Assembly: GCF_024137025.1 (NCBI RefSeq)
Contig: NZ_JAMYJR010000040.1
Coordinates: 124,001 to 188,000, forward strand
Reading direction: 5' to 3'
Origin: Paractinoplanes aksuensis
Lineage (GTDB): Bacteria > Actinomycetota > Actinomycetes > Mycobacteriales > Micromonosporaceae
DNA length: 64,000 nt
The notes under the pieces were generated by a model. That model did not search any database. It had not been told where the DNA came from and worked only from the letters and a program-made list of their open reading frames with translations. The translations under genes were made by a program, and so were the position numbers. Below, piece by piece: positions 1 to 64,000 of the stretch (the stretch's first letter is position 1; each line of letters opens with the position of its first letter).

Positions 1-2144
1 ACGAGCCAGCCCTCGACCCGGACGTCGACCGGCAGCTCGGGGCGGCCGGCCAGGGTGGCCACCGTCGCGCGGGCCCGGGCGGTGTCGCCGTCGGCCAGGG
101 TCGCGGTCGCCTCGGCCAGCGTGTGCCGGGCCGTACTGCCGTTTCCGTCCGGGTGGGTGCCGGGGGCGAGCAGCGCGGTGCGGGCGAGCTCGATGATCTC
201 GCCGAGCCAGGCCGGCAGACCGTCGCGGGGCTGTTCGAGCAGCTCGGCGGCCCGGGCGACGTCGCCCCGGGCGCGGTGGATCCGGGCCCGCACCAGCGCC
301 AGCAGGCTGACCAGCAGCACGTCGGGTCGCGCGGCCAGCCGGACTGTGGCGCGCTCGCTGTGCAGGCGGGCCGCGGTCAGGTCGTACTCGTCGGCGCCGG
401 CCCAGGCCAGGGCCACGTCCGGGGCGGCCGAAGGCGGTTCGCCGTCGATCTCCGGCCGGTCCAGCGCCTGCCGGGCGTGTTCCTCGGCCCGCCGCGGCCG
501 GCCGTCCAGGGCCTCGGTCAGGGCCAGCCGGCCCAGCAGCTCGCGGGCCTCGGCGCCGAACACCTCGGGACCGTCCAGCACCACGCCGAGCACCTGCCGG
601 GCCGCGTTCAGGTCGTGCCGCCGCAGCAGGGTCTCGGCCCAGGCCAGGCGTACGCGGGCCGACAGCTTGGGCGGCACCGCCGTGTGCTGGTTCAGGGCCG
701 CGCCGAGGGCCAGCCAGGCGGTCTCGGCGGCCTCGGCCCGTTCGCCCGGGGCGGCGCGCGCCAGCTCGACCACGGCCCGGCACAGCGACAGGGCGAGGTC
801 GCGCGTCGCGGCCGGGATCTCGGCCGCCCGGAGCAGGTGCTTGGCGCACGCCTCGGGCCGGCCCAGGTGGTGCGCGACGGCGGCCTGCACGAGCGCGGCC
901 TCGGCCGTGTCCAGATCGGGTGGGAGCCGGCGGAAGGCCCGGGCGCACCGGTCGGCGTCGGGCCCGTCCAGGAAGCAGCCGATCACCATGCTGCGGACCA
1001 CTGACGCCGCGGCCAGCTCCCACTCCCCCGCCCGTACGGCGTAGGGCACGGCCTCGAACCAGCGGCCCGACCCGGCGTACCAGCGGGCGGCCCGCCGGTG
1101 CAGCTCGGTGACGCGCTCGGCCGGGCCCGTGGCCAGCACGTCCAGCAGCACGGAGCGCACCTGCGGATGGTGCACGTAGGACCGCCCGGCGCCGGCCGCC
1201 ACGGTCACGAAGACCCCCTCGTGGGCCAGCCGGTCGAGCACCTGGGCGGCATCGCGCCGGCCCGACAGCTCGACGGCCAGCCCGGCCGGCAACTGCTCGG
1301 CCACGCTCGTCCGCAGCAGCAGGTCGCGGGTCGCCGCTGTCTGCTCGGCCAGCAGTTCGCTGCGGATGTAGTCGGCCAGTTCCGGCGTCGCCCGCACGGC
1401 ATCCGTCCCGGGGCGGGCCCGGGCAGCCAGTCGCAGCGCGGCCGCCCAGCCGTTGGTCCGCTCGGTCAGCGCAACCACCGCGGCCGATTCGAGGCGGGTC
1501 CCGTGCGCGGCCAGCAGCGCCTCGGCCTCGGCCGCGGTGAAGGCCAGATCGCCGTGCCGGACCTCGGCCACCGAACCGGCCAGCCGGTGACGGTGCAGCG
1601 GCAGCAGGGGGTCGGTCCGGCCGATCAGCACGACGCGCAGCTGCGGGCCGGCGTGCTCGATCAGGAAGTGCAGGCCGTCGACGACGGACTCGCGGGCCAG
1701 CACGTGGGTGTCGTCGAGCACCAGCACGATCGGCTCGGGGCGGGCGGCCAGGCCGACGGCCAGCCGCACCAGGAACGACCGGTCGACCGCGTCGGCCGTG
1801 GCGTGCCGGCGGTGCAACGGCACGCTCGCCCCGGCCCGTTCGAGGGCGGCCACCACGTACGACCAGAAGACGCCGGGCTGGTCGTCGGCCGGTTCCAGGC
1901 TGAGCCAGGCCACCCGGCCCCCGGCCCGGCCGGTCGCCACCCAGTCGGCGACCAGGGTGCTCTTGCCCGAACCGGCCGGGCCGACGACCAGGGTCAGGCG
2001 GCGTGACGGGCCGCCGTCGAGCCGGTCGCGCAGGCGCTCGCGAACCACCCACCAGGGCGGCAGCCCCGGCGGGTCGAGTTTGACGGTCATGATCGGATCG
2101 CCGTCGGGTGTCGTCGTCGGATCGGCAGCAGTCTCCCCAGCCAT
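1..2144 (-). CDS. LuxR/MalT-type STAND ATPase transcriptional regulator (C-terminus off the window)
   Basis: Reads leftward and runs off the left edge, so the expected C-terminal LuxR helix-turn-helix is not visible. The translation from ATG 2144 shows a P-loop GPAGSGKST (about residues 55-63), a Walker B-like VLVLDDTH near 140, and then a long Ala/Leu/Arg-rich helical (TPR-like) region. This is the layout of MalT/LAL regulators, which bind ATP and an inducer and then activate promoters. ATG 2144 is preferred over the in-frame ATG 2090 because a GGGGGTAGGA stretch lies just upstream of it; 2090 has no ribosome site. It is divergent from a second MalT-like gene at 2397, with a strong dyad between them. 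The family call is secure; the target genes are unknown. Confidence 0.85.
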   Translation of the reverse strand, partial: MAGETAADPTTTPDGDPIMTVKLDPPGLPPWWVVRERLRDRLDGGPSRRLTLVVGPAGSGKSTLVADWVATGRAGGRVAWLSLEPADDQPGVFWSYVVAALERAGASVPLHRRHATADAVDRSFLVRLAVGLAARPEPIVLVLDDTHVLARESVVDGLHFLIEHAGPQLRVVLIGRTDPLLPLHRHRLAGSVAEVRHGDLAFTAAEAEALLAAHGTRLESAAVVALTERTNGWAAALRLAARARPGTDAVRATPELADYIRSELLAEQTAATRDLLLRTSVAEQLPAGLAVELSGRRDAAQVLDRLAHEGVFVTVAAGAGRSYVHHPQVRSVLLDVLATGPAERVTELHRRAARWYAGSGRWFEAVPYAVRAGEWELAAASVVRSMVIGCFLDGPDADRCARAFRRLPPDLDTAEAALVQAAVAHHLGRPEACAKHLLRAAEIPAATRDLALSLCRAVVELARAAPGERAEAAETAWLALGAALNQHTAVPPKLSARVRLAWAETLLRRHDLNAARQVLGVVLDGPEVFGAEARELLGRLALTEALDGRPRRAEEHARQALDRPEIDGEPPSAAPDVALAWAGADEYDLTAARLHSERATVRLAARPDVLLVSLLALVRARIHRARGDVARAAELLEQPRDGLPAWLGEIIELARTALLAPGTHPDGNGSTARHTLAEATATLADGDTARARATVATLAGRPELPVDVRVEGWL

Positions 2145-2193
2145 CAAGATTCCTACCCCCACCCCGGGTTTCACCCCGAGTTTTCTACCGATC

Positions 2194-2231
2194 TTCGGAT
2201 GTCTCATCACCCAGGCTGGGTGATATCCGAA
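2194..2231. promoter_or_regulatory. Extended dyad between the two divergent LuxR/MalT genes
   Basis: A perfect inverted repeat ATCACCCAG-G-CTGGGTGAT (2206-2224) is nested in an outer pair TTCGGAT (2194-2200) and ATCCGAA (2225-2231). It lies 50 bp upstream of the leftward ATG at 2144 and in the 5' region of the rightward gene. A similar core, TCACCC-N5-GGGTGA, recurs at 7746-7762. The symmetry and position suggest an operator for one of the two regulators; this is inference. Confidence 0.55.
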
Positions 2232-2396
2232 TGTGGACAACCAGGCCGGACAGCCGCAGGTCACCAGGCCTGCAAGTGACGAAAGGTGTGCGACACGGCA
2301 TTGCCTTGGATACACAGTGCGATTGAGTGATTACTCGGTCGCACCGCTGTCCGCTCCGGGCCGCGGCGCGCGACGGCGGACGGGGCGCTGGCCGGG

Positions 2397-4439
2397 ATGA
2401 TGCGCGAGGAGCACGTCGTACGCCGCGGGCTGGTCCAGGATCTGGCCGCGGTGCCCGGCGACGTGCCCCTGATGTTGCTGATCGCCCCGCCCGGCTACGG
2501 CAAGACGGTGGTGCTGCGGCAGTGGGCCGCCGCCGATCCGCGGCCGTTCGTGTGGCTCGGTGTCGAGCCCGCCGACGCCGACCCGGTCCGGCTGCGCCGC
2601 CGCCTCGAGGACGCGCTGGAACCCGTCCGGTCCGCCGCGCCCTGGGTGCTGGTCGTCGACGACCTCCACGTGATCCGCGGCCGCCCCGGACAGCAGGTGA
2701 TCGTTGACGTCATCGAGCGACTGCCGGCCGGGTGCCACCTGGTGGTCGCGGCCCGGACGAGGCTCGGACTGCCCGTGGGCGGGCTGCGGGCGGAGGGCCG
2801 GTCCGCCGAATTCGGCCTCGCTGAGCTGCGCCTCTCGGCGGCCGAGGCGCTCGAAGTGCTGCGCCGGACAGGGGCTCTGATCCCTGAGGAACAGGCGCTG
2901 GCCGTGGCCCGGCGTTTCGACGGCTGGCCGGTCGGCATCTATCTGGCCGCGCTCACCCTGCGCGATCAGGCCGACGCGGCCCCCAGGATCTCCGGCGCCT
3001 TCCCGTACGTGTCGGAGTACTTCCGCGATGTCGTGCTGGCCGGGGAGTCGGCCGAGACCGTCCGCTTCCTGATGCGCTCCGCACTGCTCGACCCGGTGTC
3101 GGCCGGGCTGTGCGACGCGGCTCTGCGCCGGGCCGGATCGGGTCAGACCCTGGCCGGACTGGCCGCCCGCAATGTCTTCGTGTCCCCGGTCGACCCGGCC
3201 GTGCGTTCGTACCGCTTCCATCCCGCCTTCCGGGACATGCTGCTGGCCGAGCTGCGCCGTCGGGAACCGGCGGTCGAGCGGGACGTCCACCGGCGCGCCG
3301 CGGCCTGGTACGAGCGGCGCCGGCAACCCGAGCCGGCGGTGCGCCACGCGGCGGCGGCCGGGGAGGCCGGCCTGGTCGGCCGCATCCTCGCCCGGCACAG
3401 CCGCCAACTGGTCGACGACGGGCACGCCCGGACCGTCGCGGCTGCGCTCGACCTGCTGGGCGATCAGGTGGTCGAGCGCGATGCCGGCCTGGCCGCACGG
3501 GCCGGGTGGATCTATGCCCTGGCCGGTCGGCGCACCCGGCCCCGTGAGTGTCTGGCCGCCGCCGGTGATGCGCCGCGAGCGGCGGCGGCCGCCGACCGGC
3601 TGCGGGCCGCGCTGGCCCCGGGTGGGGTCGACAACATGCTCGGGTACGCCCGGCGGGCCGCGCGGGCGGAACGGCCGGGCTCCCCCTGGTATCCGGTCAC
3701 GACGGTCCTGCTCGGCGTGGCCGAGGAGCTGACCGGCAACACCGTGCTGGCCATGACCCGGTTCATGCGGGTGGCCCGGGCCGAGTCCGTCGCCGACGCC
3801 GCCGCGCTGGCCCTGGCCGAGCTCGGCTGGCACGCCGCCGAGGGCAACGACACGACCACCGCCGCCGCCTTCGCCAAGGAGTCGGCGACCCTGCTCGGCC
3901 CGCGGCACCAGGACGGCGGCTGGTCGGCCCTGACCCACCTGCTCGGCGCACGGGTCGCGCTCGTCGCCTGCGACCGGCCGGCCTGGGACGACACCGTTGC
4001 CCGGACCCGGCAAGCGATCGCCGGTTCCGGCGCCTTCCCGTGGCTGGTCGCGATGGCCTCGGTCCGGCTGGCGCGGCTGATCCTCGACGCCGGTGACCTC
4101 GACGGCGCCCGCCGGGCCACCGCCGAGGCCGGGCTGGCGCTGGCCGACCTGTCCACCACCGGCGTGCTGGCCGGGCAGTTGCGGACGGTCACGGCCGAGC
4201 TCGACCGCCGGGCCGCCCGGGCCGAGACCGAGAACGCCGCCGGACTGACCGCGGCCGAGCTGCGCGTCCTGCACCTGCTGCCGACCCATCTCACGCTGAG
4301 CCGGATCGCCGGTGATCTGCGGCTGTCCCGCAACACGGTGAAGACGCAGGTCGCCGCCGTCTATCGCAAGCTCGGCGTGGGCGACCGCGCGGACGCCGTA
4401 CGGGCCGGGCGCGACCTCGGGCTCATTCCGGCGGGATGA
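2397..4439 (+). CDS. LuxR/MalT-type STAND ATPase transcriptional regulator
   Basis: A 680-residue protein with P-loop APPGYGKT near residue 28, Walker B-like VLVVDDLH near 85, a long helical sensor region, and a C-terminal LuxR helix-turn-helix (from about 617: LTAAELRVLHLLPTHLT, then SRNTVKTQVAAVYRKLG). It is shorter than the roughly 900 residues usual for MalT because the superhelical middle is reduced. Members bind ATP, sense a ligand through the helical region and activate transcription through the HTH. Start ATG 2397 (a second ATG follows at 2400); the conserved VVRRGL segment begins right after. It is divergent from the similar gene at 1-2144 and upstream of the DUF1269/sulfatase pair, which it might control (inference). 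Confidence 0.88.
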   Translation: MMREEHVVRRGLVQDLAAVPGDVPLMLLIAPPGYGKTVVLRQWAAADPRPFVWLGVEPADADPVRLRRRLEDALEPVRSAAPWVLVVDDLHVIRGRPGQQVIVDVIERLPAGCHLVVAARTRLGLPVGGLRAEGRSAEFGLAELRLSAAEALEVLRRTGALIPEEQALAVARRFDGWPVGIYLAALTLRDQADAAPRISGAFPYVSEYFRDVVLAGESAETVRFLMRSALLDPVSAGLCDAALRRAGSGQTLAGLAARNVFVSPVDPAVRSYRFHPAFRDMLLAELRRREPAVERDVHRRAAAWYERRRQPEPAVRHAAAAGEAGLVGRILARHSRQLVDDGHARTVAAALDLLGDQVVERDAGLAARAGWIYALAGRRTRPRECLAAAGDAPRAAAAADRLRAALAPGGVDNMLGYARRAARAERPGSPWYPVTTVLLGVAEELTGNTVLAMTRFMRVARAESVADAAALALAELGWHAAEGNDTTTAAAFAKESATLLGPRHQDGGWSALTHLLGARVALVACDRPAWDDTVARTRQAIAGSGAFPWLVAMASVRLARLILDAGDLDGARRATAEAGLALADLSTTGVLAGQLRTVTAELDRRAARAETENAAGLTAAELRVLHLLPTHLTLSRIAGDLRLSRNTVKTQVAAVYRKLGVGDRADAVRAGRDLGLIPAG

Positions 4440-4519
4440 GGCGACGCCCCGGCGGGCGGGCCACGCTCGGAGGCGGCGCCGGATCCGGCGCGTCACCCAC
4501 CTGCAGGAGGTAACCCGCT

Positions 4520-5014
4520 ATGTCCACGCTGGTCGCGATCGGGTACCCGGACGAGGCCACCGCCACGGCGGCGGCCGACGAAGTGCACCGCCTGTCCCGG
4601 GACCTGATCATCCAACCGGACGCGGTCGCGGTCATCACCCGCGACGCCGAGGGCAAGTACCACGTGAACACCAACCACAACCCCGTCGGCGGCGGCGCCA
4701 GCTGGGGCCTGTTCTGGGGCCTGCTGTTCGGGGTGCTCTTCTTCGTGCCGGTGCTCGGCATGGCGGTCGGGGCCGGGCTGGGCGCCCTGATGGGCCTGGT
4801 CACCAAGAGCGGCATCGACAAGACCTTCCAGGACCAGGTACGCGGCATGCTCAAGCCCGGCTCGTCGGCGCTCTTCCTGGTGGTCGAGAAGGTCACGCCG
4901 GACAAGGCCGTGGAGTCGCTCAGCCGCTTCGGCGGCACGGTGCTCAAGTCGTCGCTGTCCAAGGAGGCCGAGGCCGAGCTGCAGACCGCGCTGCACGGCG
5001 CCGGGCAACCCTGA
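4520..5014 (+). CDS. DUF1269 family membrane protein
   Basis: A 164-residue protein matching the DUF1269 family. It has an N-terminal alpha/beta segment (about 1-55, starting STLVAIGYPDEATA), a hydrophobic Gly-rich hairpin at about 61-94, and a soluble C-terminal segment (SALFLVVEKVTPDKAVESL). The function of the family is not established; members often sit among stress or envelope genes. The start is clear: AGGAGGT at about 4505 lies 8-9 bases before ATG 4520. The stop is four bases before the start of the sulfatase-like gene, so the two are probably co-transcribed. Confidence 0.85.
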   Translation: MSTLVAIGYPDEATATAAADEVHRLSRDLIIQPDAVAVITRDAEGKYHVNTNHNPVGGGASWGLFWGLLFGVLFFVPVLGMAVGAGLGALMGLVTKSGIDKTFQDQVRGMLKPGSSALFLVVEKVTPDKAVESLSRFGGTVLKSSLSKEAEAELQTALHGAGQP

Positions 5015-5018
5015 CCGC

Positions 5019-7121
5019 ATGGGCCGGGCCTTCCGGGGTGTCATCAACCTGGACGTGCGGGACTCGGTCGCGGACTGGGAGACTTACACGCCGGCCCGGG
5101 CCCCGGCCGGGGCGCCCAACGTGCTGCTGGTGCTCTACGACGACACCGGGCCGGCCGCGTGGGAGCCGTTCGGCGGGCGGATCGCCATGCCGGTGCTGGG
5201 GCGGCTCGCCGCCGACGGCCTGCGCTACTCGCAGTGGCACACCGCCGGCCTCGGCCCGGCCACCCGCTCGTGCCTGCTCACCGGCCGCCACCATCACGAG
5301 AACGCGTACGCCGGGCTGACCGGAGCCGCCACCGGTTTCCCCGGTTCGCACGGGCGCATCCCGCGCGAACACGTCTTCCTGGCCGAGGTGCTGCGCCGTC
5401 ACGGGTGGGGCACGTTCTGGCTCGGCAAGAACCACAATGTGCCGGTGTCCGAGCACGGGCCCGGTGCGACGAGGGAGAACTGGCCGGCGGCCCGCGGCTT
5501 CGACCGCTTCTACGGCTTCCTCGGCGGGCAGACCGACCAGTGGCACCCGAGCCTCGTCTCGGACAATCACCGGGTCGAGCCGTGGGGCCCGCCGGAGCCG
5601 GGCTATCACCTGTCCGAGGACCTGGCCGGGCGGGCCGTCCGGTTCCTGCGCGACCTGCGTCAGTCGGCGCCGGACAAGCCGTGGTTCATGATCTTCGCCC
5701 CGGCCGCCGGGCACACGCCGCACCAGGCGCCGCGGGAGTGGATCGACCGCTATCGCGGCCGGTTCGACGACGGCTACGACGCGTACCGTCATTGGGCCCT
5801 GCCCCGGATGATCGAGCGGGGCGTGCTGCCGGCCGGCACGCAGCTCGCCCCGGCCCCACCCCGCTGGGACTCGCTGCCGGCGGAACAGCGGCGGCTCTCG
5901 GCGCGTACGGCCGAGGTGTACGCGGGTTTCGCCGACCACACAGACCAGCAGGTCGGCCGCGTCGTCGACCACCTCGCCGCCACCGGTGAGCTCGCCACCA
6001 CCCTCGTCATCGTGGCCGCCGTCGCGGGCGCGACCGGCACTGCCGGCTGGGCGCAGGCCTTCTCGACGCCATTCCGCGGTGTCAAACGGGACTGTCACGA
6101 GGGTGGCGTGTGCGCGCCGCTGGTGGTGCACTGGCCGGCCGGCATCCGCGCCCGCGGGGAGGTCCGCCACCAGTACCACCACGCCGTCGACATCGTGCCG
6201 ACCGTCCTGCACTGCTGCGGGGTGCCGTGGCCCGAGGACAGGCCGCCGCTGCCCGGGGTCTCGCTGCGTTACAGCTTCGACGCCCCGCAGGCGCCGGGCA
6301 CCCGGCACACCCAGTACTACGCGGTCCTCGGTGGACGAGCCCTGTGGCACGACGGCTGGAAGGCGGTGGCCGAGCACCCGCCGGCCTCCGGGCGCGGCCG
6401 GTTCGACCACGACCGCTGGCAGCTCTTCCACACCGACACCGACCGGTCCGAGGCCCACGACCTGGCCGCGGCCCGCCCGGAGAAGGTGCAGGAGCTGGTC
6501 AACATCTGGTTCCGCGAGGCCGAGCGCTTCGCCGTGCTCCCGCTCGACGACCGTACGGTGGCGGAAGTTCTGCTCGAGGAACGGGCCGAACCGGCGGGCC
6601 CCTCGACGCGCACGTTCCACCCGGACGCCGCCTCCGTGCCCGGGCGGGACGCGCCCGATCTGCGCGGCCGGTCGTTCCGCATCACGTGCGAGGTGGAGCT
6701 GGAGGACGCGGCCGGCATCCTGGTCGCTCAGGGCGGCCACGCGCTCTTCGTCAAAGATCAGCGGCTCTGGTACATCAACCAGCAGCAGCTGGTCTCCGAC
6801 GACCTGCCCACCGGGCGCTGCCGCCTCGGCGTGGAGTTCGCCAAGGAGCGGATCGGCGACGGCTACGAGGCGATCGGCACCGCCCGGCTGCTGGTGAACG
6901 ACCGGATCGTCGCCGGGGGTCCGATGCGGACCCGGCCCGGCCCGTTCTCGCCCGGACCGGGCCTGAGCGTGGGCCGGCACAGCGGCGAGGCGGTGAGCGA
7001 CGCCTATCGGCCCCCGTTCCCGTTCACCGGCGGCCGCATCCTGCGGGTCGAGGTCACGACCGGCGCCGACCAGCAGGTCGACCTCGCCCGCGAGGCCGCC
7101 ACGATCCTGGCCGACGAATGA
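5019..7121 (+). CDS. Arylsulfatase-family protein lacking the catalytic formylglycine site
   Basis: A 700-residue homologue of the long bacterial arylsulfatases (AtsA type). The fold-defining parts are present: VLLVLYDDTG (metal-binding D41/D42), LLTGRHHH, LGKNHN, GFDRFYGFLGG and the C-terminal beta-rich domain. The catalytic signature C-x-P-x-R, where the Cys becomes formylglycine, is replaced by G79-P-A-T-R83. The second metal-binding pair D-N before G-A-S is replaced by V335-A336. Hydrolysis of sulfate esters by the usual mechanism is therefore not expected, although the reading frame is intact over its full length. It may be a pseudoenzyme, a binding protein or a hydrolase of altered chemistry. 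It is translationally close to the DUF1269 gene, and its stop abuts the convergent HdeD-like gene. Confidence 0.85.
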   Translation: MGRAFRGVINLDVRDSVADWETYTPARAPAGAPNVLLVLYDDTGPAAWEPFGGRIAMPVLGRLAADGLRYSQWHTAGLGPATRSCLLTGRHHHENAYAGLTGAATGFPGSHGRIPREHVFLAEVLRRHGWGTFWLGKNHNVPVSEHGPGATRENWPAARGFDRFYGFLGGQTDQWHPSLVSDNHRVEPWGPPEPGYHLSEDLAGRAVRFLRDLRQSAPDKPWFMIFAPAAGHTPHQAPREWIDRYRGRFDDGYDAYRHWALPRMIERGVLPAGTQLAPAPPRWDSLPAEQRRLSARTAEVYAGFADHTDQQVGRVVDHLAATGELATTLVIVAAVAGATGTAGWAQAFSTPFRGVKRDCHEGGVCAPLVVHWPAGIRARGEVRHQYHHAVDIVPTVLHCCGVPWPEDRPPLPGVSLRYSFDAPQAPGTRHTQYYAVLGGRALWHDGWKAVAEHPPASGRGRFDHDRWQLFHTDTDRSEAHDLAAARPEKVQELVNIWFREAERFAVLPLDDRTVAEVLLEERAEPAGPSTRTFHPDAASVPGRDAPDLRGRSFRITCEVELEDAAGILVAQGGHALFVKDQRLWYINQQQLVSDDLPTGRCRLGVEFAKERIGDGYEAIGTARLLVNDRIVAGGPMRTRPGPFSPGPGLSVGRHSGEAVSDAYRPPFPFTGGRILRVEVTTGADQQVDLAREAATILADE

Positions 7122-7679
7122 TCAGCCGACGGCCCGGCGCAGGCGCAGGCCCAGCCCGATCTCGGACAGCCCGACCACGATGCCGCTGATGCCGGTCAGC
7201 ACGATCATGATGCTCAGCGACAGCCCCGGGGTGAAGACGAAGACCAGTCCGGCCAGGACGGACAGCCCACCCACGACCAGCAGCAGGGCGCGGGCGCCGC
7301 CGGTCTCCTGCAGTCCCATCACGAAGGTCGCGATGCCGCCGAGCAGCCAGGTCAGCGCGACGATGGCGGCCAGCACGCCGAGCGCGGTGACGATGTTGCG
7401 CAGACAGATCACGCCGGCCACGACCAGGATCATCCCGACCAGACCGGAGAGCACGCTGCGGGCCAGGCCCCGGCCGACCGGCAGGAAAGCGCCGACGATC
7501 CGGAAGAGGCCCGCGAACAGCAGCCAGATGCCGACCAGCGCGGCCATGACGCGCAGGGTGAGCCCCGGCCAGGCCAGCACCACGACCCCGAAGACGACGC
7601 TGAACACGCCCAGCAGCAGAGAGGTCCACCAGGGAAAGGGCGTCTCTTCGCCGACGATCTTGTGTGCGGTGAGGGTCAT
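7122..7679 (-). CDS. HdeD-like (DUF308) membrane protein
   Basis: A 185-residue integral membrane protein with about six transmembrane helices arranged as three similar hairpins (for example WWTSLLLGVFSVVFGVVVL and LSVLAGLVFVFTPGLSLSI), the pattern of the HdeD/DUF308 family. In enteric bacteria HdeD is linked to acid resistance; here the role is unknown. The start ATG 7679 is followed by a soluble stretch of about 15 residues and the first helix. It converges directly on the sulfatase-like gene with no intergenic gap. Its upstream region carries a TCACCC-N5-GGGTGA dyad (7746-7762), also found between the two MalT-like regulators, which hints at shared control. Confidence 0.85.
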   Translation of the reverse strand: MTLTAHKIVGEETPFPWWTSLLLGVFSVVFGVVVLAWPGLTLRVMAALVGIWLLFAGLFRIVGAFLPVGRGLARSVLSGLVGMILVVAGVICLRNIVTALGVLAAIVALTWLLGGIATFVMGLQETGGARALLLVVGGLSVLAGLVFVFTPGLSLSIMIVLTGISGIVVGLSEIGLGLRLRRAVG

Positions 7680-7745
7680 CGGTCGCCTCCGGGAGTGCGT
7701 ACGCCTCGGACCGTCTCAGGGTCGGCCCGCCCGGGGCGCAGTGCC

Positions 7746-7762
7746 TCACCCCTGATGGGTGA
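7746..7762. promoter_or_regulatory. TCACCC-N5-GGGTGA dyad upstream of the HdeD-like gene
   Basis: An inverted repeat with arms TCACCC (7746-7751) and GGGTGA (7757-7762), the same arms and the same 5-base spacer length as the core of the dyad at 2206-2224. It lies about 70 bp upstream of the leftward HdeD-like start and overlaps the start of the rightward small GNAT-like gene. It is a candidate binding site for a common regulator. Confidence 0.4.
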
Positions 7763-8039
7763 TGTGGCAGCCACGGCCTGGCACGTGGCCCCTTCCGGCG
7801 TGGTGGGCACGGCCGGCGAGGCCTGCTGGCCGATGATCGGCTACCTGGGAGCGGTGGACGGCGACCCCGCGACTCGGCGGGCGCTGCTGGCCGAGGCCCT
7901 GCGGGTCCTGGTCGAAGGCGGAGCCGAGCAGGTGGTGGCCGACGTCGACGCCACCCGGCCCGACGTCCTGGCCGACCTGGAACGGGCGGGCTTCCTCCGG
8001 CAACGGGCCCGGCTGAGCTTCGAGCCCACGGAGGCGTAA
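7755..8039 (+). CDS. Small GNAT-like acetyltransferase fragment
   Basis: About 95 residues. The second half (VVADVDATRPDVLADLERAG followed by FLRQRARLSFEP) resembles the last strands of GNAT acetyltransferases, where a substrate-side helix leads to a G-F motif. There is no acetyl-CoA binding R-x-x-G-x-G/A loop, so this is probably a C-terminal remnant or a very divergent half-domain. ATG 7755 and GTG 7764 are both possible starts; neither has a good ribosome site, and ATG 7755 lies inside the dyad. It ends 11 bases before the phosphotransferase gene and may be transcribed with it. Function not assigned. Confidence 0.5.
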   Translation: MGDVAATAWHVAPSGVVGTAGEACWPMIGYLGAVDGDPATRRALLAEALRVLVEGGAEQVVADVDATRPDVLADLERAGFLRQRARLSFEPTEA

Positions 8040-8050
8040 GGTCCCCGCCC

Positions 8051-8959
8051 GTGGAGTCAAAGATCAAGGCATGGGTCGAGGAGGTCGCGCTGCCCGGGCA
8101 GCGGATCACCGGCACACGGGCGCTGACCGGCGGATACAGCAACGACAACACGGTCCTCACCACGACCGGCGGCGGCGAGTACGTGCTGCGGCGCTACCTC
8201 CGGAGCAACAAGTGCGCCCTGGAGGCGGCGCTGGCCCACCGCCTGACCGGCGTGGTGCCGGTGGCCGAGGTGGTCGCGGCCGACCCGTCCGGCGAGAAGG
8301 CGGGCGAACCCGTCCTGCTGTCCGTCTTCGTACCGGGAACGCCCGTGAACGAACTGGACGAGGACGCCTTCCTCGCCGTGGCCCACGACGTCGGGGCCAC
8401 GCTGGCCCGCATCGGCGCCGTCGAGTTCGCGGCCCCCGGCTTCTTCAGCGGCGGCCGCCTGGAACCCGACGGCGCCGAGCCCGCCGAAGGCCTGGACCTG
8501 TGGGTCGACCGCTGCCTGAAGGAGGGCAACGCGGCCGGTCATCTCACCCCCGCCGAGCAGGATTCCCTCCGCCGCTGGGCCCGCGACGCGGCACCGGAGC
8601 TGGCTTCGTTGAAGGGCTCCCGCCGCCTGGTCCACTCCGACTACAACCCCAAGAACCTGCTGGCCGCCCAGTCCCCCGACGGCTCCTGGCGGGTGGCGGC
8701 GGTGCTCGACTGGGAGTTCGCCTTCAGCAGCACCCCGCTGGTCGACATCGGCAACATGCTCCGCTTCCCGCGCCCGGAGGCGTTCACCAACGGCTTCCTC
8801 GCGGGCTTCCGAGACGGCGGCGGCGCGCTACCCCCGAACTGGCGCCGCCTGAGCCAGGCCCTGGACCTGTTCGCCCTGGCCGACTTCCTCACCCGCCCGG
8901 TAGACCACCGCTACTTCACCAAGGCCATCAACCGAATCCGGGTAATGCTGGCCGGCTAG
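8051..8959 (+). CDS. Phosphotransferase (APH/choline kinase-like) family protein
   Basis: A 302-residue protein of the aminoglycoside phosphotransferase fold. It has an N-lobe with YVLRRYL (ATP-binding Lys replaced by Arg in this alignment), the catalytic loop LVHSDYNPKNLL near residue 197 (Asp as catalytic base, Asn as metal ligand) and LDWEFAFSSTPLVDIG near 223 (metal-binding Asp). The family phosphorylates antibiotics or small metabolites; the substrate here cannot be told from sequence. GTG 8051 is the only start before the conserved N-terminal helix. No resistance function should be assumed from the family name. Confidence 0.85.
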   Translation: MESKIKAWVEEVALPGQRITGTRALTGGYSNDNTVLTTTGGGEYVLRRYLRSNKCALEAALAHRLTGVVPVAEVVAADPSGEKAGEPVLLSVFVPGTPVNELDEDAFLAVAHDVGATLARIGAVEFAAPGFFSGGRLEPDGAEPAEGLDLWVDRCLKEGNAAGHLTPAEQDSLRRWARDAAPELASLKGSRRLVHSDYNPKNLLAAQSPDGSWRVAAVLDWEFAFSSTPLVDIGNMLRFPRPEAFTNGFLAGFRDGGGALPPNWRRLSQALDLFALADFLTRPVDHRYFTKAINRIRVMLAG

Positions 8960-9154
8960 TTCGAGCCCTCCCCAGCGTGGCCCAGGCCCGGGCCGCGCTC
9001 AATCGGTTCGCTTCACCCTCATGGCGAGCACCGTCACGGCCCACCCACTGGTCGCCCACAACCCACGACCCGCGCGGGCACGCGCTGCTCGAACAGCGGC
9101 TACGCGTCTCCACGGGTCGGTCCTGCGCAGGTCGTCAGGCCGTAGGATGATCCG

Positions 9155-9874
9155 ATGCTGCGGGTGTTCTCGGTGGCGTACTGGGCGTTCATCGGAATCA
9201 CCTGTGTGGTGTTCTTCGCCGGCGCGCTCCTCGTCTGGTTGGTGACGCTGCCGTTCGACCGGCGGCGCGTGGTGCTGCACCTGTACTCGTCGGCCTGGGC
9301 GTCGTTCTACGTCTACGTCAACCCGCTGTGGCGTCTGGAGGTGACAGGCCGCGACCGCCTGCCCTGGCACGGCTCCGCTGTTCTGGTCGCCAACCACGCT
9401 TCGCTCATCGACATCCTGGTGCTGTTCGCCCTGTTCCGCCCGTTCAAGTGGGTCTCCAAGCAAGAGATTTTCAAGGTCCCCCTGATCGGCTGGAACATGC
9501 GCCTCAACGACTACGTCCCCGTGGTCCGCGGCAGCGGCGCCTCAGTGCGAAAAATGATGGAACACTGCGACCGCCTGCTCGCCGCAGGCTCCCCCGTGCT
9601 GATGTTCCCCGAAGGCCGCCGCACCTCCGACGGTTCCCTGCTCCCGTTCAAGAACGGCGCCTTCGAACTCGCCGTACGACACCAGGTCCCGGTCTACCCC
9701 ATTGCCGTGCACGGCACGAGAGCCGCCCTCCCCCGCGACGGCATGATCCTGCGCGAACACGTGACCGCCCGGGTCGAGGTCCTGCCACCCCTGAACCCGT
9801 CCGACTACCCAGACACCGAGTCCCTACGGGACGCAGCCCGCCAGGCCATTGCCAACGCCCTCACCCACGGCTGA
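9155..9874 (+). CDS. plsC: 1-acyl-sn-glycerol-3-phosphate acyltransferase
   Basis: A 239-residue PlsC-type acyltransferase that acylates lysophosphatidic acid to phosphatidic acid at the membrane. It has an N-terminal hydrophobic helix (about 8-30), the catalytic NHASLID block near residue 80 (H-x4-D motif), a substrate-binding FPEGRRTSDG near 151, and the VPVYPIAV block near 178. Length and motif spacing are normal. The ATG 9155 start places the membrane helix at the very N-terminus, as in the family. It stands alone, with 195 bp upstream and 372 bp downstream holding no recognised gene. Lipid-A-like or other glycolipid acylation is a less likely alternative. Confidence 0.85.
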   Translation: MLRVFSVAYWAFIGITCVVFFAGALLVWLVTLPFDRRRVVLHLYSSAWASFYVYVNPLWRLEVTGRDRLPWHGSAVLVANHASLIDILVLFALFRPFKWVSKQEIFKVPLIGWNMRLNDYVPVVRGSGASVRKMMEHCDRLLAAGSPVLMFPEGRRTSDGSLLPFKNGAFELAVRHQVPVYPIAVHGTRAALPRDGMILREHVTARVEVLPPLNPSDYPDTESLRDAARQAIANALTHG

Positions 9875-10246
9875 CCACCGGCCGGCGCTCCTCGACGGCG
9901 GCGGCCCGGAAGCGGCACCAGCCCTCCGTGCCGTCGCGGCGCAGTGGCGCCGCGAGCACCCACAACCACGGCATCCCGACGCGCAACCAGCTCTTGAGTC
10001 AGCCCGGCAAAGACGCGCCACCGTTCACCATCAAGCCCCACCGTCGTCTCCGCGTCGGGAGGCGAGAACGCCAACAGGCTGGCGGTGGAGGATCGGACCG
10101 GGCGAGCGAGGCGTCACGGACTTGGTTCGGTGTGGGCCCGCTCTCCGCAAGCTCGGCCCTCCCTACCCGCCTCTTGCCAGCCCCGTCGTTGTCGTGGGCG
10201 CCGGCCCGGCGGAGGGCTTTGACGGTTGTCTCTACGATGGCGGCTC
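9875..10246. other. Gap without a recognisable gene
   Basis: This 372-bp gap lies between the acyltransferase and the GT4 glycosyltransferase. Open frames exist on both strands but none has a recognisable product, a good ribosome site or a family motif. No clear terminator hairpin or repeat was found. It may hold a degraded gene on the minus strand. Confidence 0.4.
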
Positions 10247-11362
10247 GTGAGGATCGCGCATTTTTGCGACAGCCATCCTGATCGGCCTGACGGGGTTTCG
10301 TGGTCGGCTGAGTTGACTGTTGAGCTGTTGCGGGGTGCTGGGCACGACGTCGAGTTCTACCGGCCTGGGCGGGTGCCTTCGCTCCCGGTTCCGGGGCGGC
10401 ACTTGCGGATCGGGTCGCCGTGGTTCCGGTGCGCGGCAGCTGATGTCTTTCATGCGCATACGACCGGGCCGATCGGAATGGCCGCGTTTCGGTTGGCTGC
10501 TCGGCGGGGTGTGCCGCTGGTGATGACCTGGCACACCGATCTGGTCGCCTATGCGGACACGTTTCCCGAGATACCGATCGGGGCGGCTTGGTGTGCGCTT
10601 CAGCTGCGGCTGGGCTGGTCGTTGCGGGAATTCCTCGAGTTGGCCCGGCCGGGTGAGGTTCGGCGGGGGCGACTCATCGCTCTTGGCCGCGGGATGGCGG
10701 GGCGGATGGCGGCCGCGATCACACCGTCGGGCAAGACTGCTCGGGGATTTGCTTTGTTCGGGCCGGAGCCGGCCGTTTGTGTGCTGCCGACTCCAATTGC
10801 GCCGGCGCCACCGCGGGCGCCGACTCGTCGCGGCAATGTCGTGTTGTCGGTCGGCCGGGTGACTGCCGAGAAGAATCCGGGGCTGCTGTTGGAGGCATTC
10901 GCGTTGCTGCGTGCAGGAAAGCCGGACGCGCGGCTGGTGTTGCTGGGTGTCCGGCAGGGCCGGGCCGCGCTGACTCGTCGCCTGCGGGAGCTGGATCTGG
11001 AGCGACACGTCGACGTGGTGCCGCCGGTTCCCCGCCATGAAGTGGACGCGTTCTACCGTACGGCTGACGTTCTTGCCTTTGCCTCTACAACGGACACTCA
11101 GAGTCTTGTCCTCGCCGAGGCTGAAGCTGTTGGCCTGCCTGCCGTTGTGGCCGATGCCGACCTCGCGACGCGGGCCGGTGACAACGGGGCGCATCGGTTC
11201 AGTTGTGCGCCACGGCCGGCCGAGTTCGCTGCTGCGCTGGGGCGGATGCTCGACGACGAAAGCCTGCGGGCGCGGGTGGCTCGGGACGGATTGGCGGCTA
11301 CCGCGGCGTACCCGTCGGCGTTGTATCTGGAGAGGCTCGAGAAGCTGTATCGACGGCTTTGA
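10247..11362 (+). CDS. Glycosyltransferase family 4 protein
   Basis: About 371 residues with the GT-B fold of family 4. The N-terminus RIAHFCDSHPDRPDGVSWSA is an acceptor-side loop, followed by VFHAHTTGPIG, then in the C-lobe VVLSVGRVTAEKNPGLLLEA (donor-domain start) and LAEAEAVGLPAVVAD (E-x7-E-like nucleotide-sugar site). It probably transfers a hexose from an activated sugar to a lipid or mannose-containing acceptor. GTG 10247 was chosen because the first strand begins immediately after it; the ATG at 10226 adds unrelated residues. Third codon positions are less GC-rich than in neighbouring genes, a mild sign of different origin. Confidence 0.85.
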   Translation: MRIAHFCDSHPDRPDGVSWSAELTVELLRGAGHDVEFYRPGRVPSLPVPGRHLRIGSPWFRCAAADVFHAHTTGPIGMAAFRLAARRGVPLVMTWHTDLVAYADTFPEIPIGAAWCALQLRLGWSLREFLELARPGEVRRGRLIALGRGMAGRMAAAITPSGKTARGFALFGPEPAVCVLPTPIAPAPPRAPTRRGNVVLSVGRVTAEKNPGLLLEAFALLRAGKPDARLVLLGVRQGRAALTRRLRELDLERHVDVVPPVPRHEVDAFYRTADVLAFASTTDTQSLVLAEAEAVGLPAVVADADLATRAGDNGAHRFSCAPRPAEFAAALGRMLDDESLRARVARDGLAATAAYPSALYLERLEKLYRRL

Positions 11363-11385
11363 CGAGACCTGTCACGATCTTGGCC

Positions 11386-12135
11386 GTGAGACTCTGGCGA
11401 CGCCCGGAAGTGTGGGCCGCGTTGGTCGTTCTGGCCACCGGTGCGGCACCGATCTTTCTGCCGGTCCACACTCAGCTCGAGCTTGACGACTGGGCCGTCG
11501 AGCTGCGGCGGACCGGGGTTCCCGCTCAGGGCTACATCTTCGAACAATCGATCAGCGACCGGGACCGCCGGACCATGCATTTCCGCTACCAGGCCGACGG
11601 GGTGACCCATCAGGAAGGGGTCGGCTGTTGGGAAGTGTGTCCGCAGCCGGGCGTCACCGTTCCGATCTGGTACAACGCTGACGATCCGCTCGACTTCGTG
11701 ACCGATTTCGGAGAGTTGAGCGGCGATCGTGGCATGGCACAGGGCCTGCTGGGAGTGGCCGGCCTCGTGCTTGTCGGTGTCAGCGTGTGGCTGGTGTTCG
11801 TCGCGCGCGACCAGGCCCGCCTGCGCGGCAATCTGGTCGTCCTGGTCGATCCGATGTTCTCGTTCGTCGACGGGAAAGCCGCGCGCCGCGCCCGGTCGAG
11901 TGTCGCGGCCATCGCGCTGCTCGAGTCGCTCGAGGGCAAGCATATCCGCGAACTGTGGCTCTACAACGGTTTTGCCTGGCCAGTCGTCGAATGGTTGCAG
12001 GAAAAGGCATACACAGGACCACGTCCGGACATCGGGACGGTGATCCTCAGCGCGGACGAGCCCGGCCTGACGCGCGCGCTGCGCGAATGGGCGTACGACG
12101 TCGCGGTCGGTCCCAGAGGTCGGGAACTGACCTGA
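11386..12135 (+). CDS. DUF3592-type membrane protein
   Basis: About 249 residues. A transmembrane helix (WAALVVLATGAAPIFLP) at the N-terminus is followed by a small extracytoplasmic beta domain with the spacing of DUF3592 (VPAQGYIFEQ, FRYQADGVTHQEGVG, PGVTVPIWYNADDPLDFV), a second helix near 135 (LLGVAGLVLVGVSVWLVFV) and a cytoplasmic tail of about 90 residues. The role of DUF3592 is unknown. GTG 11386 lies just before the first helix; the ORF can be extended upstream only into the glycosyltransferase gene. It follows that gene by 23 bases and may be in the same transcript. Confidence 0.7.
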   Translation: MRLWRRPEVWAALVVLATGAAPIFLPVHTQLELDDWAVELRRTGVPAQGYIFEQSISDRDRRTMHFRYQADGVTHQEGVGCWEVCPQPGVTVPIWYNADDPLDFVTDFGELSGDRGMAQGLLGVAGLVLVGVSVWLVFVARDQARLRGNLVVLVDPMFSFVDGKAARRARSSVAAIALLESLEGKHIRELWLYNGFAWPVVEWLQEKAYTGPRPDIGTVILSADEPGLTRALREWAYDVAVGPRGRELT

Positions 12136-12155
12136 ATCGCTGATGCACTGACGGC

Positions 12156-12635
12156 ATGAGCATTCTGCACACGCCGGCCGACGGTGCCGTCCTGAATCCG
12201 TTCGTCATGGTCGAGAACGCGGCCGGCCTGATCACTTTTGTGTCCGAAGTGTTCGAGGTGACCGAGACTGCGGCGGCGCACACCGAAATGCCCGACGGCA
12301 AACTGATCCACGCCGAGCTGCGACTGGGAACCGTGGACCTGATGATCGTCGACCGGCAGGAGGGTTGGCCGTTGCGGCCCGGTCTGCTGCAGGTTTGCGT
12401 CGAGGACGTCACCGTTCTGCTCGAACGCGCGACCGAGCGCGGCGCCACCGCCGTCACCGAGGCGACGCCCTTCTACGGCGAGACGACGCTGGGCCGGATG
12501 CTCGATCCGTGGCAGAACCTGTGGTGGCTCTACGCGCCCGCTCCCGGCCGGCCCGACCCGGTGCCGCACTGGGACGACGAAGGTTCGGACACCGTTTTCA
12601 CGACGTTGGACGCGACGCTGCGATCGCTGCGCTGA
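12156..12635 (+). CDS. VOC/glyoxalase-like superfamily protein
   Basis: A 159-residue protein of the vicinal-oxygen-chelate fold, PhnB-like subgroup. It has two beta-alpha-beta3 modules: LNPFVMVENAAGLITFVSEV then LIHAELRLGTVDLMIVD, and later LLQVCVEDVTVLLERATERG with TTLGRMLDPWQNLWWLYAP. Members are metal-dependent lyases or dioxygenases, or ligand-binding (resistance) proteins; the substrate cannot be inferred. Several metal ligands of canonical glyoxalase I are not obvious. Its last 38 bases overlap, antisense, the 3' end of the convergent MocR-type regulator. Confidence 0.8.
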   Translation: MSILHTPADGAVLNPFVMVENAAGLITFVSEVFEVTETAAAHTEMPDGKLIHAELRLGTVDLMIVDRQEGWPLRPGLLQVCVEDVTVLLERATERGATAVTEATPFYGETTLGRMLDPWQNLWWLYAPAPGRPDPVPHWDDEGSDTVFTTLDATLRSLR

Positions 12636-14166
12636 GCCGGCGGACGGCCTCGTCCATCAGCTCGGGCGGGGCCGCTGCGTAGGTGAGCCGCAGGTGCGGG
12701 GCGGGCGCCTCGGCCGCGAACCAGGGACGTCCCGGGAATACGACAACGCCGTTGGCCGCGGCCGCGGCAGCCACGCCGACATCGTCGAAGCCGTCGTCCA
12801 ATCGCAGCCAGAGATGCAGTCCACCCTTCGGCGTCGAAGCAGCAGCCGACGAACGAGCCGGCCCGCCCCCAAGGATCGGGGCGGGGCCTGCCGCCACCCC
12901 AGGCCCGCCCGTAAGCACCGGGGCGGAGCCTGCCGGCACCTCAGGTCCGCCTGTGAGCATCGGGGCGGAGCCTGCCGCCACGTCACGTCCGCCTATGTGC
13001 GTCGGGACAGCGGTTGCCGGCAGGTGGCGGTGCAGTGCTGACAGCAGCGCGTCCCGCCGCACCCGCAATGCCGTCCGCAGGTGGCGGCGATGCCGGTCCC
13101 AGGCCGGTGAGGTGACGAACTCGAGCGCGGCCTGCTGCAACGGCCCGGCCACGAACAGTTCGTCCGACAGTCGGACAGTCCGCAGCCGTGCCCCGGCCGG
13201 CCCGCGCGCACCGATCGCCGCGATGCGCAGTCCTGGCGCGGCCGACTTGGTCAGCGACCGCAGATAGATCACGTGCCCGTCGACATCGTCCCAGGCCAGC
13301 GGGGGTGGCGGATTACCGTCGATGGTCAGATCGCGGGCATAGTCGTCCTCGATCACAAAGGCCCCGGCTTCCCGTACGGCCGACAACACCACACCCCTGC
13401 GGTCCGCAGCCAAGGTCGCACCGGTCGGGTTCGCGTGCAACGGCTGGCAATAGAACAACCGCGCGCCGGTTCGCCTGAACGCCGCGGCCAACTGATCGGG
13501 CAATACCCCGTCGGCGTCGGCCGGCACCGGCACCACGTGCAGGCCCGCCGCCCGGGCCGCGGCCAGCGCCCCCAGATAGGTCGGCGACTCCACCAGCAGC
13601 GTGTCGCCCGGCGCGGCCAGCGCGCGCAACGCCGACGACAGCGCCGCCTGACCACCGGGGCAGATCACCATGTCGTCGGCGCGCAGTCCGACCTCGCCGG
13701 CGAACCAGGCCCGCAGGTCCTCGCGCCCCTCGGCCGGCCCGCGCTGCCAGGCCGCCGGTTGCCGCGCCACCCGGGCCAGCGCGGCCCCGAGCGCCGCAGC
13801 CGGCTGCAGTTCCGGTTCGAGATAGCCGCCCGACAGCGGGATCGCCCCGGCCGGCGGTATCGCGAGTAACGCCCCCAGCTCGTGCTCGCCCGGCCGGCGC
13901 GCGCCCAGGGCCACGGTCTGCCACGTCAGGTCGGGCGCCCGCTCGCTCACCGTCGCCCGGCGCGCCACGAACGTGCCCTGCCCTGGCCTGGTCTCGACCA
14001 GGCCTTCCTTGACCAGCGCCCGGATGGCGGCGGCCACGGTGACGGGCGAAGCGTGATGACGCGCGGTCAGTTCCCGTACGGAAGGAAGCCGCGCCCCAGC
14101 CCTGGCCGCGCCCACCACGCCGCGCAGATCTTGGATAACACGGGCGGCTGCGTTACCGTCATTCAT
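12598..14166 (-). CDS. MocR/PdxR-type regulator: GntR HTH fused to a class I aminotransferase domain
   Basis: About 522 residues. An N-terminal winged helix (ARLPSVRELTARHHASPVTV, then ETRPGQGTFVARR) is followed by a PLP fold I domain: VICPGGQAALSSALRALAAP, CQPLHANPTGATL, IEDDYARDL (PLP Asp) and LRSLTKSAAPGLR, which holds the Schiff-base Lys. Such regulators use PLP to sense amines, GABA or vitamin B6 and control neighbouring transporters or enzymes. ATG 14166 was chosen because it overlaps, on the other strand, the ATG of the EamA exporter (CATG 14164-14167), a common pairing for this family. Near the C-terminus a 14-residue unit is repeated three times within the small domain, which may disturb it. 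Confidence 0.85.
   Translation of the reverse strand: MNDGNAAARVIQDLRGVVGAARAGARLPSVRELTARHHASPVTVAAAIRALVKEGLVETRPGQGTFVARRATVSERAPDLTWQTVALGARRPGEHELGALLAIPPAGAIPLSGGYLEPELQPAAALGAALARVARQPAAWQRGPAEGREDLRAWFAGEVGLRADDMVICPGGQAALSSALRALAAPGDTLLVESPTYLGALAAARAAGLHVVPVPADADGVLPDQLAAAFRRTGARLFYCQPLHANPTGATLAADRRGVVLSAVREAGAFVIEDDYARDLTIDGNPPPPLAWDDVDGHVIYLRSLTKSAAPGLRIAAIGARGPAGARLRTVRLSDELFVAGPLQQAALEFVTSPAWDRHRRHLRTALRVRRDALLSALHRHLPATAVPTHIGGRDVAAGSAPMLTGGPEVPAGSAPVLTGGPGVAAGPAPILGGGPARSSAAASTPKGGLHLWLRLDDGFDDVGVAAAAAANGVVVFPGRPWFAAEAPAPHLRLTYAAAPPELMDEAVRRLSAAIAASRPTS
12862..12993. repeat. 42-bp minisatellite inside the MocR-type gene (3 units)
   Basis: Three tandem 42-bp units with CGGGGCGG at 12877, 12919 and 12961. 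They stay in frame and encode, on the minus strand, variants of a 14-residue Gly/Pro/Ala-rich unit (GGPEVPAGSAPVLT type). The unit separates two conserved parts of the aminotransferase domain and is probably a flexible insertion. Confidence 0.85.
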
Positions 14167-15475
14167 GAGAGCACAGAGTAGCGCTACTGCGTCGCGAACG
14201 ATAACGCCTTCGCCCGGGCTGGCTCTGGGCGCGTTGGGCGTGCTGGCGTTCAGCCTGTCACTCCCGGCCACCCGCGTGGCGGTTCAGGATCTCGACCCGT
14301 GGTTCGTAGCGTTCGGGCGTTCAGCAGGAGCCGCCGTCCTGGCCGCGGCGTATTTGTGGTTCACCCGGTCAGATCGCCAACACCCGGGGTCGACCATGAA
14401 GACACCGGCGACGTCCAGCAGTTGGATTCCGGCGACGCTGTGGAGAATCACACCGTCCACGTTGCGCAGCCTGATACCGGTGACATCGCGCAGGCTCACA
14501 CCGACGACGTCGCGCACACCGACACCGACGACATCGCGGAGACTCGCACCGACCACGTTGCGCAGCCTGACACCGACGACGTCGCGCAGACTGACAAAGG
14601 GGGCGTTGCGCGGCCTGATACTGGGGGCGTTGCGCAGGCTCACACCGGCGACGTTGCGCAGACCGGCGCCGGGGGCGTTGCGCAGCTTGACACCGGGGGC
14701 GTCGCGCGGGGCCTGGCGGGCGGGATCTCGGCCCACCCCTCAGCAGTGGCGACGGCTCTCGATCGTGGCCCTGGGGGTGGTGGTCGGCTTCCCGCTCTTC
14801 ACGTCGCTGGCCCTGACCACGCAGACCTCCGCCCACGGCGCCGTAGTCGTCACCGTGCTGCCCGCGATGACCGCGGTATTCGCCGTCCTGCGCGCCGGCG
14901 AACGCCCACCGCGAACGTTCTGGCTGGCCGCCGCCACGGGCCTGGTGTCGGTGCTGGCCTTCGTGGCGGTCACCGGCGCTGCCCGCGGCGCCCTCTCCCC
15001 CGCCGATCTGTACCTGCTGGCCGCGATCGTCCTGTGCGGTCTCGGCTATGCCGAAGGTGGCGCCCTGGCCCGCGAACTGGGCGGCGCCCGCACCATCTGC
15101 TGGGCGCTGCTGCTGTCCCTGCCGGTCACCCTCACGATCACGCTGGTGTCCGCGGCCACCCACCCACCGCACGGCGATGCCCGTTCGTGGCCGGCATTCG
15201 CCTACCTCACCGTCGTCTCGATGTTCCTGGGCTTCTTCGCCTGGTACGCCGGCCTGGCCCGCGGCGGCGTGGCCCGGGTCGGCCAGATCCAACTGGCCCA
15301 GCCGGTGCTGACCCTGCTCTGGTCCGCCCTGCTACTGAACGAGACCGTGCCACCGGCCGCCCTGGCCGTCGCCTCGCTGGTGCTGCTCTGCGTCATCCTC
15401 ACCCAACGCACCCGCACCGCCATCAAGCCCGCCGCGGCCGCCGCACACAAGCCCCACCCGGCAAGCCGAACGTGA
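14165..15475 (+). CDS. EamA/DMT-family exporter with an internal repeat insertion
   Basis: 436 residues, longer than the roughly 300 usual for EamA transporters. Helices 1-2 (LALGALGVLAFSLSLPATRV and VAFGRSAGAAVLAAAYLWF) are followed by an insertion of about 110 residues made of degenerate octapeptides (LRSLTPTT/SRRLTPTT type). The remaining helices then resume (SIVALGVVVGFPLFTSLALT and onward to VASLVLLCVILTQR). The insert is very basic and probably lies in a cytoplasmic loop. The family exports amino acids or metabolites. The ATG shares CATG with the divergent MocR-type regulator, which probably controls it. The last 46 codons plus stop are duplicated downstream (15481-15623). Confidence 0.8.
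   Translation: MRAQSSATASRTITPSPGLALGALGVLAFSLSLPATRVAVQDLDPWFVAFGRSAGAAVLAAAYLWFTRSDRQHPGSTMKTPATSSSWIPATLWRITPSTLRSLIPVTSRRLTPTTSRTPTPTTSRRLAPTTLRSLTPTTSRRLTKGALRGLILGALRRLTPATLRRPAPGALRSLTPGASRGAWRAGSRPTPQQWRRLSIVALGVVVGFPLFTSLALTTQTSAHGAVVVTVLPAMTAVFAVLRAGERPPRTFWLAAATGLVSVLAFVAVTGAARGALSPADLYLLAAIVLCGLGYAEGGALARELGGARTICWALLLSLPVTLTITLVSAATHPPHGDARSWPAFAYLTVVSMFLGFFAWYAGLARGGVARVGQIQLAQPVLTLLWSALLLNETVPPAALAVASLVLLCVILTQRTRTAIKPAAAAAHKPHPASRT
14438..14717. repeat. 24-bp minisatellite inside the EamA gene (about 12 degenerate units)
   Basis: A tandem array with a 24-bp period, units resembling ACGTTGCGCAGCCTGACACC plus four bases, repeated about 12 times with substitutions but without frameshift. 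It encodes basic octapeptides between the second and third membrane helices. The alternating ACGACG and GGGGGC unit endings show two sub-families within the array. Confidence 0.85.
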
Positions 15476-15623
15476 ACCAAAACGAGACCGTGCCACCGGC
15501 CGCCCCGGCCGTCGCCCTGCTGGTGCTGCGCTACGTCATCCTCACCCAACGCACCCGCACCACCATCAAGCCCGCCGCGGCCGCCGCACACAAGCCCCAC
15601 CCGGCAAGCCGAACGTGAACCAA
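15338..15623 (+). repeat. 143-bp tandem duplication of the 3' end of the EamA gene
   Basis: Positions 15338-15480 (starting AACGAGACCGTGCCACCGGC) are repeated at 15481-15623 with only a few substitutions. The first copy carries the true C-terminus and stop of the exporter. The second is an orphan tail, and because 143 is not a multiple of three it cannot extend the protein. The high identity suggests a recent duplication. Confidence 0.9.
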
Positions 15624-15697
15624 GTCGCCGCTTGTTTGCATTCGGTGCAACATACGGATGACCGTCATCATCCGGTGAAAGCTCATCGATCAGGCCC

Positions 15698-16330
15698 ATG
15701 CCGACGTAGGCGCGTTCGGCCTGTTGCCAATGAGGCTCAGGAAGTCGCCCTGCGTTGGCGGCCCAGACCAAGGCCGATGTCGGGTTTCGCAACCTCACCC
15801 CGCCCAAGCGCAGCTCACCCCGCCCAAGCGCAGCTCACCCCGCCCAGGCGCGGCCGTTGGTGAATTGGTCGGTGCGCACCCCGGCCAGGGCATTGATGCT
15901 CTGGCGCGCGAGATGGGGCTCGGGCTACGCCCAGCGCGACCGCGAACGCCACCCAGTCGCGCCGCGCGGGCCCGGAGCTAGTTGTTCGGCCGGGTCTCGT
16001 CGGAGCGGGATGGAGTGGTGGGGTGCGGACGGGCGAGTTCGCTTCCGTCTGCCCTTGAGCCTCTCGAACTCAGCACGTCCGGCGCTGGTGCCCCGAACTG
16101 ATGCTGGTGTCGACCTCCGCCGCCGGGCCCGGACGCAGGTGACCTGGTGTGCGCACCTCGGCCACGGTTCCGATGATCTGGCGCGAGATCGAGTTCGGCT
16201 ACGAGCGGCGCGACCCGGTCGTGCCGCTCGGTCTGGAAGGGCATGAGCGATCTGGCATGAGATCGAGCTCGGCCACACCCGCCCGACCGCGAGCGCCGTC
16301 CGGTCGCGCCGTGCGGGCTCGGGGCTGAAT
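15698..16330 (-). pseudogene. Decayed copies of the 3' end and downstream flank of the XRE-cupin gene
   Basis: This gene-poor stretch contains diverged copies of the neighbouring gene's 3' end. Positions 15698-15752 match the coding region around 16410-16465 (GGCGCGTTCGGCCTGTTGCC against GGCGCGTTCGCCCTGTTTGC). Positions 15994-16145 match about 16378-16530 (CGGGATGGAGTGGTGGGGTG against CGGGATGGGGTGGTGGGGGT). The flanks at 15900-15990 and 16250-16330 also resemble each other (GATGGGGCTCGGGCTACGCC against GATCGAGCTCGGCCACACCC). None retains an open frame. Repeated duplication followed by decay is the simplest reading. The region from 15624 to 16359 holds no intact gene. Confidence 0.65.
15794..15853. 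repeat. 20-bp tandem repeat, 3 units
   Basis: Three units of CTCACCCCGCCCAAGCGCAG at 15794, 15814 and 15834, the last with two or three changes. It lies in the non-coding field between the EamA exporter and the XRE-cupin gene. Confidence 0.85.
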
Positions 16331-16359
16331 GTTCGGTGGGCCGAAGGCGCCGCCCTCGA

Positions 16360-16983
16360 TCAGGATGAGCCGGCCGAGGTCCCGTCGGGGCGGGATGGGG
16401 TGGTGGGGGTGCGGACGTGGGCGCGTTCGCCCTGTTTGCCGATCAGGCTCAGGAATTCGACGGGGCCGGCGCTGGTGGCGCCGAACCAATGAGGGGTGCG
16501 GGTGTCGAACTCGGCGGCCTCGCCGGGGCCCAGCACCAGGTCACGGCGGCCCAGCACGAGCCGGAGGCGGCCGCTCAGCACGAAAGCCCAGTCGAAGCCC
16601 TCGTGGGTGCGCAGGCGAGGTTCCTCGTCGTCGCGGCCGGCGGGAAGGACGAACTTGTACGCCTGGATGCCGCCGGGGCGACGGGACAGGGGGACGATGA
16701 TCCGGCCGTCGTTGGTGGGTATGGGGCGCATGTTGATGCGCGGGTCGCCCGTCTGGGGCGCGTCGACCAATTCGTCGAGGGTTACGCCGTACGCGCGGGC
16801 CAGCGGCAGCAACTGGCCGAGCGTGGGCAGCCGCAGGCCGGCCTCGAGGCGCGACAGCGTACTGATGGAGATTCCGGTCTGGGCGGCCAGTTCGCTCAGC
16901 GTGATGTCGCGGCGCTGGCGTAGCTGCTGAAGGCGTGGCCCTACGGCGTCGAGCGTCTCCTGGGTCGGGTCATCCTCGTCCAT
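16360..16983 (-). CDS. XRE-family regulator with C-terminal cupin domain
   Basis: About 207 residues. An N-terminal XRE helix-turn-helix (LRQRRDITLSELAAQTGISI through LEAGLRLPTLGQLLPLARAY) is joined to a C-terminal cupin (residues about 100-190, with RTHEGFDWAFVLSGRLRLVL and LGPGEAAEFDTRTPHWFGA). Such proteins sense a small ligand with the cupin and repress or activate adjacent genes. ATG 16983 is preferred; GTG 16986 is one codon upstream. It is divergent from an MFS exporter, with a near-perfect 32-bp dyad between the two starts, so it most probably regulates that exporter and itself. Copies of its 3' end lie decayed downstream. Confidence 0.88.
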   Translation of the reverse strand: MDEDDPTQETLDAVGPRLQQLRQRRDITLSELAAQTGISISTLSRLEAGLRLPTLGQLLPLARAYGVTLDELVDAPQTGDPRINMRPIPTNDGRIIVPLSRRPGGIQAYKFVLPAGRDDEEPRLRTHEGFDWAFVLSGRLRLVLGRRDLVLGPGEAAEFDTRTPHWFGATSAGPVEFLSLIGKQGERAHVRTPTTPSRPDGTSAGSS

Positions 16984-16995
16984 CACGCCATTTTT

Positions 16996-17027
16996 CCATT
17001 CGGCAAAGTTCTTTGCCAGTCGAATGG
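16996..17027. promoter_or_regulatory. Operator-like dyad between the XRE-cupin and MFS genes
   Basis: CCATTC (16996-17001), GGCAAAG (17002-17008), TT, CTTTGCC (17011-17017), four bases, then GAATGG (17022-17027). Both inner and outer arms pair perfectly, separated by a four-base AGTC on one side only. It is AT-rich for this DNA and lies 13 bp from the regulator's start, so it is a probable autoregulatory operator covering a promoter. Confidence 0.65.
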
Positions 17028-17090
17028 ATCACTCCGCATGCTCGCTGAGCCGGGTGCCGCAGGGCAGCCGCGTTCTCGACTGGAGGCAAG

Positions 17091-18617
17091 GTGTACATCG
17101 ACGATCCCCGACGGCGGCGCATGATTCTGATCGCGGTCTGCGTCGCGCTGATGGCGGTCACCGCCTCGGTGACCGGTCTCAACGTGGCCCAACCGGAACT
17201 GGCCACCGAGTTCGACGCCTCACAGAGCGAAGTGCTGTGGCTGATCAACGTCTACACGATGACGCTGGCCGCCCTGCTGCTGCCGCTCGGGGCGCTCGGC
17301 GACCGCCGCGGCCGCAAGCCCATGCTGCTGGTCGGGCTGGTTCTCTTCGGCGCCGCCAACGTGCTCGGCGGGCTGGCCACCGCCACGGAGATGATGCTCG
17401 CCTCGCGGTTCCTGGCCGGGCTCGGAGCCGCGATGATCATGCCGGTCACGCTGGCCGTGATCACCTCGACCTTCCCGGAGAGGGAACGGTCCAAGGGCAT
17501 CGGGGTCTGGACCGCGGTCGCCGGTGGTGGCGGCATCCTCGGGATGTTCCTGTCGGCGCTGCTCGTCGATGTCGTCTCGTGGCGGTGGCTGTTCGTCCTG
17601 CCGGTCGCGCTCGTCGTGGCGTCGTTCGCGCTGACCCTACGGGCCGTGCCGAACTCGCGCGAGCACGCCGAGCACCCGTTCGACGTCGTCGGCTCGGTGA
17701 CCTCGGTCGTCGCCGTGCTCGCCCTGATCTACGTCCTGCACGAGGGCCCGGTGGCCGGGTGGACCGAGCCCGCCACGATGATCGGCCTCGCCGCCGGACT
17801 GCTCGCCGTGGCCGGCTTCGTCCTGTGGGAGCTGCGGCAACCGGCGCCGCTGCTCGACATCCGGCTGTTCCGCGAACGAGGGCTGGCCAGTGGGTCGCTC
17901 GTGCTTCTGGCAGTGTTCGGGGTGCAGGCGGGCATCCTCGTGGTGCTGTTCCCGTTCCTGCAGGCCGTGCTCGGCTGGTCGGCGTTGCAGGCGACGGCGG
18001 GCATGATGCCGATGGCCCTCGTGATGATGCTGGCCTCCGGCCTCGCGCCCAAGGTCAGCGTACGGATCGGAAGCCGCTCGACGATGGCGGCCGGCATCCT
18101 CTTCGGTGGTGTCGGCCTCGCGCTGATGGCGATTCTCGTCTCGGCCGACGGTGGCTTCCTGTCGATCCTGCCCGGAATGCTCACCATGGGCCTCGGCATG
18201 GGCCTGTCGATGACGCCGTCGACCGAGGCGATCACCGGCTCGCTGCCCCGCGAGAGTCAGGGTGTCGCCTCCGCGCTCAACGACGTGACCCGCGAGTTCG
18301 GCAACGCGCTCGGGGTGGCCCTGCTGGGCGCCGTCCTCTCGGCCGGCTACCGCAGCGCGATCGAGCCCCGGCTCAGCGAGGTGCCGTCCGAGGTCGCCGA
18401 CACGGCCCGCCAGGGGGTCGCGAATGCCGTGGCCGCCGCGCCGCAGAACGAGGCCCTGCTGCGGGCCGCCCACGAATCGTTCGTCGAGGGTTGGCAGCGT
18501 TCCATGTGGGTCGGGGCCGCCGTCATGGTCGCCCTTCTGGCGTACGTCCTCATCCGCGGCCCGCAGCAGGCCGCGCCGGCCGACGACCGGGCCGAGCCGG
18601 CAATGATCACCACCTAG
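17091..18617 (+). CDS. MFS exporter of the DHA2 (14-helix) drug:H+ antiporter family
   Basis: A 508-residue transporter with about 14 transmembrane helices. It has the motif A region GALGDRRGRKPML after helix 2, motif B-like SRFLAGLGAAMIMPV in helix 4, motif C-like GGGGILGMFLSALLVD in helix 5, and DHA2-type helices 7-14 (TMGLGMGLSMTPSTEAITGS). Members expel drugs, dyes or secreted metabolites using the proton gradient. GTG 17091 has a good ribosome site (TGGAGGCAAG). It is divergent from the XRE-cupin regulator with a dyad between them, suggesting substrate-induced expression. The substrate cannot be predicted. Confidence 0.9.
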   Translation: MYIDDPRRRRMILIAVCVALMAVTASVTGLNVAQPELATEFDASQSEVLWLINVYTMTLAALLLPLGALGDRRGRKPMLLVGLVLFGAANVLGGLATATEMMLASRFLAGLGAAMIMPVTLAVITSTFPERERSKGIGVWTAVAGGGGILGMFLSALLVDVVSWRWLFVLPVALVVASFALTLRAVPNSREHAEHPFDVVGSVTSVVAVLALIYVLHEGPVAGWTEPATMIGLAAGLLAVAGFVLWELRQPAPLLDIRLFRERGLASGSLVLLAVFGVQAGILVVLFPFLQAVLGWSALQATAGMMPMALVMMLASGLAPKVSVRIGSRSTMAAGILFGGVGLALMAILVSADGGFLSILPGMLTMGLGMGLSMTPSTEAITGSLPRESQGVASALNDVTREFGNALGVALLGAVLSAGYRSAIEPRLSEVPSEVADTARQGVANAVAAAPQNEALLRAAHESFVEGWQRSMWVGAAVMVALLAYVLIRGPQQAAPADDRAEPAMITT

Positions 18618-18657
18618 CGCCGACGCACCACCGGCCCGGTGCCGCCGCCGCGCTCGG

Positions 18658-19092
18658 TCAACGACGCACCTCGGCGTCGGCACCGAGCGGGGCGAACGGG
18701 ATCGGGCAGCACGGCTGCCCGGCGCAGGCGACCAGGTCGTCGCAGCCGGCGTCGACCGCCGCCCGCAGGGTCGACGCGATCACGTCGAGGTCGGCGATCC
18801 TGGCCTCGACCTCGGCCAGCTTGGTCCGGGCCCGTTCCTGCAGACCCGCGTCGGCCCGACCGTGCCGATGCCCGCCCGCGGCGAGCAGGTCGGCCACCTC
18901 GTCCAGGGTGAAGCCCAGCCGTTGCGCAGCCTTGATCACCTTCAGCACGAAGACAGCGTCGGGCGGGTACAGCCGGTGCCCGCCCGGGCTGCGCTCCGGC
19001 TCGGCCAACAGCCCCCGCCGTTCGTAATATCGCAGCGTCTGCCGATTGACGCACGCAGCGGAAGCCAGCTGACTGCTGCGCAACCCGGTCAT
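18658..19092 (-). CDS. MerR-family metal-responsive regulator, mercury-type
   Basis: 144 residues. A MerR winged helix (LASAACVNRQTLRYYERRGL, then GGHRLYPPDAVFVLKVIKAA) is followed by a dimerisation helix and a Cys-rich C-terminus (GCDDLVACAGQPCCPIPF). The C-terminal Cys cluster resembles actinobacterial MerR mercury regulators, so it probably binds Hg(II) or another soft metal. ATG 19092 overlaps the stop of the upstream 101-residue gene by ATGA, so the two are co-transcribed. No mercuric reductase is visible nearby, and the target may be that small partner gene. Confidence 0.82.
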   Translation of the reverse strand: MTGLRSSQLASAACVNRQTLRYYERRGLLAEPERSPGGHRLYPPDAVFVLKVIKAAQRLGFTLDEVADLLAAGGHRHGRADAGLQERARTKLAEVEARIADLDVIASTLRAAVDAGCDDLVACAGQPCCPIPFAPLGADAEVRR

Positions 19093-19394
19093 GGCCGAAT
19101 CACCGCGGCGGCCCGCCGCTCGAGCGCGTCCAGGACGTCGACGTACGCCGGAGGAACCTCGACGATCAGCCCGACACCGAAGCTGAACGTGAAGAACGAG
19201 CAACACTCGCTCTCGCGCGCAGTCAGATCCCGGGCTGCAGCCTCCGCCGCCGGATCGAGGTCCCAGCGCAGCTCGGTCGGCGACAGACGCTCCTGCCCGC
19301 GCAACGATCGAGCGAAGAGCTCATCGAACTCAGCCAACCGAACCGGCTGTTGGGCGGTCGGCAGCGTGCACGCATCAGGCACCCAAGTGGTCAT
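19089..19394 (-). CDS. Small conserved protein with a CC pair, partner of the MerR gene
   Basis: 101 residues, soluble, with an N-terminal CTLPTAQQPVRLAEFDELF, a central DPAAEAAARDLTARES and then ECCSFFTFSFGVG, ending in a helix (YVDVLDALERRAAAV). The vicinal ECC followed by an aromatic run looks like a thiol metal site. It precedes the mercury-type MerR gene and overlaps it by four bases. It has no assigned function; a role in metal binding or sensing is inference from the Cys pair and the operon. Confidence 0.7.
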   Translation of the reverse strand: MTTWVPDACTLPTAQQPVRLAEFDELFARSLRGQERLSPTELRWDLDPAAEAAARDLTARESECCSFFTFSFGVGLIVEVPPAYVDVLDALERRAAAVIRP

Positions 19395-19439
19395 GTCTCG
19401 ACGGTAAGCCTGTACCCAGGTACCGGATGCAAGCCCGCG

Positions 19440-19892
19440 TCAGCCGCAGAGCCGGTTCCACTCGGGCCGATCCACCAGATAACCGACCTCGTCCCGCTGC
19501 CCGTCCCCGTGACTGACGACCACGTTCAGCTGCGGCGGGTCGCCCCCGCAGCGCAGCGGCGTGGTGAACTCGGCCACCGACTTGCCGGGGATGTCCGGCG
19601 GCCCGAATTCCGCCGGCCGCCCGTCGATCAGCGCCGAGTCGACAGTGGCCACCGCCGAACTGAAGTTGGCCATGCTCCACCGCAGCACCACGACCCGCCC
19701 CGCAATCCGCAGGTCCGCGCCGGTGAACACCACCGCGCCCCCACCGGCGTCCTCCGGCTCGGCCACCGCCGCCGCCCCCAGAAAACCGCCGCCCGCGAGC
19801 CCGACCACCAACGCGGCCACCACCAGGCGGTGCCGGGCGTGCGTCGCACTCGGCCGACGCCCCGAGACTTCCTTGGTCAGGTCGATTTCCAA
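19440..19892 (-). CDS. Single-pass membrane protein with extracytoplasmic beta domain, function unknown
   Basis: About 150 residues. A short basic cytoplasmic start (EIDLTKEVSGRRPSATHARH), one transmembrane helix (RLVVAALVVGLAGGGFLGAA) and an exported domain with LRIAGRVVVLRWSMANFSSA and a Cys pair near the C-terminus (LRCGGDPPQ, WNRLCG), probably a disulfide. The start is TTG 19892, eight bases after the glycosyltransferase stop; no ATG or GTG is in frame before the helix. It probably shares a transcript with that gene. Not recognised beyond this topology. Confidence 0.6.
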   Translation of the reverse strand: MEIDLTKEVSGRRPSATHARHRLVVAALVVGLAGGGFLGAAAVAEPEDAGGGAVVFTGADLRIAGRVVVLRWSMANFSSAVATVDSALIDGRPAEFGPPDIPGKSVAEFTTPLRCGGDPPQLNVVVSHGDGQRDEVGYLVDRPEWNRLCG

Positions 19893-19900
19893 CAGGACCG

Positions 19901-20989
19901 TCAGCGCAGCTTCTCGAGTTCCGGCACGACCGCCTCCGGTGCCGGCATGGCCGCGATCTCGGCCGCCACCTCCCGGGCCGCCGTACGCAGCGCTTCGTCG
20001 CTCAGCAACCGCTGCAGATCGGCCGCCGTGATCGCCTTGGCCTCGACCGACAGCCCCGCCCCACGCCGGGCCAGCAGGTCGGCGTTGTGCCGCCGGTCCC
20101 CCGCCCCGGGCGTCACCAGCTGCGGCACCCCGGCCGCGAGCCCACCGAGGATGCTCCCGGCCCCGGAGTGGTGCACGAACGCCGCCGCCCCCGGCAGCAG
20201 CTCGTCGAGCGGCACCCGCCCCACCGCCCGCACGTTCGGCGGCAGATCCCGGGTCGACGCCGGCCGGACCAGCACGATCTCGGCGTCGACGGCCGACGCC
20301 GCGGCGACCACCGCCGGGCCCGGGTTGCCGTCGTTGGGCCCCTCGATGGTGCTGCGGCTGACCAGCACCCGAGGTCGTTCCCCCGGCGTACGCAACCAGT
20401 CCGGGATCTCGCCGCCGCCCGAGTACGGCACCGGCCGCATCGGGACCGCGCCGGCCGGCGTCCCCTCGCGGACACTCGGCGGGATCACCGTGATGGTCAG
20501 GGCGGGTTTTGGGATGTCCCGCCCGGACAACGACGAACTGCCGGTCACCGCCTCGAACAATTCGGAAGCCGGCCACAGCGTGTTCTCTTGCAGCACCGAC
20601 GGGATCCCCAGCCGGCCGGCCACGATCGCACCCGCCTCGCCCAGCGACTCGAAGACGATCAGGTCGGGCCGTTCCCGTACGGCCAGCTGCTCCAGCGGCT
20701 CGACCAGAGCCAAGTTTGCCCGCCCGAACAGCTCGCCGACAAAACCGTGCCCGGCCGTGCCGTTCATCTCAGCTCGAGCAAGGCGAGGGTGCCGCAGGGC
20801 CGCTCGCATCGCGCTGCGCGGCAGACTGAAGCGGGCGCCGATGTCCACAGTACGCAGTCCCAGCAGGTCGGGCGGGAACCCGCCGCTGGCCAGGATGACG
20901 TCGTGCCCGGCGTCCCGGCAGGCCGCGGCCAGCGGCACCAGGGGCAGCAGATGGCCTTGCAACGGTGAGGCGACGAACACGATGCGCAT
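19901..20989 (-). CDS. GT1-type (macrolide/UGT-like) glycosyltransferase
   Basis: About 362 residues of the GT-B fold. The N-lobe begins MRIVFVASPLQGHLLPLVPL (the GH-LP acceptor motif of UGT-like enzymes). The C-lobe has RPRVLVSRSTIEG, PLDELLPGAAAFVHHSGAGS (the HHSGAGS donor signature) and ATPGAGD-like VTPGAGDRRHNADLL. It probably glycosylates a small aglycone with a nucleotide sugar; no biosynthetic cluster surrounds it, so antibiotic inactivation or lipid glycosylation are equally possible. ATG 20989 is preferred over GTG 20995 because the first strand starts there. It is divergent from a GNAT gene, with only 19 bp between starts. Confidence 0.85.
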   Translation of the reverse strand: MRIVFVASPLQGHLLPLVPLAAACRDAGHDVILASGGFPPDLLGLRTVDIGARFSLPRSAMRAALRHPRLARAEMNGTAGHGFVGELFGRANLALVEPLEQLAVRERPDLIVFESLGEAGAIVAGRLGIPSVLQENTLWPASELFEAVTGSSSLSGRDIPKPALTITVIPPSVREGTPAGAVPMRPVPYSGGGEIPDWLRTPGERPRVLVSRSTIEGPNDGNPGPAVVAAASAVDAEIVLVRPASTRDLPPNVRAVGRVPLDELLPGAAAFVHHSGAGSILGGLAAGVPQLVTPGAGDRRHNADLLARRGAGLSVEAKAITAADLQRLLSDEALRTAAREVAAEIAAMPAPEAVVPELEKLR

Positions 20990-21008
20990 AGGCACCTATT
21001 ATGCGGAA

Positions 21009-21518
21009 GTGATAAAGCTCGTCCACCTGGACGCCGACTCGTTCCGCGCGCTGGCCGGGGGCGACCTCGCCGAGGCCAACCGGGTGACCCCCGTGCCCGT
21101 CTCGGAGTATCTGGTCGGCCCCGAACCGCGCAGCACGTGGCGGCGACGCCTCGCCCAGGCCCTCGACGACCCGGCCACCGCGGCCTGGACGACCGGCATC
21201 ATCTGGGACGATGACGCCCGGGTGGCGGTCGGGCGCGCCGGTTTCCACGGCCCGCCCGACGAGGACGGCATGGTCGAAATCGGGTACGCCGTCGACCCGC
21301 GGTACCGCCGCCGGGGCTACGCGCGGGCGGCCTTCGAGGCCCTGCTCGCGCGGGCCCGGGACGAACCCGCGGTCCACCGCGTACGAGTCTCGATCCGCCC
21401 CGACAACATCGCCGCGGCCAACCTGGCCCTGCCCTACGGCTTCGTCAAGATCGGCGAGCAGGACGACGACGAGGACGGCCTCGAGTTCATCTACGAGGCG
21501 GACGCCAGCGGTCGATGA
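21009..21518 (+). CDS. GNAT-family N-acetyltransferase
   Basis: 169 residues of RimJ/RimL-like GNAT. Strand 4 is EIGYAVDPRYRRRGYARAAF, holding the acetyl-CoA pyrophosphate loop (R-R-R-G-Y-A), then helix AAFEALLARARDEPAV, then VRVSIRPDNIAAANLALPYGFVKIG, the late-strand Asn/Tyr region. The acceptor is unknown. GTG 21009 is the only plausible in-frame start and has GCGGAAG just upstream. It is divergent from the GT1 gene, and its last 32 bases overlap the convergent phosphodiesterase gene. Confidence 0.85.
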   Translation: MIKLVHLDADSFRALAGGDLAEANRVTPVPVSEYLVGPEPRSTWRRRLAQALDDPATAAWTTGIIWDDDARVAVGRAGFHGPPDEDGMVEIGYAVDPRYRRRGYARAAFEALLARARDEPAVHRVRVSIRPDNIAAANLALPYGFVKIGEQDDDEDGLEFIYEADASGR

Positions 21519-22314
21519 GGCCCGCCATGGTCCCGGCGTCGATCTCGTGGGCGACCTGACCGGCCTGTGGGTCGCGGGCGTGCAGCACGTGCAGCCGCGG
21601 TGACTGCGGTCCGCCCAGATCGACGAGAGTGGCCGAGGCGCCCCGCACGGCTCGTTCGCCCCCGGCCGGCCCGGTCAGGTCGAAGCGGTTGACGACACCG
21701 GGCGTGACCCAGGTCGGCACCCCGCCCAGCAGCCCGAACAGCTGCAGGTGGAAGTGACCGGTCAGGATCAGCCGCACGTCGGTGCCGCGGATCGCCTCGG
21801 CCAGGTCACCCGGGTTGATCAGGCCGAGCGTGTGCTGCACCGCGGTGTCGAGGCCGATCGGCGGGTGGTGGAACGCCAGCAAGGTTCCCTCGGGCGCCGG
21901 GGTGGCCAGAACAGTGCGCAGCCAGGCCAACTGTTCGTCGTCGAGGTGGCCGTACACCTGGCCGGGCACCAACGAGTCCAGCGTGACGACGCGGTGGCCC
22001 TTGATGACAGTCACGGCCGTGAGGGGGACGCCGAGCGTATCGGTGAACGGCTTGCGGTCGTCGTGGTTGCCGGTCGTGTAGAGGGCCGGGATCCCCCGTT
22101 CGGTCGCGAACGGCTCGACCAGCGCGTGGACCGCCGCGTAGGCCTCGGCCGAGCCGTCGTCGGCGATGTCGCCGGTCACCAGCACGGCGTCGAGCCCGGT
22201 CAGTTGGCCGCAGTCGCGCAGCAGGCCGGCCAGGGACTCGCGCGGGTCGATCCCGTCGGCGTTGGGACCGGCCGCGCGAGTCAGATGCGTGTCCGACAGG
22301 TGCAGGATCCGCAT
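21487..22314 (-). CDS. Metallophosphoesterase, CpdA/Icc-like class III phosphodiesterase
   Basis: 275 residues with all calcineurin-like motifs: RILHLSDTHL (D-x-H), VLVTGDIADDG (GD), YTTGNHDDR (GNH[D/E]), LLAFHHPPIG, and LILTGHFHLQ (GH-x-H). The arrangement matches CpdA-type 3',5'-cyclic nucleotide phosphodiesterases, although the family also holds other phosphodiesterases and phosphatases. ATG 22314 starts directly at the first strand. The UBP zinc-finger gene ends 11 bases upstream, so they are probably in one operon. Two dinuclear metal ions are expected from the motifs. Confidence 0.87.
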   Translation of the reverse strand: MRILHLSDTHLTRAAGPNADGIDPRESLAGLLRDCGQLTGLDAVLVTGDIADDGSAEAYAAVHALVEPFATERGIPALYTTGNHDDRKPFTDTLGVPLTAVTVIKGHRVVTLDSLVPGQVYGHLDDEQLAWLRTVLATPAPEGTLLAFHHPPIGLDTAVQHTLGLINPGDLAEAIRGTDVRLILTGHFHLQLFGLLGGVPTWVTPGVVNRFDLTGPAGGERAVRGASATLVDLGGPQSPRLHVLHARDPQAGQVAHEIDAGTMAGLIDRWRPPRR

Positions 22315-22325
22315 GGCCCGTCCGA

Positions 22326-22682
22326 TCAGCGGTTGAGCTTCGTACGCCAATCGGCCGGAACCGAACCGGCCGGGCCGGGCACGGTCTGGTCGGCCGGGCG
22401 GCTGTCGGCCGGCGCCAGCTTGGGACCGGAGCCCGCCTCTTCGGTGGTGAAGTCCCAGAACCAGTCCTCGCCGGGCTCGAACGACTGGATGATCGGGTGG
22501 CCCGTCGCCTTGAAGTGGGCGGTGGCGTGTTGCGCGGGTGAGGTGTCGCAGCAGCCGACGTGGCCGCACTGGGCGCAGCGGCGCAGGTGGAACCACCACC
22601 CGCCGGCATCGAGGCACTCGACGCAGCCGGTGCCGGAAGGAGGAACGTCGGGCTGGATCGCGTCTTGGCTCGTCACGCGCAC
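22326..22682 (-). CDS. UBP-type zinc-finger protein
   Basis: 118 residues. Residues about 18-75 form a ZnF-UBP-like domain: GTGCVECLDAGGWWFHLRRC (C-x2-C with a Trp-Trp pair), AQCGHVGCCDTSPAQHATAH and HFKATGHPIIQSF. This is the Zn-binding C/H pattern of ubiquitin-protease zinc fingers; in bacteria its partner is unknown. The C-terminal 40 residues are Pro-rich and probably disordered. The 11-base gap to the downstream phosphodiesterase suggests joint transcription. The fold is clear; the function is not. Confidence 0.82.
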   Translation of the reverse strand: MRVTSQDAIQPDVPPSGTGCVECLDAGGWWFHLRRCAQCGHVGCCDTSPAQHATAHFKATGHPIIQSFEPGEDWFWDFTTEEAGSGPKLAPADSRPADQTVPGPAGSVPADWRTKLNR

Positions 22683-22706
22683 GAATTTACCTCAGCCTCG
22701 CGAGCT

Positions 22707-23174
22707 TCAGGCGGCATCGTCCGTCACATCGGCGAAGCTGCCGCCGAGCTTGACGACGGCCTCGTCGGCCGGTACCTGCAGCCCCACGCCGCGCTCCCCG
22801 GCCCCCAGGTTGATCGTGCGTCCTTCCGTACGCGAATCCGCGATCACCGGCCAGGCCGTGCTCGCGCCGAACGGGGTGATGGTGCCGCGCTCGTAGCCCG
22901 TGGCCGCCTTGGCCGTGGCCGCGTCGGGCATCGAGAGCCGGTTGACGCCGAGCAGCGCCCGCAGCTTGGGCCACGAGATCGACCGGTCGCCGGGCACCAG
23001 CACGAACACGTAGTCGTCGTCGGCCCGCCGCACCACCAGCGTCTTCACCAGGTCACGGACCTCGACGCCCTGCGCCTCGGCCGCCTCTTCGACGCTGCTG
23101 ACCGGACCGTGGCTCAGCAGCTTGTAGGGAACGCCGAGCTCGATGGCCGCAGCTTCGGCCGGGTTGGAAACCAT
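22707..23174 (-). CDS. YbaK/ProX-type aminoacyl-tRNA deacylase
   Basis: 155 residues of the YbaK/aaRS-associated fold: IELGVPYKLLSHGPVSSVEE, DLVKTLVVRRADDDYVFVLV (the K-T-L strand), LPGD-like LVPGDRSISWPKL, and TPFGASTAWPVIADSRT (the G-x-x-P/S-x-G loop). Such proteins hydrolyse misacylated tRNAs (Cys/Ala-tRNAPro type) and act as proofreading factors. ATG 23174 is preferred; the frame continues upstream, but through the terminator hairpin of the neighbouring gene (23194-23217), so a longer form is unlikely. No strong ribosome site is seen. Confidence 0.82.
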   Translation of the reverse strand: MVSNPAEAAAIELGVPYKLLSHGPVSSVEEAAEAQGVEVRDLVKTLVVRRADDDYVFVLVPGDRSISWPKLRALLGVNRLSMPDAATAKAATGYERGTITPFGASTAWPVIADSRTEGRTINLGAGERGVGLQVPADEAVVKLGGSFADVTDDAA

Positions 23175-23193
23175 GTGATCGAAAATAGCGTCA

Positions 23194-23217
23194 GGCCACA
23201 CCCGAGTGGGTGTGGCC
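23194..23217 (-). terminator. Rho-independent terminator of the secreted protein gene at 23236
   Basis: A perfect 10-bp stem GGCCACACCC / GGGTGTGGCC with a four-base loop, followed on the minus strand by a short T-rich run (ATTTTCG). It lies 18 bases after the stop of the leftward gene ending at 23236 and 20 bases before the YbaK start. Confidence 0.75.
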
Positions 23218-23235
23218 TGGCCCTCATTCGAAAGT

Positions 23236-23610
23236 TCAGTCGTCATCGCCACCGCGGTGATGGTCGCGGCCGCCGTCACGGTCGTGGCCCCGGTCGCGCC
23301 AGTCCCACGACTTCTCGACGGTCAGCCGCCACTCACCCCGGTTGGGGCCGAAGCGGACCCGGTCGCAGTCGTAGTCGTCCCACCGGTCGCGCCACTCGCC
23401 ACGCTTGCCGGCCCACTCGCACTCGCGCCGCGTGTCGTAGTAGCCCTCGGTCCACTCCCGGTCCCGCCGCGGCGAGTCCGCCGCCGTCGTGGCCGCCCGG
23501 ATGGCCGTGTCTGGTGCGGATGTCGACGCCATGGCCGGTGCAGCCCCGAGCGTCGCGCCCGTCATCAGGCTCAGTCCGGCGAGTGTCAGAATCCGCGTTG
23601 CCGCTTTCAT
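23236..23610 (-). CDS. Secreted small protein with His/Asp-rich tail, function unknown
   Basis: 124 residues. A signal peptide (MKAATRILTLAGLSLMTGAT, cleavage after an AMA-like site near 27-28) is followed by a mature part rich in Arg, Asp and Trp with a Cys pair (RRECEWAGKRGEW, then DDYDCDRVRFGP), likely a disulfide. The tail is strongly charged (DRDGGRDHHRGGDDD) and could bind cations. It has its own terminator downstream and a long divergent upstream region shared with the DUF427 gene. Not assigned to a family with confidence. Confidence 0.7.
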   Translation of the reverse strand: MKAATRILTLAGLSLMTGATLGAAPAMASTSAPDTAIRAATTAADSPRRDREWTEGYYDTRRECEWAGKRGEWRDRWDDYDCDRVRFGPNRGEWRLTVEKSWDWRDRGHDRDGGRDHHRGGDDD

Positions 23611-23837
23611 GGTTCACCCTTCCTAGAGCCGAATCTTGCCCTCACAGACCATCACGGAGCCCGGCCCGGCATGCGGCATTAGCGGCCTTTAGACCGTTCG
23701 GTGGAGGGAGGAGGGGATATCTGTCTTGAATACAGGGGCGCGGCTGACGCGGCGGCAGCGGTATGCGCCAAGCACAGCGGGAATGGAGGTGCCGGAGAGC
23801 GACTTGTTCCCGCTGGAGACCCAACCGAGGAGGCACC

Positions 23838-24218
23838 ATGTCGAACAGCCGTCCCGAGCTCGTGCCCGGCCCCGACCACCCCATCACGATCACGCCGAAC
23901 TCCGGTCACATCGTGGTCAGGGTCGGCGGCAAGGTCGTCGCGGACTCCCGCGACGCGCTGACCCTGCAGGAATCGACCTACCCGGCGGTGCCGTACATCC
24001 CGCTCAGCGACGTCGACCAGTCGCTGATCGAGCGCACCGCGACCTCGACCTACTGCCCCTACAAGGGCGACGCGACGTACTACTCGATCCCGGCCGGCGG
24101 CGAGAAGTCGGTCGACGCGATCTGGCTCTACGAGAACCCGCGCGACGCCGTGGCCCAGATCAAGGACCACGTGGCGTTCTACCCGGACCGGGTCGACTCG
24201 ATCGAGATCACAGCCTAG
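23838..24218 (+). CDS. DUF427 family protein
   Basis: 126 residues typical of DUF427: NSGHIVVRVGGKVVADSRDA, TLQESTYPAVPYIPLSDVDQ (the E-x-x-Y-P-x-x-Y/P-x-P signature), then TYCPYKGDATYYSIPAG (the C-P-Y/F-K-G-x-A motif) and IWLYENP. The family has a beta-rich fold and no proven reaction. ATG 23838 follows GAGGCACC and is the first codon of the conserved region; upstream in-frame ATGs add a Cys/Arg-rich stretch absent from the family. It lies 15 bases before a frameshifted hydrolase gene. Confidence 0.88.
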   Translation: MSNSRPELVPGPDHPITITPNSGHIVVRVGGKVVADSRDALTLQESTYPAVPYIPLSDVDQSLIERTATSTYCPYKGDATYYSIPAGGEKSVDAIWLYENPRDAVAQIKDHVAFYPDRVDSIEITA

Positions 24219-24233
24219 GCAAAGCTCGGCTCG

Positions 24234-24931
24234 GTGGCGCGGCGCGACTACTCGTTCGCCCGGGACGGCCGGGCGCTGCCGACCCAGGTGTGGGCCCCGG
24301 TCGGCCCGGGGCCCCACCCGCTCGTGCTGTTCAGCCACGGCCTGCGGTCCCGGCCCGGCGACTACGCGTCGCTGCTGGCGAGCTGGGCCCGGGCCGGGTT
24401 CGTCGTGGCCGCGCCGCGTTATCCCCGCACGGCCCTCGGCACGTCCAGCTTCAATGCGTACGACCTGGTCAATCAGCCTTCGGACGCGTCCGAGGTGATC
24501 ACCCGGGTGCTCGAGAAGGAGAACGTCGACGCGTCCCGGATCGCGGGGCCGGGCACTCGGGCGGCGGCATCACCACGGCCGGCCTGTTCAGCGAATACCG
24601 CGACGACCGGCTCAGGGCCGGCGTGCTGATCTCGGGAACCGATTTCCTGGGTACGCCGTTCAGCGGCCCGCCCGCGGCCATGCTCCTGGTCCACGGCCGC
24701 CGGGACACCTCGGTCCAGTACGACGCCGCGCGCACCGTGTTCGAGGCGGTGCCCTGGTCGCGGGCCATGCTGACGATCGCCGACGGCGGCCACCAGATCA
24801 GCGGTCGGCCGGACGTGATCAGCACCTCGGCCGCGTTCCTGAGGTGGAGCTGTTACGGCGGCGATCCCGGCCTGGGCGACGCTGCCACATTCGACAACGA
24901 GCTCACAACCGCTGCCGCACCTGCGCGATGA
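24234..24931 (+). pseudogene. Alpha/beta hydrolase broken by a one-base deletion at the nucleophile elbow
   Basis: From GTG 24234 the frame encodes a typical alpha/beta hydrolase start (HPLVLFSHGLRSRPGDYASL, then VVAAPRYPRTALG) up to DASRIAG near 24546. After that the coding potential moves to another frame, which gives GHSGGGITTAGLFSEYRDD, LLVHGRRDTSVQYDAARTVF and DGGHQISGRPD. The GHSGG nucleophile elbow begins exactly where the shift occurs. ATCGCGGGGCCGGGCAC would read through if one base were restored (for example GCGGTGGCC). The product as written stops at 24629. Either a real pseudogene or a sequencing error in a G run. The 3' end overlaps the convergent luciferase-like gene. Confidence 0.85.
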
Positions 24932-25889
24932 GGGCCGGATCGATATCGTACGGCGTGTAGAGCGAGATCCGGTCGACCAGGTCCCCGAACCGTGACCGCA
25001 ACCCGGCGGCGACGTCACCGGTGACCGCGAACGTGTCGAGCACCTCGTCGCTGATCAGCGCGGTCATCTCGGCCCAGGCCTGCCGCCGCGACAGCGAGTT
25101 GAGCTGGTCGGCCAGCTCGCCCCAGCCGTGCGTCTCGAGCACCGGGCGGTAGGCCGGCGTCGACGCGTAGAACGCGATCTGCCCCTTGACGGCCTGCTCG
25201 GCCCGGGACCGGGCGGCCTCGTCGGCGCCCAGCACCACCATGGCCGACAGGCACACCGTGAAATCGTCGAGGGCGCCGCCGCGCGCCTCCTGGAGGACCG
25301 GGCGGGTGCGTTCGCTCAGGTAGACCGCGCTGGTCAGCGGGTGCACGAGCAGGCCGTCGGCGACGCGGCCGGCCGCACGGGTCATCCGCTCCCCCACCGC
25401 CGCCAGCAGAACGGGCGGGGTTCCGTACGGATTGGGACCGGGGTTGAAGAAATCGGTCATCAGCGTGTGCTTGTAGAACTCGCCGCGGAACGCGAGTCGC
25501 TCGCCGCCCCAGGCCGTCCAGATGGCCCGGATCGCGCGGATGAACTCTTCCATGCGGGCGGCCGGCTTGCTCCACGGCATCGCGAACCGGCGCTCGATGT
25601 GCGGCTGCACCTGGGAGCCGAGACCGAGCTGGAAGCGGCCCTCGCTGATCAGCTGCAGGTCGTTGGCCAGCACGGCCACGCTCATCGGGTTGCGCGCGAA
25701 GGCCACCGCGATGGCCGACTGCACGGTGATGCGCGAGGTGGCCCGGGCGGCCAGGGCCAGCGCCGGGAACACGTCGTGCTTGGTCTCGGCCGCGCCGAAG
25801 CCGTCGTACCCGTCCTTCTCGGCGGCGACGGCGGCCGCCTCGACCTGGATCGGCGTGGCCGCGACGTCGGCGGCGAAGTCAACGAGCAT
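24903..25889 (-). CDS. LLM-class (luciferase-like) F420-dependent oxidoreductase
   Basis: 328 residues of the bacterial luciferase-like TIM barrel. Segments include DGYDGFGAAETKHDVFPALA (early barrel strand), VQSAIAVAFARNPMSVAVLA, RFQLGLGSQVQPHIERRF (the G-L-G-S-Q-V-x-x-H motif of F420-type members) and VADGLLVHPLTSAVYL. Such enzymes use reduced F420 (or FMN) to reduce or oxidise small molecules; the substrate is unknown. ATG 25889 starts directly at the first strand. It follows the zincin gene by seven bases and is probably co-transcribed. Confidence 0.88.
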   Translation of the reverse strand: MLVDFAADVAATPIQVEAAAVAAEKDGYDGFGAAETKHDVFPALALAARATSRITVQSAIAVAFARNPMSVAVLANDLQLISEGRFQLGLGSQVQPHIERRFAMPWSKPAARMEEFIRAIRAIWTAWGGERLAFRGEFYKHTLMTDFFNPGPNPYGTPPVLLAAVGERMTRAAGRVADGLLVHPLTSAVYLSERTRPVLQEARGGALDDFTVCLSAMVVLGADEAARSRAEQAVKGQIAFYASTPAYRPVLETHGWGELADQLNSLSRRQAWAEMTALISDEVLDTFAVTGDVAAGLRSRFGDLVDRISLYTPYDIDPALIAQVRQRL

Positions 25890-25896
25890 GGGACAG

Positions 25897-27144
25897 CTAT
25901 AGCATCCGCTGCCGGATCCACTGCACGCACGCCCGGTCGACCGTCGCGAACGGCACGCCGTAGGCCTCGCGCGCGGCCTGGTCGTACTCGTTGTCCTGGG
26001 TCAGCACCAGGCGGACGAAGGTGAAGAGCTTCTCGTCGCCGTACTTGCGGGCCATGCAGTCGGCGGCCAGGTGGCTCAGCCCGTAGAAGGCGTCCCCGGC
26101 CCGCGCCGGCGCGTCCGGCCCCGGCTGCGACGGGACCATCGAATTCGGCCGCGCCTTGCCGTTGAGCGCCCATCGCACGCTGTGCCGGCGCAGGGTTTCG
26201 GAGGCGCTCATCGGCGACCATCCGATGTACTCGGCGATGCCCTCGCTGAGCCACGTGTCCTCGGCGGCGTCGGCCCGGTAGGCGCCCGAGAGCGTCACGA
26301 CGTGACCGAGTTCGTGCTGCAAAGCCACGCGCAACATCACCGGGTTGTCGGCCAGCGCTTTCATCCGCAGCATGACGTCGATGCCGTGCATGTTGAGCGG
26401 GATGGCCAGGCCGATGGCCCAGTCGTCCTGGCCACCGCCGTACCACTGGCGCCACTGGGCCTCGCCGGCCAGATAGATGCGGTAGCGGGACTGCGACGTG
26501 CCGATCAGCGCCGCGAACCGGTCGTCGACCCGGGCCGCGGCCTCGGCCACCGGCAGCACCCGGGCCAGCTGGCGCCGCTGGGCGGGCGCCGCGACCAGGG
26601 TCACCCGGGTGCCGCGCAGGGCCACCAGCTCGCCGTTCTCCCAGGGCGCGGGTCGCCGCGGGTCGTCGCTCGGCCCCGGCGCGACGGCGCTGATCACATA
26701 GCGGCCCCCGAGCGGCCGCAGCGTGAGCCGTTGCTCGATGCGCGGCGGTTGCTGCCACTGGCTGCCGGCCGCGCCCGGACACATGTCCGGGCCGAGGCAG
26801 TACGAGATCTCCGTACGTACGGAAAGTTGGTTCTTGACCTTCTGCTCGACCCCCGGCAGATAGTCGAACCGGGTCACGTCGAGCGCCCGCAGCGACCGGA
26901 ACATGCTGCGGTAACGCTTCTGGAGCGGCGCGTCGACCGCGGCCAGCCAGCCCGTCTCGTCGCCGCTCAGCAACGCCTCGGACTGCGCCTTCAAGGCCGC
27001 GACGGCCTGCTCGTACGCGGTGGCGGGCTTGCTGCGGGCCGCCATCGCGGTCGGCGTGGCCGGTCGCGAGACGACCACCGCCGCGGCGAGCAGCAGCGTG
27101 CCCACCGTGACGAGGGCGAGATAGACGGTGGTGGCGCGGCGCAT
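25897..27144 (-). CDS. Exported or membrane-anchored zincin metallopeptidase-like protein
   Basis: About 415 residues. An N-terminal membrane helix or uncleaved signal (VYLALVTVGTLLLAAAVVVS) is followed by a stalk and a C-terminal gluzincin-like domain with the zinc motif H-E-L-G-H (LQHELGHVVTLSGAY, near residue 295) and a downstream Glu in WLSEGIAEYIGW, the third zinc ligand of MA-clan peptidases. The mid-region resembles NTF2-like stalk domains in this class. ATG 27144 was chosen because the signal helix begins five residues later; ATG 27186 adds a basic, Cys-containing stretch. It acts outside the membrane; the substrate is unknown. Confidence 0.8.
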   Translation of the reverse strand: MRRATTVYLALVTVGTLLLAAAVVVSRPATPTAMAARSKPATAYEQAVAALKAQSEALLSGDETGWLAAVDAPLQKRYRSMFRSLRALDVTRFDYLPGVEQKVKNQLSVRTEISYCLGPDMCPGAAGSQWQQPPRIEQRLTLRPLGGRYVISAVAPGPSDDPRRPAPWENGELVALRGTRVTLVAAPAQRRQLARVLPVAEAAARVDDRFAALIGTSQSRYRIYLAGEAQWRQWYGGGQDDWAIGLAIPLNMHGIDVMLRMKALADNPVMLRVALQHELGHVVTLSGAYRADAAEDTWLSEGIAEYIGWSPMSASETLRRHSVRWALNGKARPNSMVPSQPGPDAPARAGDAFYGLSHLAADCMARKYGDEKLFTFVRLVLTQDNEYDQAAREAYGVPFATVDRACVQWIRQRML

Positions 27145-27223
27145 CGCGCTCCGTTCGGGGATGGTGCATCGGGGCCGGGATCGCATCCAAACAGATGCAC
27201 CCCGATCACATCCATCCCCTTCG

Positions 27224-27775
27224 TCACATCAGCCCGGGAATCGGCACACTCAGCACCCGTACGGTCCACCGGCGCGACCCGGCCGTGCCGGCGCAGGAGC
27301 CCTGGACGGCCACGCCGCTCTCGATCTGCAGACACTGCCCGGTCGCCGTGTTCACGATCTTGGCCGTCTCGCCCAGCGAGTCACGCAGGGCCCACCGTCG
27401 CGAGGCGGCGGGCGCACACGGCTCGAGACCGGCCCGCGCGCCCGCGATCCGGGTGGCGCCGGGCATGGCGAGGCAGCGGTTGGTCCTGACGCTGAGCAAC
27501 TCGAGCTCGTTGGCCACGGCGACCGGCCGGAACCGCCAGCGGTACGGGTCGGTGCGGGCGCACGGCAGCTCGGTCAGGCCCGAGGTGAGGCACCAGCCGC
27601 TGCCCGCGTTGACCACCTGAAAGTCCAACCCGACCAGGTCGACCGGGGCGGGCGCAGCCGCCGCGACCGGTGCGGCCGGCGTCATCGGTGCGGCCGGTGT
27701 GATCGGTGCGGCCTGGGCCGGGGCGGCCGGGAGCAGGGTCAGGGCGGCGAGGAGTGCGAGTGCACGACGAAGCAT
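27224..27775 (-). CDS. Secreted ricin-type beta-trefoil (RICIN-like) protein
   Basis: 183 residues. A signal peptide (LRRALALLAALTLLPAAPAQ) is followed by an Ala/Pro linker with a PITPAAPMTPAAP repeat and a single beta-trefoil-like domain with paired Cys and ricin-like units (NAGSGWCLTSG, LLSVRTNRCLAMPGAT and IVNTATGQCLQIESG). The Q-x-W motifs are reduced to RRWALRDS and SRRWTVRVL. It probably binds carbohydrate at the cell surface or in the medium, although only some sugar-contact residues are visible. It is 9 bases from the dehalogenase gene upstream and may share its transcript. Confidence 0.75.
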   Translation of the reverse strand: MLRRALALLAALTLLPAAPAQAAPITPAAPMTPAAPVAAAAPAPVDLVGLDFQVVNAGSGWCLTSGLTELPCARTDPYRWRFRPVAVANELELLSVRTNRCLAMPGATRIAGARAGLEPCAPAASRRWALRDSLGETAKIVNTATGQCLQIESGVAVQGSCAGTAGSRRWTVRVLSVPIPGLM

Positions 27776-27784
27776 GCGAGCAGT

Positions 27785-28660
27785 TTATCCGATTTGTCCG
27801 GGTCGCTGGAACGAGCCGCGGAGGGCCTCGACGACCACCTCGGGCGCCTCCTCGGCCATGAAGTGCCCGCACTTGACCGGGAGGTGGTGCAGATCGGGGG
27901 CCCAGGCCCTCCACAGCGCAGCCGCGTCGAAGCCCAGCATGGAGCCCCAATCCTGCTGAAGAACGGTCACGGGCATCGTGAGGACGCGGCCGGCGTCGCG
28001 ATCGGCCTGGTCGTGCTCGACGTCGACCCCGGCCGAAGCCCGGTAGTCGGCCACGATCGACGGCACGGCGTTCCCGCAGGCGTCGAGGTAGGCGGCCCGC
28101 ACGTCGGGCGGGATCGCCGCCGGGTCCTGGATCCACAGGTCGAGAAAGTGGCCGAAGAAGGCGTCGGATGACGCCTCGATCATCTGTTCGGGCAAGCCGG
28201 GCGGCTGGGCCATGAGGTAGAGGTGGAAGCCGACCGATGCCGACACCCCATGCATCACGTCCCACATGTCCAGGGTCGGCAGGACGTCGAGCGACGCCAG
28301 ATGGGTTACGTGCTGGGGGTGGTCGAGGCCGGCCCGGATCGCCACCAGGGCGCCCCGGTCGTGGCCGGCCAGCGCGAACTGGTCGAAGCCGAGCTCACCG
28401 GCCAGCCGGACGATGTCGCGGGCCATCGTCCGCTTCGAGTAGGTGTCCGGACCGGCTTCGGCGGGCTTGTCGCTGGCGCCGTAACCCCGCAGGTCAGGGG
28501 TGATCACGGTGTGGTCGCGGGTCAGGTCGGCAGCCACATGCCGCCACATCAGGTGAGTCTGCGGAAAACCGTGCAGCAACACGATCGGGCGGCCGCTCCC
28601 CTCGACCCGCACGAACAGTTCCACGTCATTGTCGACTCGTACTTTGCGCTCTTCGAACAT
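27785..28660 (-). CDS. Alpha/beta hydrolase of the fluoroacetate/haloacetate dehalogenase group
   Basis: 291 residues. HGFPQTHLMWRHVA (oxyanion region), TPDLRGYGASDKP, then LAGHDRGALVAIR, where the nucleophile position is Asp (GHDRG), as in dehalogenases and epoxide hydrolases rather than esterases. The catalytic His lies in LPVKCGHFMAEEAPE. The R-G-Y-G-x-S and FPQ segments match haloacetate dehalogenase-like proteins, which cleave C-halogen bonds by an ester intermediate. The true substrate is uncertain. ATG 28660 opens with a typical EERKVRVDN strand. It is divergent from the SARP regulator across a ladder of direct repeats. Confidence 0.85.
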   Translation of the reverse strand: MFEERKVRVDNDVELFVRVEGSGRPIVLLHGFPQTHLMWRHVAADLTRDHTVITPDLRGYGASDKPAEAGPDTYSKRTMARDIVRLAGELGFDQFALAGHDRGALVAIRAGLDHPQHVTHLASLDVLPTLDMWDVMHGVSASVGFHLYLMAQPPGLPEQMIEASSDAFFGHFLDLWIQDPAAIPPDVRAAYLDACGNAVPSIVADYRASAGVDVEHDQADRDAGRVLTMPVTVLQQDWGSMLGFDAAALWRAWAPDLHHLPVKCGHFMAEEAPEVVVEALRGSFQRPGQIG

Positions 28661-28684
28661 GCGCCCCAGTCTTCGACGCGCGAA

Positions 28685-28899
28685 TGAGCATCCAATGAGC
28701 AAGCCGCACCGGCGCCGGATGAACGAGTAACGCGTTCCCCTAAGCGCTGGAAGCCGGACCCGCGCGTCAGCCGCACGTCTGAGCGCCGCTGAGCGATTCC
28801 TCGCGCCGGAGATGACGTTCGGTGCACGGATCTGAGCGCCGGATGAGCGAGTGCGCAGAACGACTGGCATTCGGTGCGCGTCTGAGCGCATATTGAGCG
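28685..28899. promoter_or_regulatory. Ladder of TGAGCG direct-repeat pairs (SARP-like sites)
   Basis: Pairs of TGAGC(G/A) lie at 28685/28696, 28780/28790, 28833/28844 and 28883/28894; three pairs are spaced 11 bp and one 10 bp. The last two sit in a larger direct repeat (TTCGGTGC...TGAGCGAGT at 28818-28852 and 28870-28902). An 11-bp period on one face of the helix is the known pattern for SARP/BTAD regulator sites. The array lies between the dehalogenase gene and the BTAD regulator at 28917, so autoregulation is likely. Confidence 0.7.
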
Positions 28900-28916
28900 A
28901 GTTGTACGGTGACCGG

Positions 28917-30926
28917 GTGGCGGTACGGTTCGGGGTGCTGGGGCCGGTCATGGCCTGGCGCGACAGCGGCGAGCCGGTACCGCTCAAGGGCCCTGTGCAC
29001 CGCGCCGTGCTGGCCCGCCTGATCGTGGCGCGAGGCCGGGTCGTCCCGGTCGGTCATCTCGTCGACGATCTTTGGACCGCGCCACCTCAGGGTGCGATTC
29101 CCGCCGTACGAACATTTGTCGCCGCCCTGCGCCGCGCACTCGAGCCCGACCGCCGGCCCCGGACCCCCTCAACCCTGCTGGTCACCGAGGGACCGGGATA
29201 TGCCTTGCGCGCTGCGGCCGGCGCTGTGGATGCCTGGCAATTCGAGCAGGCTCTGCGCGCTTCGACCGACGCGGTGGACGCCCGGCGGCCCGAAGGCGCG
29301 GTGAGCAGTCCGGACGCGCTGTCCGAGGCGTTGGGATGGTGGCGCGGGCCGGCCTATGCCGATTTCCCGGAGGCGCCGTGGGCCCGGTCGGAGCGCGCCC
29401 GCTTGGCTGAACTGCGCTTGCGCGCGGTCGAAGTGCTGGCTGAGGCCCGCCCACCGGCCGAGGCGGTTCCCGATCTGGAAGCTCATGTCACCGAGCACCC
29501 GTGGCGGGAGGAGGGATGGCGGCTGCTCGCGTTGGCCCTCTACTCATCGGGACGCCAAGGCGATGCCCTCGCCGTCCTGCGCCGCGCCCGTGAGCAACTT
29601 GTCGACCGGCTCGGCCTCGACCCTGGGCCCGCGTTGCGCGAGCTGGAAACAGCGATCCTGCGCCAGGAGATTCCGGTAGCTCTCGCCCCGGCTCCGACCC
29701 CGGCTATGGGATCAACTTCAAGCGCGGCTTCGAGCTCAGGCTCGGCTTCGAGCTCAGGCTCGAGCCTGGGCTCGGCCCTGAAGCCGGACAAGGGCGTGAT
29801 CTCGAACGCGGCTTCGGGCCGGGTTGAGGCGGGCTCTGTCTGGGCTGAGGCGGCGGCGGACTACGAGCGGACGGTGGGTGCTCGCGCGCGGCTGGGCTCG
29901 ACCGTTGGGCTGCTGCGGAATCTCGCGGTTACCGGGGGTGGTGGCGGGCTGGAGGCGGCCGGGCGTCATCGGCTGGCGACGATCGCGGCGGCTGAGCAGC
30001 TGGGTGATCCGGTGCTGACTGCTCGCGTGATCGGCGCGTATGACGTGCCGGCGATCTGGACCCGGTCCGATGATCCCGGGCAGGCTGCTCAGATCGTGGC
30101 CGCGGCCCGGCGAGCGTTACCGGGCTCGGACGGTGCGGCTCGGGCGCGGCTGCTGGCCACGATTGCCCTGGAATCGCGGGGGCGGGACGAGCGGGCGGCG
30201 GCCGAAGAGGCGGTTGCCCGGGCTCGGGAGGTCGGCAACCCGGCGCTGCTGGCGTTCGCGCTCAACGGGTTGTTCATGCAGAGCTTCGAGCGCTGCGGCC
30301 GTGCCCCGGTCCGGGACGAGATCGGCGCTGAACTGATCGCGCTTCCCGTAGCGCCGACATACCAGGTGCTGGGTCATCTGATCCGGTTGCAGGCGCGCAG
30401 TGCGCTGGCCGATTTTGCCGCCGCTGAGGGCCATGCTGCGCGGGCCGATCGGCTGGCCGCAGAGCATGAGCTGCCGCTGGTCACGGTCTTCACGACCTGG
30501 TTCCGGGCGATGCGCGCGGGCGGTCCGGACGCCTACCGGGACGCCGCGCGCCATCTGAACGGCGCCGGAATGCCTGGGCTCGAGCATGGGCTGCTCGCCC
30601 TCGCCCTGCTGGCGTCGGGCCGGCCCGACCACACGCTCGACTACGGGCCGTACGAACCGTGGGCTCGGCCATTTGTCTTACTGTCCGACAAACGTACAGA
30701 TGACGCCCGGGCGGCCCTGCGCACCGTCCCGGACCCGCCGGCCGATCTGCTGTCCGAGGCCCTGTGGTGCCTGGTGGCGCGGGCGGCCGAAATGCTCGAC
30801 GAGCCAAACGCGCGTGCCCGGGCCGCCCTGGCCCCGGCGGCCGGGCAGATCGCGGCCGGCAGCGGAGTGCTCAATGCCGGCCGGATCGACGACGTCCTGA
30901 CTACTTGGCCTCACGCAGGGGCTTGA
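28917..30926 (+). CDS. SARP/AfsR-like BTAD-domain transcriptional regulator
   Basis: About 669 residues. An OmpR-type winged helix (RFGVLGPVMAWRDSGEPVPL to EGPGYALR, residues about 3-90) is followed by a BTAD helical domain (about 95-245: AYADFPEAPWARSERARLAE, EEGWRLLALALYSSGRQGDA, LGLDPGPALRELETAIL). A Ser/Gly-rich linker with an 18-bp repeat then leads to a helical TPR-like region of about 380 residues, with no NB-ARC ATPase such as AfsR has. SARPs activate secondary-metabolism genes through 11-bp spaced direct repeats; such repeats lie directly upstream. GTG 28917 is preferred because the conserved VRFGVLG starts there. No biosynthetic cluster is nearby, and the neighbouring dehalogenase may be a target. 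Confidence 0.85.
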   Translation: MAVRFGVLGPVMAWRDSGEPVPLKGPVHRAVLARLIVARGRVVPVGHLVDDLWTAPPQGAIPAVRTFVAALRRALEPDRRPRTPSTLLVTEGPGYALRAAAGAVDAWQFEQALRASTDAVDARRPEGAVSSPDALSEALGWWRGPAYADFPEAPWARSERARLAELRLRAVEVLAEARPPAEAVPDLEAHVTEHPWREEGWRLLALALYSSGRQGDALAVLRRAREQLVDRLGLDPGPALRELETAILRQEIPVALAPAPTPAMGSTSSAASSSGSASSSGSSLGSALKPDKGVISNAASGRVEAGSVWAEAAADYERTVGARARLGSTVGLLRNLAVTGGGGGLEAAGRHRLATIAAAEQLGDPVLTARVIGAYDVPAIWTRSDDPGQAAQIVAAARRALPGSDGAARARLLATIALESRGRDERAAAEEAVARAREVGNPALLAFALNGLFMQSFERCGRAPVRDEIGAELIALPVAPTYQVLGHLIRLQARSALADFAAAEGHAARADRLAAEHELPLVTVFTTWFRAMRAGGPDAYRDAARHLNGAGMPGLEHGLLALALLASGRPDHTLDYGPYEPWARPFVLLSDKRTDDARAALRTVPDPPADLLSEALWCLVARAAEMLDEPNARARAALAPAAGQIAAGSGVLNAGRIDDVLTTWPHAGA

Positions 30927-31473
30927 GGGCGGTCGAGACCTTGGCCAGTTCGTTGAGGACGGCAGTCGAAGCGGTGGTCATGATCTCGGTCGGGCGCAGT
31001 TCGCCTTCCTGGACGAGGCTGTGCACGAACGGGATGTTCACCGACTCGGGGATCATGAACAGCTTCAGCGCGTACGCGGAACTCTGCAACTGCAGGGCCG
31101 AGCGCGTGCCGGCCGAGACGCCGCCGTAGCTGACGACGCTGGCTGCTTTGTAGTTCCACTCGGCGTGCAGGTAGTCGATCGCGTTCTTGAACGCGGCGCT
31201 CAGCCCGTAGTTGTACTCCGGGATCACGAAGACGATGGCGTCGGCGGCGGCGACCTTCTCGCTCCAGCGCTTGGTGTGATCGTTCTGGTAGTTCTGCAGG
31301 CGCGGGTGGTGCGGCTCGTCGAGCAGCGGCAGGTTCTCGTCGGCCAGGTCGGCCACACTCACCTGGAAACCGCCGTGGGCCTTGGCCGCGTCGACGAACC
31401 AGTCGGCGACCTTCGGGCCGACCCGTCCGGGCCGCGTGCTCCCGACAACCACCAGCAGATTGAGCTCACTCAC
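30901..31473 (-). CDS. NADPH-dependent FMN reductase family protein
   Basis: 190 residues of the flavodoxin-like NAD(P)H:FMN reductase family: LLVVVGSTRPGRVGPKVADW (FMN phosphate loop, GSTRPGR), VFVIPEYNYGLSAAFKNAID (PEYN flavin-binding motif) and ASVVSYGGVSAGTRSALQLQ. It reduces FMN or quinones with NADPH. GTG 31473 follows a GAGG-containing stretch; the first strand begins at residue 3. Its last 26 bases overlap the end of the SARP gene. It may supply reduced flavin to oxidoreductases, but no partner is adjacent. Confidence 0.88.
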   Translation of the reverse strand: MSELNLLVVVGSTRPGRVGPKVADWFVDAAKAHGGFQVSVADLADENLPLLDEPHHPRLQNYQNDHTKRWSEKVAAADAIVFVIPEYNYGLSAAFKNAIDYLHAEWNYKAASVVSYGGVSAGTRSALQLQSSAYALKLFMIPESVNIPFVHSLVQEGELRPTEIMTTASTAVLNELAKVSTALKPLREAK

Positions 31474-32509
31474 GACGCGCCCCTCTTCCTCGACATACGT
31501 TTACTTGCGTCCGCAACAATATCGAGCAGCCAGTCTTCCCGCGTCGGCGAGTCGAATACATCACACCCCTATGATTCCTGGCGCCCGCCTATCTACCCCT
31601 TCTTCGCCCGCGCGATCCATTGCGTCCTCGTAGCCGGCGCCGGGTAAGCGGCCGTCTGTCGAATGTCCGGGCATATCTCCTGCTCCTAACTTCCTGTCCA
31701 GCGAGAGGAAGCGGGCATGACACGGCCACAAGAGGCGCGCCACAGGCCTGCTCGCCCGGATCGACGGCAAGCTGCCGCACGGCGCGCACCGGCCGGCACA
31801 CGCCACGACGGCAAGCTGCCGCACAGCATGGCCGGTCGGCAACCCCGATCGACGGACTGAAGGACGATCGCGCGGGTGGCGGCCGCCCGCAGCGATCCTC
31901 GAACGATCACCTCAGCCCGGATCGGCGGCGGGGTGGCTCTGATCCGCGCTGAGGGCCGCCACCACCACGAACGGGTCAGCGAGATTGTATGACCGTCGCA
32001 TGGAACGACGAACTGGCAACCGAGGGCGCCGAGACCGGGCCGACCACGCGTCGCGGCTCGTGTCGGTCGAATTCGCGAACGGCGTCGCTACCCGTGAGGT
32101 CTGGCGCGGCCCGGACCGAGGCGGCCAAGGGCTCGAAGGAGCGCAACGGCGGAAAGCTTCATCGGCCGGCAGTGTGCCGAGATGGGCGAGAGGTGAGGCG
32201 GTCCGATGACGAGGCTCAGGAGATCGAGGACGCGATCCGGCCCCGTCGCCGGTCCTGGTCCCGCCCGAGGAACTGGTCACCACCCTCCCTGAACCCATGG
32301 GCGAGGATTGGAGACGCCTCGGCGACTGGCTGCAAGAGACGCCAGGTGGTCGTCGGCCGTTTACGCCGATTTCGACCGAGCGTGCCGCGCACGCGTCGCA
32401 CGGCTGCACGATCTCCATGGACTCGACCGGTCGGGTCAGCACGATCGGCGAGCTATTCGCCCTACGTCAACGCGGCGGCGCTGGATCGGCTCGCGGGGCT
32501 CACGGTAAC

Positions 32510-32818
32510 GGCGGAGCTGGTCGAGGCGGCTGGATCGCTTGGTCGACGGAGCGATCACGAGGGCCACCCACATTGCCTGCGACGACGGAGCGGAGCTGGC
32601 CGAGGCGGCTGGATCGCTTAGTCGACGGAACGATCACGAGGGCCACCCACATTGCCTGCGACGACGGAGCGGAGCTGGCCGAGGCAGCTGGATCGCCTGG
32701 TCGACGGAACGATCACGAGGGCCACCCACATTGCCTGCGACGACGGAGCGGAGCTGGCCGAGGCAGCTGGATCGCTTAGTCGACGGAGCGATCACGAGGG
32801 CCGCCGGCATTGCCTGCG
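32510..32818. repeat. 79-bp tandem repeat, three full units plus flanking partial units
   Basis: GATCACGAGG starts units at 32553, 32632, 32711 and 32790. Each unit runs through GCCACCCACATTGCCTGCG, ACGACGGAGCGGAGCTGGCC and GGATCGCTTAGTCGACGGA. Copies differ at only a few positions. Because 79 is not a multiple of three, long frames through the array are not evidence of coding. Confidence 0.92.
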
Positions 32819-32924
32819 AAAATGGGAGGCCACGAGTGCCGCCGGGGCGCCTGCGCTGGCGGGTATTCGCGGCGGGCGGCGGCGTTGCCTGGGCCGTGGC
32901 TGAGCAGGCAGCGACGCGGCCGCG

Positions 32925-33045
32925 CCTGGGCGGGCGGCGTCGCTGGGCGCGCGGCGATGCGGCCGAGCCTGGGCGGGCGGCGATGTGGCCGTGCCTGGGC
33001 GGGCGGCGATATGGCCGTGCCTGGGCGGGCGGCGATGTGGCAGCA
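32925..33045. repeat. 26-bp tandem repeat (three good units, one or two degenerate)
   Basis: CCTGGGCGGGCGGCGATGTG begins units at 32968, 32994 and 33020, with degenerate copies at 32925 and 32943. It is very G-rich on the plus strand and lies immediately upstream of the GH38 start at 33082, so it occupies that gene's promoter region. Confidence 0.85.
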
Positions 33046-33081
33046 GTGGCGCAGTAGCGGGCGAGGGCCAAAGATGTCGGT

Positions 33082-35967
33082 GTGCATCTGAATCCGGCTC
33101 ATGTCATGGCTCGGCTCCAGCGGGTGGTGCGGGAACGCATTCAGCCTCGGCTTCATGAACAGCTCGCCGAGGTGGAGGTGGCGGCCTGGCGGGTGGATGG
33201 TGACGGTGAGCCGGTGCCGGCCGCGCGGGCCGTCGGGGCTGTGTATACGCCGCTGGCGGTCGGGGCTACGTGGGGGCCGCGGTGGGGCACGACGTGGCTG
33301 CGGGTCGAGGGACGGGTGCCGGCTTCGGACAAGCCGGTCGAGCTCGTTCTTGACCTTGGGTGGTCCGACCGCTTTGTCGGTGGGCAGGGTGAGGGGCTCG
33401 TGTATCGGGCCGACGGCGTACCCCTGAAGGCTCTTCATCCGCGCAATGTGTGGTTCCGGCTGACCGGGCCCGGCGCACCCGATGGCGTTGTCGAAGCGGA
33501 TGGCCGCTTTGTTGTCTACGTTGAGGCGGCGGCTAATCCGTTGGTGCTCGATTTTCCGGCATTTGCCGAGACGACGTACGGGGAGAAGCCCGGCCCGCAC
33601 GAGGCCGAGCCCTATCGGCTGGTCGCGGCGAAACTGTGCGCGTTCGACGATGAAGTGTTCGATTTGCTGCGCGACCTGGAAGCCACCGGCGACCTGTTGC
33701 CGCAGCTCAGCTCGGACGAGCAGCGCTACTGGAAGATCCTGCGCGCGGTCGAGAACGCGTTGGACGCGACGAGCGTGAAGGACGCGCGCGAGGCGCTGAG
33801 AGAGGCACTCGCGCAAAAGGCGAACGCCAGCGCCCATCACATGACCGCGGTCGGTCATGCGCATATCGACTCGGCCTGGTTGTGGCCGTTGCGCGAGACG
33901 CGGCGCAAGGTGGCGCGGACGCTGACCAACGTGCTCACATTGATGGAGACCGAACCCGAGCTGGTGTACGCGATGTCGTCGGCCCAGCAGTACGCCTGGG
34001 TGCAGGAGGATCATCCCGAACTGTTCGAACGGGTGCGGCAGCGCGTCGCCGAGGGGCGCATCGTTCCCGTTGGCGGCATGTGGGTCGAGTCCGACGCGGT
34101 GATGCCGGGCGGTGAGTCGCTCGTGCGGCAGATCAGTTTCGGGAAGCGGTATTTCGCCGAGACGTTCGGGCACGAGTCCGAGCTGGTGTGGCTGCCCGAC
34201 AGCTTCGGATACTCGGGGGCGTGGCCGCAAATCGCGCGCCGGGCCGGCTACCGGTGGTTCCTCACTCAGAAACTGTCGTGGAACGACACCACCGTCTTCC
34301 CGCACCACACCTTCGCCTGGGAGGGCATTGACGGGACTCGCATTCTCACGCATTTCCCGCCGGCCGACACGTATTCGGCCGAGGTGACCGCGGGAGAACT
34401 GCGGCATGCGGTCAGCAATTTCCGCGACAAGGCCATCTCGGACCATTCGCTGCTGCTGTTCGGATACGGCGACGGCGGGGGTGGCCCGAACCGTGAAATG
34501 GTGGCCCGCGCGCACCGCTTCCGCGATCTGGAAGGTGCGGCCAGGGTCGAGCTCGGCCGGCCCGAACAGTTCTTCACCACGGCCGAGGCCGAGCTGGGCG
34601 ACCACGCACCCGTGTGGGCCGGCGAGCTGTATCTCGAACTGCACCGCGGCACCCTGACCTCGCAGATCGCGATGAAACAGGGCAACCGCCGGGCCGAGGC
34701 TCTGCTGCGCACGGTCGAATATCTGCGAGCGGTTTCCGCCGTACGCGATGACGTGCCCTATCCCCACGCCGAGCTCGAAGAAGCGTGGAAGACCGTGTTG
34801 CTGCACCAGTTCCACGACATCCTGCCCGGCTCGTCGATCTCGTGGGTGCATCGGGAGGCCCGCGAGACGTACGCCCGGCTCGAGAAGCAATTGCGGGCGC
34901 TGGTCGAGGGATCGGGCGCGCCGGGCCGGGTGGTGGACTGGCGGATCGTGCGCGATCGCGAAACCGTACGGCCGGGCGAAAATGCCGTTCTGGACAACGG
35001 GATTGTGCGCGCGTCGTTCGATGCGGACGGAAACGTAGAGTCGCTGATCGATCTGCGCACCGGGCGGGAGATGGCGGCCGGGCCGCTCGGGGTGCTGCAG
35101 TTGTTCCGCGACGAACCGGTGCAATGGGATGCCTGGGACGTCGATCGGCACGTGCTACGACGCCCGGTGCCGCTCGAATTCGCGGGCATGCGGGTCACCG
35201 ACGACACGATTGTCGTCACGCACCGCCGTGGCGATTCGACCTTCGTCACGACGTACGCCATGGAAGTGGGCCAGCCGCGGCTGGAGATCACTGTTGATGT
35301 GGACTGGCAGGAACGGGAACACCTGCTCAAATTGTCTTTTCCGGTGGCGGTGCACGGGTTGCGGGCGCGGTACGAGACGCAATACGGCTCGATCGAGCGG
35401 CCGACCCACGAGAACACGCTGGCCGACGAGGCGCAGTACGAGGTGTGTTCGCACCGTTGGGTGCACGTCAGCGAGCCGGGGCTCGGCATCGGGGTGATCA
35501 ACGATTCGACGTACGGGTGTGATGTGCGCCGGATCTCCGGTGGCACCGACATCCGGCCGACCCTGCTGCGGGCGCCCCGCTACCCGGACCCGGACACGGA
35601 TCGGGGGCGGCACACGCTGCGGTTCGCTGTCGTGGCCGGGGACGAGACGGTGACCCGGGCCGCGGCCGACGACCTGAACGCCCCGCGGCTGGACGCCGTG
35701 CCCGACATCGAGCCGCTGGTGTCGCTGGAGCTGGAGTCGGGCCACGCGGTGATCGATTGGATCAAGCTGGCCGACGACCGCAGCGGCGATGTGATCGTCC
35801 GCGCCCACGAAACACGCGGCGGACGCGCAATCGCTCGATTGGTGACGGATCTCGACGTCACGATCAGCGAGACCGACCTGCTCGAACGGCATCCGGAGGC
35901 GGTGAGCGAGGCGCTCACTTTCGGCCCGTTCCAGATCAGCACTCTGCGCCTGACCCAGCGATCATGA
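33082..35967 (+). CDS. Alpha-mannosidase, glycoside hydrolase family 38
   Basis: 961 residues, normal for bacterial GH38. After an N-terminal beta domain (YTPLAVGATWGPRWGTTWLR) the catalytic barrel has GHAHIDSAWLWPLRETRRKV (zinc-binding His and Asp), WLPDSFGYSGAWPQI (Asp nucleophile in the family) and LLLFGYGDGGGGPNREMV. A helical bundle and C-terminal beta sandwiches follow. It retains configuration and removes alpha-linked mannose, in the cytoplasm since no signal peptide is seen. GTG 33082 matches the usual start (MH...RLQRVVRERI). The stop overlaps the LURP-like gene by ATGA, the first link of a three-gene operon. Confidence 0.92.
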   Translation: MHLNPAHVMARLQRVVRERIQPRLHEQLAEVEVAAWRVDGDGEPVPAARAVGAVYTPLAVGATWGPRWGTTWLRVEGRVPASDKPVELVLDLGWSDRFVGGQGEGLVYRADGVPLKALHPRNVWFRLTGPGAPDGVVEADGRFVVYVEAAANPLVLDFPAFAETTYGEKPGPHEAEPYRLVAAKLCAFDDEVFDLLRDLEATGDLLPQLSSDEQRYWKILRAVENALDATSVKDAREALREALAQKANASAHHMTAVGHAHIDSAWLWPLRETRRKVARTLTNVLTLMETEPELVYAMSSAQQYAWVQEDHPELFERVRQRVAEGRIVPVGGMWVESDAVMPGGESLVRQISFGKRYFAETFGHESELVWLPDSFGYSGAWPQIARRAGYRWFLTQKLSWNDTTVFPHHTFAWEGIDGTRILTHFPPADTYSAEVTAGELRHAVSNFRDKAISDHSLLLFGYGDGGGGPNREMVARAHRFRDLEGAARVELGRPEQFFTTAEAELGDHAPVWAGELYLELHRGTLTSQIAMKQGNRRAEALLRTVEYLRAVSAVRDDVPYPHAELEEAWKTVLLHQFHDILPGSSISWVHREARETYARLEKQLRALVEGSGAPGRVVDWRIVRDRETVRPGENAVLDNGIVRASFDADGNVESLIDLRTGREMAAGPLGVLQLFRDEPVQWDAWDVDRHVLRRPVPLEFAGMRVTDDTIVVTHRRGDSTFVTTYAMEVGQPRLEITVDVDWQEREHLLKLSFPVAVHGLRARYETQYGSIERPTHENTLADEAQYEVCSHRWVHVSEPGLGIGVINDSTYGCDVRRISGGTDIRPTLLRAPRYPDPDTDRGRHTLRFAVVAGDETVTRAAADDLNAPRLDAVPDIEPLVSLELESGHAVIDWIKLADDRSGDVIVRAHETRGGRAIARLVTDLDVTISETDLLERHPEAVSEALTFGPFQISTLRLTQRS

Positions 35968-36488
35968 AGAATCGGGGCATGTATGTCATCAGGGAGAAGT
36001 TCTTCTCGATCGGCGACGACTTCGACGTGCTCGACGAGCACGGGAACAAGGTCTTCCACGTCGACGGGAAGGTGCTGAGCGTCCGCAACAAGGTGGTGAT
36101 CGAGGACCCGTCCGGCCAGGAGGTGGCCACGGTGCACCGGCATCTCGTGGCGCTGCGGGCGACGTACGAGATCCGGATCGGCGGCGAGAAGGCGGCCGAG
36201 GTCCGCAAGAAGCTGTTCACGCCGTTCCGCGAGAAGTTCACCATCGACGTGCCCGGCCCCGACGACCTGGAGATGAAGGGTGACCTGCTCGACCACGAGT
36301 ACGTGATCGAGCGCGGCGGCGAGGAGGTGGCCGCGGTGTCGAAGCGGTGGCTGACGATCCGCGACACGTACGCCGTGCAGGTCGCGGCCGGGATCGAGCC
36401 GCTGCTCATCATCGGCAGCGTGCTCGCCCTCGACCTCGCCCTGGACCGCGAGCGCGAGCGCGACAAGAAGAACGACGAGGACAATTGA
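35964..36488 (+). CDS. LURP-one-related (scramblase-like) protein
   Basis: About 174 residues with the LOR/Tubby-like repeat pattern: MYVIREKFFSIGDDFDVLDE, VFHVDGKVLSVRNKVVIEDP, VATVHRHLVALRATYEIRIG, and a similar second half (HEYVIERGGEEVAAVSKRWL). The family forms a beta barrel around a helix; its role in bacteria is unknown, and lipid or membrane association is suggested only by homology to scramblases. ATG 35964 overlaps the mannosidase stop; ATG 35979 is an alternative five codons later. The charged C-terminus overlaps the TauE-type gene by TTGA. Confidence 0.85.
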   Translation: MKNRGMYVIREKFFSIGDDFDVLDEHGNKVFHVDGKVLSVRNKVVIEDPSGQEVATVHRHLVALRATYEIRIGGEKAAEVRKKLFTPFREKFTIDVPGPDDLEMKGDLLDHEYVIERGGEEVAAVSKRWLTIRDTYAVQVAAGIEPLLIIGSVLALDLALDRERERDKKNDEDN

Positions 36489-37240
36489 CCCTCGGCGAGA
36501 TCCTCGCCCTGCTGGGCGGCGGCCTGACCGCCGGCGCGATCAACTCGATCGCCGGCGGCGGGTCGCTCATCACCTTCCCGCTGCTGGTCGCCCTGGGCCT
36601 GCCCGGTGTGGCGGCCAACGTCAGCAACGCGCTCTCGGTGGCGCCGGGTTACGCGGCCGGCGCGGTGGGCAGCCGCCCCGACCTGACCGGGCAGGGCCGC
36701 CGCATCCTGTCGATCATCCCGACGATCGTGGTCGGCGCTCTGTGCGGTAGCGCGTTGCTGCTGTTCACGCCGCGCAGCGTGTTCGACGTCGTGGTGCCGT
36801 TCCTGTTGCTGCTGGCGGCCGCGATGATGGCTTTCCAGGGGCGGTTGCGCGCGCTGGCGGGCCATCCGCGGGACAAGTCGGCCCGCGCGGTGACCGTGCA
36901 GGTGCAGGTGGCGGTCTTCCTGTGCGGCTTGTACGGCGGCTATTTCAACGCGGCCATGGGTCTGCTGCTGATCGCGGCCTTGAGCCTGGTGCTGGACGAA
37001 CCGCTGCGCCGGATCAGCGCGCTCAAGAACGTCTTCTCGGCCGTCGTCGGCGTGACGACAGTGCTCACCTACAGCATCTTCGGCCCGGTGAACTGGGCCG
37101 TCGTCGCCGTTCTGGCCCCCGCCACCGTCATCGGCGGCTTCACCGGCGCCAAGATCGCCCGCCACCTGCCCGGCGAGGTGCTCCGCTGGACCATCGTCGT
37201 CTTCGCCATCACCGTCGCCGTGATCCTGTTCGTGACCTGA
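36485..37240 (+). CDS. TauE/SafE-family (sulfite exporter/permease-like) membrane protein
   Basis: About 251 residues with eight predicted transmembrane helices in two similar halves: GGGLTAGAINSIAGGGSLIT (the first-half TauE signature), ALSVAPGYAAGAVGSRPDL, then VAVFLCGLYGGYFNAAMGLL (second-half signature with G-x-x-G-G-x-F-x-A). The family exports organosulfur compounds or sulfite. The start is TTG 36485, overlapping the preceding TGA as ATTGA; this overlap and the absence of other starts decide it. It closes the GH38 / LURP-like / TauE operon, a combination with no obvious pathway. Confidence 0.85.
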   Translation: MTLGEILALLGGGLTAGAINSIAGGGSLITFPLLVALGLPGVAANVSNALSVAPGYAAGAVGSRPDLTGQGRRILSIIPTIVVGALCGSALLLFTPRSVFDVVVPFLLLLAAAMMAFQGRLRALAGHPRDKSARAVTVQVQVAVFLCGLYGGYFNAAMGLLLIAALSLVLDEPLRRISALKNVFSAVVGVTTVLTYSIFGPVNWAVVAVLAPATVIGGFTGAKIARHLPGEVLRWTIVVFAITVAVILFVT

Positions 37241-37304
37241 CCGCCGAGGCTCGTCAAGCACGCGGTCGGTGATCAACGTTGCGGGCGACGGGTGCGATCA
37301 GCGG

Positions 37305-37699
37305 TCAGCGCAAGGGGCGGAACAAGGCGCGTAGGTCGGCGACGAGCAGTTCGGGGGCTTCCAGGGCCGGGAAGTGGCCGCCGTGGTCGTGTTCGGACCA
37401 GTACCGGAGGTCGGGGTAGCGGCGTGCGGCCCAGCGCCGGGACGCTCGCGGGACCTCGGCCGGGAAGATCGAAGCACCGACCGGCACGGGTACGGGGTCG
37501 ATCCGCGTCCCGGTGATCCAGGCCGAGACGGTCTCGATGCTCTCCGCGTACAGGCGGGCCGACGACGCCGCGGTGCCGGTCAGCCAGTACAGGGTGACCT
37601 GGTCGAGGATCTGATCACGGGACAGCGGCCGGTCACTCCACGACATCAGCTTCTCCCCCGTCCAGGCGCACAGGGCGACCGGGGAGTCCCGAGGTTGAT
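37305..37699 (-). pseudogene. C-terminal remnant of an epoxide hydrolase
   Basis: Only the last third of an EPHX-type epoxide hydrolase is left. The remnant reads RDSPVALCAWTGEKL near 37690, then LSRDQILDQVTLYWLTGTAA, VPVPVGASIFPAEVPRASRR (the family has P-V-G-x-S-x-F-P-x-E) and HDHGGHFPALEAPELLVADL with the catalytic His. An internal ATG at 37646 could give 113 residues, but these lack the nucleophile and the fold's core. No N-terminal part is found upstream, where the deaminase gene begins. Confidence 0.8.
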
Positions 37700-37844
37700 C
37701 AAGCGCAGGCTATCCGCGCGCCGCGCGACGCCGCTCGACAAATGAGCACCGCGGGTCATCGAGCTTGGGCAATCGCGTAAGTTGCGAGCCGGTGCTGGTT
37801 GCGTGAAAGGCCGCACTTTCCGTACGGGTGCCGATGGGAACGAC

Positions 37845-38276
37845 ATGGATGACGAGCGCTGGATGAGCCGCGCGGTGGAGTTGGCTCATCGGTCGCCGCG
37901 TTCGTCGAGCGCCTTTGCCGTGGGGGCCGTGATCGTCGGCCCGGACGGTGTCGAGATTGCTCGTGGCTGGTCGCGGGACGTCGACCCCATGGTGCATGCC
38001 GAAGAGTCGGCGCTGCTCCGAGCAAATGTGGATCTGCGGCAAGCCACGCTCTACAGCAGCTTGGAGCCCTGTTCGAAACGCTCGAGCCGGCCCGATGCCA
38101 CCTGCACGAGCCTGATCATCGCGGCCGGGATCCCGCGGGTGGTGCTGGCCTGGCGCGAGCCGGATCTGTTCGTGACGTGTGAGGGTGTGGCGCTGCTGAC
38201 CGCGGCCGGTGTCGAAGTGGTCGAGCTGCCGGCCTTCGCCGAGCGGGCCCGAGCCGCCAACGCCCACCTTCTCTGA
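37845..38276 (+). CDS. Zinc-dependent CMP/dCMP (RibD-like) deaminase-fold protein
   Basis: 143 residues of the cytidine deaminase-like fold. HAEESALLRANVDL gives the H-A-E motif (zinc His and catalytic Glu), and LYSSLEPCSKRSSRPDATCT supplies the two Cys ligands with a spacer longer than the canonical P-C-x2-C, closer to the RibD deaminase pattern. It probably deaminates a nucleotide, a pyrimidine intermediate or an unknown amine. ATG 37845 was chosen because the first helix (RWMSRAVELAHRSP) follows; no strong ribosome site is seen. Its stop is 28 bp from a long G/C homopolymer. Confidence 0.83.
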   Translation: MDDERWMSRAVELAHRSPRSSSAFAVGAVIVGPDGVEIARGWSRDVDPMVHAEESALLRANVDLRQATLYSSLEPCSKRSSRPDATCTSLIIAAGIPRVVLAWREPDLFVTCEGVALLTAAGVEVVELPAFAERARAANAHLL

Positions 38277-38303
38277 GCCGCCTGTGGTTGCGGTGGGACG
38301 GTT

Positions 38304-38376
<73 letters not shown>

Positions 38377-39138
38377 GAACCTCGGGTTGGTTGCGCGGAC
38401 GACGGGGCTGAGGGTCGAGCGCTCGGCCAGCACGTAGTCGGCGTCGGCCAGGTAGAGCAGGTGGTGGCCGTCGGCCAGGTGGGAGGCGAAGGCCTCGTTG
38501 CCGGCCTCGGCCTCGGTGCGCATCAAGGTGACCAGGGCGTGCAGGCGGGTGGCGACCACGGGAATGAGGGCGGCACGGCCCGGAGTGTCCAGGCCGTACG
38601 CGTCGCAGAAGAGGCCGAGGCGGATGGTCTGCTCCACAACGTTGCCTGAACCGGTCAGTGGGACCCAGCGGTAGACGGCGTACGCCACGTCCCACAGGCG
38701 CGGGCCGGGGTGGGCGAAGTCGAAGTCGAACATCCCCGTCACCTCGTCGCCGGTGAGGACACAGTTGTGGGGGGCGTAGTCGGCGTGGCAGATGACCTCG
38801 ACGGGGTCGCGGGCGGGAACCTGCCAACCTTCACGCGGGGCCGTCGCGGCGTAGGCCGCCGTCGCGTCGTGATACGCCCGGAGCAGCTTGGCCGCGCTGA
38901 TCAACGCCGGCTGTGACGCCGCCGCGGGGGTGGCCGGATAGTTCGACACGTCGCCGGGCAGGTACGACAGGTATTCGTAGCCGTCCGCGGGTTCGGCCAT
39001 CACCCGCGGCACTCCGGGGAAATCCTTCAAATGACGCAGTAGCGCGTGCACATTCGGTGACCACGGGCCCGTCGGGCGGCGCACGGTGTCACCGATGCGG
39101 ACCACCTCATTGATGCCGCCGCCGGAAAGGATCTCCAT
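38377..39138 (-). CDS. APH-family phosphotransferase (C-terminus hidden by the homopolymer)
   Basis: About 254 residues up to the homopolymer. N-lobe remnants (GINEVVRIGDTVRRPTGPWS) are followed by the catalytic loop VICHADYAPHNCVLTG and GMFDFDFAHPGPRLWDVAYA (metal-binding Asp), then helices ending ADADYVLAERSTLSPVVRAT. The kinase-like fold is clear; the substrate is not. ATG 39138 begins at EILSGGGINEV, the usual family start. Beyond 38377 the frame runs into poly-Pro and then unrelated sequence, so the true stop was probably lost or misplaced by the G/C run. Confidence 0.8.
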
Positions 39139-39170
39139 GCAGGACACCCTAGAGGGACCAGACTGGCGGT

Positions 39171-40118
39171 ATGGGGCTGCCACCGCTCGCGCTGGGGCTG
39201 GTGCTCTCGTCGGCGCTGCTGCACGCACTGTGGAATGTGCTGCTGGCCGGGGCGCCCAAGGGGTTCGAAGTCACCATCGCCGCGAACACGTTCGGGTTCA
39301 TCGCGTGGACGCCGCTCGCCCTGACCCGGTGGCGGGTCGACGACGCGGCCTGGGGCTACCTGGCCGTCTCGGCCTGCTTCTCGGTTACATACTTCCTGTT
39401 GCTCAACGTGGCCTACGCCCGCGCGCCCGTGCACGCCGCCTATCCGGTCGCGCGCGGGCTGGCCCCCGTACTGGTGCTGCTCCTGACCTTGCCCAGCACC
39501 GGGCTGCCCGCGTGGTCGGGCCTGGGCGTCCTGGTCATCAGCGGCGGGATCCTGCTCACCGCGTCCGGCGCGAACCGGCGGTCGGTGCTCGCGGCGGCTC
39601 CGGTGGCGGTCTCGCTGACCTGTTACACGTATGTCGCTTCGCTCGGCCTGCGGCATGCCGACCCGGCCCCGTACTTCTGGTTGACCATGGCGCCGCTGGT
39701 CGTCGTGACCGCCCTGGCCCGTCCGCGGGCCGTCCGGGACAACCTCCGGCCGGTGACCTTGGTGATCGGCTTGGGCTCGTTCGCCGCCCATGGGCTCGCC
39801 CTGGCCGCGATCGCCCTGGTCGCCGCGGCCGAGGTGCCGGCGATCGCCGCCCTGCGCGAGACCGGCATCCTGTTCGTCATCGCGATGGCCGCGCTCTCGG
39901 ACCACAAACCGACGGCCAGAACCGCGGTCGGAGCCGCTTTGATCTTCGCCGGCGTCGCAGTGCTGGCCCTAGGGTGTATCTGGCGGATCACGTGGGAGCG
40001 AGGCGAGGTCCAGGTCGTGGCTGGCGTCGGCCGCAGGGCGGTCCAATACCGGTGTTGTATTGGGCCGTTCTGCGGCCGCCGTCAGGCGCGGGCTGGGCCA
40101 CGCCGCAGCCCCGCGTGA
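39171..40118 (+). CDS. EamA-family (DMT) transporter, C-terminus supplied by a MITE
   Basis: 315 residues. Ten predicted helices in two EamA halves occupy about residues 1-268 (LALGLVLSSALLHALWNVLL to VGAALIFAGVAVLALGCIW), with APVHAAYPVARGLAPVLVLL as a typical EamA helix. The last 47 residues (from about 40 bases before 40010) are non-hydrophobic and encoded by an inserted palindromic element. The stop TGA at 40116-40118 lies within that element. ATG 39171 starts just before helix 1 and is 32 bp from the divergent phosphotransferase start. It exports or imports small metabolites of unknown identity. Confidence 0.82.
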   Translation: MGLPPLALGLVLSSALLHALWNVLLAGAPKGFEVTIAANTFGFIAWTPLALTRWRVDDAAWGYLAVSACFSVTYFLLLNVAYARAPVHAAYPVARGLAPVLVLLLTLPSTGLPAWSGLGVLVISGGILLTASGANRRSVLAAAPVAVSLTCYTYVASLGLRHADPAPYFWLTMAPLVVVTALARPRAVRDNLRPVTLVIGLGSFAAHGLALAAIALVAAAEVPAIAALRETGILFVIAMAALSDHKPTARTAVGAALIFAGVAVLALGCIWRITWERGEVQVVAGVGRRAVQYRCCIGPFCGRRQARAGPRRSPA

Positions 40119-40137
40119 TCCGCCAGATACACCCTAG
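39969..40137. mobile_element. Palindromic MITE with CTAG target duplication
   Basis: A 161-bp element (39973-40133) is flanked by CTAG on both sides (39969-39972 and 40134-40137). The ends are perfect 20-bp inverted repeats (GGTGTATCTGGCGGATCACG and its complement). The inside is also palindromic, with GGCCGCAG...CCAATAC facing GTATTGG...CTGCGGCC around CGGTGTT, so the whole element can fold into one long hairpin. There is no coding capacity. A CTAG (YTAR) duplication is typical of IS5-group transposases; assignment to that group is inference. Confidence 0.85.
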
Positions 40138-41342
40138 GATGCGTGGACGCCGGCCACCGCGATCAGGCCGTCGACAAAGGTGCGGCGCCAGTTCACGTAG
40201 TCGTGCCCGCCGCTGTACTCGGCGTACGAGACGGAATAGCCCCGCTGCCGCAGCGCGTCCCGCATGGACCGGTTGACGTCGATCTGGTTCGGGCCCCCGC
40301 CCGGCGCGGCCATGGTCTCGAGGATGCCGACGTCCAGATAGAACCGGATGTCGGCCGGCGGGCGCTGCGCCACCTCACGCATCAGCCCGCCCGGGTTCTC
40401 CGACGGCCACCAGAAGCTGCCCGACTGCGAGATCACCCCGCCGAACAGCTCGGGCGAGCGCAGTGCGATGCCGGCCGCGGCCAGACCACCCCGGGACACG
40501 CCGGCGATCACGTTGGCCCGGCCGTCGGCGCCGGCCCCGAGTTCGGTGCGGGCCCAGGGCAGCAGCTCGTCCGTGATGAAGCGTGAGTGCTCGGAGCCCG
40601 GGGTCAGCTCCTCGTCGCGGGTGGCCGAGTAATTACTGACGAACAGGGCGACCACCGGCGCGATCTCGCCCGCCGCGATCAGGTTGTCGAGGATCGTGGG
40701 GGTGTGCTGCACGACCCGCGCGATCCAGCCGTCAAAGACGACCAGCACCGGCAGGCCCTCGGTCGGGATGCCGGCGGGCCGGTAGACGGCGACCGGCGGG
40801 GACAGCGGGGCGTCGACGATCGTGCCCGCGGCCACGCCGGGGCGCGGCTCGAGCCAGGGCTCGCCCGGCGCGTCGGGCAGGGACAGCACCGACAGCCAGG
40901 CGTCGGGATCGTCCGGGTCACCGGGCTCGCCCGGGAAGAACTGCCGGTGCGGGTTGAACGGGTCTACGTGGGACTCGCCCGAGCCGTGCGTGTGGGTCGG
41001 CAGGGCCTTCGAGCCGTCGTGCGTGATGCAGTAGATGGTGAGCAGGTCGGACGGCTGCACCCGGGTCGCGTACCAGAGGTCGGTGCCGGGCATCCGCTCG
41101 AGCGGGAAGTCGAGCCCCCACCACACCCGCGTGCTGCCCGCCTGCCCCCGCCACAGGAACGTGACCAGGCGCGATCCGTCGCGCCAGGGCTCGATCAGCG
41201 GCGTGCCGTCGATGGTCACCCGCTGCCAGAACTCGTCGAGCGAGGCGGGGTCGTCGAGCAACGCGGCGATCTGCGGACTCTGCACGGCGGCACTCCCGAA
41301 GCAGGCGGAGGGTGAGCGATCCGCCACCGAGAGTTTCAACAC
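40134..41342 (-). CDS. Enterochelin esterase-like (Fes-type) serine esterase
   Basis: 402 residues. An N-terminal Fes-like beta domain (VTFLWRGQAGSTRVWWGLDF, GTDLWYATRVQPSDLLTIY) is followed by an alpha/beta hydrolase of the esterase D type with G-x-S-x-G (VIAGVSRGGLAAAG), SQSGSFWWPSE and the catalytic His in YSGGHDYVNWRRTF. This layout matches enzymes that hydrolyse trilactone siderophores after iron uptake; no siderophore genes are adjacent, so other ester substrates are possible. The ATG 41342 start leaves about 25 residues before the first conserved strand. The stop codon TAG lies within the CTAG duplicated by the neighbouring MITE. Confidence 0.85.
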   Translation of the reverse strand: MLKLSVADRSPSACFGSAAVQSPQIAALLDDPASLDEFWQRVTIDGTPLIEPWRDGSRLVTFLWRGQAGSTRVWWGLDFPLERMPGTDLWYATRVQPSDLLTIYCITHDGSKALPTHTHGSGESHVDPFNPHRQFFPGEPGDPDDPDAWLSVLSLPDAPGEPWLEPRPGVAAGTIVDAPLSPPVAVYRPAGIPTEGLPVLVVFDGWIARVVQHTPTILDNLIAAGEIAPVVALFVSNYSATRDEELTPGSEHSRFITDELLPWARTELGAGADGRANVIAGVSRGGLAAAGIALRSPELFGGVISQSGSFWWPSENPGGLMREVAQRPPADIRFYLDVGILETMAAPGGGPNQIDVNRSMRDALRQRGYSVSYAEYSGGHDYVNWRRTFVDGLIAVAGVHAS

Positions 41343-41367
41343 GATCTTTCGATGTCAAGGAAACGAT

Positions 41368-42759
41368 CTATCCGGCGTACGCCGAGAGCCCGGCCAGCAG
41401 CGCGCCGAGCCCCGCTTTGGCGTCCGCGAACAGCATCGCCGTGCGAGGATCGGCGTAGAGCTCGTTGTCGATGCCCGCGTAACCGTGCCCCAACGACCGC
41501 TTGATCACGATCACGCTCTTGGCCCGGTCGACGTCGAGGATCGGCATGCCCGACACGGGGTTGCCGGGGCGCCGCGCCGCCGGGTTGGTCACGTCGTTGG
41601 CCCCGATGACCAGCGCCACGTCCGTACGCGGGAAGCCGGGGTTGCTCTCCTCGAGGTCGGCCAGCTGTTCGTAGGGGGCGTTGGCCTCGGCCAGCAACAC
41701 GTTCATGTGCCCGGGCATGCGGCCGGCGACCGGGTGGATCGCGTACGACACCTCGACCCCCCGCTCGGTCAGCGCTTGCGCCAGCGCGACCGCCTCGTGC
41801 TGGGCCTGCGCCGCGGCGAGCCCGTAACCAGGGACGATCACAACCCTTCCCGCGTACGCGAGTTGGATGGCCGCGTCGTCGGCGGTGATCTCGCGTACGG
41901 CCGCGGACCCCGACCCGGCGGCCACCGCGACCGCGTCCCCGGTGCCGTAGCCACCCGCGATGATCGCGCTGATCGGCCGGTTCATGGCGTCGGCCATCAG
42001 CTTGGTCAGGATCGCCCCGGCCGCGCCGACCAGCGCCCCGGCGATGATCAGCGGCGTGCTCTCCAGCACGAACCCGGCCATCGCCACCGCGGTGCCCGTG
42101 CACGCGTTGAGCAGCGAGATCACCACCGGCATGTCGGCGCCGCCGATCGGCAGCGTGAGCAGCACCCCGGCCGCCAGCGCGGCCGCCGCGGCCCCCCACA
42201 GCGCGGGCGCTCCCCCGTCGAATCCGACCACCAGTACGGCCATGACCGCGGCCACCACGGCCAGCGCGATCGAGATCAACCGGCCGTACGGGACGACGAT
42301 CGGACGGCCCGGCACGCGCCCGGCCAGCTTGCCCGAGGCGATCAGCGAGCCGCTGAACGTGAGCGCGCCGATCAGCACGTCGAGCACCCCGGTCACCTCG
42401 GCCTGGGTCGACGCCGGGTGCTCGCCCAGCGCGATCAGGGCCGCGGCGCCGCCGCCGACCGCGTTGAACAGCGAGACCAGCTGGGGCATGGCGGTCATCC
42501 GGACCACGCGCGCCGCGACCAGGCCGGCCACGGCGCCGCCGGCCGTGCCGAGGCCGAGCGCCCAGGCCGCGTACGCGTTGATCCGCCCGCCCTCGATCAG
42601 CACGACGACAGTGGTCAGGATGGCCAGGCCCATGCCGGCCGCCGAGACCTGGTTGCCGCGCCGGGCCGTGGCGGGCGCGTTCATCAGGTGCAGGCCGATC
42701 ACGAAGGCGGTGGCGCAGGCCAGGTAGACCAGGTGGACGATCGTGTCGAAGGCGCTCAT
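41368..42759 (-). CDS. pntB: NAD(P) transhydrogenase subunit beta
   Basis: 463 residues with about eight membrane helices (VHLVYLACATAFVIGLHLMN and onward) and a C-terminal NADP(H)-binding domain III (VVIVPGYGLAAAQAQHEAVA, VSYAIHPVAGRMPGHMNVLL, ALVIGANDVTNPAARRPGNP, VIVIKRSLGHGYAGIDNELY). With the alpha subunits it couples hydride transfer between NADH and NADP+ to proton translocation. It overlaps pntAB by four bases (ATGA). The order pntAA-pntAB-pntB is the usual three-gene form, and length and motifs are normal. Confidence 0.95.
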   Translation of the reverse strand: MSAFDTIVHLVYLACATAFVIGLHLMNAPATARRGNQVSAAGMGLAILTTVVVLIEGGRINAYAAWALGLGTAGGAVAGLVAARVVRMTAMPQLVSLFNAVGGGAAALIALGEHPASTQAEVTGVLDVLIGALTFSGSLIASGKLAGRVPGRPIVVPYGRLISIALAVVAAVMAVLVVGFDGGAPALWGAAAAALAAGVLLTLPIGGADMPVVISLLNACTGTAVAMAGFVLESTPLIIAGALVGAAGAILTKLMADAMNRPISAIIAGGYGTGDAVAVAAGSGSAAVREITADDAAIQLAYAGRVVIVPGYGLAAAQAQHEAVALAQALTERGVEVSYAIHPVAGRMPGHMNVLLAEANAPYEQLADLEESNPGFPRTDVALVIGANDVTNPAARRPGNPVSGMPILDVDRAKSVIVIKRSLGHGYAGIDNELYADPRTAMLFADAKAGLGALLAGLSAYAG

Positions 42760-43040
42760 GCCCGGCTCCGGAACATGGCCAGCATGCGGTCGGTCACGAC
42801 GTAGCCGCCGGCCACGTTCATGGCGGCGAAGAACGCGGCCACGGCCAGCAGCGCGTAACCGGCCGGGGTCGAGATGGTCGCGGCCAGCAGCATGACGCCG
42901 ACCAGCACGACGCCGTGGATGGCGTTGGCCCCGGACATCAGCGGCGTGTGCAGGGTGGCCGGCACCTTGCTGATCACCTCGAACCCGACGAGCAGGCCGA
43001 GCGTGAAGACGGTCAGGTCGGCCAGCAACAGCGGGCTCAT
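42756..43040 (-). CDS. pntAB: NAD(P) transhydrogenase subunit alpha part 2 (membrane part)
   Basis: 94 residues with three transmembrane helices: LTVFTLGLLVGFEVISKVPA (the E-V-I-x-x-V-P motif), GANAIHGVVLVGVMLLAATI and YALLAVAAFFAAMNVAGGYV. It forms part of the proton channel with PntB. It overlaps pntAA upstream and pntB downstream by ATGA, so translation of the three is coupled. The family length is 90-100 residues, so it is complete. Confidence 0.95.
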   Translation of the reverse strand: MSPLLLADLTVFTLGLLVGFEVISKVPATLHTPLMSGANAIHGVVLVGVMLLAATISTPAGYALLAVAAFFAAMNVAGGYVVTDRMLAMFRSRA

Positions 43041-44221
43041 CGGGTCTCCTCCTGGTGATCGGGCTCGTTCTGAACGCGCAGGCGCGGATGCACTACTTCG
43101 CCCTCGTGCGTCACCAGCACCGCGGCGAGGACCTCGTCGGTGCTGTCGCTGGGCAGCCGGCCCTCGGGCATGAGGCCGCCGACCACGGCCACGACATTTC
43201 GGGCGTACGCGGTGGAGGCGGCCACCGGCACGGTCGAGGCCAGGTTCGGGGCGCCGATCACCGTCACCCCGTGGTCGGTCACGGTCCGCGTGTCGGCGGC
43301 CGCCCCGGCCACGTTGCCGCCGAGGTCGATCACCACCGAGCCCGGCTTCATCGCGGCCAGCGCCTCGTCGCTGACCAGCAGCGGGGACCGGCCGCCGGGC
43401 ACCTTCGCGGTCGTGATGACCACGTCGAACCGAGGCACGGCCTCGGTCAGCGCGGCCAGCTGCCGCGCGGCCTGGTCGTCGCCCAACTGCCGCGCGTACC
43501 CGTCGTCGCTGCTCTGCCCGGAGCCGAGCTGTCGCCCGGACCCGTCGTCGCTGCTCTGCCCGGTGCCGAGATCGAGCACGGCGGCGCCGGTGGAGGCTAT
43601 GTCGGCCCGGGCCGCCTCGCGCACGTCGAACCCGGTGACCAGCGCGCCCAGCCGCCGCGCGGTAGCCAGCGCCTGCAACCCGGCGACGCCCGCCCCGAGC
43701 ACCAGAACCTGGGCCGGCCGCGTGGTGCCGGCCGCCGTGACCAGCATGGGGAAGAACCCGCCGTACGCCTCGGCGGCCAGCAGCGCGGCCTTGTAACCGG
43801 CCACATTGGCCTGTGAGGTCAGCGCGTCCATCGGCTGGGCCCGGCTCAGCGTGCGCGGCAGCAGATCGAGGCTGATCGCGGTGACGCCCTGGCCGGCCAG
43901 CAGCTCGGTCAGCGCGGGATCGCCGAGCGGATCGAGCAGCCCGATCAGGATGCGGCCGGGCGGCATGGCGGCCACGTCGTCGGGCGGACGGACGACCACG
44001 AGCACGTCGCTCTCGTCGTACACCTGGTGCCTCGACCCGATCTCGGCGCCCGCCTCGGCGTACGCCCGGTCGTCGAACCAGGCCGGGCGCCCCGCGCCCG
44101 CCTCGACCAGCACCCGGAACTCGCCACCGCGGCGCAGGCGGGCGACGCCGTCCGGGGTCAGCGCCACCCGTCGTTCACGGAGGGCGGTCTCGCGCAGGAC
44201 TCCCACTGTCGTCATCGACAT
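43037..44221 (-). CDS. pntAA: NAD(P) transhydrogenase subunit alpha part 1
   Basis: 394 residues of the alanine dehydrogenase/PntA fold: VGVLRETALRERRVALTPDG at the start, TSQANVAGYKAALLAAEAYG, a Rossmann loop VLVLGAGVAGLQALATARRL, VITTAKVPGGRSPLLVSDEA and GSVVIDLGGNVAGAAADTRT. It binds NAD(H). Between residues about 213 and 242 a 14-residue unit (GTGQSSDDGSGRQL / GSGQSSDDGYARQL) is duplicated ahead of the conserved GYAR loop. ATG 44221 and ATG 44215 are both possible starts. First gene of the operon, divergent from the acetoacetate decarboxylase-like gene. Confidence 0.93.
   Translation of the reverse strand: MSMTTVGVLRETALRERRVALTPDGVARLRRGGEFRVLVEAGAGRPAWFDDRAYAEAGAEIGSRHQVYDESDVLVVVRPPDDVAAMPPGRILIGLLDPLGDPALTELLAGQGVTAISLDLLPRTLSRAQPMDALTSQANVAGYKAALLAAEAYGGFFPMLVTAAGTTRPAQVLVLGAGVAGLQALATARRLGALVTGFDVREAARADIASTGAAVLDLGTGQSSDDGSGRQLGSGQSSDDGYARQLGDDQAARQLAALTEAVPRFDVVITTAKVPGGRSPLLVSDEALAAMKPGSVVIDLGGNVAGAAADTRTVTDHGVTVIGAPNLASTVPVAASTAYARNVVAVVGGLMPEGRLPSDSTDEVLAAVLVTHEGEVVHPRLRVQNEPDHQEETR
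43484..43572. repeat. 42-bp duplication inside pntAA
   Basis: CCCGTCGTCGCTGCTCTGCC occurs at 43499 and again at 43541, within two near-identical 42-bp units. It stays in frame and lengthens a loop of the NAD-binding domain. It has the same period as the arrays at 12862 and 48483. Confidence 0.85.
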
Positions 44222-44280
44222 ATCGAAGCCCTACCACTTCCGGCTTCGCCCGGCCACCCCGCTACCGATAGGGTCGCCGC

Positions 44281-45000
44281 ATGGCGGAGCGGGTCGGCGA
44301 CGGTGTGTGGACCATTCAGGGCGAGAAGGTCACCCTCCCGGTGCGGATCACCTCGGCCCGGTTGACGGCGGCGGTGTTCACTGCCCCTCGAGAAAATGCC
44401 CGCCCGGTGCTGGGTGACACCCCGCTGCGCCCGTTCTCGCTGTTCGGCCGGGCCCTGACCATGATCATGTGCATCCACTACGACGAGTTCGCGCTCAAGT
44501 CGTACGACGAGGTCGGGGTCGGCCTGTTCGTGCGCGGCCCGTCCGGCCCGCCCGGCCTGCACCTGGTCGACCTGCCGGTGACCGGGGCCTTCACCCGCGA
44601 GGCGGGACAGGACTTCTGGGCCCTGCCCAAGTGGCTGATGGACGCCGACCTGCGCTTCTCGAAAATGGAGACCGACGTCGTCGTCCGCGACCGGGCCACC
44701 GAGGTCGTGCGCGCGTCCTTCCGCCACGGCCGGCTGCGCCTGCCGTTCGCCGTCCAGGCGGCGCTACCGGCCTGGTCCTATCTCGACCACGGCGCCCAGG
44801 CCGGCAAACTGCTGCGCGGCCAGGTGCCCATGCAGCTGTCGGGGGCGCGTCTGGGCCGGGGCGCTTCCCGCGTACGCCTGAACTCCGACCACCCGATGGC
44901 CGAGCGCATGCAAGCCCTGGGCATGACCCGCAAACCCCTGCTGACCGTGCACGCCGCCCGCCTCCACGGCCCCCTCGGCGAGTTCACCGAAGTTCGCTAG
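44281..45000 (+). CDS. Acetoacetate decarboxylase-family protein
   Basis: 239 residues of the ADC fold: ITSARLTAAVFTAPRENARP, LTMIMCIHYDEFALKSYDEV and GQDFWALPKWLMDADLRFSK, where the Lys of A-L-P-K-W aligns with the region of the Schiff-base Lys. ADC-like proteins decarboxylate or hydrate oxo-acids through an imine, or act as sugar-lactone-like enzymes. Exact chemistry is uncertain because only part of the active site is recognisable. ATG 44281 lies 60 bp from the divergent pntAA start, giving a short shared promoter region. Confidence 0.8.
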   Translation: MAERVGDGVWTIQGEKVTLPVRITSARLTAAVFTAPRENARPVLGDTPLRPFSLFGRALTMIMCIHYDEFALKSYDEVGVGLFVRGPSGPPGLHLVDLPVTGAFTREAGQDFWALPKWLMDADLRFSKMETDVVVRDRATEVVRASFRHGRLRLPFAVQAALPAWSYLDHGAQAGKLLRGQVPMQLSGARLGRGASRVRLNSDHPMAERMQALGMTRKPLLTVHAARLHGPLGEFTEVR

Positions 45001-45009
45001 CCGCCCTCG

Positions 45010-45084
45010 CTACTGGATTCCGCCGATCACTGTCCGGCCCTCGTCCGCGGCGGCCTGATAGAAGGCGCCGATGGCGTCATCCAC
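45010..45084 (-). pseudogene. 24-codon ORF with a good ribosome site, possible enzyme tail remnant
   Basis: GTG 45084 follows GGAGGG by six bases and encodes DDAIGAFYQAAADEGRTVIG plus three residues before TAG 45010. The end (DEGRTVIGGIQ) resembles the last strand of medium-chain dehydrogenases, so it may be a relic; a genuine small peptide is the alternative. It is convergent with the ADC-like gene. Confidence 0.3.
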
Positions 45085-45158
45085 GGGAAACCCTCCTCGA
45101 TCCCGCGGGCCAGACCCATGATCTTAACCGGCTTGACGCATTCCGTTATGGGAATACG

Positions 45159-45509
45159 ATGGCTGCCGTGGCACGAGCAGCGACGACTTCGGACGCGTTC
45201 AACGCGATCGCCGAACCGCAGCGCCGGGACATCCTGGCTCTGCTGCGGGCAGGCGAATGGCCGGTGACCGACCTGGCCCGGCAGCTGAGCATGAGCCAGC
45301 CGCAGGCCTCCAAGCACCTGCGGGTGCTGCGCGAGGTCGGGCTGGTGCGGGTCCGCGAGGCCGGCAAGCAACGGCTCTATGGGCTGGACGCACGCGGGTT
45401 GCGGCCGATCCACGAGTGGGTGGGCGGGTTCGAGCAGTTCTGGAACGAGAGCTTCGACCGCCTCGACAGCTACGTGCAAGACCTCAAACAGGCTCGACAG
45501 GAGGACTGA
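45159..45509 (+). CDS. ArsR-family transcriptional regulator
   Basis: 116 residues with the ArsR winged helix: FNAIAEPQRRDILALLRAGE, WPVTDLARQLSMSQPQASKH (recognition helix) and LREVGLVRVREAGKQRLYGL (wing). There is no Cys-rich metal site, which is usual for the subgroup adjacent to SRPBCC proteins. ATG 45159 is preceded by ATTCC-GTTATG-GGAAT, a short dyad that may be its operator. It leads an operon with an SRPBCC protein (4 bases downstream) and a DHFR-like protein, and probably represses all three. Confidence 0.87.
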   Translation: MAAVARAATTSDAFNAIAEPQRRDILALLRAGEWPVTDLARQLSMSQPQASKHLRVLREVGLVRVREAGKQRLYGLDARGLRPIHEWVGGFEQFWNESFDRLDSYVQDLKQARQED

Positions 45510-45512
45510 CCG

Positions 45513-45971
45513 TTGACCGACAGCGAACGGGAAATTGTGATCGACCGGCGCATCGACGCGCCGCGCGAGCTGGTGTTCGAGGCGTTCACCGAGGTGCGGC
45601 ACCTGTCGCAGTGGTGGGGGCCCGAGGGTTTCAGTACGACGACGCGGGCGTTCGAGTTCCGCGTCGGCGCCGAGTGGGACTTCGTGATGCACGGCCCCGA
45701 CGGCACGGACTACGCCGAGTGGATCACGTGGACCGAGATCGTCGCCCCGGAACGGATAGCGCTGCTGCACGGCGAGGTCCGCGACGACCCGAACGCTTTC
45801 GTGTCGGTGCTGACGTTCGAACCCGACGGCGAGGCGACCCGGATCGTGATGCGCACGGTGTTCCCGACCAAGGAACTCCGCGACGAGGCCGTCGAGAAGT
45901 ACCACGCGATCGAGGGCGGGCAGCAGACCCTGAACAACCTGGCGGCGTACGTGACCGGAGCCAACCGATGA
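45513..45971 (+). CDS. SRPBCC/AHSA1-like lipid- or ligand-binding protein
   Basis: 152 residues: EIVIDRRIDAPRELVFEAFT (first strand and helix of the START/SRPBCC fold), VRHLSQWWGPEGFSTTTRAF (the W-W-G-P-x-G-F motif of AHSA1-like proteins) and LTFEPDGEATRIVMRTVFPT. It forms a helix-grip cavity for a hydrophobic ligand. The start is TTG 45513, because the conserved sequence begins five residues later and no ATG or GTG precedes it in the gap after the ArsR stop. Its stop overlaps the next gene by ATGA. Confidence 0.85.
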   Translation: MTDSEREIVIDRRIDAPRELVFEAFTEVRHLSQWWGPEGFSTTTRAFEFRVGAEWDFVMHGPDGTDYAEWITWTEIVAPERIALLHGEVRDDPNAFVSVLTFEPDGEATRIVMRTVFPTKELRDEAVEKYHAIEGGQQTLNNLAAYVTGANR

Positions 45972-46624
45972 TCTTCTTCAGCGTGACCATGTCGCTCGAC
46001 GGCTTCCTGGCCCCCGATCCAGTGCCGGTCGAGGACGTCTTCACGGCCCAGGGCCGCAACGACCCGGCCGTCCGGCAGTGGATGGCCAAGTGGTCGGAGC
46101 TGCAGGCGTGGATCTTCCCGCTGCGCTTCTTCCGCGAGAACCTGCACCTCGGCGCGGGCGGCGAGGAAGGCCTCGACAACGACCTCGCCCGCGCCACCTT
46201 CGACCGCACCGGCGCCAGCATCATGGGCAAGCGCATGTTCGAGGGCGGTGAGCTGGCCTGGCCCGAGGAAGCCCCGTTCCACACCCCGGTCTTCGTCCTC
46301 ACCCACGAGAAGCGCGACCCCTGGGAACGCCCCGGCGGCACCACGTTCCACTTCGTCAACGACGGCCTCGAGTCCGCCCTGGAGCAGGCCTGCCAAGCCG
46401 CCGGCAACCGCGACGTCCGCATTGCCGGCGGCGCCGAGACCATCCTGCAATACCTGAACGCGGGCCTGGTCGACGAGTTCACGATCGCCCTCTCCCCCGT
46501 CCTCTTCGGCACCGGCATCCGCCTCTTCGAAGGCATCGACGAATCCCGGATCGCCTTGCAGCAGACCCGCTCACAGCCGTCACCCCGGGTGACCCACCTG
46601 ACCTACACGGTCCGCCGTCGTTGA
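45968..46624 (+). CDS. Dihydrofolate reductase-like (RibD C-terminal type) protein
   Basis: 218 residues of the DHFR-like fold found in RibD C-terminal domains and stress proteins: IFFSVTMSLDGFLAPDPVPV, RTGASIMGKRMFEGGELAWP (substrate/NADPH loop), PVFVLTHEKRDPWERPGGTT, DVRIAGGAETILQYLNAGLV (the G-G-A nucleotide motif) and ALSPVLFGTGIRLFEGI. It probably uses NADPH to reduce an unknown substrate. It ends the ArsR operon; the three-gene arrangement of regulator, ligand-binding protein and reductase is common in actinobacteria. Confidence 0.87.
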   Translation: MIFFSVTMSLDGFLAPDPVPVEDVFTAQGRNDPAVRQWMAKWSELQAWIFPLRFFRENLHLGAGGEEGLDNDLARATFDRTGASIMGKRMFEGGELAWPEEAPFHTPVFVLTHEKRDPWERPGGTTFHFVNDGLESALEQACQAAGNRDVRIAGGAETILQYLNAGLVDEFTIALSPVLFGTGIRLFEGIDESRIALQQTRSQPSPRVTHLTYTVRRR

Positions 46625-46699
46625 TCAGTGTGACCGGATCGGGGGTTCAGCCGGTCCTATCTGCTGAGGAACTGGTCAAGGCAGTGAGGAGAGCGGGCT

Positions 46700-47296
46700 G
46701 TGGATCTGCGGGAGCACTTCGACCGGGCGGTGGACGACGACCCCGGGGCCGATCCGGGCGTGATGGCGCAGGCCGCCATCGTGCGCGGTGGGCAGGTTCG
46801 GCGGCGGCGCCGGCAGGTGGCGGGGGCGGCGGGTGGCGTACTGGCGGTGCTGGGGATTGTCGCGGGGTTGAATCTGCCGTCGCAGGCCGAGCCGGAGGTG
46901 ACCGTGGCGGCGGCGATGCGGCCGGCCGCGGCGGCGTCGTGCACGGTCGATCCGGTCGAGAAGGATGCCACCGATGTGGCTCTGCTCCTGACCGAGGACG
47001 CTTCCGCGCGGGAGAAGTCGGAGCTGGCGGCGGCCCTCGACCAGGACCCGCGGGTGGGCACGGTGCTGTTCGAGAGCCGGGCCGCGGCGTACGAGAAGTT
47101 CCGGCAGCTGTGGGCCGACAGCCCGGACTTCGTGGCGTCGGTCAGCCTGCAGCAGCTGCCCGAGTCGTTCCGGGTGCGGCTGGCCGATCCTGCGCGTTTC
47201 ACGGCGTTCGAACGTGATTTCGCGCGGCGCGACGGCGTGCAGGACATCGTCGGCCGGGTCTGTCCGGTGAGCGCGGCGGTCGGAGGGGTGCGGTGA
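46700..47296 (+). CDS. Membrane-anchored protein with an FtsX-like extracellular domain
   Basis: 198 residues. A cytoplasmic N-terminus (about 1-38) ending in RRRRR, a transmembrane helix (VAGAAGGVLAVLGIVAGLNL), then an exported domain resembling the FtsX ECD: DVALLLTEDASAREKSELAA, VGTVLFESRAAAYEKFRQLW and LQQLPESFRVRLADPARFTA. FtsX ECDs bind peptidoglycan hydrolase partners; this stand-alone form sits beside a sigma-factor gene, like an anti-sigma or sensor partner. GTG 46700 is chosen as the start. The stop overlaps the sigma gene start (GGTGA). Confidence 0.75.
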   Translation: MDLREHFDRAVDDDPGADPGVMAQAAIVRGGQVRRRRRQVAGAAGGVLAVLGIVAGLNLPSQAEPEVTVAAAMRPAAAASCTVDPVEKDATDVALLLTEDASAREKSELAAALDQDPRVGTVLFESRAAAYEKFRQLWADSPDFVASVSLQQLPESFRVRLADPARFTAFERDFARRDGVQDIVGRVCPVSAAVGGVR

Positions 47297-47535
47297 CCGA
47301 CACCGTGCTGCCGGCCCGTCCGGTGGACACCCTCCGGGGCGGGAAGAATGACGACTTCACGGCGTTCGTGGAGTCGGCCGCCACGCGGCTGCGGCGCAGC
47401 GCTTACCTGATGTGCCGCGACTGGCATCTGGCGCAGGATCTGACCCAGCAGACCTTCACCAAGATGTACGTGGTGTGGAAGCGCATCCGCACCGGCACCA
47501 ACCTCGACGCGTACAGCCGGCGGGTGGACCACTGA
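47293..47535 (+). pseudogene. Truncated SigE-type (ECF) sigma factor
   Basis: An 80-residue frame with sigma region 2 only: DDFTAFVESAATRLRRSAYL, CRDWHLAQDLTQQTFTKMYV (the region 2.2 core) and RIRTGTNLDAYSRRV. After V-D-H it stops where family members continue into the region 2-4 linker and sigma region 4, so the -35-recognition domain is missing (family length about 170). Directly after the stop lies a palindrome CCCTCCCGGGAGGG (47539-47552) that may mark the break. It overlaps the FtsX-like gene by four bases. Confidence 0.82.
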
Positions 47536-47608
47536 CTCCCTCCCGGGAGGGACGCCGTTCACCTCGCGGCGGGATCTGTCCGGGCGCGCGGGCGAACAGG
47601 CTCGGCCC

Positions 47609-48499
47609 ATGAGAAGTCTCACGGGTGCGGTCGTCGGTTGGTCCCTGGTCTACGGCGGTCTGCGGGTCTGGTGGACCGCCGGCCATGCGCCGTCGTTCGA
47701 GCCGTTCGGCTCGGATCTGGTGGGGTTCACCGGGTGGTGGTCGGTCGGGTTGTGCGGGGAGGCCGGCGTGCTGGCCGTGGCGTTGCACCGGGTGCGGACC
47801 TGGCAGCCGCTCCTGGCCGCGGCCGCTTGGGGTACGGCGGGGGCGCTGATCGCGGCGGCCGCCATCCTGCTGCCCGAAATCGTGGGCCTGCTGCTGCTCA
47901 GCCTGGGCCCGCAGTTCGACCCGCTCGGCTTCGCCAGCCGGCTCGGCTGTGCCGGCGGCGCCGTCCTGCTGGCCCTGGCCACCGCGGCCTATCAGCGCCG
48001 CACCCGCGGCGATTGTCAGTCATGCTGTCGATCGGGCCGGCCGGTCCGCTGGCACCGGTGGGCGTGGTGGGCCGCCTACGCCGCGGTCGCCGGCCTGGTC
48101 GCCCGGTTCGTCGTGCAGGCGGTGGCCGGGTTCGACGGCATGGCCCAGGGCCCGTCGATCATCGGCCTGGAGGTCGGCATGCTGCTCGCGGGCGGGCTGC
48201 TGCCGTTGGCGCTGGTCCACCGCTGGGGCCGGGTCTGGCCGCGATGGGTGCCCCTGCTGGCCGGTCGGACGATCCCGCGCCTGCTGCTACTGATCCCGGG
48301 CTTCGGTCTGGGCGCGGGCCTGGTCGCCTATTTCGGCATGGGCCTGCTGCAGGTGGCGTCCGGTGTGGACAGCGAGTTCTCGCTCACCTTCCTGCTGACG
48401 GCCATGTCCGCCTACATCGTGTGGGGACTCGGACTGCTCGTCGCGTCGACCGACTATCACCTGCGCACCCGGCGCAGCTGCGTGCAGTGCGGTCGCTGA
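47609..48499 (+). CDS. Polytopic membrane protein, function unknown
   Basis: 296 residues with about seven or eight predicted helices (for example VYGGLRVWWTAGHAPSF next to WWSVGLCGEAGVLAVALHRV, LLAAAAWGTAGALIAAAAIL, IPRLLLLIPGFGLGAGLVAY and TAMSAYIVWGLGLLVASTDY). A C-x2-C-C cluster (RGDCQSCCRSGR) lies in the central loop and another C-x2-C at the C-terminus (RSCVQCGR). No family was recognised. ATG 47609 follows GGCTCGGCCC, not a strong ribosome site. The C-terminal codons lie in a 42-bp repeat that continues past the stop. Confidence 0.6.
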   Translation: MRSLTGAVVGWSLVYGGLRVWWTAGHAPSFEPFGSDLVGFTGWWSVGLCGEAGVLAVALHRVRTWQPLLAAAAWGTAGALIAAAAILLPEIVGLLLLSLGPQFDPLGFASRLGCAGGAVLLALATAAYQRRTRGDCQSCCRSGRPVRWHRWAWWAAYAAVAGLVARFVVQAVAGFDGMAQGPSIIGLEVGMLLAGGLLPLALVHRWGRVWPRWVPLLAGRTIPRLLLLIPGFGLGAGLVAYFGMGLLQVASGVDSEFSLTFLLTAMSAYIVWGLGLLVASTDYHLRTRRSCVQCGR

Positions 48500-48592
48500 A
48501 GCGACAGGACCCGGCGCCCCCGTCTGCAGTGCGGCCGATCAAGCAACAGGACGTGGTGCCCCTGCGTGCGGTGCGGCCGATGAAGTAACGGG
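48483..48592. repeat. 42-bp tandem repeat at the end of the membrane protein gene (2.6 units)
   Basis: TGCAGTGCGG starts a unit at 48483, the next is at 48525 and a partial TGCGGTGCGG unit at 48567, each 42 bp apart and moderately diverged. The first unit contains the stop region of the membrane protein gene; the rest is non-coding. It has the same period as two other arrays in this window. Confidence 0.8.
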
Positions 48593-48707
48593 CAAGTTTC
48601 CTAACGAATAACAAGACTTTTCAATGATTGCGCCAAAGTTATGGACCAGCGGACAGAAGTAGGCCTAGCGTGCTCGCATCGATCCCTGTCGAAGCCTGGA
48701 CGGTCCG

Positions 48708-51700
48708 ATGAAAAAACAGCTGGCGCTGATTGCCGTCACCACTCTCGCGGGTCTTCTGCCCGCCCTCCCCGCCGCCGCCGCGGCTGCCCCTCCCCCACAG
48801 GAGCCCGGCATCACGTTGCGCACGTACGACCTGCAGGTCTCGCGCGACTCGCTCTGCACGCTCAAACCCGGCCAGACCCCCAACATCGACAAGAAGCTCT
48901 CGACGATCAACTGGACGACCGCGGCCGACTTCGGCCTCGAGGACCGCTTCCAGTCCGAGGTGCTCGGCAACATCACCGTCACCACGGCCGGCACGTACGG
49001 CTTCCGGCTGACCAGCGACGACGGCTCCCGGCTGCGGATCGACAACGCCACCGTCATCGACCACGACGGCGCGCACGGGGCCACGGCCAAGGAGGGCTCG
49101 GTCAGCCTCACCACCGGCTACCACGCGCTCAACATCGACTACTTCGAGCGTGACGGCGGTCAGCAGCTCACGCTCGAGTGGCGACCCCCCGGCGCGAGTG
49201 CGTACACCGTCGTGCCGGCCAGCGCGCTGAGCACCGACGCCGGCGTCGTCCGGGTGACCGCGCCCGGCCGCAAGGAGTGCGAGACCGCCGGCGACAGCCC
49301 GGGCGACGGGCTGCCGCTGACCGGCGTGCACCCCGGCTACACGCTGACCAACCTGCGCCCGTCCGGGTTCAACCCACAGGTCAGCGCCATGGACTGGTAC
49401 CCCGACGGCCGCCTCGCCATCGCCACCTGGGGTGGCAGCGACACCGTCGCGGGCGAGGTCTATGTGCTCAGCGGGGTCACCGGCAACACCTCGCCGAGCC
49501 AGGTCACGTACAAGAAGATCGCCACCGGGCTGCGTGAGCCGATGGGTCTGAAGATCGTCGACGGCAAGATCTACGTGTCCCAGAAGCACGAGCTGACCGA
49601 GCTCAACGACACGAACGGCGACGGAACCATCGACCAGTACCGGCGGGTCGCGACGTGGCCGTTCGACGGCAACTTCCACGAGTTCGCGTTCGGGCTGCTC
49701 TACCAGGACGGGTTCTTCTATCTGAACCTGTCCGTCTCGATCAACCTGGGCGGCGCGACCACCGAACCGCAGGGCTCGCCCAACCGCGGCACCACCCTCA
49801 AGATCAACCGTACGACCGGAGCCGTGCAGTACATCGCGGGCGGTCTGCGCACCCCGAACGGCCTGACGTTCGGGCCCGACAACGATATCTTCGTCACCGA
49901 CAACCAGGGCGGCTGGCTGCCCGCGTCGAAGCTCGTGCAGGTCAAGCAGGACCGCTTCTTCGGGCACTACACCAACCCGGACGGCCCGTTCGACCAGCAG
50001 CCGGTGACCCAGCCCGTGCTGTGGCTGCCGCAGAACGAGATCGCCAACTCGCCGAGCACGCCGCTGATGCTCAACTCCGGCCCGTACGCCGGTCAGATGC
50101 TCTTCGGCGACGTCACGTACGGCGGCATCCAGCGCGCGTACCTCGAAAAGGTCAACGGCCAGTACCAGGGCGCGGTCTTCCGGCTGACGCAGGGCCTCGA
50201 GATGGGCGTGCTGCGCCTCAACCAGGGTCCGGACGGCGCGCTCTACGTCGGCGGTCTCGGCGCCGGCGGCAACTGGGGGCAGGAAGGCAAATTGACGTAC
50301 GGGTTGCAGAAGCTCGCGCCCAACTCGGCGAGCGTCTTCGACATCAAGGCCATGCGGGCCGTCGCCGACGGATTCGAGCTCGAGTACACGCAGCCGGTCT
50401 CCGACGCCACGGCAGCCAACCTGGCCTCGCGCTACCGGGCCAAGCAGTGGCGCTACGTCTCGACCCCGGCCTACGGCGGCCCGAAGGTCGACGAGGAGAC
50501 GCTGTCGGTCTCGTCCGCCACCCTGTCGGCCGACAAGCTCAAGGTGACGCTGAAGCTGGCCGGCCTCAAGCCGGGCCGGGTCGTGCACGTCCGCTCGCCG
50601 CGACCGTTCACCTCGGCCTCGAACGCCTCGCTGTGGAGCACCGAGGCCTGGTACACGCTGAACAGCCTGGCCAACGGCACCACGCTGAAGTCGGACCTGG
50701 TCGAGGCCGAGTTCAGCGGGCTCAGCCCGGGCACGTCGGTGGCCAGCGACCACCCCGGTTACACCGGCACCGGCTTCTCGGCCGGGCACAACGCGGCCGG
50801 CGCGGCCACGACGTTCACGGTCAACGTGCCCACGGCCGGGGCGTATCCGACGACGCTGCGGTTCAGCAACGGCCCCAACCCGTCGGCCGGGGCCAAGACG
50901 ATCAGCCTCTACGTCAACGGGGCCAAGGTGAAACAGGTGAGCCTGGCCGACACCGGCAACTGGGACACCTGGGCCAACCTGAACGACACGGCGACGCTGC
51001 GGGCCGGGGGCAACACCATCTCGTACCGCGTCGACACCGGCGACATCGGGCACGTCAACTTGGACAGCCTGACTGTCGGTTCGTTGTCCACCGGGGCTAC
51101 CAACAAGACAGGCACGCTGACGGGTATCGGCGGCAAGTGCCTCGATGTGGACAACGCCAGCATCGCCGACAAGGCCAAGGTGCAGCTCTACACGTGCAAC
51201 AACTCGACGGCCCAGAGCTGGACGCGGGAGGGCAACACGCTGCGGGCGCTCGGCAAGTGTCTCGACATCGACAACAGCGGCACCGCCAACGGCACCAAGG
51301 TGCAGCTCTACACCTGCAACAACAGCGCGGCCCAGGTGTGGCAGACCCAGGCCAACGGCTCGCTGCTCAACCCGCAGTCGGGCAAGGTGCTCGACGTGGC
51401 CGGCGGCGCCACCGCCGACGGCACCCAGGTGCAGATCTGGGAGTGGGCCGACGTCGCCCAGCAGCGCTGGACGCACAACGGCACGAGCCGGGTGAACTTG
51501 TTCAACGGCGGCAGTCTGAACGCCTTCCGCAACGGTGACGGCAGCGCGGTCACCTGGCCGGTGTCGGGCGGCTCGGCCGAGGTGCTGGGTGGCGACATCC
51601 GGACCAAGCAGAACTTCGGCGACTTCAAGCTGCACGCCGAGTTCTGGCTGCCCAACCTGCCGGCCGATGTGACCGGTCAGCAGCGTGGCAACAGCGGCAT

Positions 51701-52067
51701 CTATCTGCAGGACCGCTACGAGCTGCAGGTGCTGGACTCGTTCGGGAAGGCGAACCCGGCCCAGGACGACGCCGGGGCCATCTATCTGAAGCGGGCGCCG
51801 TCGTCCAACGCAGCCACCGCCCCCGAGACGTGGCAAACGTACGACGTCACGTTCCGGGCAGCCCGCTGGAACGGCAACACGAAGACCGAGAACGCCCGGG
51901 TCACGGTCGTCTGGAACGGCGTGACCGTCCACAACAACATCGAGATCGACGGGCCGACCGGCAACGGCGCCGCCGAGAGCGCAGCCGCGCTACCCATCCG
52001 CCTGCAGGACCACGGCGACCCGGGCGCCAACGTCCGCTACCGCAACATCTGGATCGAACCGGCCTGA
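48708..52067 (+). CDS. Secreted multidomain protein: PA14, sorbosone dehydrogenase-like propeller, CBM, ricin lectin, DUF1080
   Basis: 1119 residues, exported by a signal peptide (KKQLALIAVTTLAGLLPALP, cleaved near 28). Order: PA14 domain (about 35-175: YGFRLTSDDGSRLRIDNATV), a glucose/sorbosone dehydrogenase-like beta-propeller (about 200-560: GLREPMGLKIVDGKIYVSQK, LRTPNGLTFGPDNDIFVTDN), a CBM6/35-like module (about 660-795), a ricin B trefoil (about 800-925 with three KCLD-type repeats) and a C-terminal 3-keto-disaccharide hydrolase-like DUF1080 domain (about 930-1119). It probably binds and processes extracellular glycans. ATG 48708 follows an AT-rich promoter-like stretch; a strong terminator follows the gene. 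Confidence 0.88.
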   Translation: MKKQLALIAVTTLAGLLPALPAAAAAAPPPQEPGITLRTYDLQVSRDSLCTLKPGQTPNIDKKLSTINWTTAADFGLEDRFQSEVLGNITVTTAGTYGFRLTSDDGSRLRIDNATVIDHDGAHGATAKEGSVSLTTGYHALNIDYFERDGGQQLTLEWRPPGASAYTVVPASALSTDAGVVRVTAPGRKECETAGDSPGDGLPLTGVHPGYTLTNLRPSGFNPQVSAMDWYPDGRLAIATWGGSDTVAGEVYVLSGVTGNTSPSQVTYKKIATGLREPMGLKIVDGKIYVSQKHELTELNDTNGDGTIDQYRRVATWPFDGNFHEFAFGLLYQDGFFYLNLSVSINLGGATTEPQGSPNRGTTLKINRTTGAVQYIAGGLRTPNGLTFGPDNDIFVTDNQGGWLPASKLVQVKQDRFFGHYTNPDGPFDQQPVTQPVLWLPQNEIANSPSTPLMLNSGPYAGQMLFGDVTYGGIQRAYLEKVNGQYQGAVFRLTQGLEMGVLRLNQGPDGALYVGGLGAGGNWGQEGKLTYGLQKLAPNSASVFDIKAMRAVADGFELEYTQPVSDATAANLASRYRAKQWRYVSTPAYGGPKVDEETLSVSSATLSADKLKVTLKLAGLKPGRVVHVRSPRPFTSASNASLWSTEAWYTLNSLANGTTLKSDLVEAEFSGLSPGTSVASDHPGYTGTGFSAGHNAAGAATTFTVNVPTAGAYPTTLRFSNGPNPSAGAKTISLYVNGAKVKQVSLADTGNWDTWANLNDTATLRAGGNTISYRVDTGDIGHVNLDSLTVGSLSTGATNKTGTLTGIGGKCLDVDNASIADKAKVQLYTCNNSTAQSWTREGNTLRALGKCLDIDNSGTANGTKVQLYTCNNSAAQVWQTQANGSLLNPQSGKVLDVAGGATADGTQVQIWEWADVAQQRWTHNGTSRVNLFNGGSLNAFRNGDGSAVTWPVSGGSAEVLGGDIRTKQNFGDFKLHAEFWLPNLPADVTGQQRGNSGIYLQDRYELQVLDSFGKANPAQDDAGAIYLKRAPSSNAATAPETWQTYDVTFRAARWNGNTKTENARVTVVWNGVTVHNNIEIDGPTGNGAAESAAALPIRLQDHGDPGANVRYRNIWIEPA

Positions 52068-52071
52068 CCCC

Positions 52072-52101
52072 ACGGTGGCCCGCTGAGCAGCGGGCCACCG
52101 T
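52072..52101. terminator. Bidirectional terminator between convergent genes
   Basis: A perfect 14-bp stem ACGGTGGCCCGCTG / CAGCGGGCCACCGT with a two-base loop, placed between the stops of the rightward secreted protein gene (52067) and the leftward glycosyltransferase gene (52107). It can serve both strands; neither side has a long T tract. Confidence 0.8.
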
Positions 52102-52106
52102 TCCGG

Positions 52107-53366
52107 TCAGTCCAACCGCGGCGGGAACAGATCGTCGAACACCGCGGCCCGGTCGAAGGTCATGGCCTTCTTCAGGGCCCGTTCGGCCATCTCGGTCTTC
52201 TCGTCGGCGGTCATCTCGAGCACGGCCTGGTCGAGCGCCTCGGCCAGGCCGGCGATGTCACCGGGCTCGACGATGATCGCGGTGTCGCCCACGGCCTCGC
52301 CCGTGCCGCCGGTCAGCGTGGTGATCACCGGGCCGCCGCCGGCCAGCATCTTCTCGACCAGCGCGATGCCGAAGGTCTCGACGAAGTCGGGTTCCGGCTT
52401 GGTCGGCAGGGCATACGCGGCACACCCGCGCATGAGCAGCGGCTTCTCCTCGTCGTCGACGTCGGTCAGGAAGACGATCCGGTCGTCCTCCTTGGCCATC
52501 GCCTGCACGTGTTCCAGGGCCGGGCCGTTGCCCGCGATCACGAGCTTCACGTTGTCCCGGCTGCGCATCTGCCCGTACGCGATGACCAGGTCGTAGATGC
52601 CCTTGGCCCGGGCCACCCGGGACAGGAACAGGATGTAGCCGTCGCGTTCCAGGCCCCGCTCGGCCAGCGCCGCATCGACAGCCTGACTGTCCAGGTCGAG
52701 GTAGGCCGACGAGTCGATCGGCGGGTAGCTGACCGTCACCCGCTCCCGGCACTGGTCGGCGAAGGTCGTGCCGCACGCGGCGTCCACCTCGAGCGCCGAC
52801 GCGATGATCTCGTCCCGCGTGTACTCCGAGACGGCCACCACCTCGTCGTTGGCCAGGAACGTGGTGAACAGGACCGTCGCCGCGCCGAAGCGGCCCTCGC
52901 GCAGGCACTGGCGGATCACGTTGGTGACGTCGGAGCCGACCGCCTTGGCGATGGTGCGCACGTCGGGCTGCAGACCGGCCGCCCGGGCCGCGTTCACCGC
53001 GTCGACCACGACCGTCTGGTGCGGCACGAGATACATCGACAGGCAGACTGTCGGTATCGGCTCGGCCAGCAGCTCGACCAGGCGACCGGTGAGGCCGGCC
53101 TGGTGGCGGCCGTCCGGCACCCGGTAGTCGCCCACCGCCTCCGGGCGTTCGACGGTGATGCCCTCGCTGTAGGGCAGCAGCCGGTCGAGCGGCTTGAGCG
53201 GCAGGCCGGCCGCCTGCAACACTCCGATGGGCCAGGTGAGCAGGCGCACGTCCGTGAAGCCCCGGGTGAGCGCGACCTCGGCGAGGTTGCGGGCCTCGCC
53301 GGAATGGCCACAGATCACCGGGTCCGCGCGGACCACGATGACAAGACGACGGTCGGGTTTGTTCAA
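52107..53366 (-). CDS. Glycosyltransferase family 4-like protein
   Basis: About 419 residues of GT-B fold: RRLVIVVRADPVICGHSGEA (acceptor loop), LLTWPIGVLQAAGLPLKPLD, VAVSEYTRDEIIASALEVDA, DGYILFLSRVARAKGIYDLV (donor domain, R-x4-K), LVIAGNGPALEHVQAMAKED, PEPDFVETFGIALVEKMLAG (E-x-F-G-I-x-x-x-E motif) and VITTLTGGTGEAVGDTAIIV. The start is TTG 53366: it has GGAGGTT six bases upstream and overlaps the GH92 stop as TTGA, so the two genes are translationally coupled. Coupling to a mannosidase suggests mannose-containing glycans, but the donor is unknown. Confidence 0.88.
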   Translation of the reverse strand: MNKPDRRLVIVVRADPVICGHSGEARNLAEVALTRGFTDVRLLTWPIGVLQAAGLPLKPLDRLLPYSEGITVERPEAVGDYRVPDGRHQAGLTGRLVELLAEPIPTVCLSMYLVPHQTVVVDAVNAARAAGLQPDVRTIAKAVGSDVTNVIRQCLREGRFGAATVLFTTFLANDEVVAVSEYTRDEIIASALEVDAACGTTFADQCRERVTVSYPPIDSSAYLDLDSQAVDAALAERGLERDGYILFLSRVARAKGIYDLVIAYGQMRSRDNVKLVIAGNGPALEHVQAMAKEDDRIVFLTDVDDEEKPLLMRGCAAYALPTKPEPDFVETFGIALVEKMLAGGGPVITTLTGGTGEAVGDTAIIVEPGDIAGLAEALDQAVLEMTADEKTEMAERALKKAMTFDRAAVFDDLFPPRLD

Positions 53367-55744
53367 CGCGGAACCTCCAGAGGATCGGACACGGAGGGTG
53401 GGCGGTTCCCACTCCCCCAGCTCGACGGTTCCGGCCCCAGCCGCAGGTGCAACCGGCCGCCGCGGTGCACGTCGGCGGCGCTCAGGTGGGTCCCGGGCAG
53501 GGGCTTGCCGTTCAGGGTGGCTTCCTGCACGTACAGCGGTGGTGGCTCGTGGTCGAGGCCGTCGACGCCGATCGGCGTCTCGCGGTGGCCGCTGGTCTCG
53601 ATGTGGAACTCGCCCCCGGGCCCCTGGATGGTGGCGCTCGCGAAGGCCGGGGTGTTGACCAGGAACAGCTGCTGGCCGGCCACCGGGAACAGGCCGAGCG
53701 AGGCCCACACGTACCAGGAGCTGAGCCCGCCCGAGTCGTCGTTGCCCGGCAGGCCGCCCGGCCCGGTGCCGAACTGCCAGGTCAGCGCCGAGTGCACGAT
53801 CTGGGCGGTGCGATCGGGGCGGCCGGCGTAGTGGTAGGCCCACGGCGCTTCCATGTCGGGCTCGTTGTTGAGGCCCTCGAACCGCTTGAGCGCGTACCCG
53901 GCCGCCATCTCGGCCGCGCTGGGCCGCCGGCCCGGCTGCTTGACCGGGTCGGCCTTGAACCCGAAGAACCGGTCGAGCTTCTTGATGAACCGGGCGTCGC
54001 CGCCGGCCACCTCGATGCGGGCGCGCATGTCGTGCAGCAGGCGGAACGAGTAGTTCCACTTGCCACCCTCGTAGAACTCGGAGTTCTTGAGCAGGCCGCT
54101 GTCCGGGGCGAAGGCGTTGACCCAGCCCCGGCTGCGCTCCTCGAGCTCGGCCGCGAGCCGGTGGTCGTTGAGCGCGCGGGCCACCCGGGCCGTGCAGTGG
54201 TAGCCGAGGGCGAGGTCGAGGGTGTGCGAGATCGGGTGCACGACGCCGTGCTCGTGGAAGTCCTCGCCGTACATGCGGCGCAGGTCGTCGACCATGTGCA
54301 CAAGGGCCCAGGCCCAGTCGATGCGCGAGGTGCCCAGCGCGTGCGCGTCGGCCAGCGCGGTGTGCGCGAGCGCGCTCGCCTGCCGGAAGAAACGGTCGGC
54401 GCCGTGAGCCATCCGATAGCCGATCGGGAAGTTGCCCTCCTCCTCGCACACCCGGATGAGCGATTCGAGCAGGTCGGCCGCGCGCTCGGGCACCAGCACG
54501 GACAGCAGCGGGATCTGCGTCTTGTAGATGTCCCACATCGTGCAGACGTCGAACGCGTACGGGCCGGCGTCGGGCCAGAACGGGCTCTCGTCGTCACCGA
54601 AACACGGCTTGATGAGCGAGTGGTACAGCGCTGTGGACAACACCGTGCGCCGAGCCGGCGTACCGCCTTCGACCTGAACTTTCCCCAGATGTTCACGCCA
54701 TCTGGCCCGGGTTTTGGCGCGTACGGCGGTGAACGCGGGCCGGTCGGAGCCGCACTCCCGTTCGAGGTTGGCCCGGGCCTGGTCGCTGCCGCGCAACGAG
54801 AACCCGAGCCGCACCTCGATGGTCTGATCGGCGCGCGTCGACCCCATGAAGAGCAGCCCGAACGGGCGCAGGTTGGTGTGCCGGATGCTGTCGAAGTCGA
54901 GCCGGGTGCCGCCGTCGATCAGCCGGCGGTCGTACCAGAGCATCTGCCGCCACCCCGGGCTGTCCACCTCGGCGTGGACAGAGAGCGGCACCCCCTCCAT
55001 GACGACAGTGCCCTGGGCCCGGCCATACCCCATGCTCTCGATCTGGGCCCGCAGCGGCACGGTGCGCCCCAGCTCGGTGGCCAGCCCGCCGCACGACAGG
55101 TCGATGACGACCCGGGCGCTGCTGTGGGCCGGGAACGTGTAGCGGTGTACGGCGACCTTCTCGCCCACGGTGATCTCGCTGCGGATCCCGGTGCCGAGGG
55201 TCGCCGCGTAGTAGCCGGGCGAGGCCTCCTCGTCGCGCAGGGCCCACGACTGCCCGAGATCGTCCAGCGGCTGCACCATCGGCGTGACCCGCACGTAGTT
55301 GTAGTACTTGCGGATGGCCCCGGTGCCCGACTGCTGGAAGTGCGTGAATCCCGAGGCCTGCACCCGCTCGAACATCGTCTCGGGGACGCCCTCGGTGTTC
55401 TTGGTGTAGAGCCCGTACCCGGTCGGATAGGCCCCCGAGTAGGCGCAGGCCGAGACCATGCCGAGGGGCGCGGTGGCCCCGGGGTGGGTGTTGCCCACCT
55501 GCGGCTTCGGGAACCACCACGTGCCGGCCAGCCCGCGGGCGGGAGGCAGATTCGTCGCCGCGGTGCCGATGAAGGGATCAACGTTGTCGAGGATGCCGCG
55601 AACGTAACCCGGTGCGGGCGTCGGGAGGTTTCGGTCAGATGAACACCCCAGGTCAGACGTGCTTCGTGGACAGAACCGGGACGGGTGCGGGATCCTTTCC
55701 TCCCCCGACCTTGGAGGCGACCGCTGCGGGTCTTCATCAGCCAC
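53363..55744 (-). CDS. Alpha-1,2-mannosidase, glycoside hydrolase family 92 (start uncertain)
   Basis: A GH92 enzyme covering about 750 conserved residues: NVDPFIGTAATNLPPARGLA near the N-terminus, PGATAPLGMVSACAYSGAYP, FTHFQQSGTGAIRKYYNYVR, TMWDIYKTQIPLLSVLVPER, ALGYHCTARVARALNDHRLA, GLPGNDDSGGLSSWYVWASL (the G-N-D-D-x-G catalytic region) and NTPAFASATI. GH92 enzymes are Ca-dependent inverting exo-alpha-mannosidases. The conserved part begins near 55605, where no ATG, GTG or TTG is in frame. The only ordinary in-frame start is GTG 55744, inside the divergent STAND gene; CTG 55651 is an alternative. No signal peptide is visible. The stop overlaps the glycosyltransferase start. Confidence 0.85.
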   Translation of the reverse strand: MADEDPQRSPPRSGEERIPHPSRFCPRSTSDLGCSSDRNLPTPAPGYVRGILDNVDPFIGTAATNLPPARGLAGTWWFPKPQVGNTHPGATAPLGMVSACAYSGAYPTGYGLYTKNTEGVPETMFERVQASGFTHFQQSGTGAIRKYYNYVRVTPMVQPLDDLGQSWALRDEEASPGYYAATLGTGIRSEITVGEKVAVHRYTFPAHSSARVVIDLSCGGLATELGRTVPLRAQIESMGYGRAQGTVVMEGVPLSVHAEVDSPGWRQMLWYDRRLIDGGTRLDFDSIRHTNLRPFGLLFMGSTRADQTIEVRLGFSLRGSDQARANLERECGSDRPAFTAVRAKTRARWREHLGKVQVEGGTPARRTVLSTALYHSLIKPCFGDDESPFWPDAGPYAFDVCTMWDIYKTQIPLLSVLVPERAADLLESLIRVCEEEGNFPIGYRMAHGADRFFRQASALAHTALADAHALGTSRIDWAWALVHMVDDLRRMYGEDFHEHGVVHPISHTLDLALGYHCTARVARALNDHRLAAELEERSRGWVNAFAPDSGLLKNSEFYEGGKWNYSFRLLHDMRARIEVAGGDARFIKKLDRFFGFKADPVKQPGRRPSAAEMAAGYALKRFEGLNNEPDMEAPWAYHYAGRPDRTAQIVHSALTWQFGTGPGGLPGNDDSGGLSSWYVWASLGLFPVAGQQLFLVNTPAFASATIQGPGGEFHIETSGHRETPIGVDGLDHEPPPLYVQEATLNGKPLPGTHLSAADVHRGGRLHLRLGPEPSSWGSGNRPPSVSDPLEVPR

Positions 55745-58700
55745 ACGCGCGAGCTGCGCGACCTGCCGGCGGAGCGCAGCTTCATCGCGGCGGTCGAGGC
55801 TGCGATCCTGCGCGCGGGCATGACCGTCACCGACATGGCCTACTTCGCGGCCCGCGATTCCACCCCGGCCTCCGTCTGCGCCGCCGAGGTGGCTGCGGCC
55901 GACCTCGTGGTCGGGGTCCTGGGCCTGCGGTACGGGTCGCTGGTACCGGATCGGCCGGTGTCCTTCACCGAGCTCGAGTTCGACGTGGCCACCGAGCTGG
56001 GCAAACCCCGCCTGATGTTCCTGCTCGACGACAGCGCCGCCGTGCCGCTGCCGGCCTCGGCTTTGATCGACCGCGAGAGCGGCCACCGTCAGGACGCGTT
56101 CCGCTCGAAGGTGGTGGGCTCCGGCCTGATCGCGGGTAGCTTCTCGACCCCGGACCAGCTCGAGATGCTCGTCCACCAGGCACTGGCCGGGCACAAGGCG
56201 ACGCCGGCCCGGTCGCGCTACCTGACCCAGGTACGCGACATCGCGCCGGTCGGGCTGGCCCGGGGCCGCGAGGCGGAACTGGCCGAGCTCGCCGCCTGGT
56301 GTCAGGGCGATGAGCCGTACGTGTGGTGGCAGGCCCCGCCGTGGGCCGGCAAGTCGGCCCTGATGTCGACGTTCGTCCTCGACCCGCCCCCGCGGACCCA
56401 GGTCGTGTCGTTCTTCGTCACCGGCCGCCTGGCCGCCCAGGCCGACGCGGTGGCGTTCACCGACGCGGTGCTGGAACAGCTGGCCGTGCTGACCGGCGAG
56501 GGCGTGCCGGACTCGCTGGGGCCGGGCCAGCGCGAGATCTACCGCCGCGACCTGCTGCTGTCGGCCGCCGCGCGGGCCCACGCGAGCGGCGAGCGCCTGG
56601 TGCTGGTGGTCGACGGCCTCGACGAGGACGTTCGCGGGGCCGGCCTGCCCAGCATCGCCTCGCTGCTCCCCCGCCAGGTACCGGACGGCCTGCGGATCGT
56701 CGTCGCCGGGCGGCCCCATCCCGACCTGCCGGAGGACCTGGCCGGCGACCACCCGTTGCGGACCTGCCCACGCCGGATCCTCGACCTTTCGCCGTACGCG
56801 GTGGAGGCGGCCCGAGCCGCCCGCCTCGAACTGGACGGGCTGCTCACCGGCGACCCCCGCCACCGCGAGCTGATCGGCCTGGTCGCCGCCGCGGGTGGCG
56901 GCCTGACCCGGGCCGAGCTGCGGGAACTGAGCGGGCTGGGCCGCTACGAGATCGAGTCGACGCTGTCCCGCGTCTGCGGGCGCACGCTGGCCGGCCGGAC
57001 CGACACCACGCTGCCGGTGGCCCGGCGGGTCTACCTCTTCGCCCACGAGACGCTGCGCACGACCGCGATCGATCAGTTGGAGGGCCTGCTCGACGCCTTC
57101 CACCAGCGGATCCACGAGTGGGTCGACGCTCGACGCGAGGCCGGGTGGCCGGAGGACACGCCGCCCTACGCGTGGAGCGGCTACTTCTCCATGCTGTCCG
57201 ACCTCGGCGATTTCCCCCGTATGGCCGCGCTGGCCACCGACCACGTCCGGCACCACCGGATGCTCGCCGTCACGGGCGGGGACGCCGCCGCACTGGCCGA
57301 GATCCGTGCCGTGGAACGCCTGCTGGCCGACGCCGCCGATCCAGACCTCGTCACGACGGTGCGGCTGAACGTCCACCGGACCGTGCTGGCCGACAAGAAC
57401 TCGCACCTCCCGATCGACCTCCCGGCGGTGTGGGCCCGCTTGGGCAACGTCGCCCGGGCCGAGGCGCTCGCGCGTGGCCTCGAACCGGCCCGCCGCGTCG
57501 ATGCCCTGGGCCTGATCGCGGAGGCCCTGTCCAGGGCCGGCGACGATGGACAGGCCAAGGGCCTGCTCGCCGAGGCGGTGGTCATGTGGAACGACATCCC
57601 CGATCGGAAACAGAAGTCGGAGCTGCTCCTCCGGCTGATGAAGCACGCGGCCCGGATCGGCGACTCCGCCACGAGGGACATCCTCATCCGGCCGCCGCGC
57701 GCGTCCGGGACGCCACTGCTGGCCGCCCTGGAGTCGGCCATCGAGCACGACGACAACAAACTGTTGTACCGCTTCATCCTGGAGCATTCCTTCCAGATCA
57801 GGAACCTGACTGATGCGGACATGAACATCCCCTACCTCGCGAGATTCTGGGCCGCCCAGCACGGACGAGATCTAATTCACCCCGAACTGCCGGTGCAGCC
57901 GGGACCGGCGGGCGACCCGGCACCAGTGCCCGGGGCCCTGGGATCGGCGATGAGCAGGTACGGACAGATTGGTCGCCGGTCCCCTGAGAGGTGGATCCGG
58001 GGCCTGGAGTTGAAGTCCGCCGTCCTGGCCGAGGCTGCGCCGGATCTGGTGGCGTCCGGCCACCGGGACCAGGTCGCCGCCCTCGCTCAGAGGCTGCGCC
58101 GATGGGTGGAGGACGCTCCCCTCAACCAGCGCCCGCACGTCCTCCGGGGCCTGGTGCCGGTGTACACCCGGTTGGACGACGAAGCCGCGGTGACGGAGAC
58201 CGCCGAGTTCGCCGCCGACGGTTTCGCGTGGAATCCCGCGCTCGAGAAGAACGCGTTGGGCGAGTTCGTCGAGGAGCTGGGGCTCGCGGGGCGCGCCGAC
58301 CTGGCGCGGTCGGTCTTCGATCAAGCGTTCCGCTTCCTGGCCGACCGGCCGGGTGACGCGGCCGCCCGAGCGACAGCTCTGGGCGCGCTGGCCGGCGTCG
58401 TCGCGCGCGACGGCGACCGGGACGCGGGTGCCGCGCTGGCCCGGCAGATCACCGGCGGCCGAATCCGCGGTCAAGCGCTGAGCTCAGTGGCCGGCGCGCA
58501 CGCCGACAAGGGCGAGGCCGACCAGGCTTCCGCGATCGCCGTCGAGGCTGAGACCTCGGCTCGCACCATCGATGACCCCGGACAGCGAAGGGCGAGAACC
58601 CTCGCCCTCGGCGTCGCGTTCGCCGTCGGCGGTCGGGCCGACCGGGCTGAGAAGCTGGCCGCCCGGCTCGACGATCCCGAGCAGCTCGTGCTGGTCGTGC

Positions 58701-59881
58701 GGGCTCTCGCCGAACACGGGCAGGCCGAGCGGGCGGCCGCGGTGGCCGAGCTCATCGCCCCCGTCAACGGCCGGGTCGCCGCGGCCGGCGCGATCGCCCG
58801 CGCCCACCTGGCGGCGGGGCGCCCCGCTCCGGCCCGGACCATTGTCGAAGACCTCTACCTGACCAGCTTGCTGGAGGACCTCCCCGGGCCGAGCCGCGCC
58901 GACATGGCCGAACTGGCGGCCCGGGCCGGACTGCACCGCCGGGCCGAATCCTTCGTCGCGGACCTGCTGAATCGACGCCAGCTCAGTCGCGACATTCTCG
59001 ACCCGGCCATCGCCGCCGGCTTCACGGCAGAGATCAGCGCGATCCGGCAGCGCCTCGCCGGCCAGGACGACCGGGGACCGGAAAGCCGTGCCATCGCTGC
59101 TCTGGTCGGGGCGCTGACCCGGGCCGGCGACCGGGAACGCGCGGTCGCCCTGACCAGTGCGATGCCCAGGTTCGGGGACCAGTCTGTGATGGCCGAGATG
59201 TTGTCGGGTCTGGTCCGCTGCGGTCAATCGGACGACGCGGAGTTTCTGGTCGAGGCCCCGCACTCCGGCCTCGATGAGCTGGTGGGCCTGAGCGCGCTGG
59301 CGGTAGCGACGGCGGCCGCGGGCCTGCACGCCCGGGCCCTGCGGCTCGGTGCTCGGGCCGACCAGGCGCTGGCGGAGAGCCTGGCCAGCGGCCGGCGGAT
59401 CTCGGCGATCGTTCCGGCCCTCACCGTCGAGCGGGACGGTGACTTCGAGCGGGCCGAGAGCATGATGCCGAAACTGGAACCGGCCCAGCAGCAGATCGCC
59501 TGGTTCGAGCTGGCCAAAGTGGCAACGCGGGGCGGTCACACGGATCGGGTCGAAGCGATTGCCCGTGACCACGCCTTCACCGACGCCTCCCACCTCCGCG
59601 GGGTGATCGTGATGGTGGCAGAGGGCAGGGACTTCGAACGGGCCGAGCGCATGGCGCATGACCTGGTGCCGCCGGCGCAGCTGCCGGGTGTGCTGGCGGA
59701 GCTCGCGGTGCGGCTCGCGAGCACGTCGGATCAGAGTGCTCGGCGACGCCGTGTCAGGCGGCTGCTGGCCGAGGCGTTGCATCTCGGGCCGTGGACGGAG
59801 TGTGTCGAGGCGCTGGCCCGGGTGGACTTCGAGCTGGTGCTGGAGATCGACCGCCGGCTCTCCCTGGAGATCGGGGAGTGA
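55685..59881 (+). CDS. DUF4062-STAND NTPase with a long C-terminal helical repeat region
   Basis: 1398 residues. An N-terminal DUF4062 domain (about 14-115: RVFISHTRELRDLPAERSFI, TVTDMAYFAARDSTPASVCA, SFTELEFDVATELGKPRLMF), then a NACHT/AAA-like NTPase with P-loop APPWAGKSALM near 217 and Walker B LVLVVDGLDED near 306, a winged-helix-like segment, and from about 560 onward some 800 residues of helical, TPR/HEAT-like repeats rich in Ala, Arg and Leu. This is the plan of STAND signal or defence proteins: effector, switch, sensor. GTG 55685 is the ordinary start; CTG 55724, with GGAGG six bases upstream and RVFISHT immediately after, is a serious alternative. Divergent from GH92; followed by Hsp70 and dynamin genes. 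Confidence 0.85.
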   Translation: MRDPFLPRPWRRPLRVFISHTRELRDLPAERSFIAAVEAAILRAGMTVTDMAYFAARDSTPASVCAAEVAAADLVVGVLGLRYGSLVPDRPVSFTELEFDVATELGKPRLMFLLDDSAAVPLPASALIDRESGHRQDAFRSKVVGSGLIAGSFSTPDQLEMLVHQALAGHKATPARSRYLTQVRDIAPVGLARGREAELAELAAWCQGDEPYVWWQAPPWAGKSALMSTFVLDPPPRTQVVSFFVTGRLAAQADAVAFTDAVLEQLAVLTGEGVPDSLGPGQREIYRRDLLLSAAARAHASGERLVLVVDGLDEDVRGAGLPSIASLLPRQVPDGLRIVVAGRPHPDLPEDLAGDHPLRTCPRRILDLSPYAVEAARAARLELDGLLTGDPRHRELIGLVAAAGGGLTRAELRELSGLGRYEIESTLSRVCGRTLAGRTDTTLPVARRVYLFAHETLRTTAIDQLEGLLDAFHQRIHEWVDARREAGWPEDTPPYAWSGYFSMLSDLGDFPRMAALATDHVRHHRMLAVTGGDAAALAEIRAVERLLADAADPDLVTTVRLNVHRTVLADKNSHLPIDLPAVWARLGNVARAEALARGLEPARRVDALGLIAEALSRAGDDGQAKGLLAEAVVMWNDIPDRKQKSELLLRLMKHAARIGDSATRDILIRPPRASGTPLLAALESAIEHDDNKLLYRFILEHSFQIRNLTDADMNIPYLARFWAAQHGRDLIHPELPVQPGPAGDPAPVPGALGSAMSRYGQIGRRSPERWIRGLELKSAVLAEAAPDLVASGHRDQVAALAQRLRRWVEDAPLNQRPHVLRGLVPVYTRLDDEAAVTETAEFAADGFAWNPALEKNALGEFVEELGLAGRADLARSVFDQAFRFLADRPGDAAARATALGALAGVVARDGDRDAGAALARQITGGRIRGQALSSVAGAHADKGEADQASAIAVEAETSARTIDDPGQRRARTLALGVAFAVGGRADRAEKLAARLDDPEQLVLVVRALAEHGQAERAAAVAELIAPVNGRVAAAGAIARAHLAAGRPAPARTIVEDLYLTSLLEDLPGPSRADMAELAARAGLHRRAESFVADLLNRRQLSRDILDPAIAAGFTAEISAIRQRLAGQDDRGPESRAIAALVGALTRAGDRERAVALTSAMPRFGDQSVMAEMLSGLVRCGQSDDAEFLVEAPHSGLDELVGLSALAVATAAAGLHARALRLGARADQALAESLASGRRISAIVPALTVERDGDFERAESMMPKLEPAQQQIAWFELAKVATRGGHTDRVEAIARDHAFTDASHLRGVIVMVAEGRDFERAERMAHDLVPPAQLPGVLAELAVRLASTSDQSARRRRVRRLLAEALHLGPWTECVEALARVDFELVLEIDRRLSLEIGE

Positions 59882-59957
59882 GTGTCGGCCGTCCGATTGG
59901 TGGCGATACCCGTTCGGGCGGCTTCGGGGGTGGTGGGGTGGTGGGACTATCTACGGC

Positions 59958-62762
59958 GTGACGGGAAGCTACGGGCTGGGCATTGACCTGGGGACCACTC
60001 AGACGGCGGCAGCTGTGCGGGATGACGCTGGGCGGGTGGAGGTTGTCCGGCTGGGTGGGCGTCGGGCCGAGATTCCGTCCCTCGTGTTCGTCAAGGACGA
60101 CGGTGGGCTTCTCATCGGGGAGGCGGCCGAGCGGCGCGGGCTGGGTGAGCCGGGGCGGCTGGCCCGGGAGTTCAAGCGGCGGATCGGGGACCCGGTTCCG
60201 ATCCTGGTCGGGGGTACGCCGTTCTCGGCTCATGCGCTGACGGCCAAGCTGCTGCGGCATGTGCTGGATGAGGTCACGCGGCTGCGGGACGGTGCGCCCT
60301 CGTCGGTGACGCTGACGCATCCGGCCAACTGGGGGCCGTACAAAAGGGAGCAGTTCTCGCAGGCGGTGCGGCTGGCTGACGCGGGTGAGGTCCGGCTGAT
60401 CACCGAGCCTGAGGCGGCGGCGCTGCAGCACGCCACGGCGCGGCGGATCGGGGCCGGGGAGACCGTCCTGGTGTACGACCTCGGGGGCGGGACGTTCGAC
60501 GTCGCGCTGCTGCGGCGGGGCGGGGACGGGTTCGTGGTGCTCGGCGAGCCGGAAGGGGTCGAGCAGCTGGGCGGGGCCGACTTCGACGAGGCGGTGTTCG
60601 CGCACGTCGTGGGGTCGCTCGGGAGCGCGGCGCAAGAGCTCGACCCGGACGACGACGCGGTGACCGAGGCGCTGGCCCGGCTGCGGCGGGACTGTGTCGA
60701 GGCCAAGGAGTCGCTGTCGTTCGACACCGAGACGTCGATCCCGGTGGCGTTGCCGGGGCTGCACACGCGGGTGCGGCTGAACCGGTCCGAGCTCGAGGCG
60801 ATGATCGCGCCGGCGTTGGCGGACACGATCGCGGCCACGCGGCGGGCCCTGCGCGGGGCGGGGGTCGACGCGGGGCAGGTCAGCGCGGTGCTGCTGGCGG
60901 GTGGGTCGTCGCGGATCCCGCTGGTGGCGCAGATGCTGTCGGAAGAGTTCGGGCGGCCGGTGGTGGCCGATCCGCATCCGGAGCACAGCATCGCGCTGGG
61001 GGCGGCCGTGTCGACGGGGGCGCCGGTGACGCCGCCGCCGGGCGCGGGGCCGGTCGAGGTTCCGCCACCCGCGCCGCAGGACCCTTGGGCCGACCACCCG
61101 GAGTCGCTGGCCGTCGGCCCGATGGCGGCGACCGGCCCGATGCCTGCTACTGGCGAAATGCCGGCCACCGGTTCGATGTCCGACCAGCCCGGACCGCATG
61201 GCACTGCGCCCATGCCGCAGACCACGGCGCCCATGCCGCAGGCCACGGCGCCCATGCCGCAGGCCACGGCGCCCATGCCGCAGCACGCAGCGGCCGGGCC
61301 GCCGACGCCGACACCGACGCGGGCCATGCCGACGCAGTCGGTGGCGGACGAGCGGCGCGGTCCGGCCGGGGCGGTCGCGTTCAGTCGTGGGGCCGCGTCG
61401 ATTCCGGGGTCGACGCCGACACCTCCGCCGGCTCCCACGGCCACGTTCCCGGCGAGCACGGAGGCTTCGCCGCTGACGCCTACGGCCACCTACTCCACGA
61501 CGACGGAGCCGGCAACAGACGCCCCGGCGCCGACGTACCCGAACGGCCCTGACGCGGGACGACCGCCTGCGGCCGGCGGCGCGAGGCCCTACGAGCCAAG
61601 GCAGGGAACACTGCCTCCGGCTGGGGGTCCGCGACCGTACGGTCCGGGTTCCGGAGCGCCGTATGGCTCCGGACCGGGAACCCCGCCCCCGGCAGATCGC
61701 CTACGCCCGTACGGAATCGAAAAAACGACAGAGCCCGAGCCGCCCCGCGCGCGCCGGAAGAAACGCCGGCTGGCGATCGCGGGCGCAGCCGGCGCGGTGC
61801 TGATCGCCGCTACCGCCGGCACCTTCGTGGCCCTCAACCGGGGTGACGACAAAACACCAAAGGATCAGGCCCAGGGCTCGAATCCGCCCACGACGGCCGC
61901 CTCGTCGCCGCCGGTCGGGACGCCCATTCCCGGCCTGGCCACCGACGCCCGCCTGCTGGTGCGCGTCGACAGCGGCCCGCTCTCGCAGACCGACCGCGTC
62001 TCGACCGTCTCGTACTTCAAGCCGGGCCTCGGCACCGTCCGCGAGCAGCTGCCGGGCACGGTCGACGGCGACACGCTGCCGCGCTGGTCGCACGACCGCA
62101 AGCAGCTCGTGGTCACCCACCTCAACCCGGGCTCGACCAGCGACATCATGATCATGGATGCGGACGGCAGCAACCGGCGCAAGCTGGCCGGTGGGGCGAC
62201 CAACGGGCGGGCCTCGTGGTCGGGCGACGACCAGCAGATCGTGTTCGTGCGCAAGGTCGGCCAGTGGAACCAGTTCTTCACCGTCCCCGCCGCGGGGGGC
62301 GAGGCCGAGCAGCTCACCACGGCGAAGTTCCAGAAGGACGACCCGGTCTGGACGTCCAACAACGACGCGATCGTCTACTGGCAGCAGAAGGACGGCGTCC
62401 GCTACCTCTACGCGATGCACGTGACCCGCAAGGTCGAGCGGCGCATCACCGACGAGAGCATGGGCCCGGCCGTCGACCCGGCGCTCGACCCGAACGACCA
62501 CTGGATCGCCTACACCAAGCAGATCGGTAAGAACGACTCCGACATCTGGATCGTCCCCAAGGACAGCTCGGGCCCGGCCCGTCGGCTCACCGACTCGCCC
62601 GAGCGCGAGATGGACCCGACGTTCTCACCGGACGGCAAGTGGATCGCGTTCGTGCGCGGGACCTACGAGGAGCCGACGGTCGTGATCATGAAGACCGACG
62701 GCAGCAACCAGACCGTGCTGACCAAGAAGGGCGACCGGGAGGGTCACCCCTGCTGGTTCTGA
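59958..62762 (+). CDS. Membrane-anchored Hsp70 ATPase fused to an extracellular TolB-like propeller
   Basis: 934 residues. Residues 1-355 form an Hsp70/actin-type ATPase with phosphate 1 GIDLGTTQTAAAV, phosphate 2 VLVYDLGGGTFDVALL and adenosine motif VLLAGGSSRIPLV; the substrate-binding domain of DnaK is absent. A Pro/Ala/Met-rich linker (about 360-600) includes four 21-bp repeats. A basic stretch and one transmembrane helix (about 603-625: LAIAGAAGAVLIAATAGTFV) lead to an exported six-blade TolB/WD-like propeller (about 650-934: RWSHDRKQLVVTHLNPGSTS, FSPDGKWIAFVRGTYEEP). GTG 59958 precedes the first strand. It could relay a cell-surface signal to the ATPase. Its end overlaps the convergent dynamin-like gene by 19 bases. 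Confidence 0.88.
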   Translation: MTGSYGLGIDLGTTQTAAAVRDDAGRVEVVRLGGRRAEIPSLVFVKDDGGLLIGEAAERRGLGEPGRLAREFKRRIGDPVPILVGGTPFSAHALTAKLLRHVLDEVTRLRDGAPSSVTLTHPANWGPYKREQFSQAVRLADAGEVRLITEPEAAALQHATARRIGAGETVLVYDLGGGTFDVALLRRGGDGFVVLGEPEGVEQLGGADFDEAVFAHVVGSLGSAAQELDPDDDAVTEALARLRRDCVEAKESLSFDTETSIPVALPGLHTRVRLNRSELEAMIAPALADTIAATRRALRGAGVDAGQVSAVLLAGGSSRIPLVAQMLSEEFGRPVVADPHPEHSIALGAAVSTGAPVTPPPGAGPVEVPPPAPQDPWADHPESLAVGPMAATGPMPATGEMPATGSMSDQPGPHGTAPMPQTTAPMPQATAPMPQATAPMPQHAAAGPPTPTPTRAMPTQSVADERRGPAGAVAFSRGAASIPGSTPTPPPAPTATFPASTEASPLTPTATYSTTTEPATDAPAPTYPNGPDAGRPPAAGGARPYEPRQGTLPPAGGPRPYGPGSGAPYGSGPGTPPPADRLRPYGIEKTTEPEPPRARRKKRRLAIAGAAGAVLIAATAGTFVALNRGDDKTPKDQAQGSNPPTTAASSPPVGTPIPGLATDARLLVRVDSGPLSQTDRVSTVSYFKPGLGTVREQLPGTVDGDTLPRWSHDRKQLVVTHLNPGSTSDIMIMDADGSNRRKLAGGATNGRASWSGDDQQIVFVRKVGQWNQFFTVPAAGGEAEQLTTAKFQKDDPVWTSNNDAIVYWQQKDGVRYLYAMHVTRKVERRITDESMGPAVDPALDPNDHWIAYTKQIGKNDSDIWIVPKDSSGPARRLTDSPEREMDPTFSPDGKWIAFVRGTYEEPTVVIMKTDGSNQTVLTKKGDREGHPCWF
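61206..61289. repeat. 21-bp tandem repeat in the Hsp70 linker (4 units)
   Basis: Four units of GCGCCCATGCCGCAGGCCAC plus one base at 61206, 61227, 61248 and 61269, encoding repeated APMPQ(A/T)T. It extends the disordered linker between the ATPase and the membrane helix. Confidence 0.9.
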
Positions 62763-64000
62763 GCGGCCAGGATTCCCTCGCAGGTGCGGGCGGCGGCGCG
62801 GGCCGCCGCCTTCGTCCCGCGCGCGGTGAGCGGGTGTTCGGCGAGTCGCTGCCAGCGGGCCTGGGCCGCCACGGCCGCGGCCATGATCTCGTCGGCGGGC
62901 ACGCCCAGCCGCTCTTGTGGAGTGCTACCCGATCCGCCGAGCAGGCGATCGAGTTCGGCCCGGCGGTCGTCGGCCACGGGCAGCCGGCCGGAGCGCAGTT
63001 GGTGCAGCAGCCGCAGTTCGACGAACTCGTGGGCGCCGGCCCGGATCCGCTCGGCCTCGGCCCGCAGCGGTGAGTCGGGCGGCAGGCAGTCGTCGAGGGC
63101 GGCCAGCGCGCTGCGGGCCTTGAGCACGTCGGCCCGGCCCTCGATGTGCGTGCGCAGCACCTCCCGCAGCCGGCCGATTCCGCTGCTCTCGGTGAGGGCG
63201 GCGGCCAAGCCGGCCGCGTCGGTCACCTCGCCCTCCCGGATCAACCGCGTTCCCAGGCGTACGCCGAACAGCCCCAGCCTCGTCACGAGCCGCCGCCGCT
63301 CGTCCCCGGAGGCGGCGAACCGGTCGGCGGTCAGCAGCAGCTCGACGATGTCGTCCATGGGCAGCGCGGCCACCTGGGCCAGCACCCGGAACTCGCCCTC
63401 GCGCAGGGTCGCCCCGGCCGCTCCGAGCAGCCCCGCCACCGGCACGACGACCGGGCACAGCCGGCGCAACCGCTCGTCGATGGCGTAGCGTCCGGCGACC
63501 CGCTCGGCCGCGGTCATCGCGTCGAGCCGGCACCCGCCGATCTCGTCGGCCCGCGACAGCACGCCGATCGTGTTGACCGGGGTGCCCGCGCCGTCGTCGC
63601 CGTGGAACGCCTCGAGGAAGCGGACGTCGCCGCCGTGCAGGTGCCGCAGCAGATAGATCACGGCGTCGGTCTGGGTCGCGTGCTCGCCCTCGTCCTCGAG
63701 GAACGCGGTCGTCCGGGCCGACACGTCGGCCGACAGCGACTCGATGCCGGGCGTGTCGATCAAAGTGTGCCGGCGCAGGCGGGCGCTCGGCACCCGCACC
63801 TCCAGTCGTTCGACCTGGAACGACGGGCGGCCGAGGTCGATCCGGACGGCGCCGTCGCGGCGGGTGAACGGGCGCGCCTCGGCGTTGCCGTCGGTCAGGT
63901 ACGAGGTGACGGCGTAGGCGGGCCCGTCGGCGTACCAGGTGACGACCCGGGTGCACTCCCCCGCGTCGGTCGGCGCCAATTCCTCGCCGATCAGCGCGTT
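62744..64000 (-). CDS. Dynamin-family GTPase-like protein (N-terminus off the window)
   Basis: The visible part is about 418 residues and continues past the right edge. It begins NALIGEELAPTDAGECTRVV, which in dynamin-like proteins follows the G1 loop (just outside the window) and holds the G2 Thr. G3 is TLIDTPGIESLSADVSARTT and G4-like VLSRADEIGGCRLDAMTAAE. The rest is helical (stalk-like) with TLREGEFRVLAQVAALPMDD. Bacterial dynamins remodel membranes. Convergent and overlapping with the Hsp70-propeller gene; pairing of dynamin GTPases with Hsp70-like genes occurs in other actinobacteria. Confidence 0.85.
   Translation of the reverse strand, partial: NALIGEELAPTDAGECTRVVTWYADGPAYAVTSYLTDGNAEARPFTRRDGAVRIDLGRPSFQVERLEVRVPSARLRRHTLIDTPGIESLSADVSARTTAFLEDEGEHATQTDAVIYLLRHLHGGDVRFLEAFHGDDGAGTPVNTIGVLSRADEIGGCRLDAMTAAERVAGRYAIDERLRRLCPVVVPVAGLLGAAGATLREGEFRVLAQVAALPMDDIVELLLTADRFAASGDERRRLVTRLGLFGVRLGTRLIREGEVTDAAGLAAALTESSGIGRLREVLRTHIEGRADVLKARSALAALDDCLPPDSPLRAEAERIRAGAHEFVELRLLHQLRSGRLPVADDRRAELDRLLGGSGSTPQERLGVPADEIMAAAVAAQARWQRLAEHPLTARGTKAAARAAARTCEGILAAQNQQG

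Follow-up and report, generated by a model that had tools for sequence, protein, structure and literature searches.

MITEs are commonly regarded as passive remnants of transposons. According to the passages on these repeats in PMC2229807 and PMC10969869, ERIC and the Correia elements (NEMIS) are MITEs of short, palindromic sequence; their RNA folds and has an influence on adjacent messages, and for ERIC the orientation is crucial for the effect. Folding of MITE RNA and orientation-dependent effects are thus already known for ERIC and Correia, as far as these two sources extend (PMC2229807, PMC10969869). Further systems described in the respective passages are RUP of pneumococcus, a MITE that was linked to a transposon by the similarity of their ends and has TA in its target (PMC2229807), the CIR elements of Caulobacter and Brucella, which are repeats with phylogenetically conserved RNA folds (PMC2229807), and the IS5 copies of Escherichia coli, with CTAA or CTAG as flanking sites (PMC11677980). 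In the present study, we analyzed a palindromic element located within a stretch of 64,000 nucleotides of Paractinoplanes aksuensis DNA, in the following called the window. This element shares with ERIC and Correia the properties of a palindromic folding MITE, but the hosts differ, and stop codons shared by two genes are not mentioned as sites in the ERIC and Correia passages of PMC2229807 and PMC10969869. Most repeats of this kind are A+T-rich according to a passage in one of the reviews (PMC2229807 or PMC10969869), whereas the P. aksuensis MITE has a G+C content of 71%, equal to that of its host genome. The CIR fold differs in being two-armed, and CIR is only partly MITE-like in the description given by PMC2229807. 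The literature searched, which was limited in coverage, contained no account of the P. aksuensis MITE family, of a split between DNA-like ends and a one-strand interior, or of landing on shared stop codons. From the analyses described below, we consider it probable that the element is a non-autonomous IS5-type MITE belonging to a Micromonosporaceae family that is frequent at stop codons and whose interior is selected as a single-strand fold.

The element in the window starts with GGG, ends with CCC and is flanked on either side by a TA, each of which is part of a CTAG. The initial annotation had described a palindrome of 161 bp with perfect terminal inverted repeats of 20 bp. The palindrome was recovered (arms of 82 nt each that are 80% complementary, loop of 7 nt), but its size is 163 bp, and the repeats are perfect over a longer stretch, which including the CTAG reads CCTAGGGTGTATCTGGCGGATCACG. 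Recomputation of the net insert, given before as the element plus one CTAG, again yielded 165 bp, which is a multiple of three. With terminal inverted repeats, a small size and no transposase, the element has properties by which MITEs are recognized. The RNA of the + strand was predicted to fold with -155.8 kcal/mol (z-score -16.3), and none of 200 shuffled sequences folded equally well. The - strand gave -123.9 kcal/mol, so the fold is very stable on both strands. The covariance model R1 described below assigned 177.7 bits to the + strand and 112.6 bits to the - strand. A pattern search for terminators with a U-tract gave no match within the element and a sole match upstream of it at 39924-39937, and a scan restricted to the sigma-70 pattern found no promoter-like site in it. 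In Rfam, no family reached its gathering score; the strongest match was that of another P. aksuensis copy, L308, to MIR918, a generic long hairpin (67 bits versus 268 required). The coordinates of all features are listed in Table 1.

Table 1. Position of the MITE, its parts and the two adjoining genes in the window.
Feature	Position	Strand	Basis
Palindromic element, GGG...CCC, 163 bp	39972..40134	+ (best-folding RNA strand = orientation A)	Sequence, fold, R1
Left TA of the target duplication, part of CTAG 39969-39972	39970..39971		TA rule from the L308 empty site
Right TA of the target duplication, part of CTAG 40134-40137	40135..40136		Sequence
Left terminal inverted repeat GGGTGTATCTGGCGGATCACG, similar to IS5-type transposon ends	39972..39992	+	Sequence, end comparison
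Right terminal inverted repeat, perfectly matching the left one	40114..40134	-	Sequence
Conserved core, 5' side, TGGGAGCGAGGCGAGGTCCAG	39993..40013	+	Alignment A1, columns 24-44
Conserved core, 3' side, CTGGGCCACGCCGCAGCCCCG	40093..40113	+	Alignment A1, columns 124-144
Inner stem and conserved apical loop, strongest one-strand G-U bias	40014..40092	+	Alignment, arm comparison
EamA/DUF6-like membrane protein ORF, last 48 codons from the element	39171..40118	+	ORF, TIGR03340 match
Enterochelin-esterase-like gene (PF00756), TAG stop on the element end	40134..41342	-	ORF, domain match

The element is located between two convergent genes. As had been stated before, the EamA-like ORF stops at a TGA within the element, and the esterase stop lies in the right-hand CTAG, where the TAG (40136-40134, - strand) consists of the right TA and the last base of the element. 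The EamA-like ORF matched NCBIfam TIGR03340 with an E-value of 1.4e-18, but with 67.5 bits compared to a cut-off of 288; it showed no Pfam match up to an E-value of 10 and no match to a PDB sequence. The proposal that the element caused the end of the EamA-like gene was not supported in this form by related genomes. In all five relatives with a detectable neighbour (L122, L123, L127, L128, and L129), this gene ends 1-4 codons past residue 267, and in all four gene-called relatives the two are separated by a third gene, which has the same direction as the esterase gene. The L122 version of this third gene overlaps with the esterase stop and encodes an MDMPI_N domain (E-value 4.6e-15). At the window locus of P. 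aksuensis the third gene is absent, and because the relatives possess it together with an earlier end of the EamA-like gene, the window locus must have lost DNA, too. At the window copy, DNA was therefore both inserted and deleted. Judged from the sequences, insertion and deletion of the neighbour gene probably went together, in one order or the other; recombination between two copies once flanking the lost gene would be a simple, putative route. We regard the last 48 codons of the EamA-like ORF as a probable by-product. The relatives read at the esterase gene carry TGA where P. aksuensis has TAG, i.e., no pre-existing TAG was seen there, and the same was observed for the relatives read at copy L004. 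All gene calls in this study derive from our own codon-usage caller trained on the window, and no annotation was used.

The occurrence of further copies had been suggested as a check of the mobile nature of the element, and such copies were readily found. BLAST of the P. aksuensis genome (10.0 Mb, 99 contigs) revealed five further close full copies with 87-98% identity and several half copies at contig ends, and a manual tally of the R1 match list gave at least 20 full-length places plus seven shorter or weaker ones. This copy number is a lower bound, because six draft contigs begin or end inside or just beyond a copy (L007-L012). By DNA search, the family was present in 46 of 60 genomes of the genus, P. 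aksuensis included. R1 matches with E ≤ 1e-8 occurred in at least 91 of 200 Micromonosporaceae genomes and in at least 19 of 44 genera including the own genus, these counts being minimal ones since the R1 searches score only part of the first-look candidates. An exact-core scan of genome contigs yielded 50 stretches, of which 49 belonged to Actinoplanes or Paractinoplanes and one, lacking matching arms, to a Bryobacteraceae MAG. The divergent copies have a common core and quite different yet still complementary ends.

The 107 core matches included 83 with matching arms, which represent 78 distinct elements; ten of these had less than 300 nt of flanking sequence, leaving 68 loci for analysis. 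Including the TAs, a length of exactly 167 nt was found for 41 of 45 non-redundant elements, whose stems nevertheless differ widely, and the matches fetched from other genera have 165-168 nt. These 41 elements align without gaps (alignment A1) and were used to build R1; the gap-freeness is partly a matter of choice, as L027, L069, L094, and L095 were omitted for their deviating length. L039 and L066 had been excluded before A1. In the genomes G011, G034, G027, and G040, the top-ranking copies of the L015 subfamily are 94-96% identical to L015, compared to 83-92% for the adjoining gene. The identity above that of the neighbour gene speaks for a probable recent movement, though weaker copies exist as well. 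A protein-coding interior was also considered and is not favoured, as the codon periodicity was only weak (mean entropies 0.50, 0.57, and 0.58 over columns 25-143). This makes a coding role unlikely, yet some room for it is left by open frames: frame 0 is open in 37 of the 41 A1 rows on the A strand and in 34 of 41 on the opposite strand.

Several copies showed deviating architectures. In L005 of P. aksuensis (C46:18097-18263), the inner part and the loop are reversed relative to the arms and the core, as if the interior had been inverted by recombination between the arms. L211, L213, L217, L225, L226, and L227 are short derivatives with matching arms and without the middle, the smallest being approximately a pair of bare ends. 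L214, L215, L216, and L224 are half elements joined directly to other DNA, which is compatible with deletions adjoining the element.

The flanks of the 68 copies agree in TA, with T preceding the element in 50 and A following it in 41 cases; the T is preceded by C in 46 of the 68. Bases outside of the TA differ between the two flanks of a copy (T-TA/TA-A for L015, C-TA/TA-C for L056), and the clean empty site described in the following contains a single TA. The 4-bp CTAG duplication proposed initially can thus be dismissed: the target duplication is TA, 2 bp, at YTAR sites. The empty site was found for copy L308 of P. aksuensis, where the flanks are joined at one TA, always within YTAG, in 7 of the 15 relatives displayed out of 19 fetched (G011, G034, G033, G049, G027, G003, and G035). 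The search for an empty allele in relatives was therefore successful for L308 and failed for the window copy, for which no relative showed a clean empty site, the third gene being present instead. The L308 copy is missing from the closest species examined.

According to the gene caller, the TA of the empty L308 site lies within the stop codons of both convergent genes in all seven relatives. The two genes have the same length in P. aksuensis and in five of these relatives (1218 and 1083 nt); the left gene differs in G034 and the right one in G033. In P. aksuensis, each gene ends with the duplicated TA and the first base of the element, and because this combination restores each stop, both stops stay in place. 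At the L015 site, G034 has CTAA, which can be read as a common stop site, and G011 has TGA, both with length differences alongside.

A position of this kind was frequent. The stop codon of a neighbouring gene overlaps the end of the element by exactly 2 nt in 32 of the 68 Actinoplanes copies (on both sides in seven), and in 19 of 31 copies from other genera (on both sides in ten), 31 of the 35 elements from other genera being used for the neighbour analysis. Formation of a stop codon with the end of the element, as noticed earlier for the esterase gene in the window, is therefore seen in nearly half of the Actinoplanes copies. In 37 of the 68 copies, one or both TAs are not intact; copies with one intact TA were kept for the enrichment analysis, which comprised 52 copies. 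Stop and intergenic positions had a ratio of 26 to 18 among the copies and of 20 to 94 among the other YTAR sites of the same loci, corresponding to an approximately 7-fold enrichment (p = 1e-6). Compared to CTAG sites alone (11 to 33), the enrichment was about 4-fold (p = 0.002). Eight of the 52 rejoined sites were called within a gene. The enrichment was repeated in other genera, where 25 of the 31 copies were used (16 to 7 versus 3 to 20, p = 2e-4) and two of the 25 sites were called within a gene. For IS5-type transposons, a neighbour stop at position -2 was observed in none of nine cases, but just six adjoining gene 3' ends were called.

Convergent genes flank 19 of the 68 Actinoplanes copies and 19 of the 31 copies from other genera, and 48 of the 68 Actinoplanes copies are located upstream of a gene or between genes in tandem. 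With respect to tandem genes, the orientation of the A strand was 17 versus 27 overall (p = 0.17) and 11 versus 23 in Actinoplanes alone (p = 0.058). For copies located before genes, such as L016, L018, L070, L107, and L118, the called start codon was often 10-13 nt away, a distance that would place the site at the border of the ribosome-binding site.

Transposons with a DUF4096 domain (PF13340) were matched in 64 of 67 genomes of the genus (E ≤ 1e-5), and the draft assembly of P. aksuensis contained no match to PF13340 or PF13358, i.e., no mobiliser was found there. Thirty DUF4096 loci were fetched. L251, which has about 950 bp, ends with AGGTTCTGTCCCGCGGATCA and L249 with AGAGCGCATCTGACGGATCAT, and the ends of six loci of about 1035 bp resemble AAGGCGTGTTTCGTAAG or AGGCCGTGTTTCGTA; five of the 30 have ends of the AGTGAGTGTTT type, unlike those of the MITE. 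The best matches of MITE arms to transposon ends were obtained for L251 (18/20), L249 (17/21), and L247 (17/20), compared to an average of about 8.7 and maxima of 13-14 for shuffled ends. One of seven transposon ends tested, that of L243 (16/21), did not exceed its best shuffle (17). Some copies in P. aksuensis have TAAGGCGTGTTTCATAACTGG ends, which closely resemble those of the 1035-bp type. The DUF4096 transposons of the IS5 family thus resemble the MITE in their end sequences and in their TA sites, which are often CTAG. Unlike them, the MITE lacks a transposase, and similarity to their interior does not extend beyond 12-16 nt in the 30 loci (E-value 0.71), which led us to reject a derivation of the interior from an IS5 transposon.

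A derivative of IS630/Tc1-mariner, the type to which the mobiliser of RUP is assigned in the passage on RUP (PMC2229807), was rejected as well, as among 30 PF13358 loci those with recognisable ends differ from the MITE (CTAGTGC-, CTACAGAGG- and similar). In 20 regions read in P. aksuensis or G011, no autonomous copy with the same ends was detected, and the TAGGGYCYGTYYYR sites in these regions represent full, short or truncated copies or chance-like sites. The IS5-group transposase with matching ends that had been anticipated was consequently found in related species; in the P. aksuensis assembly PF13340 had no match. By sequence comparison, the ends of the MITE are common to autonomous IS5-type (DUF4096) transposons of related species, and an IS5-type transposase is a candidate for its mobilisation.

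For an analysis of base pairing, the two arms of each element were aligned with strand-symmetric scoring. In a first set comprising 67 of the 78 elements (length 155-180), the inner stem contained 373 G-U cells on the A strand versus 29 on the B strand, and here and in the following such counts overstate independence, since wobble cells share ancestry. The core had a ratio of 113 to 28, and the outer part showed no lean (28 on A versus 40 on B). The inner-stem G-U pairs of this set were scattered over most positions. The second set comprised 40 elements, 35 from other genera and five from another P. aksuensis subfamily, which were oriented by the core motif without the model; the loop motif was concordant in all 40. 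The inner part again leaned to the A strand (241 versus 18), and it did so in each of the 40 elements. In this set the outer ends leaned likewise (32 versus 2), with 18 of the 32 cells at positions 21-23 beside the core and seven at position 15, and with 4 versus 1 at positions 1-14. Because the outer part of the second set leans, too, no clear-cut boundary separates DNA-like from RNA-like evolution.

Despite widely differing sequences, 96% of the cells in the outer arms (1456 of 1518) are Watson-Crick pairs; for the outer ends, the proportion is about 94%, with little lean. In the inner stem, G-U occurred in some row at 23 of 31 pairs and A-C at two of 31; for pairs that are mostly Watson-Crick, 138 G-U cells were counted versus three A-C cells. 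Changes on both sides were found in 49 of 69 pairs, 98.2% of the cells pair, and the covariation score was 0.522, compared to 0.194 for shuffled and 0.068-0.089 for slid versions. The family thus shows covariation with one-strand tolerance of G-U, as is looked for in structured RNAs. The A-strand RNA was predicted to be more stable in 76 of the 78 distinct elements (mean 24 kcal/mol). One exception, L039, results from an orientation error of the core pattern, since R1 scores higher on its other strand. In L066 the other strand folds better, and this is the sole exception of the 78 without an orientation error as explanation. Taken together, the outer ends seem to evolve as DNA and the interior as a folded single strand.

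The comparisons show that the MITE inserts at YTAR with duplication of TA and that its length is nearly fixed at about 163 bp plus TA. Upon insertion into the TA of overlapping convergent stops, as seen for L308, the TA and the first base of the element rebuild each stop codon, and such sites may be retained because insertion there would harm neither gene. Watson-Crick pairing persists in the outer ends, as would suit sites bound by a transposase, and in the inner stem pairing is maintained on one strand, where G-U is frequent and A-C nearly absent. This suggests that the interior is selected in the form of a folded single strand, most simply an A-strand RNA. As the orientation to neighbouring genes has no clear bias, the folded RNA may be tied to the spread of the element itself; selection within host messages is less likely, because both orientations relative to adjoining genes occur. 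The hairpin may, in addition, keep convergent transcripts apart. In its full form, our proposal is a mobile structured RNA: the terminal repeats would serve as DNA for an IS5-type transposase, the one-strand interior would act as a hairpin RNA needed for spread, e.g., by recruiting the transposase or a host protein, and the element would settle on shared stops. We consider this full form plausible, although somewhat short of probable. It would combine two modes of evolution in one element, ends as DNA and interior as a one-strand fold, with matches in 19 genera. With R1, a covariance model is at hand for what may be an RNA family of antibiotic-producing bacteria, and the idea of a transposon that spreads through gene-dense genomes with stop codons as landing sites is testable.

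A different role would be that of a bidirectional terminator or insulator adopted at convergent gene ends, with host selection maintaining the hairpin and its position. The copies between convergent genes (19/31 in other genera, 19/68 in Actinoplanes), the very stable fold on both strands and the enrichment at stop codons are in agreement with such a function, which nevertheless appears rather unlikely to us: the element lacks a U-tract according to the pattern scan, 48 of 68 Actinoplanes copies are located before genes or between tandem genes, the L308 copy is missing from the closest species examined, and termination from two sides gives no reason for G-U pairs on one strand only. Another view is that of an ordinary MITE whose arms are kept alike by arm-to-arm copying and whose wobble bias is a meaningless legacy of the founder. 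Copying between arms could account for outer arms that are 96% Watson-Crick paired although their sequences diverge widely, and the reversed interior of L005 fits it, too. A founder effect, however, would fix certain positions, whereas the observed G-U pairs cover most positions; they occur at 23 of 31 inner pairs compared to two for A-C (138 versus 3 cells in mostly Watson-Crick pairs), and the lean recurs in 35 elements from other genera. We therefore regard this view as improbable.

Even smaller is the chance that we assign to a strand-specific mutation bias, in which C to T changes on the A strand would convert G-C to G-U pairs without any selection. Copies occur in both orientations to their neighbours, so neither replication nor read-through should provide a constant strand, and pairs such as 69-99 contain A-U, G-U, and G-C together. 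The outer ends of the same copies in the first set show no lean (28 versus 40), an objection that is weakened by the leaning ends of the second set.

Elsewhere in the window, a stretch composed of 57 G and then 15 C (38305-38376) fuses a phosphotransferase-like ORF to a convergent deaminase-like ORF; this stretch looks like an assembly or sequencing artefact.
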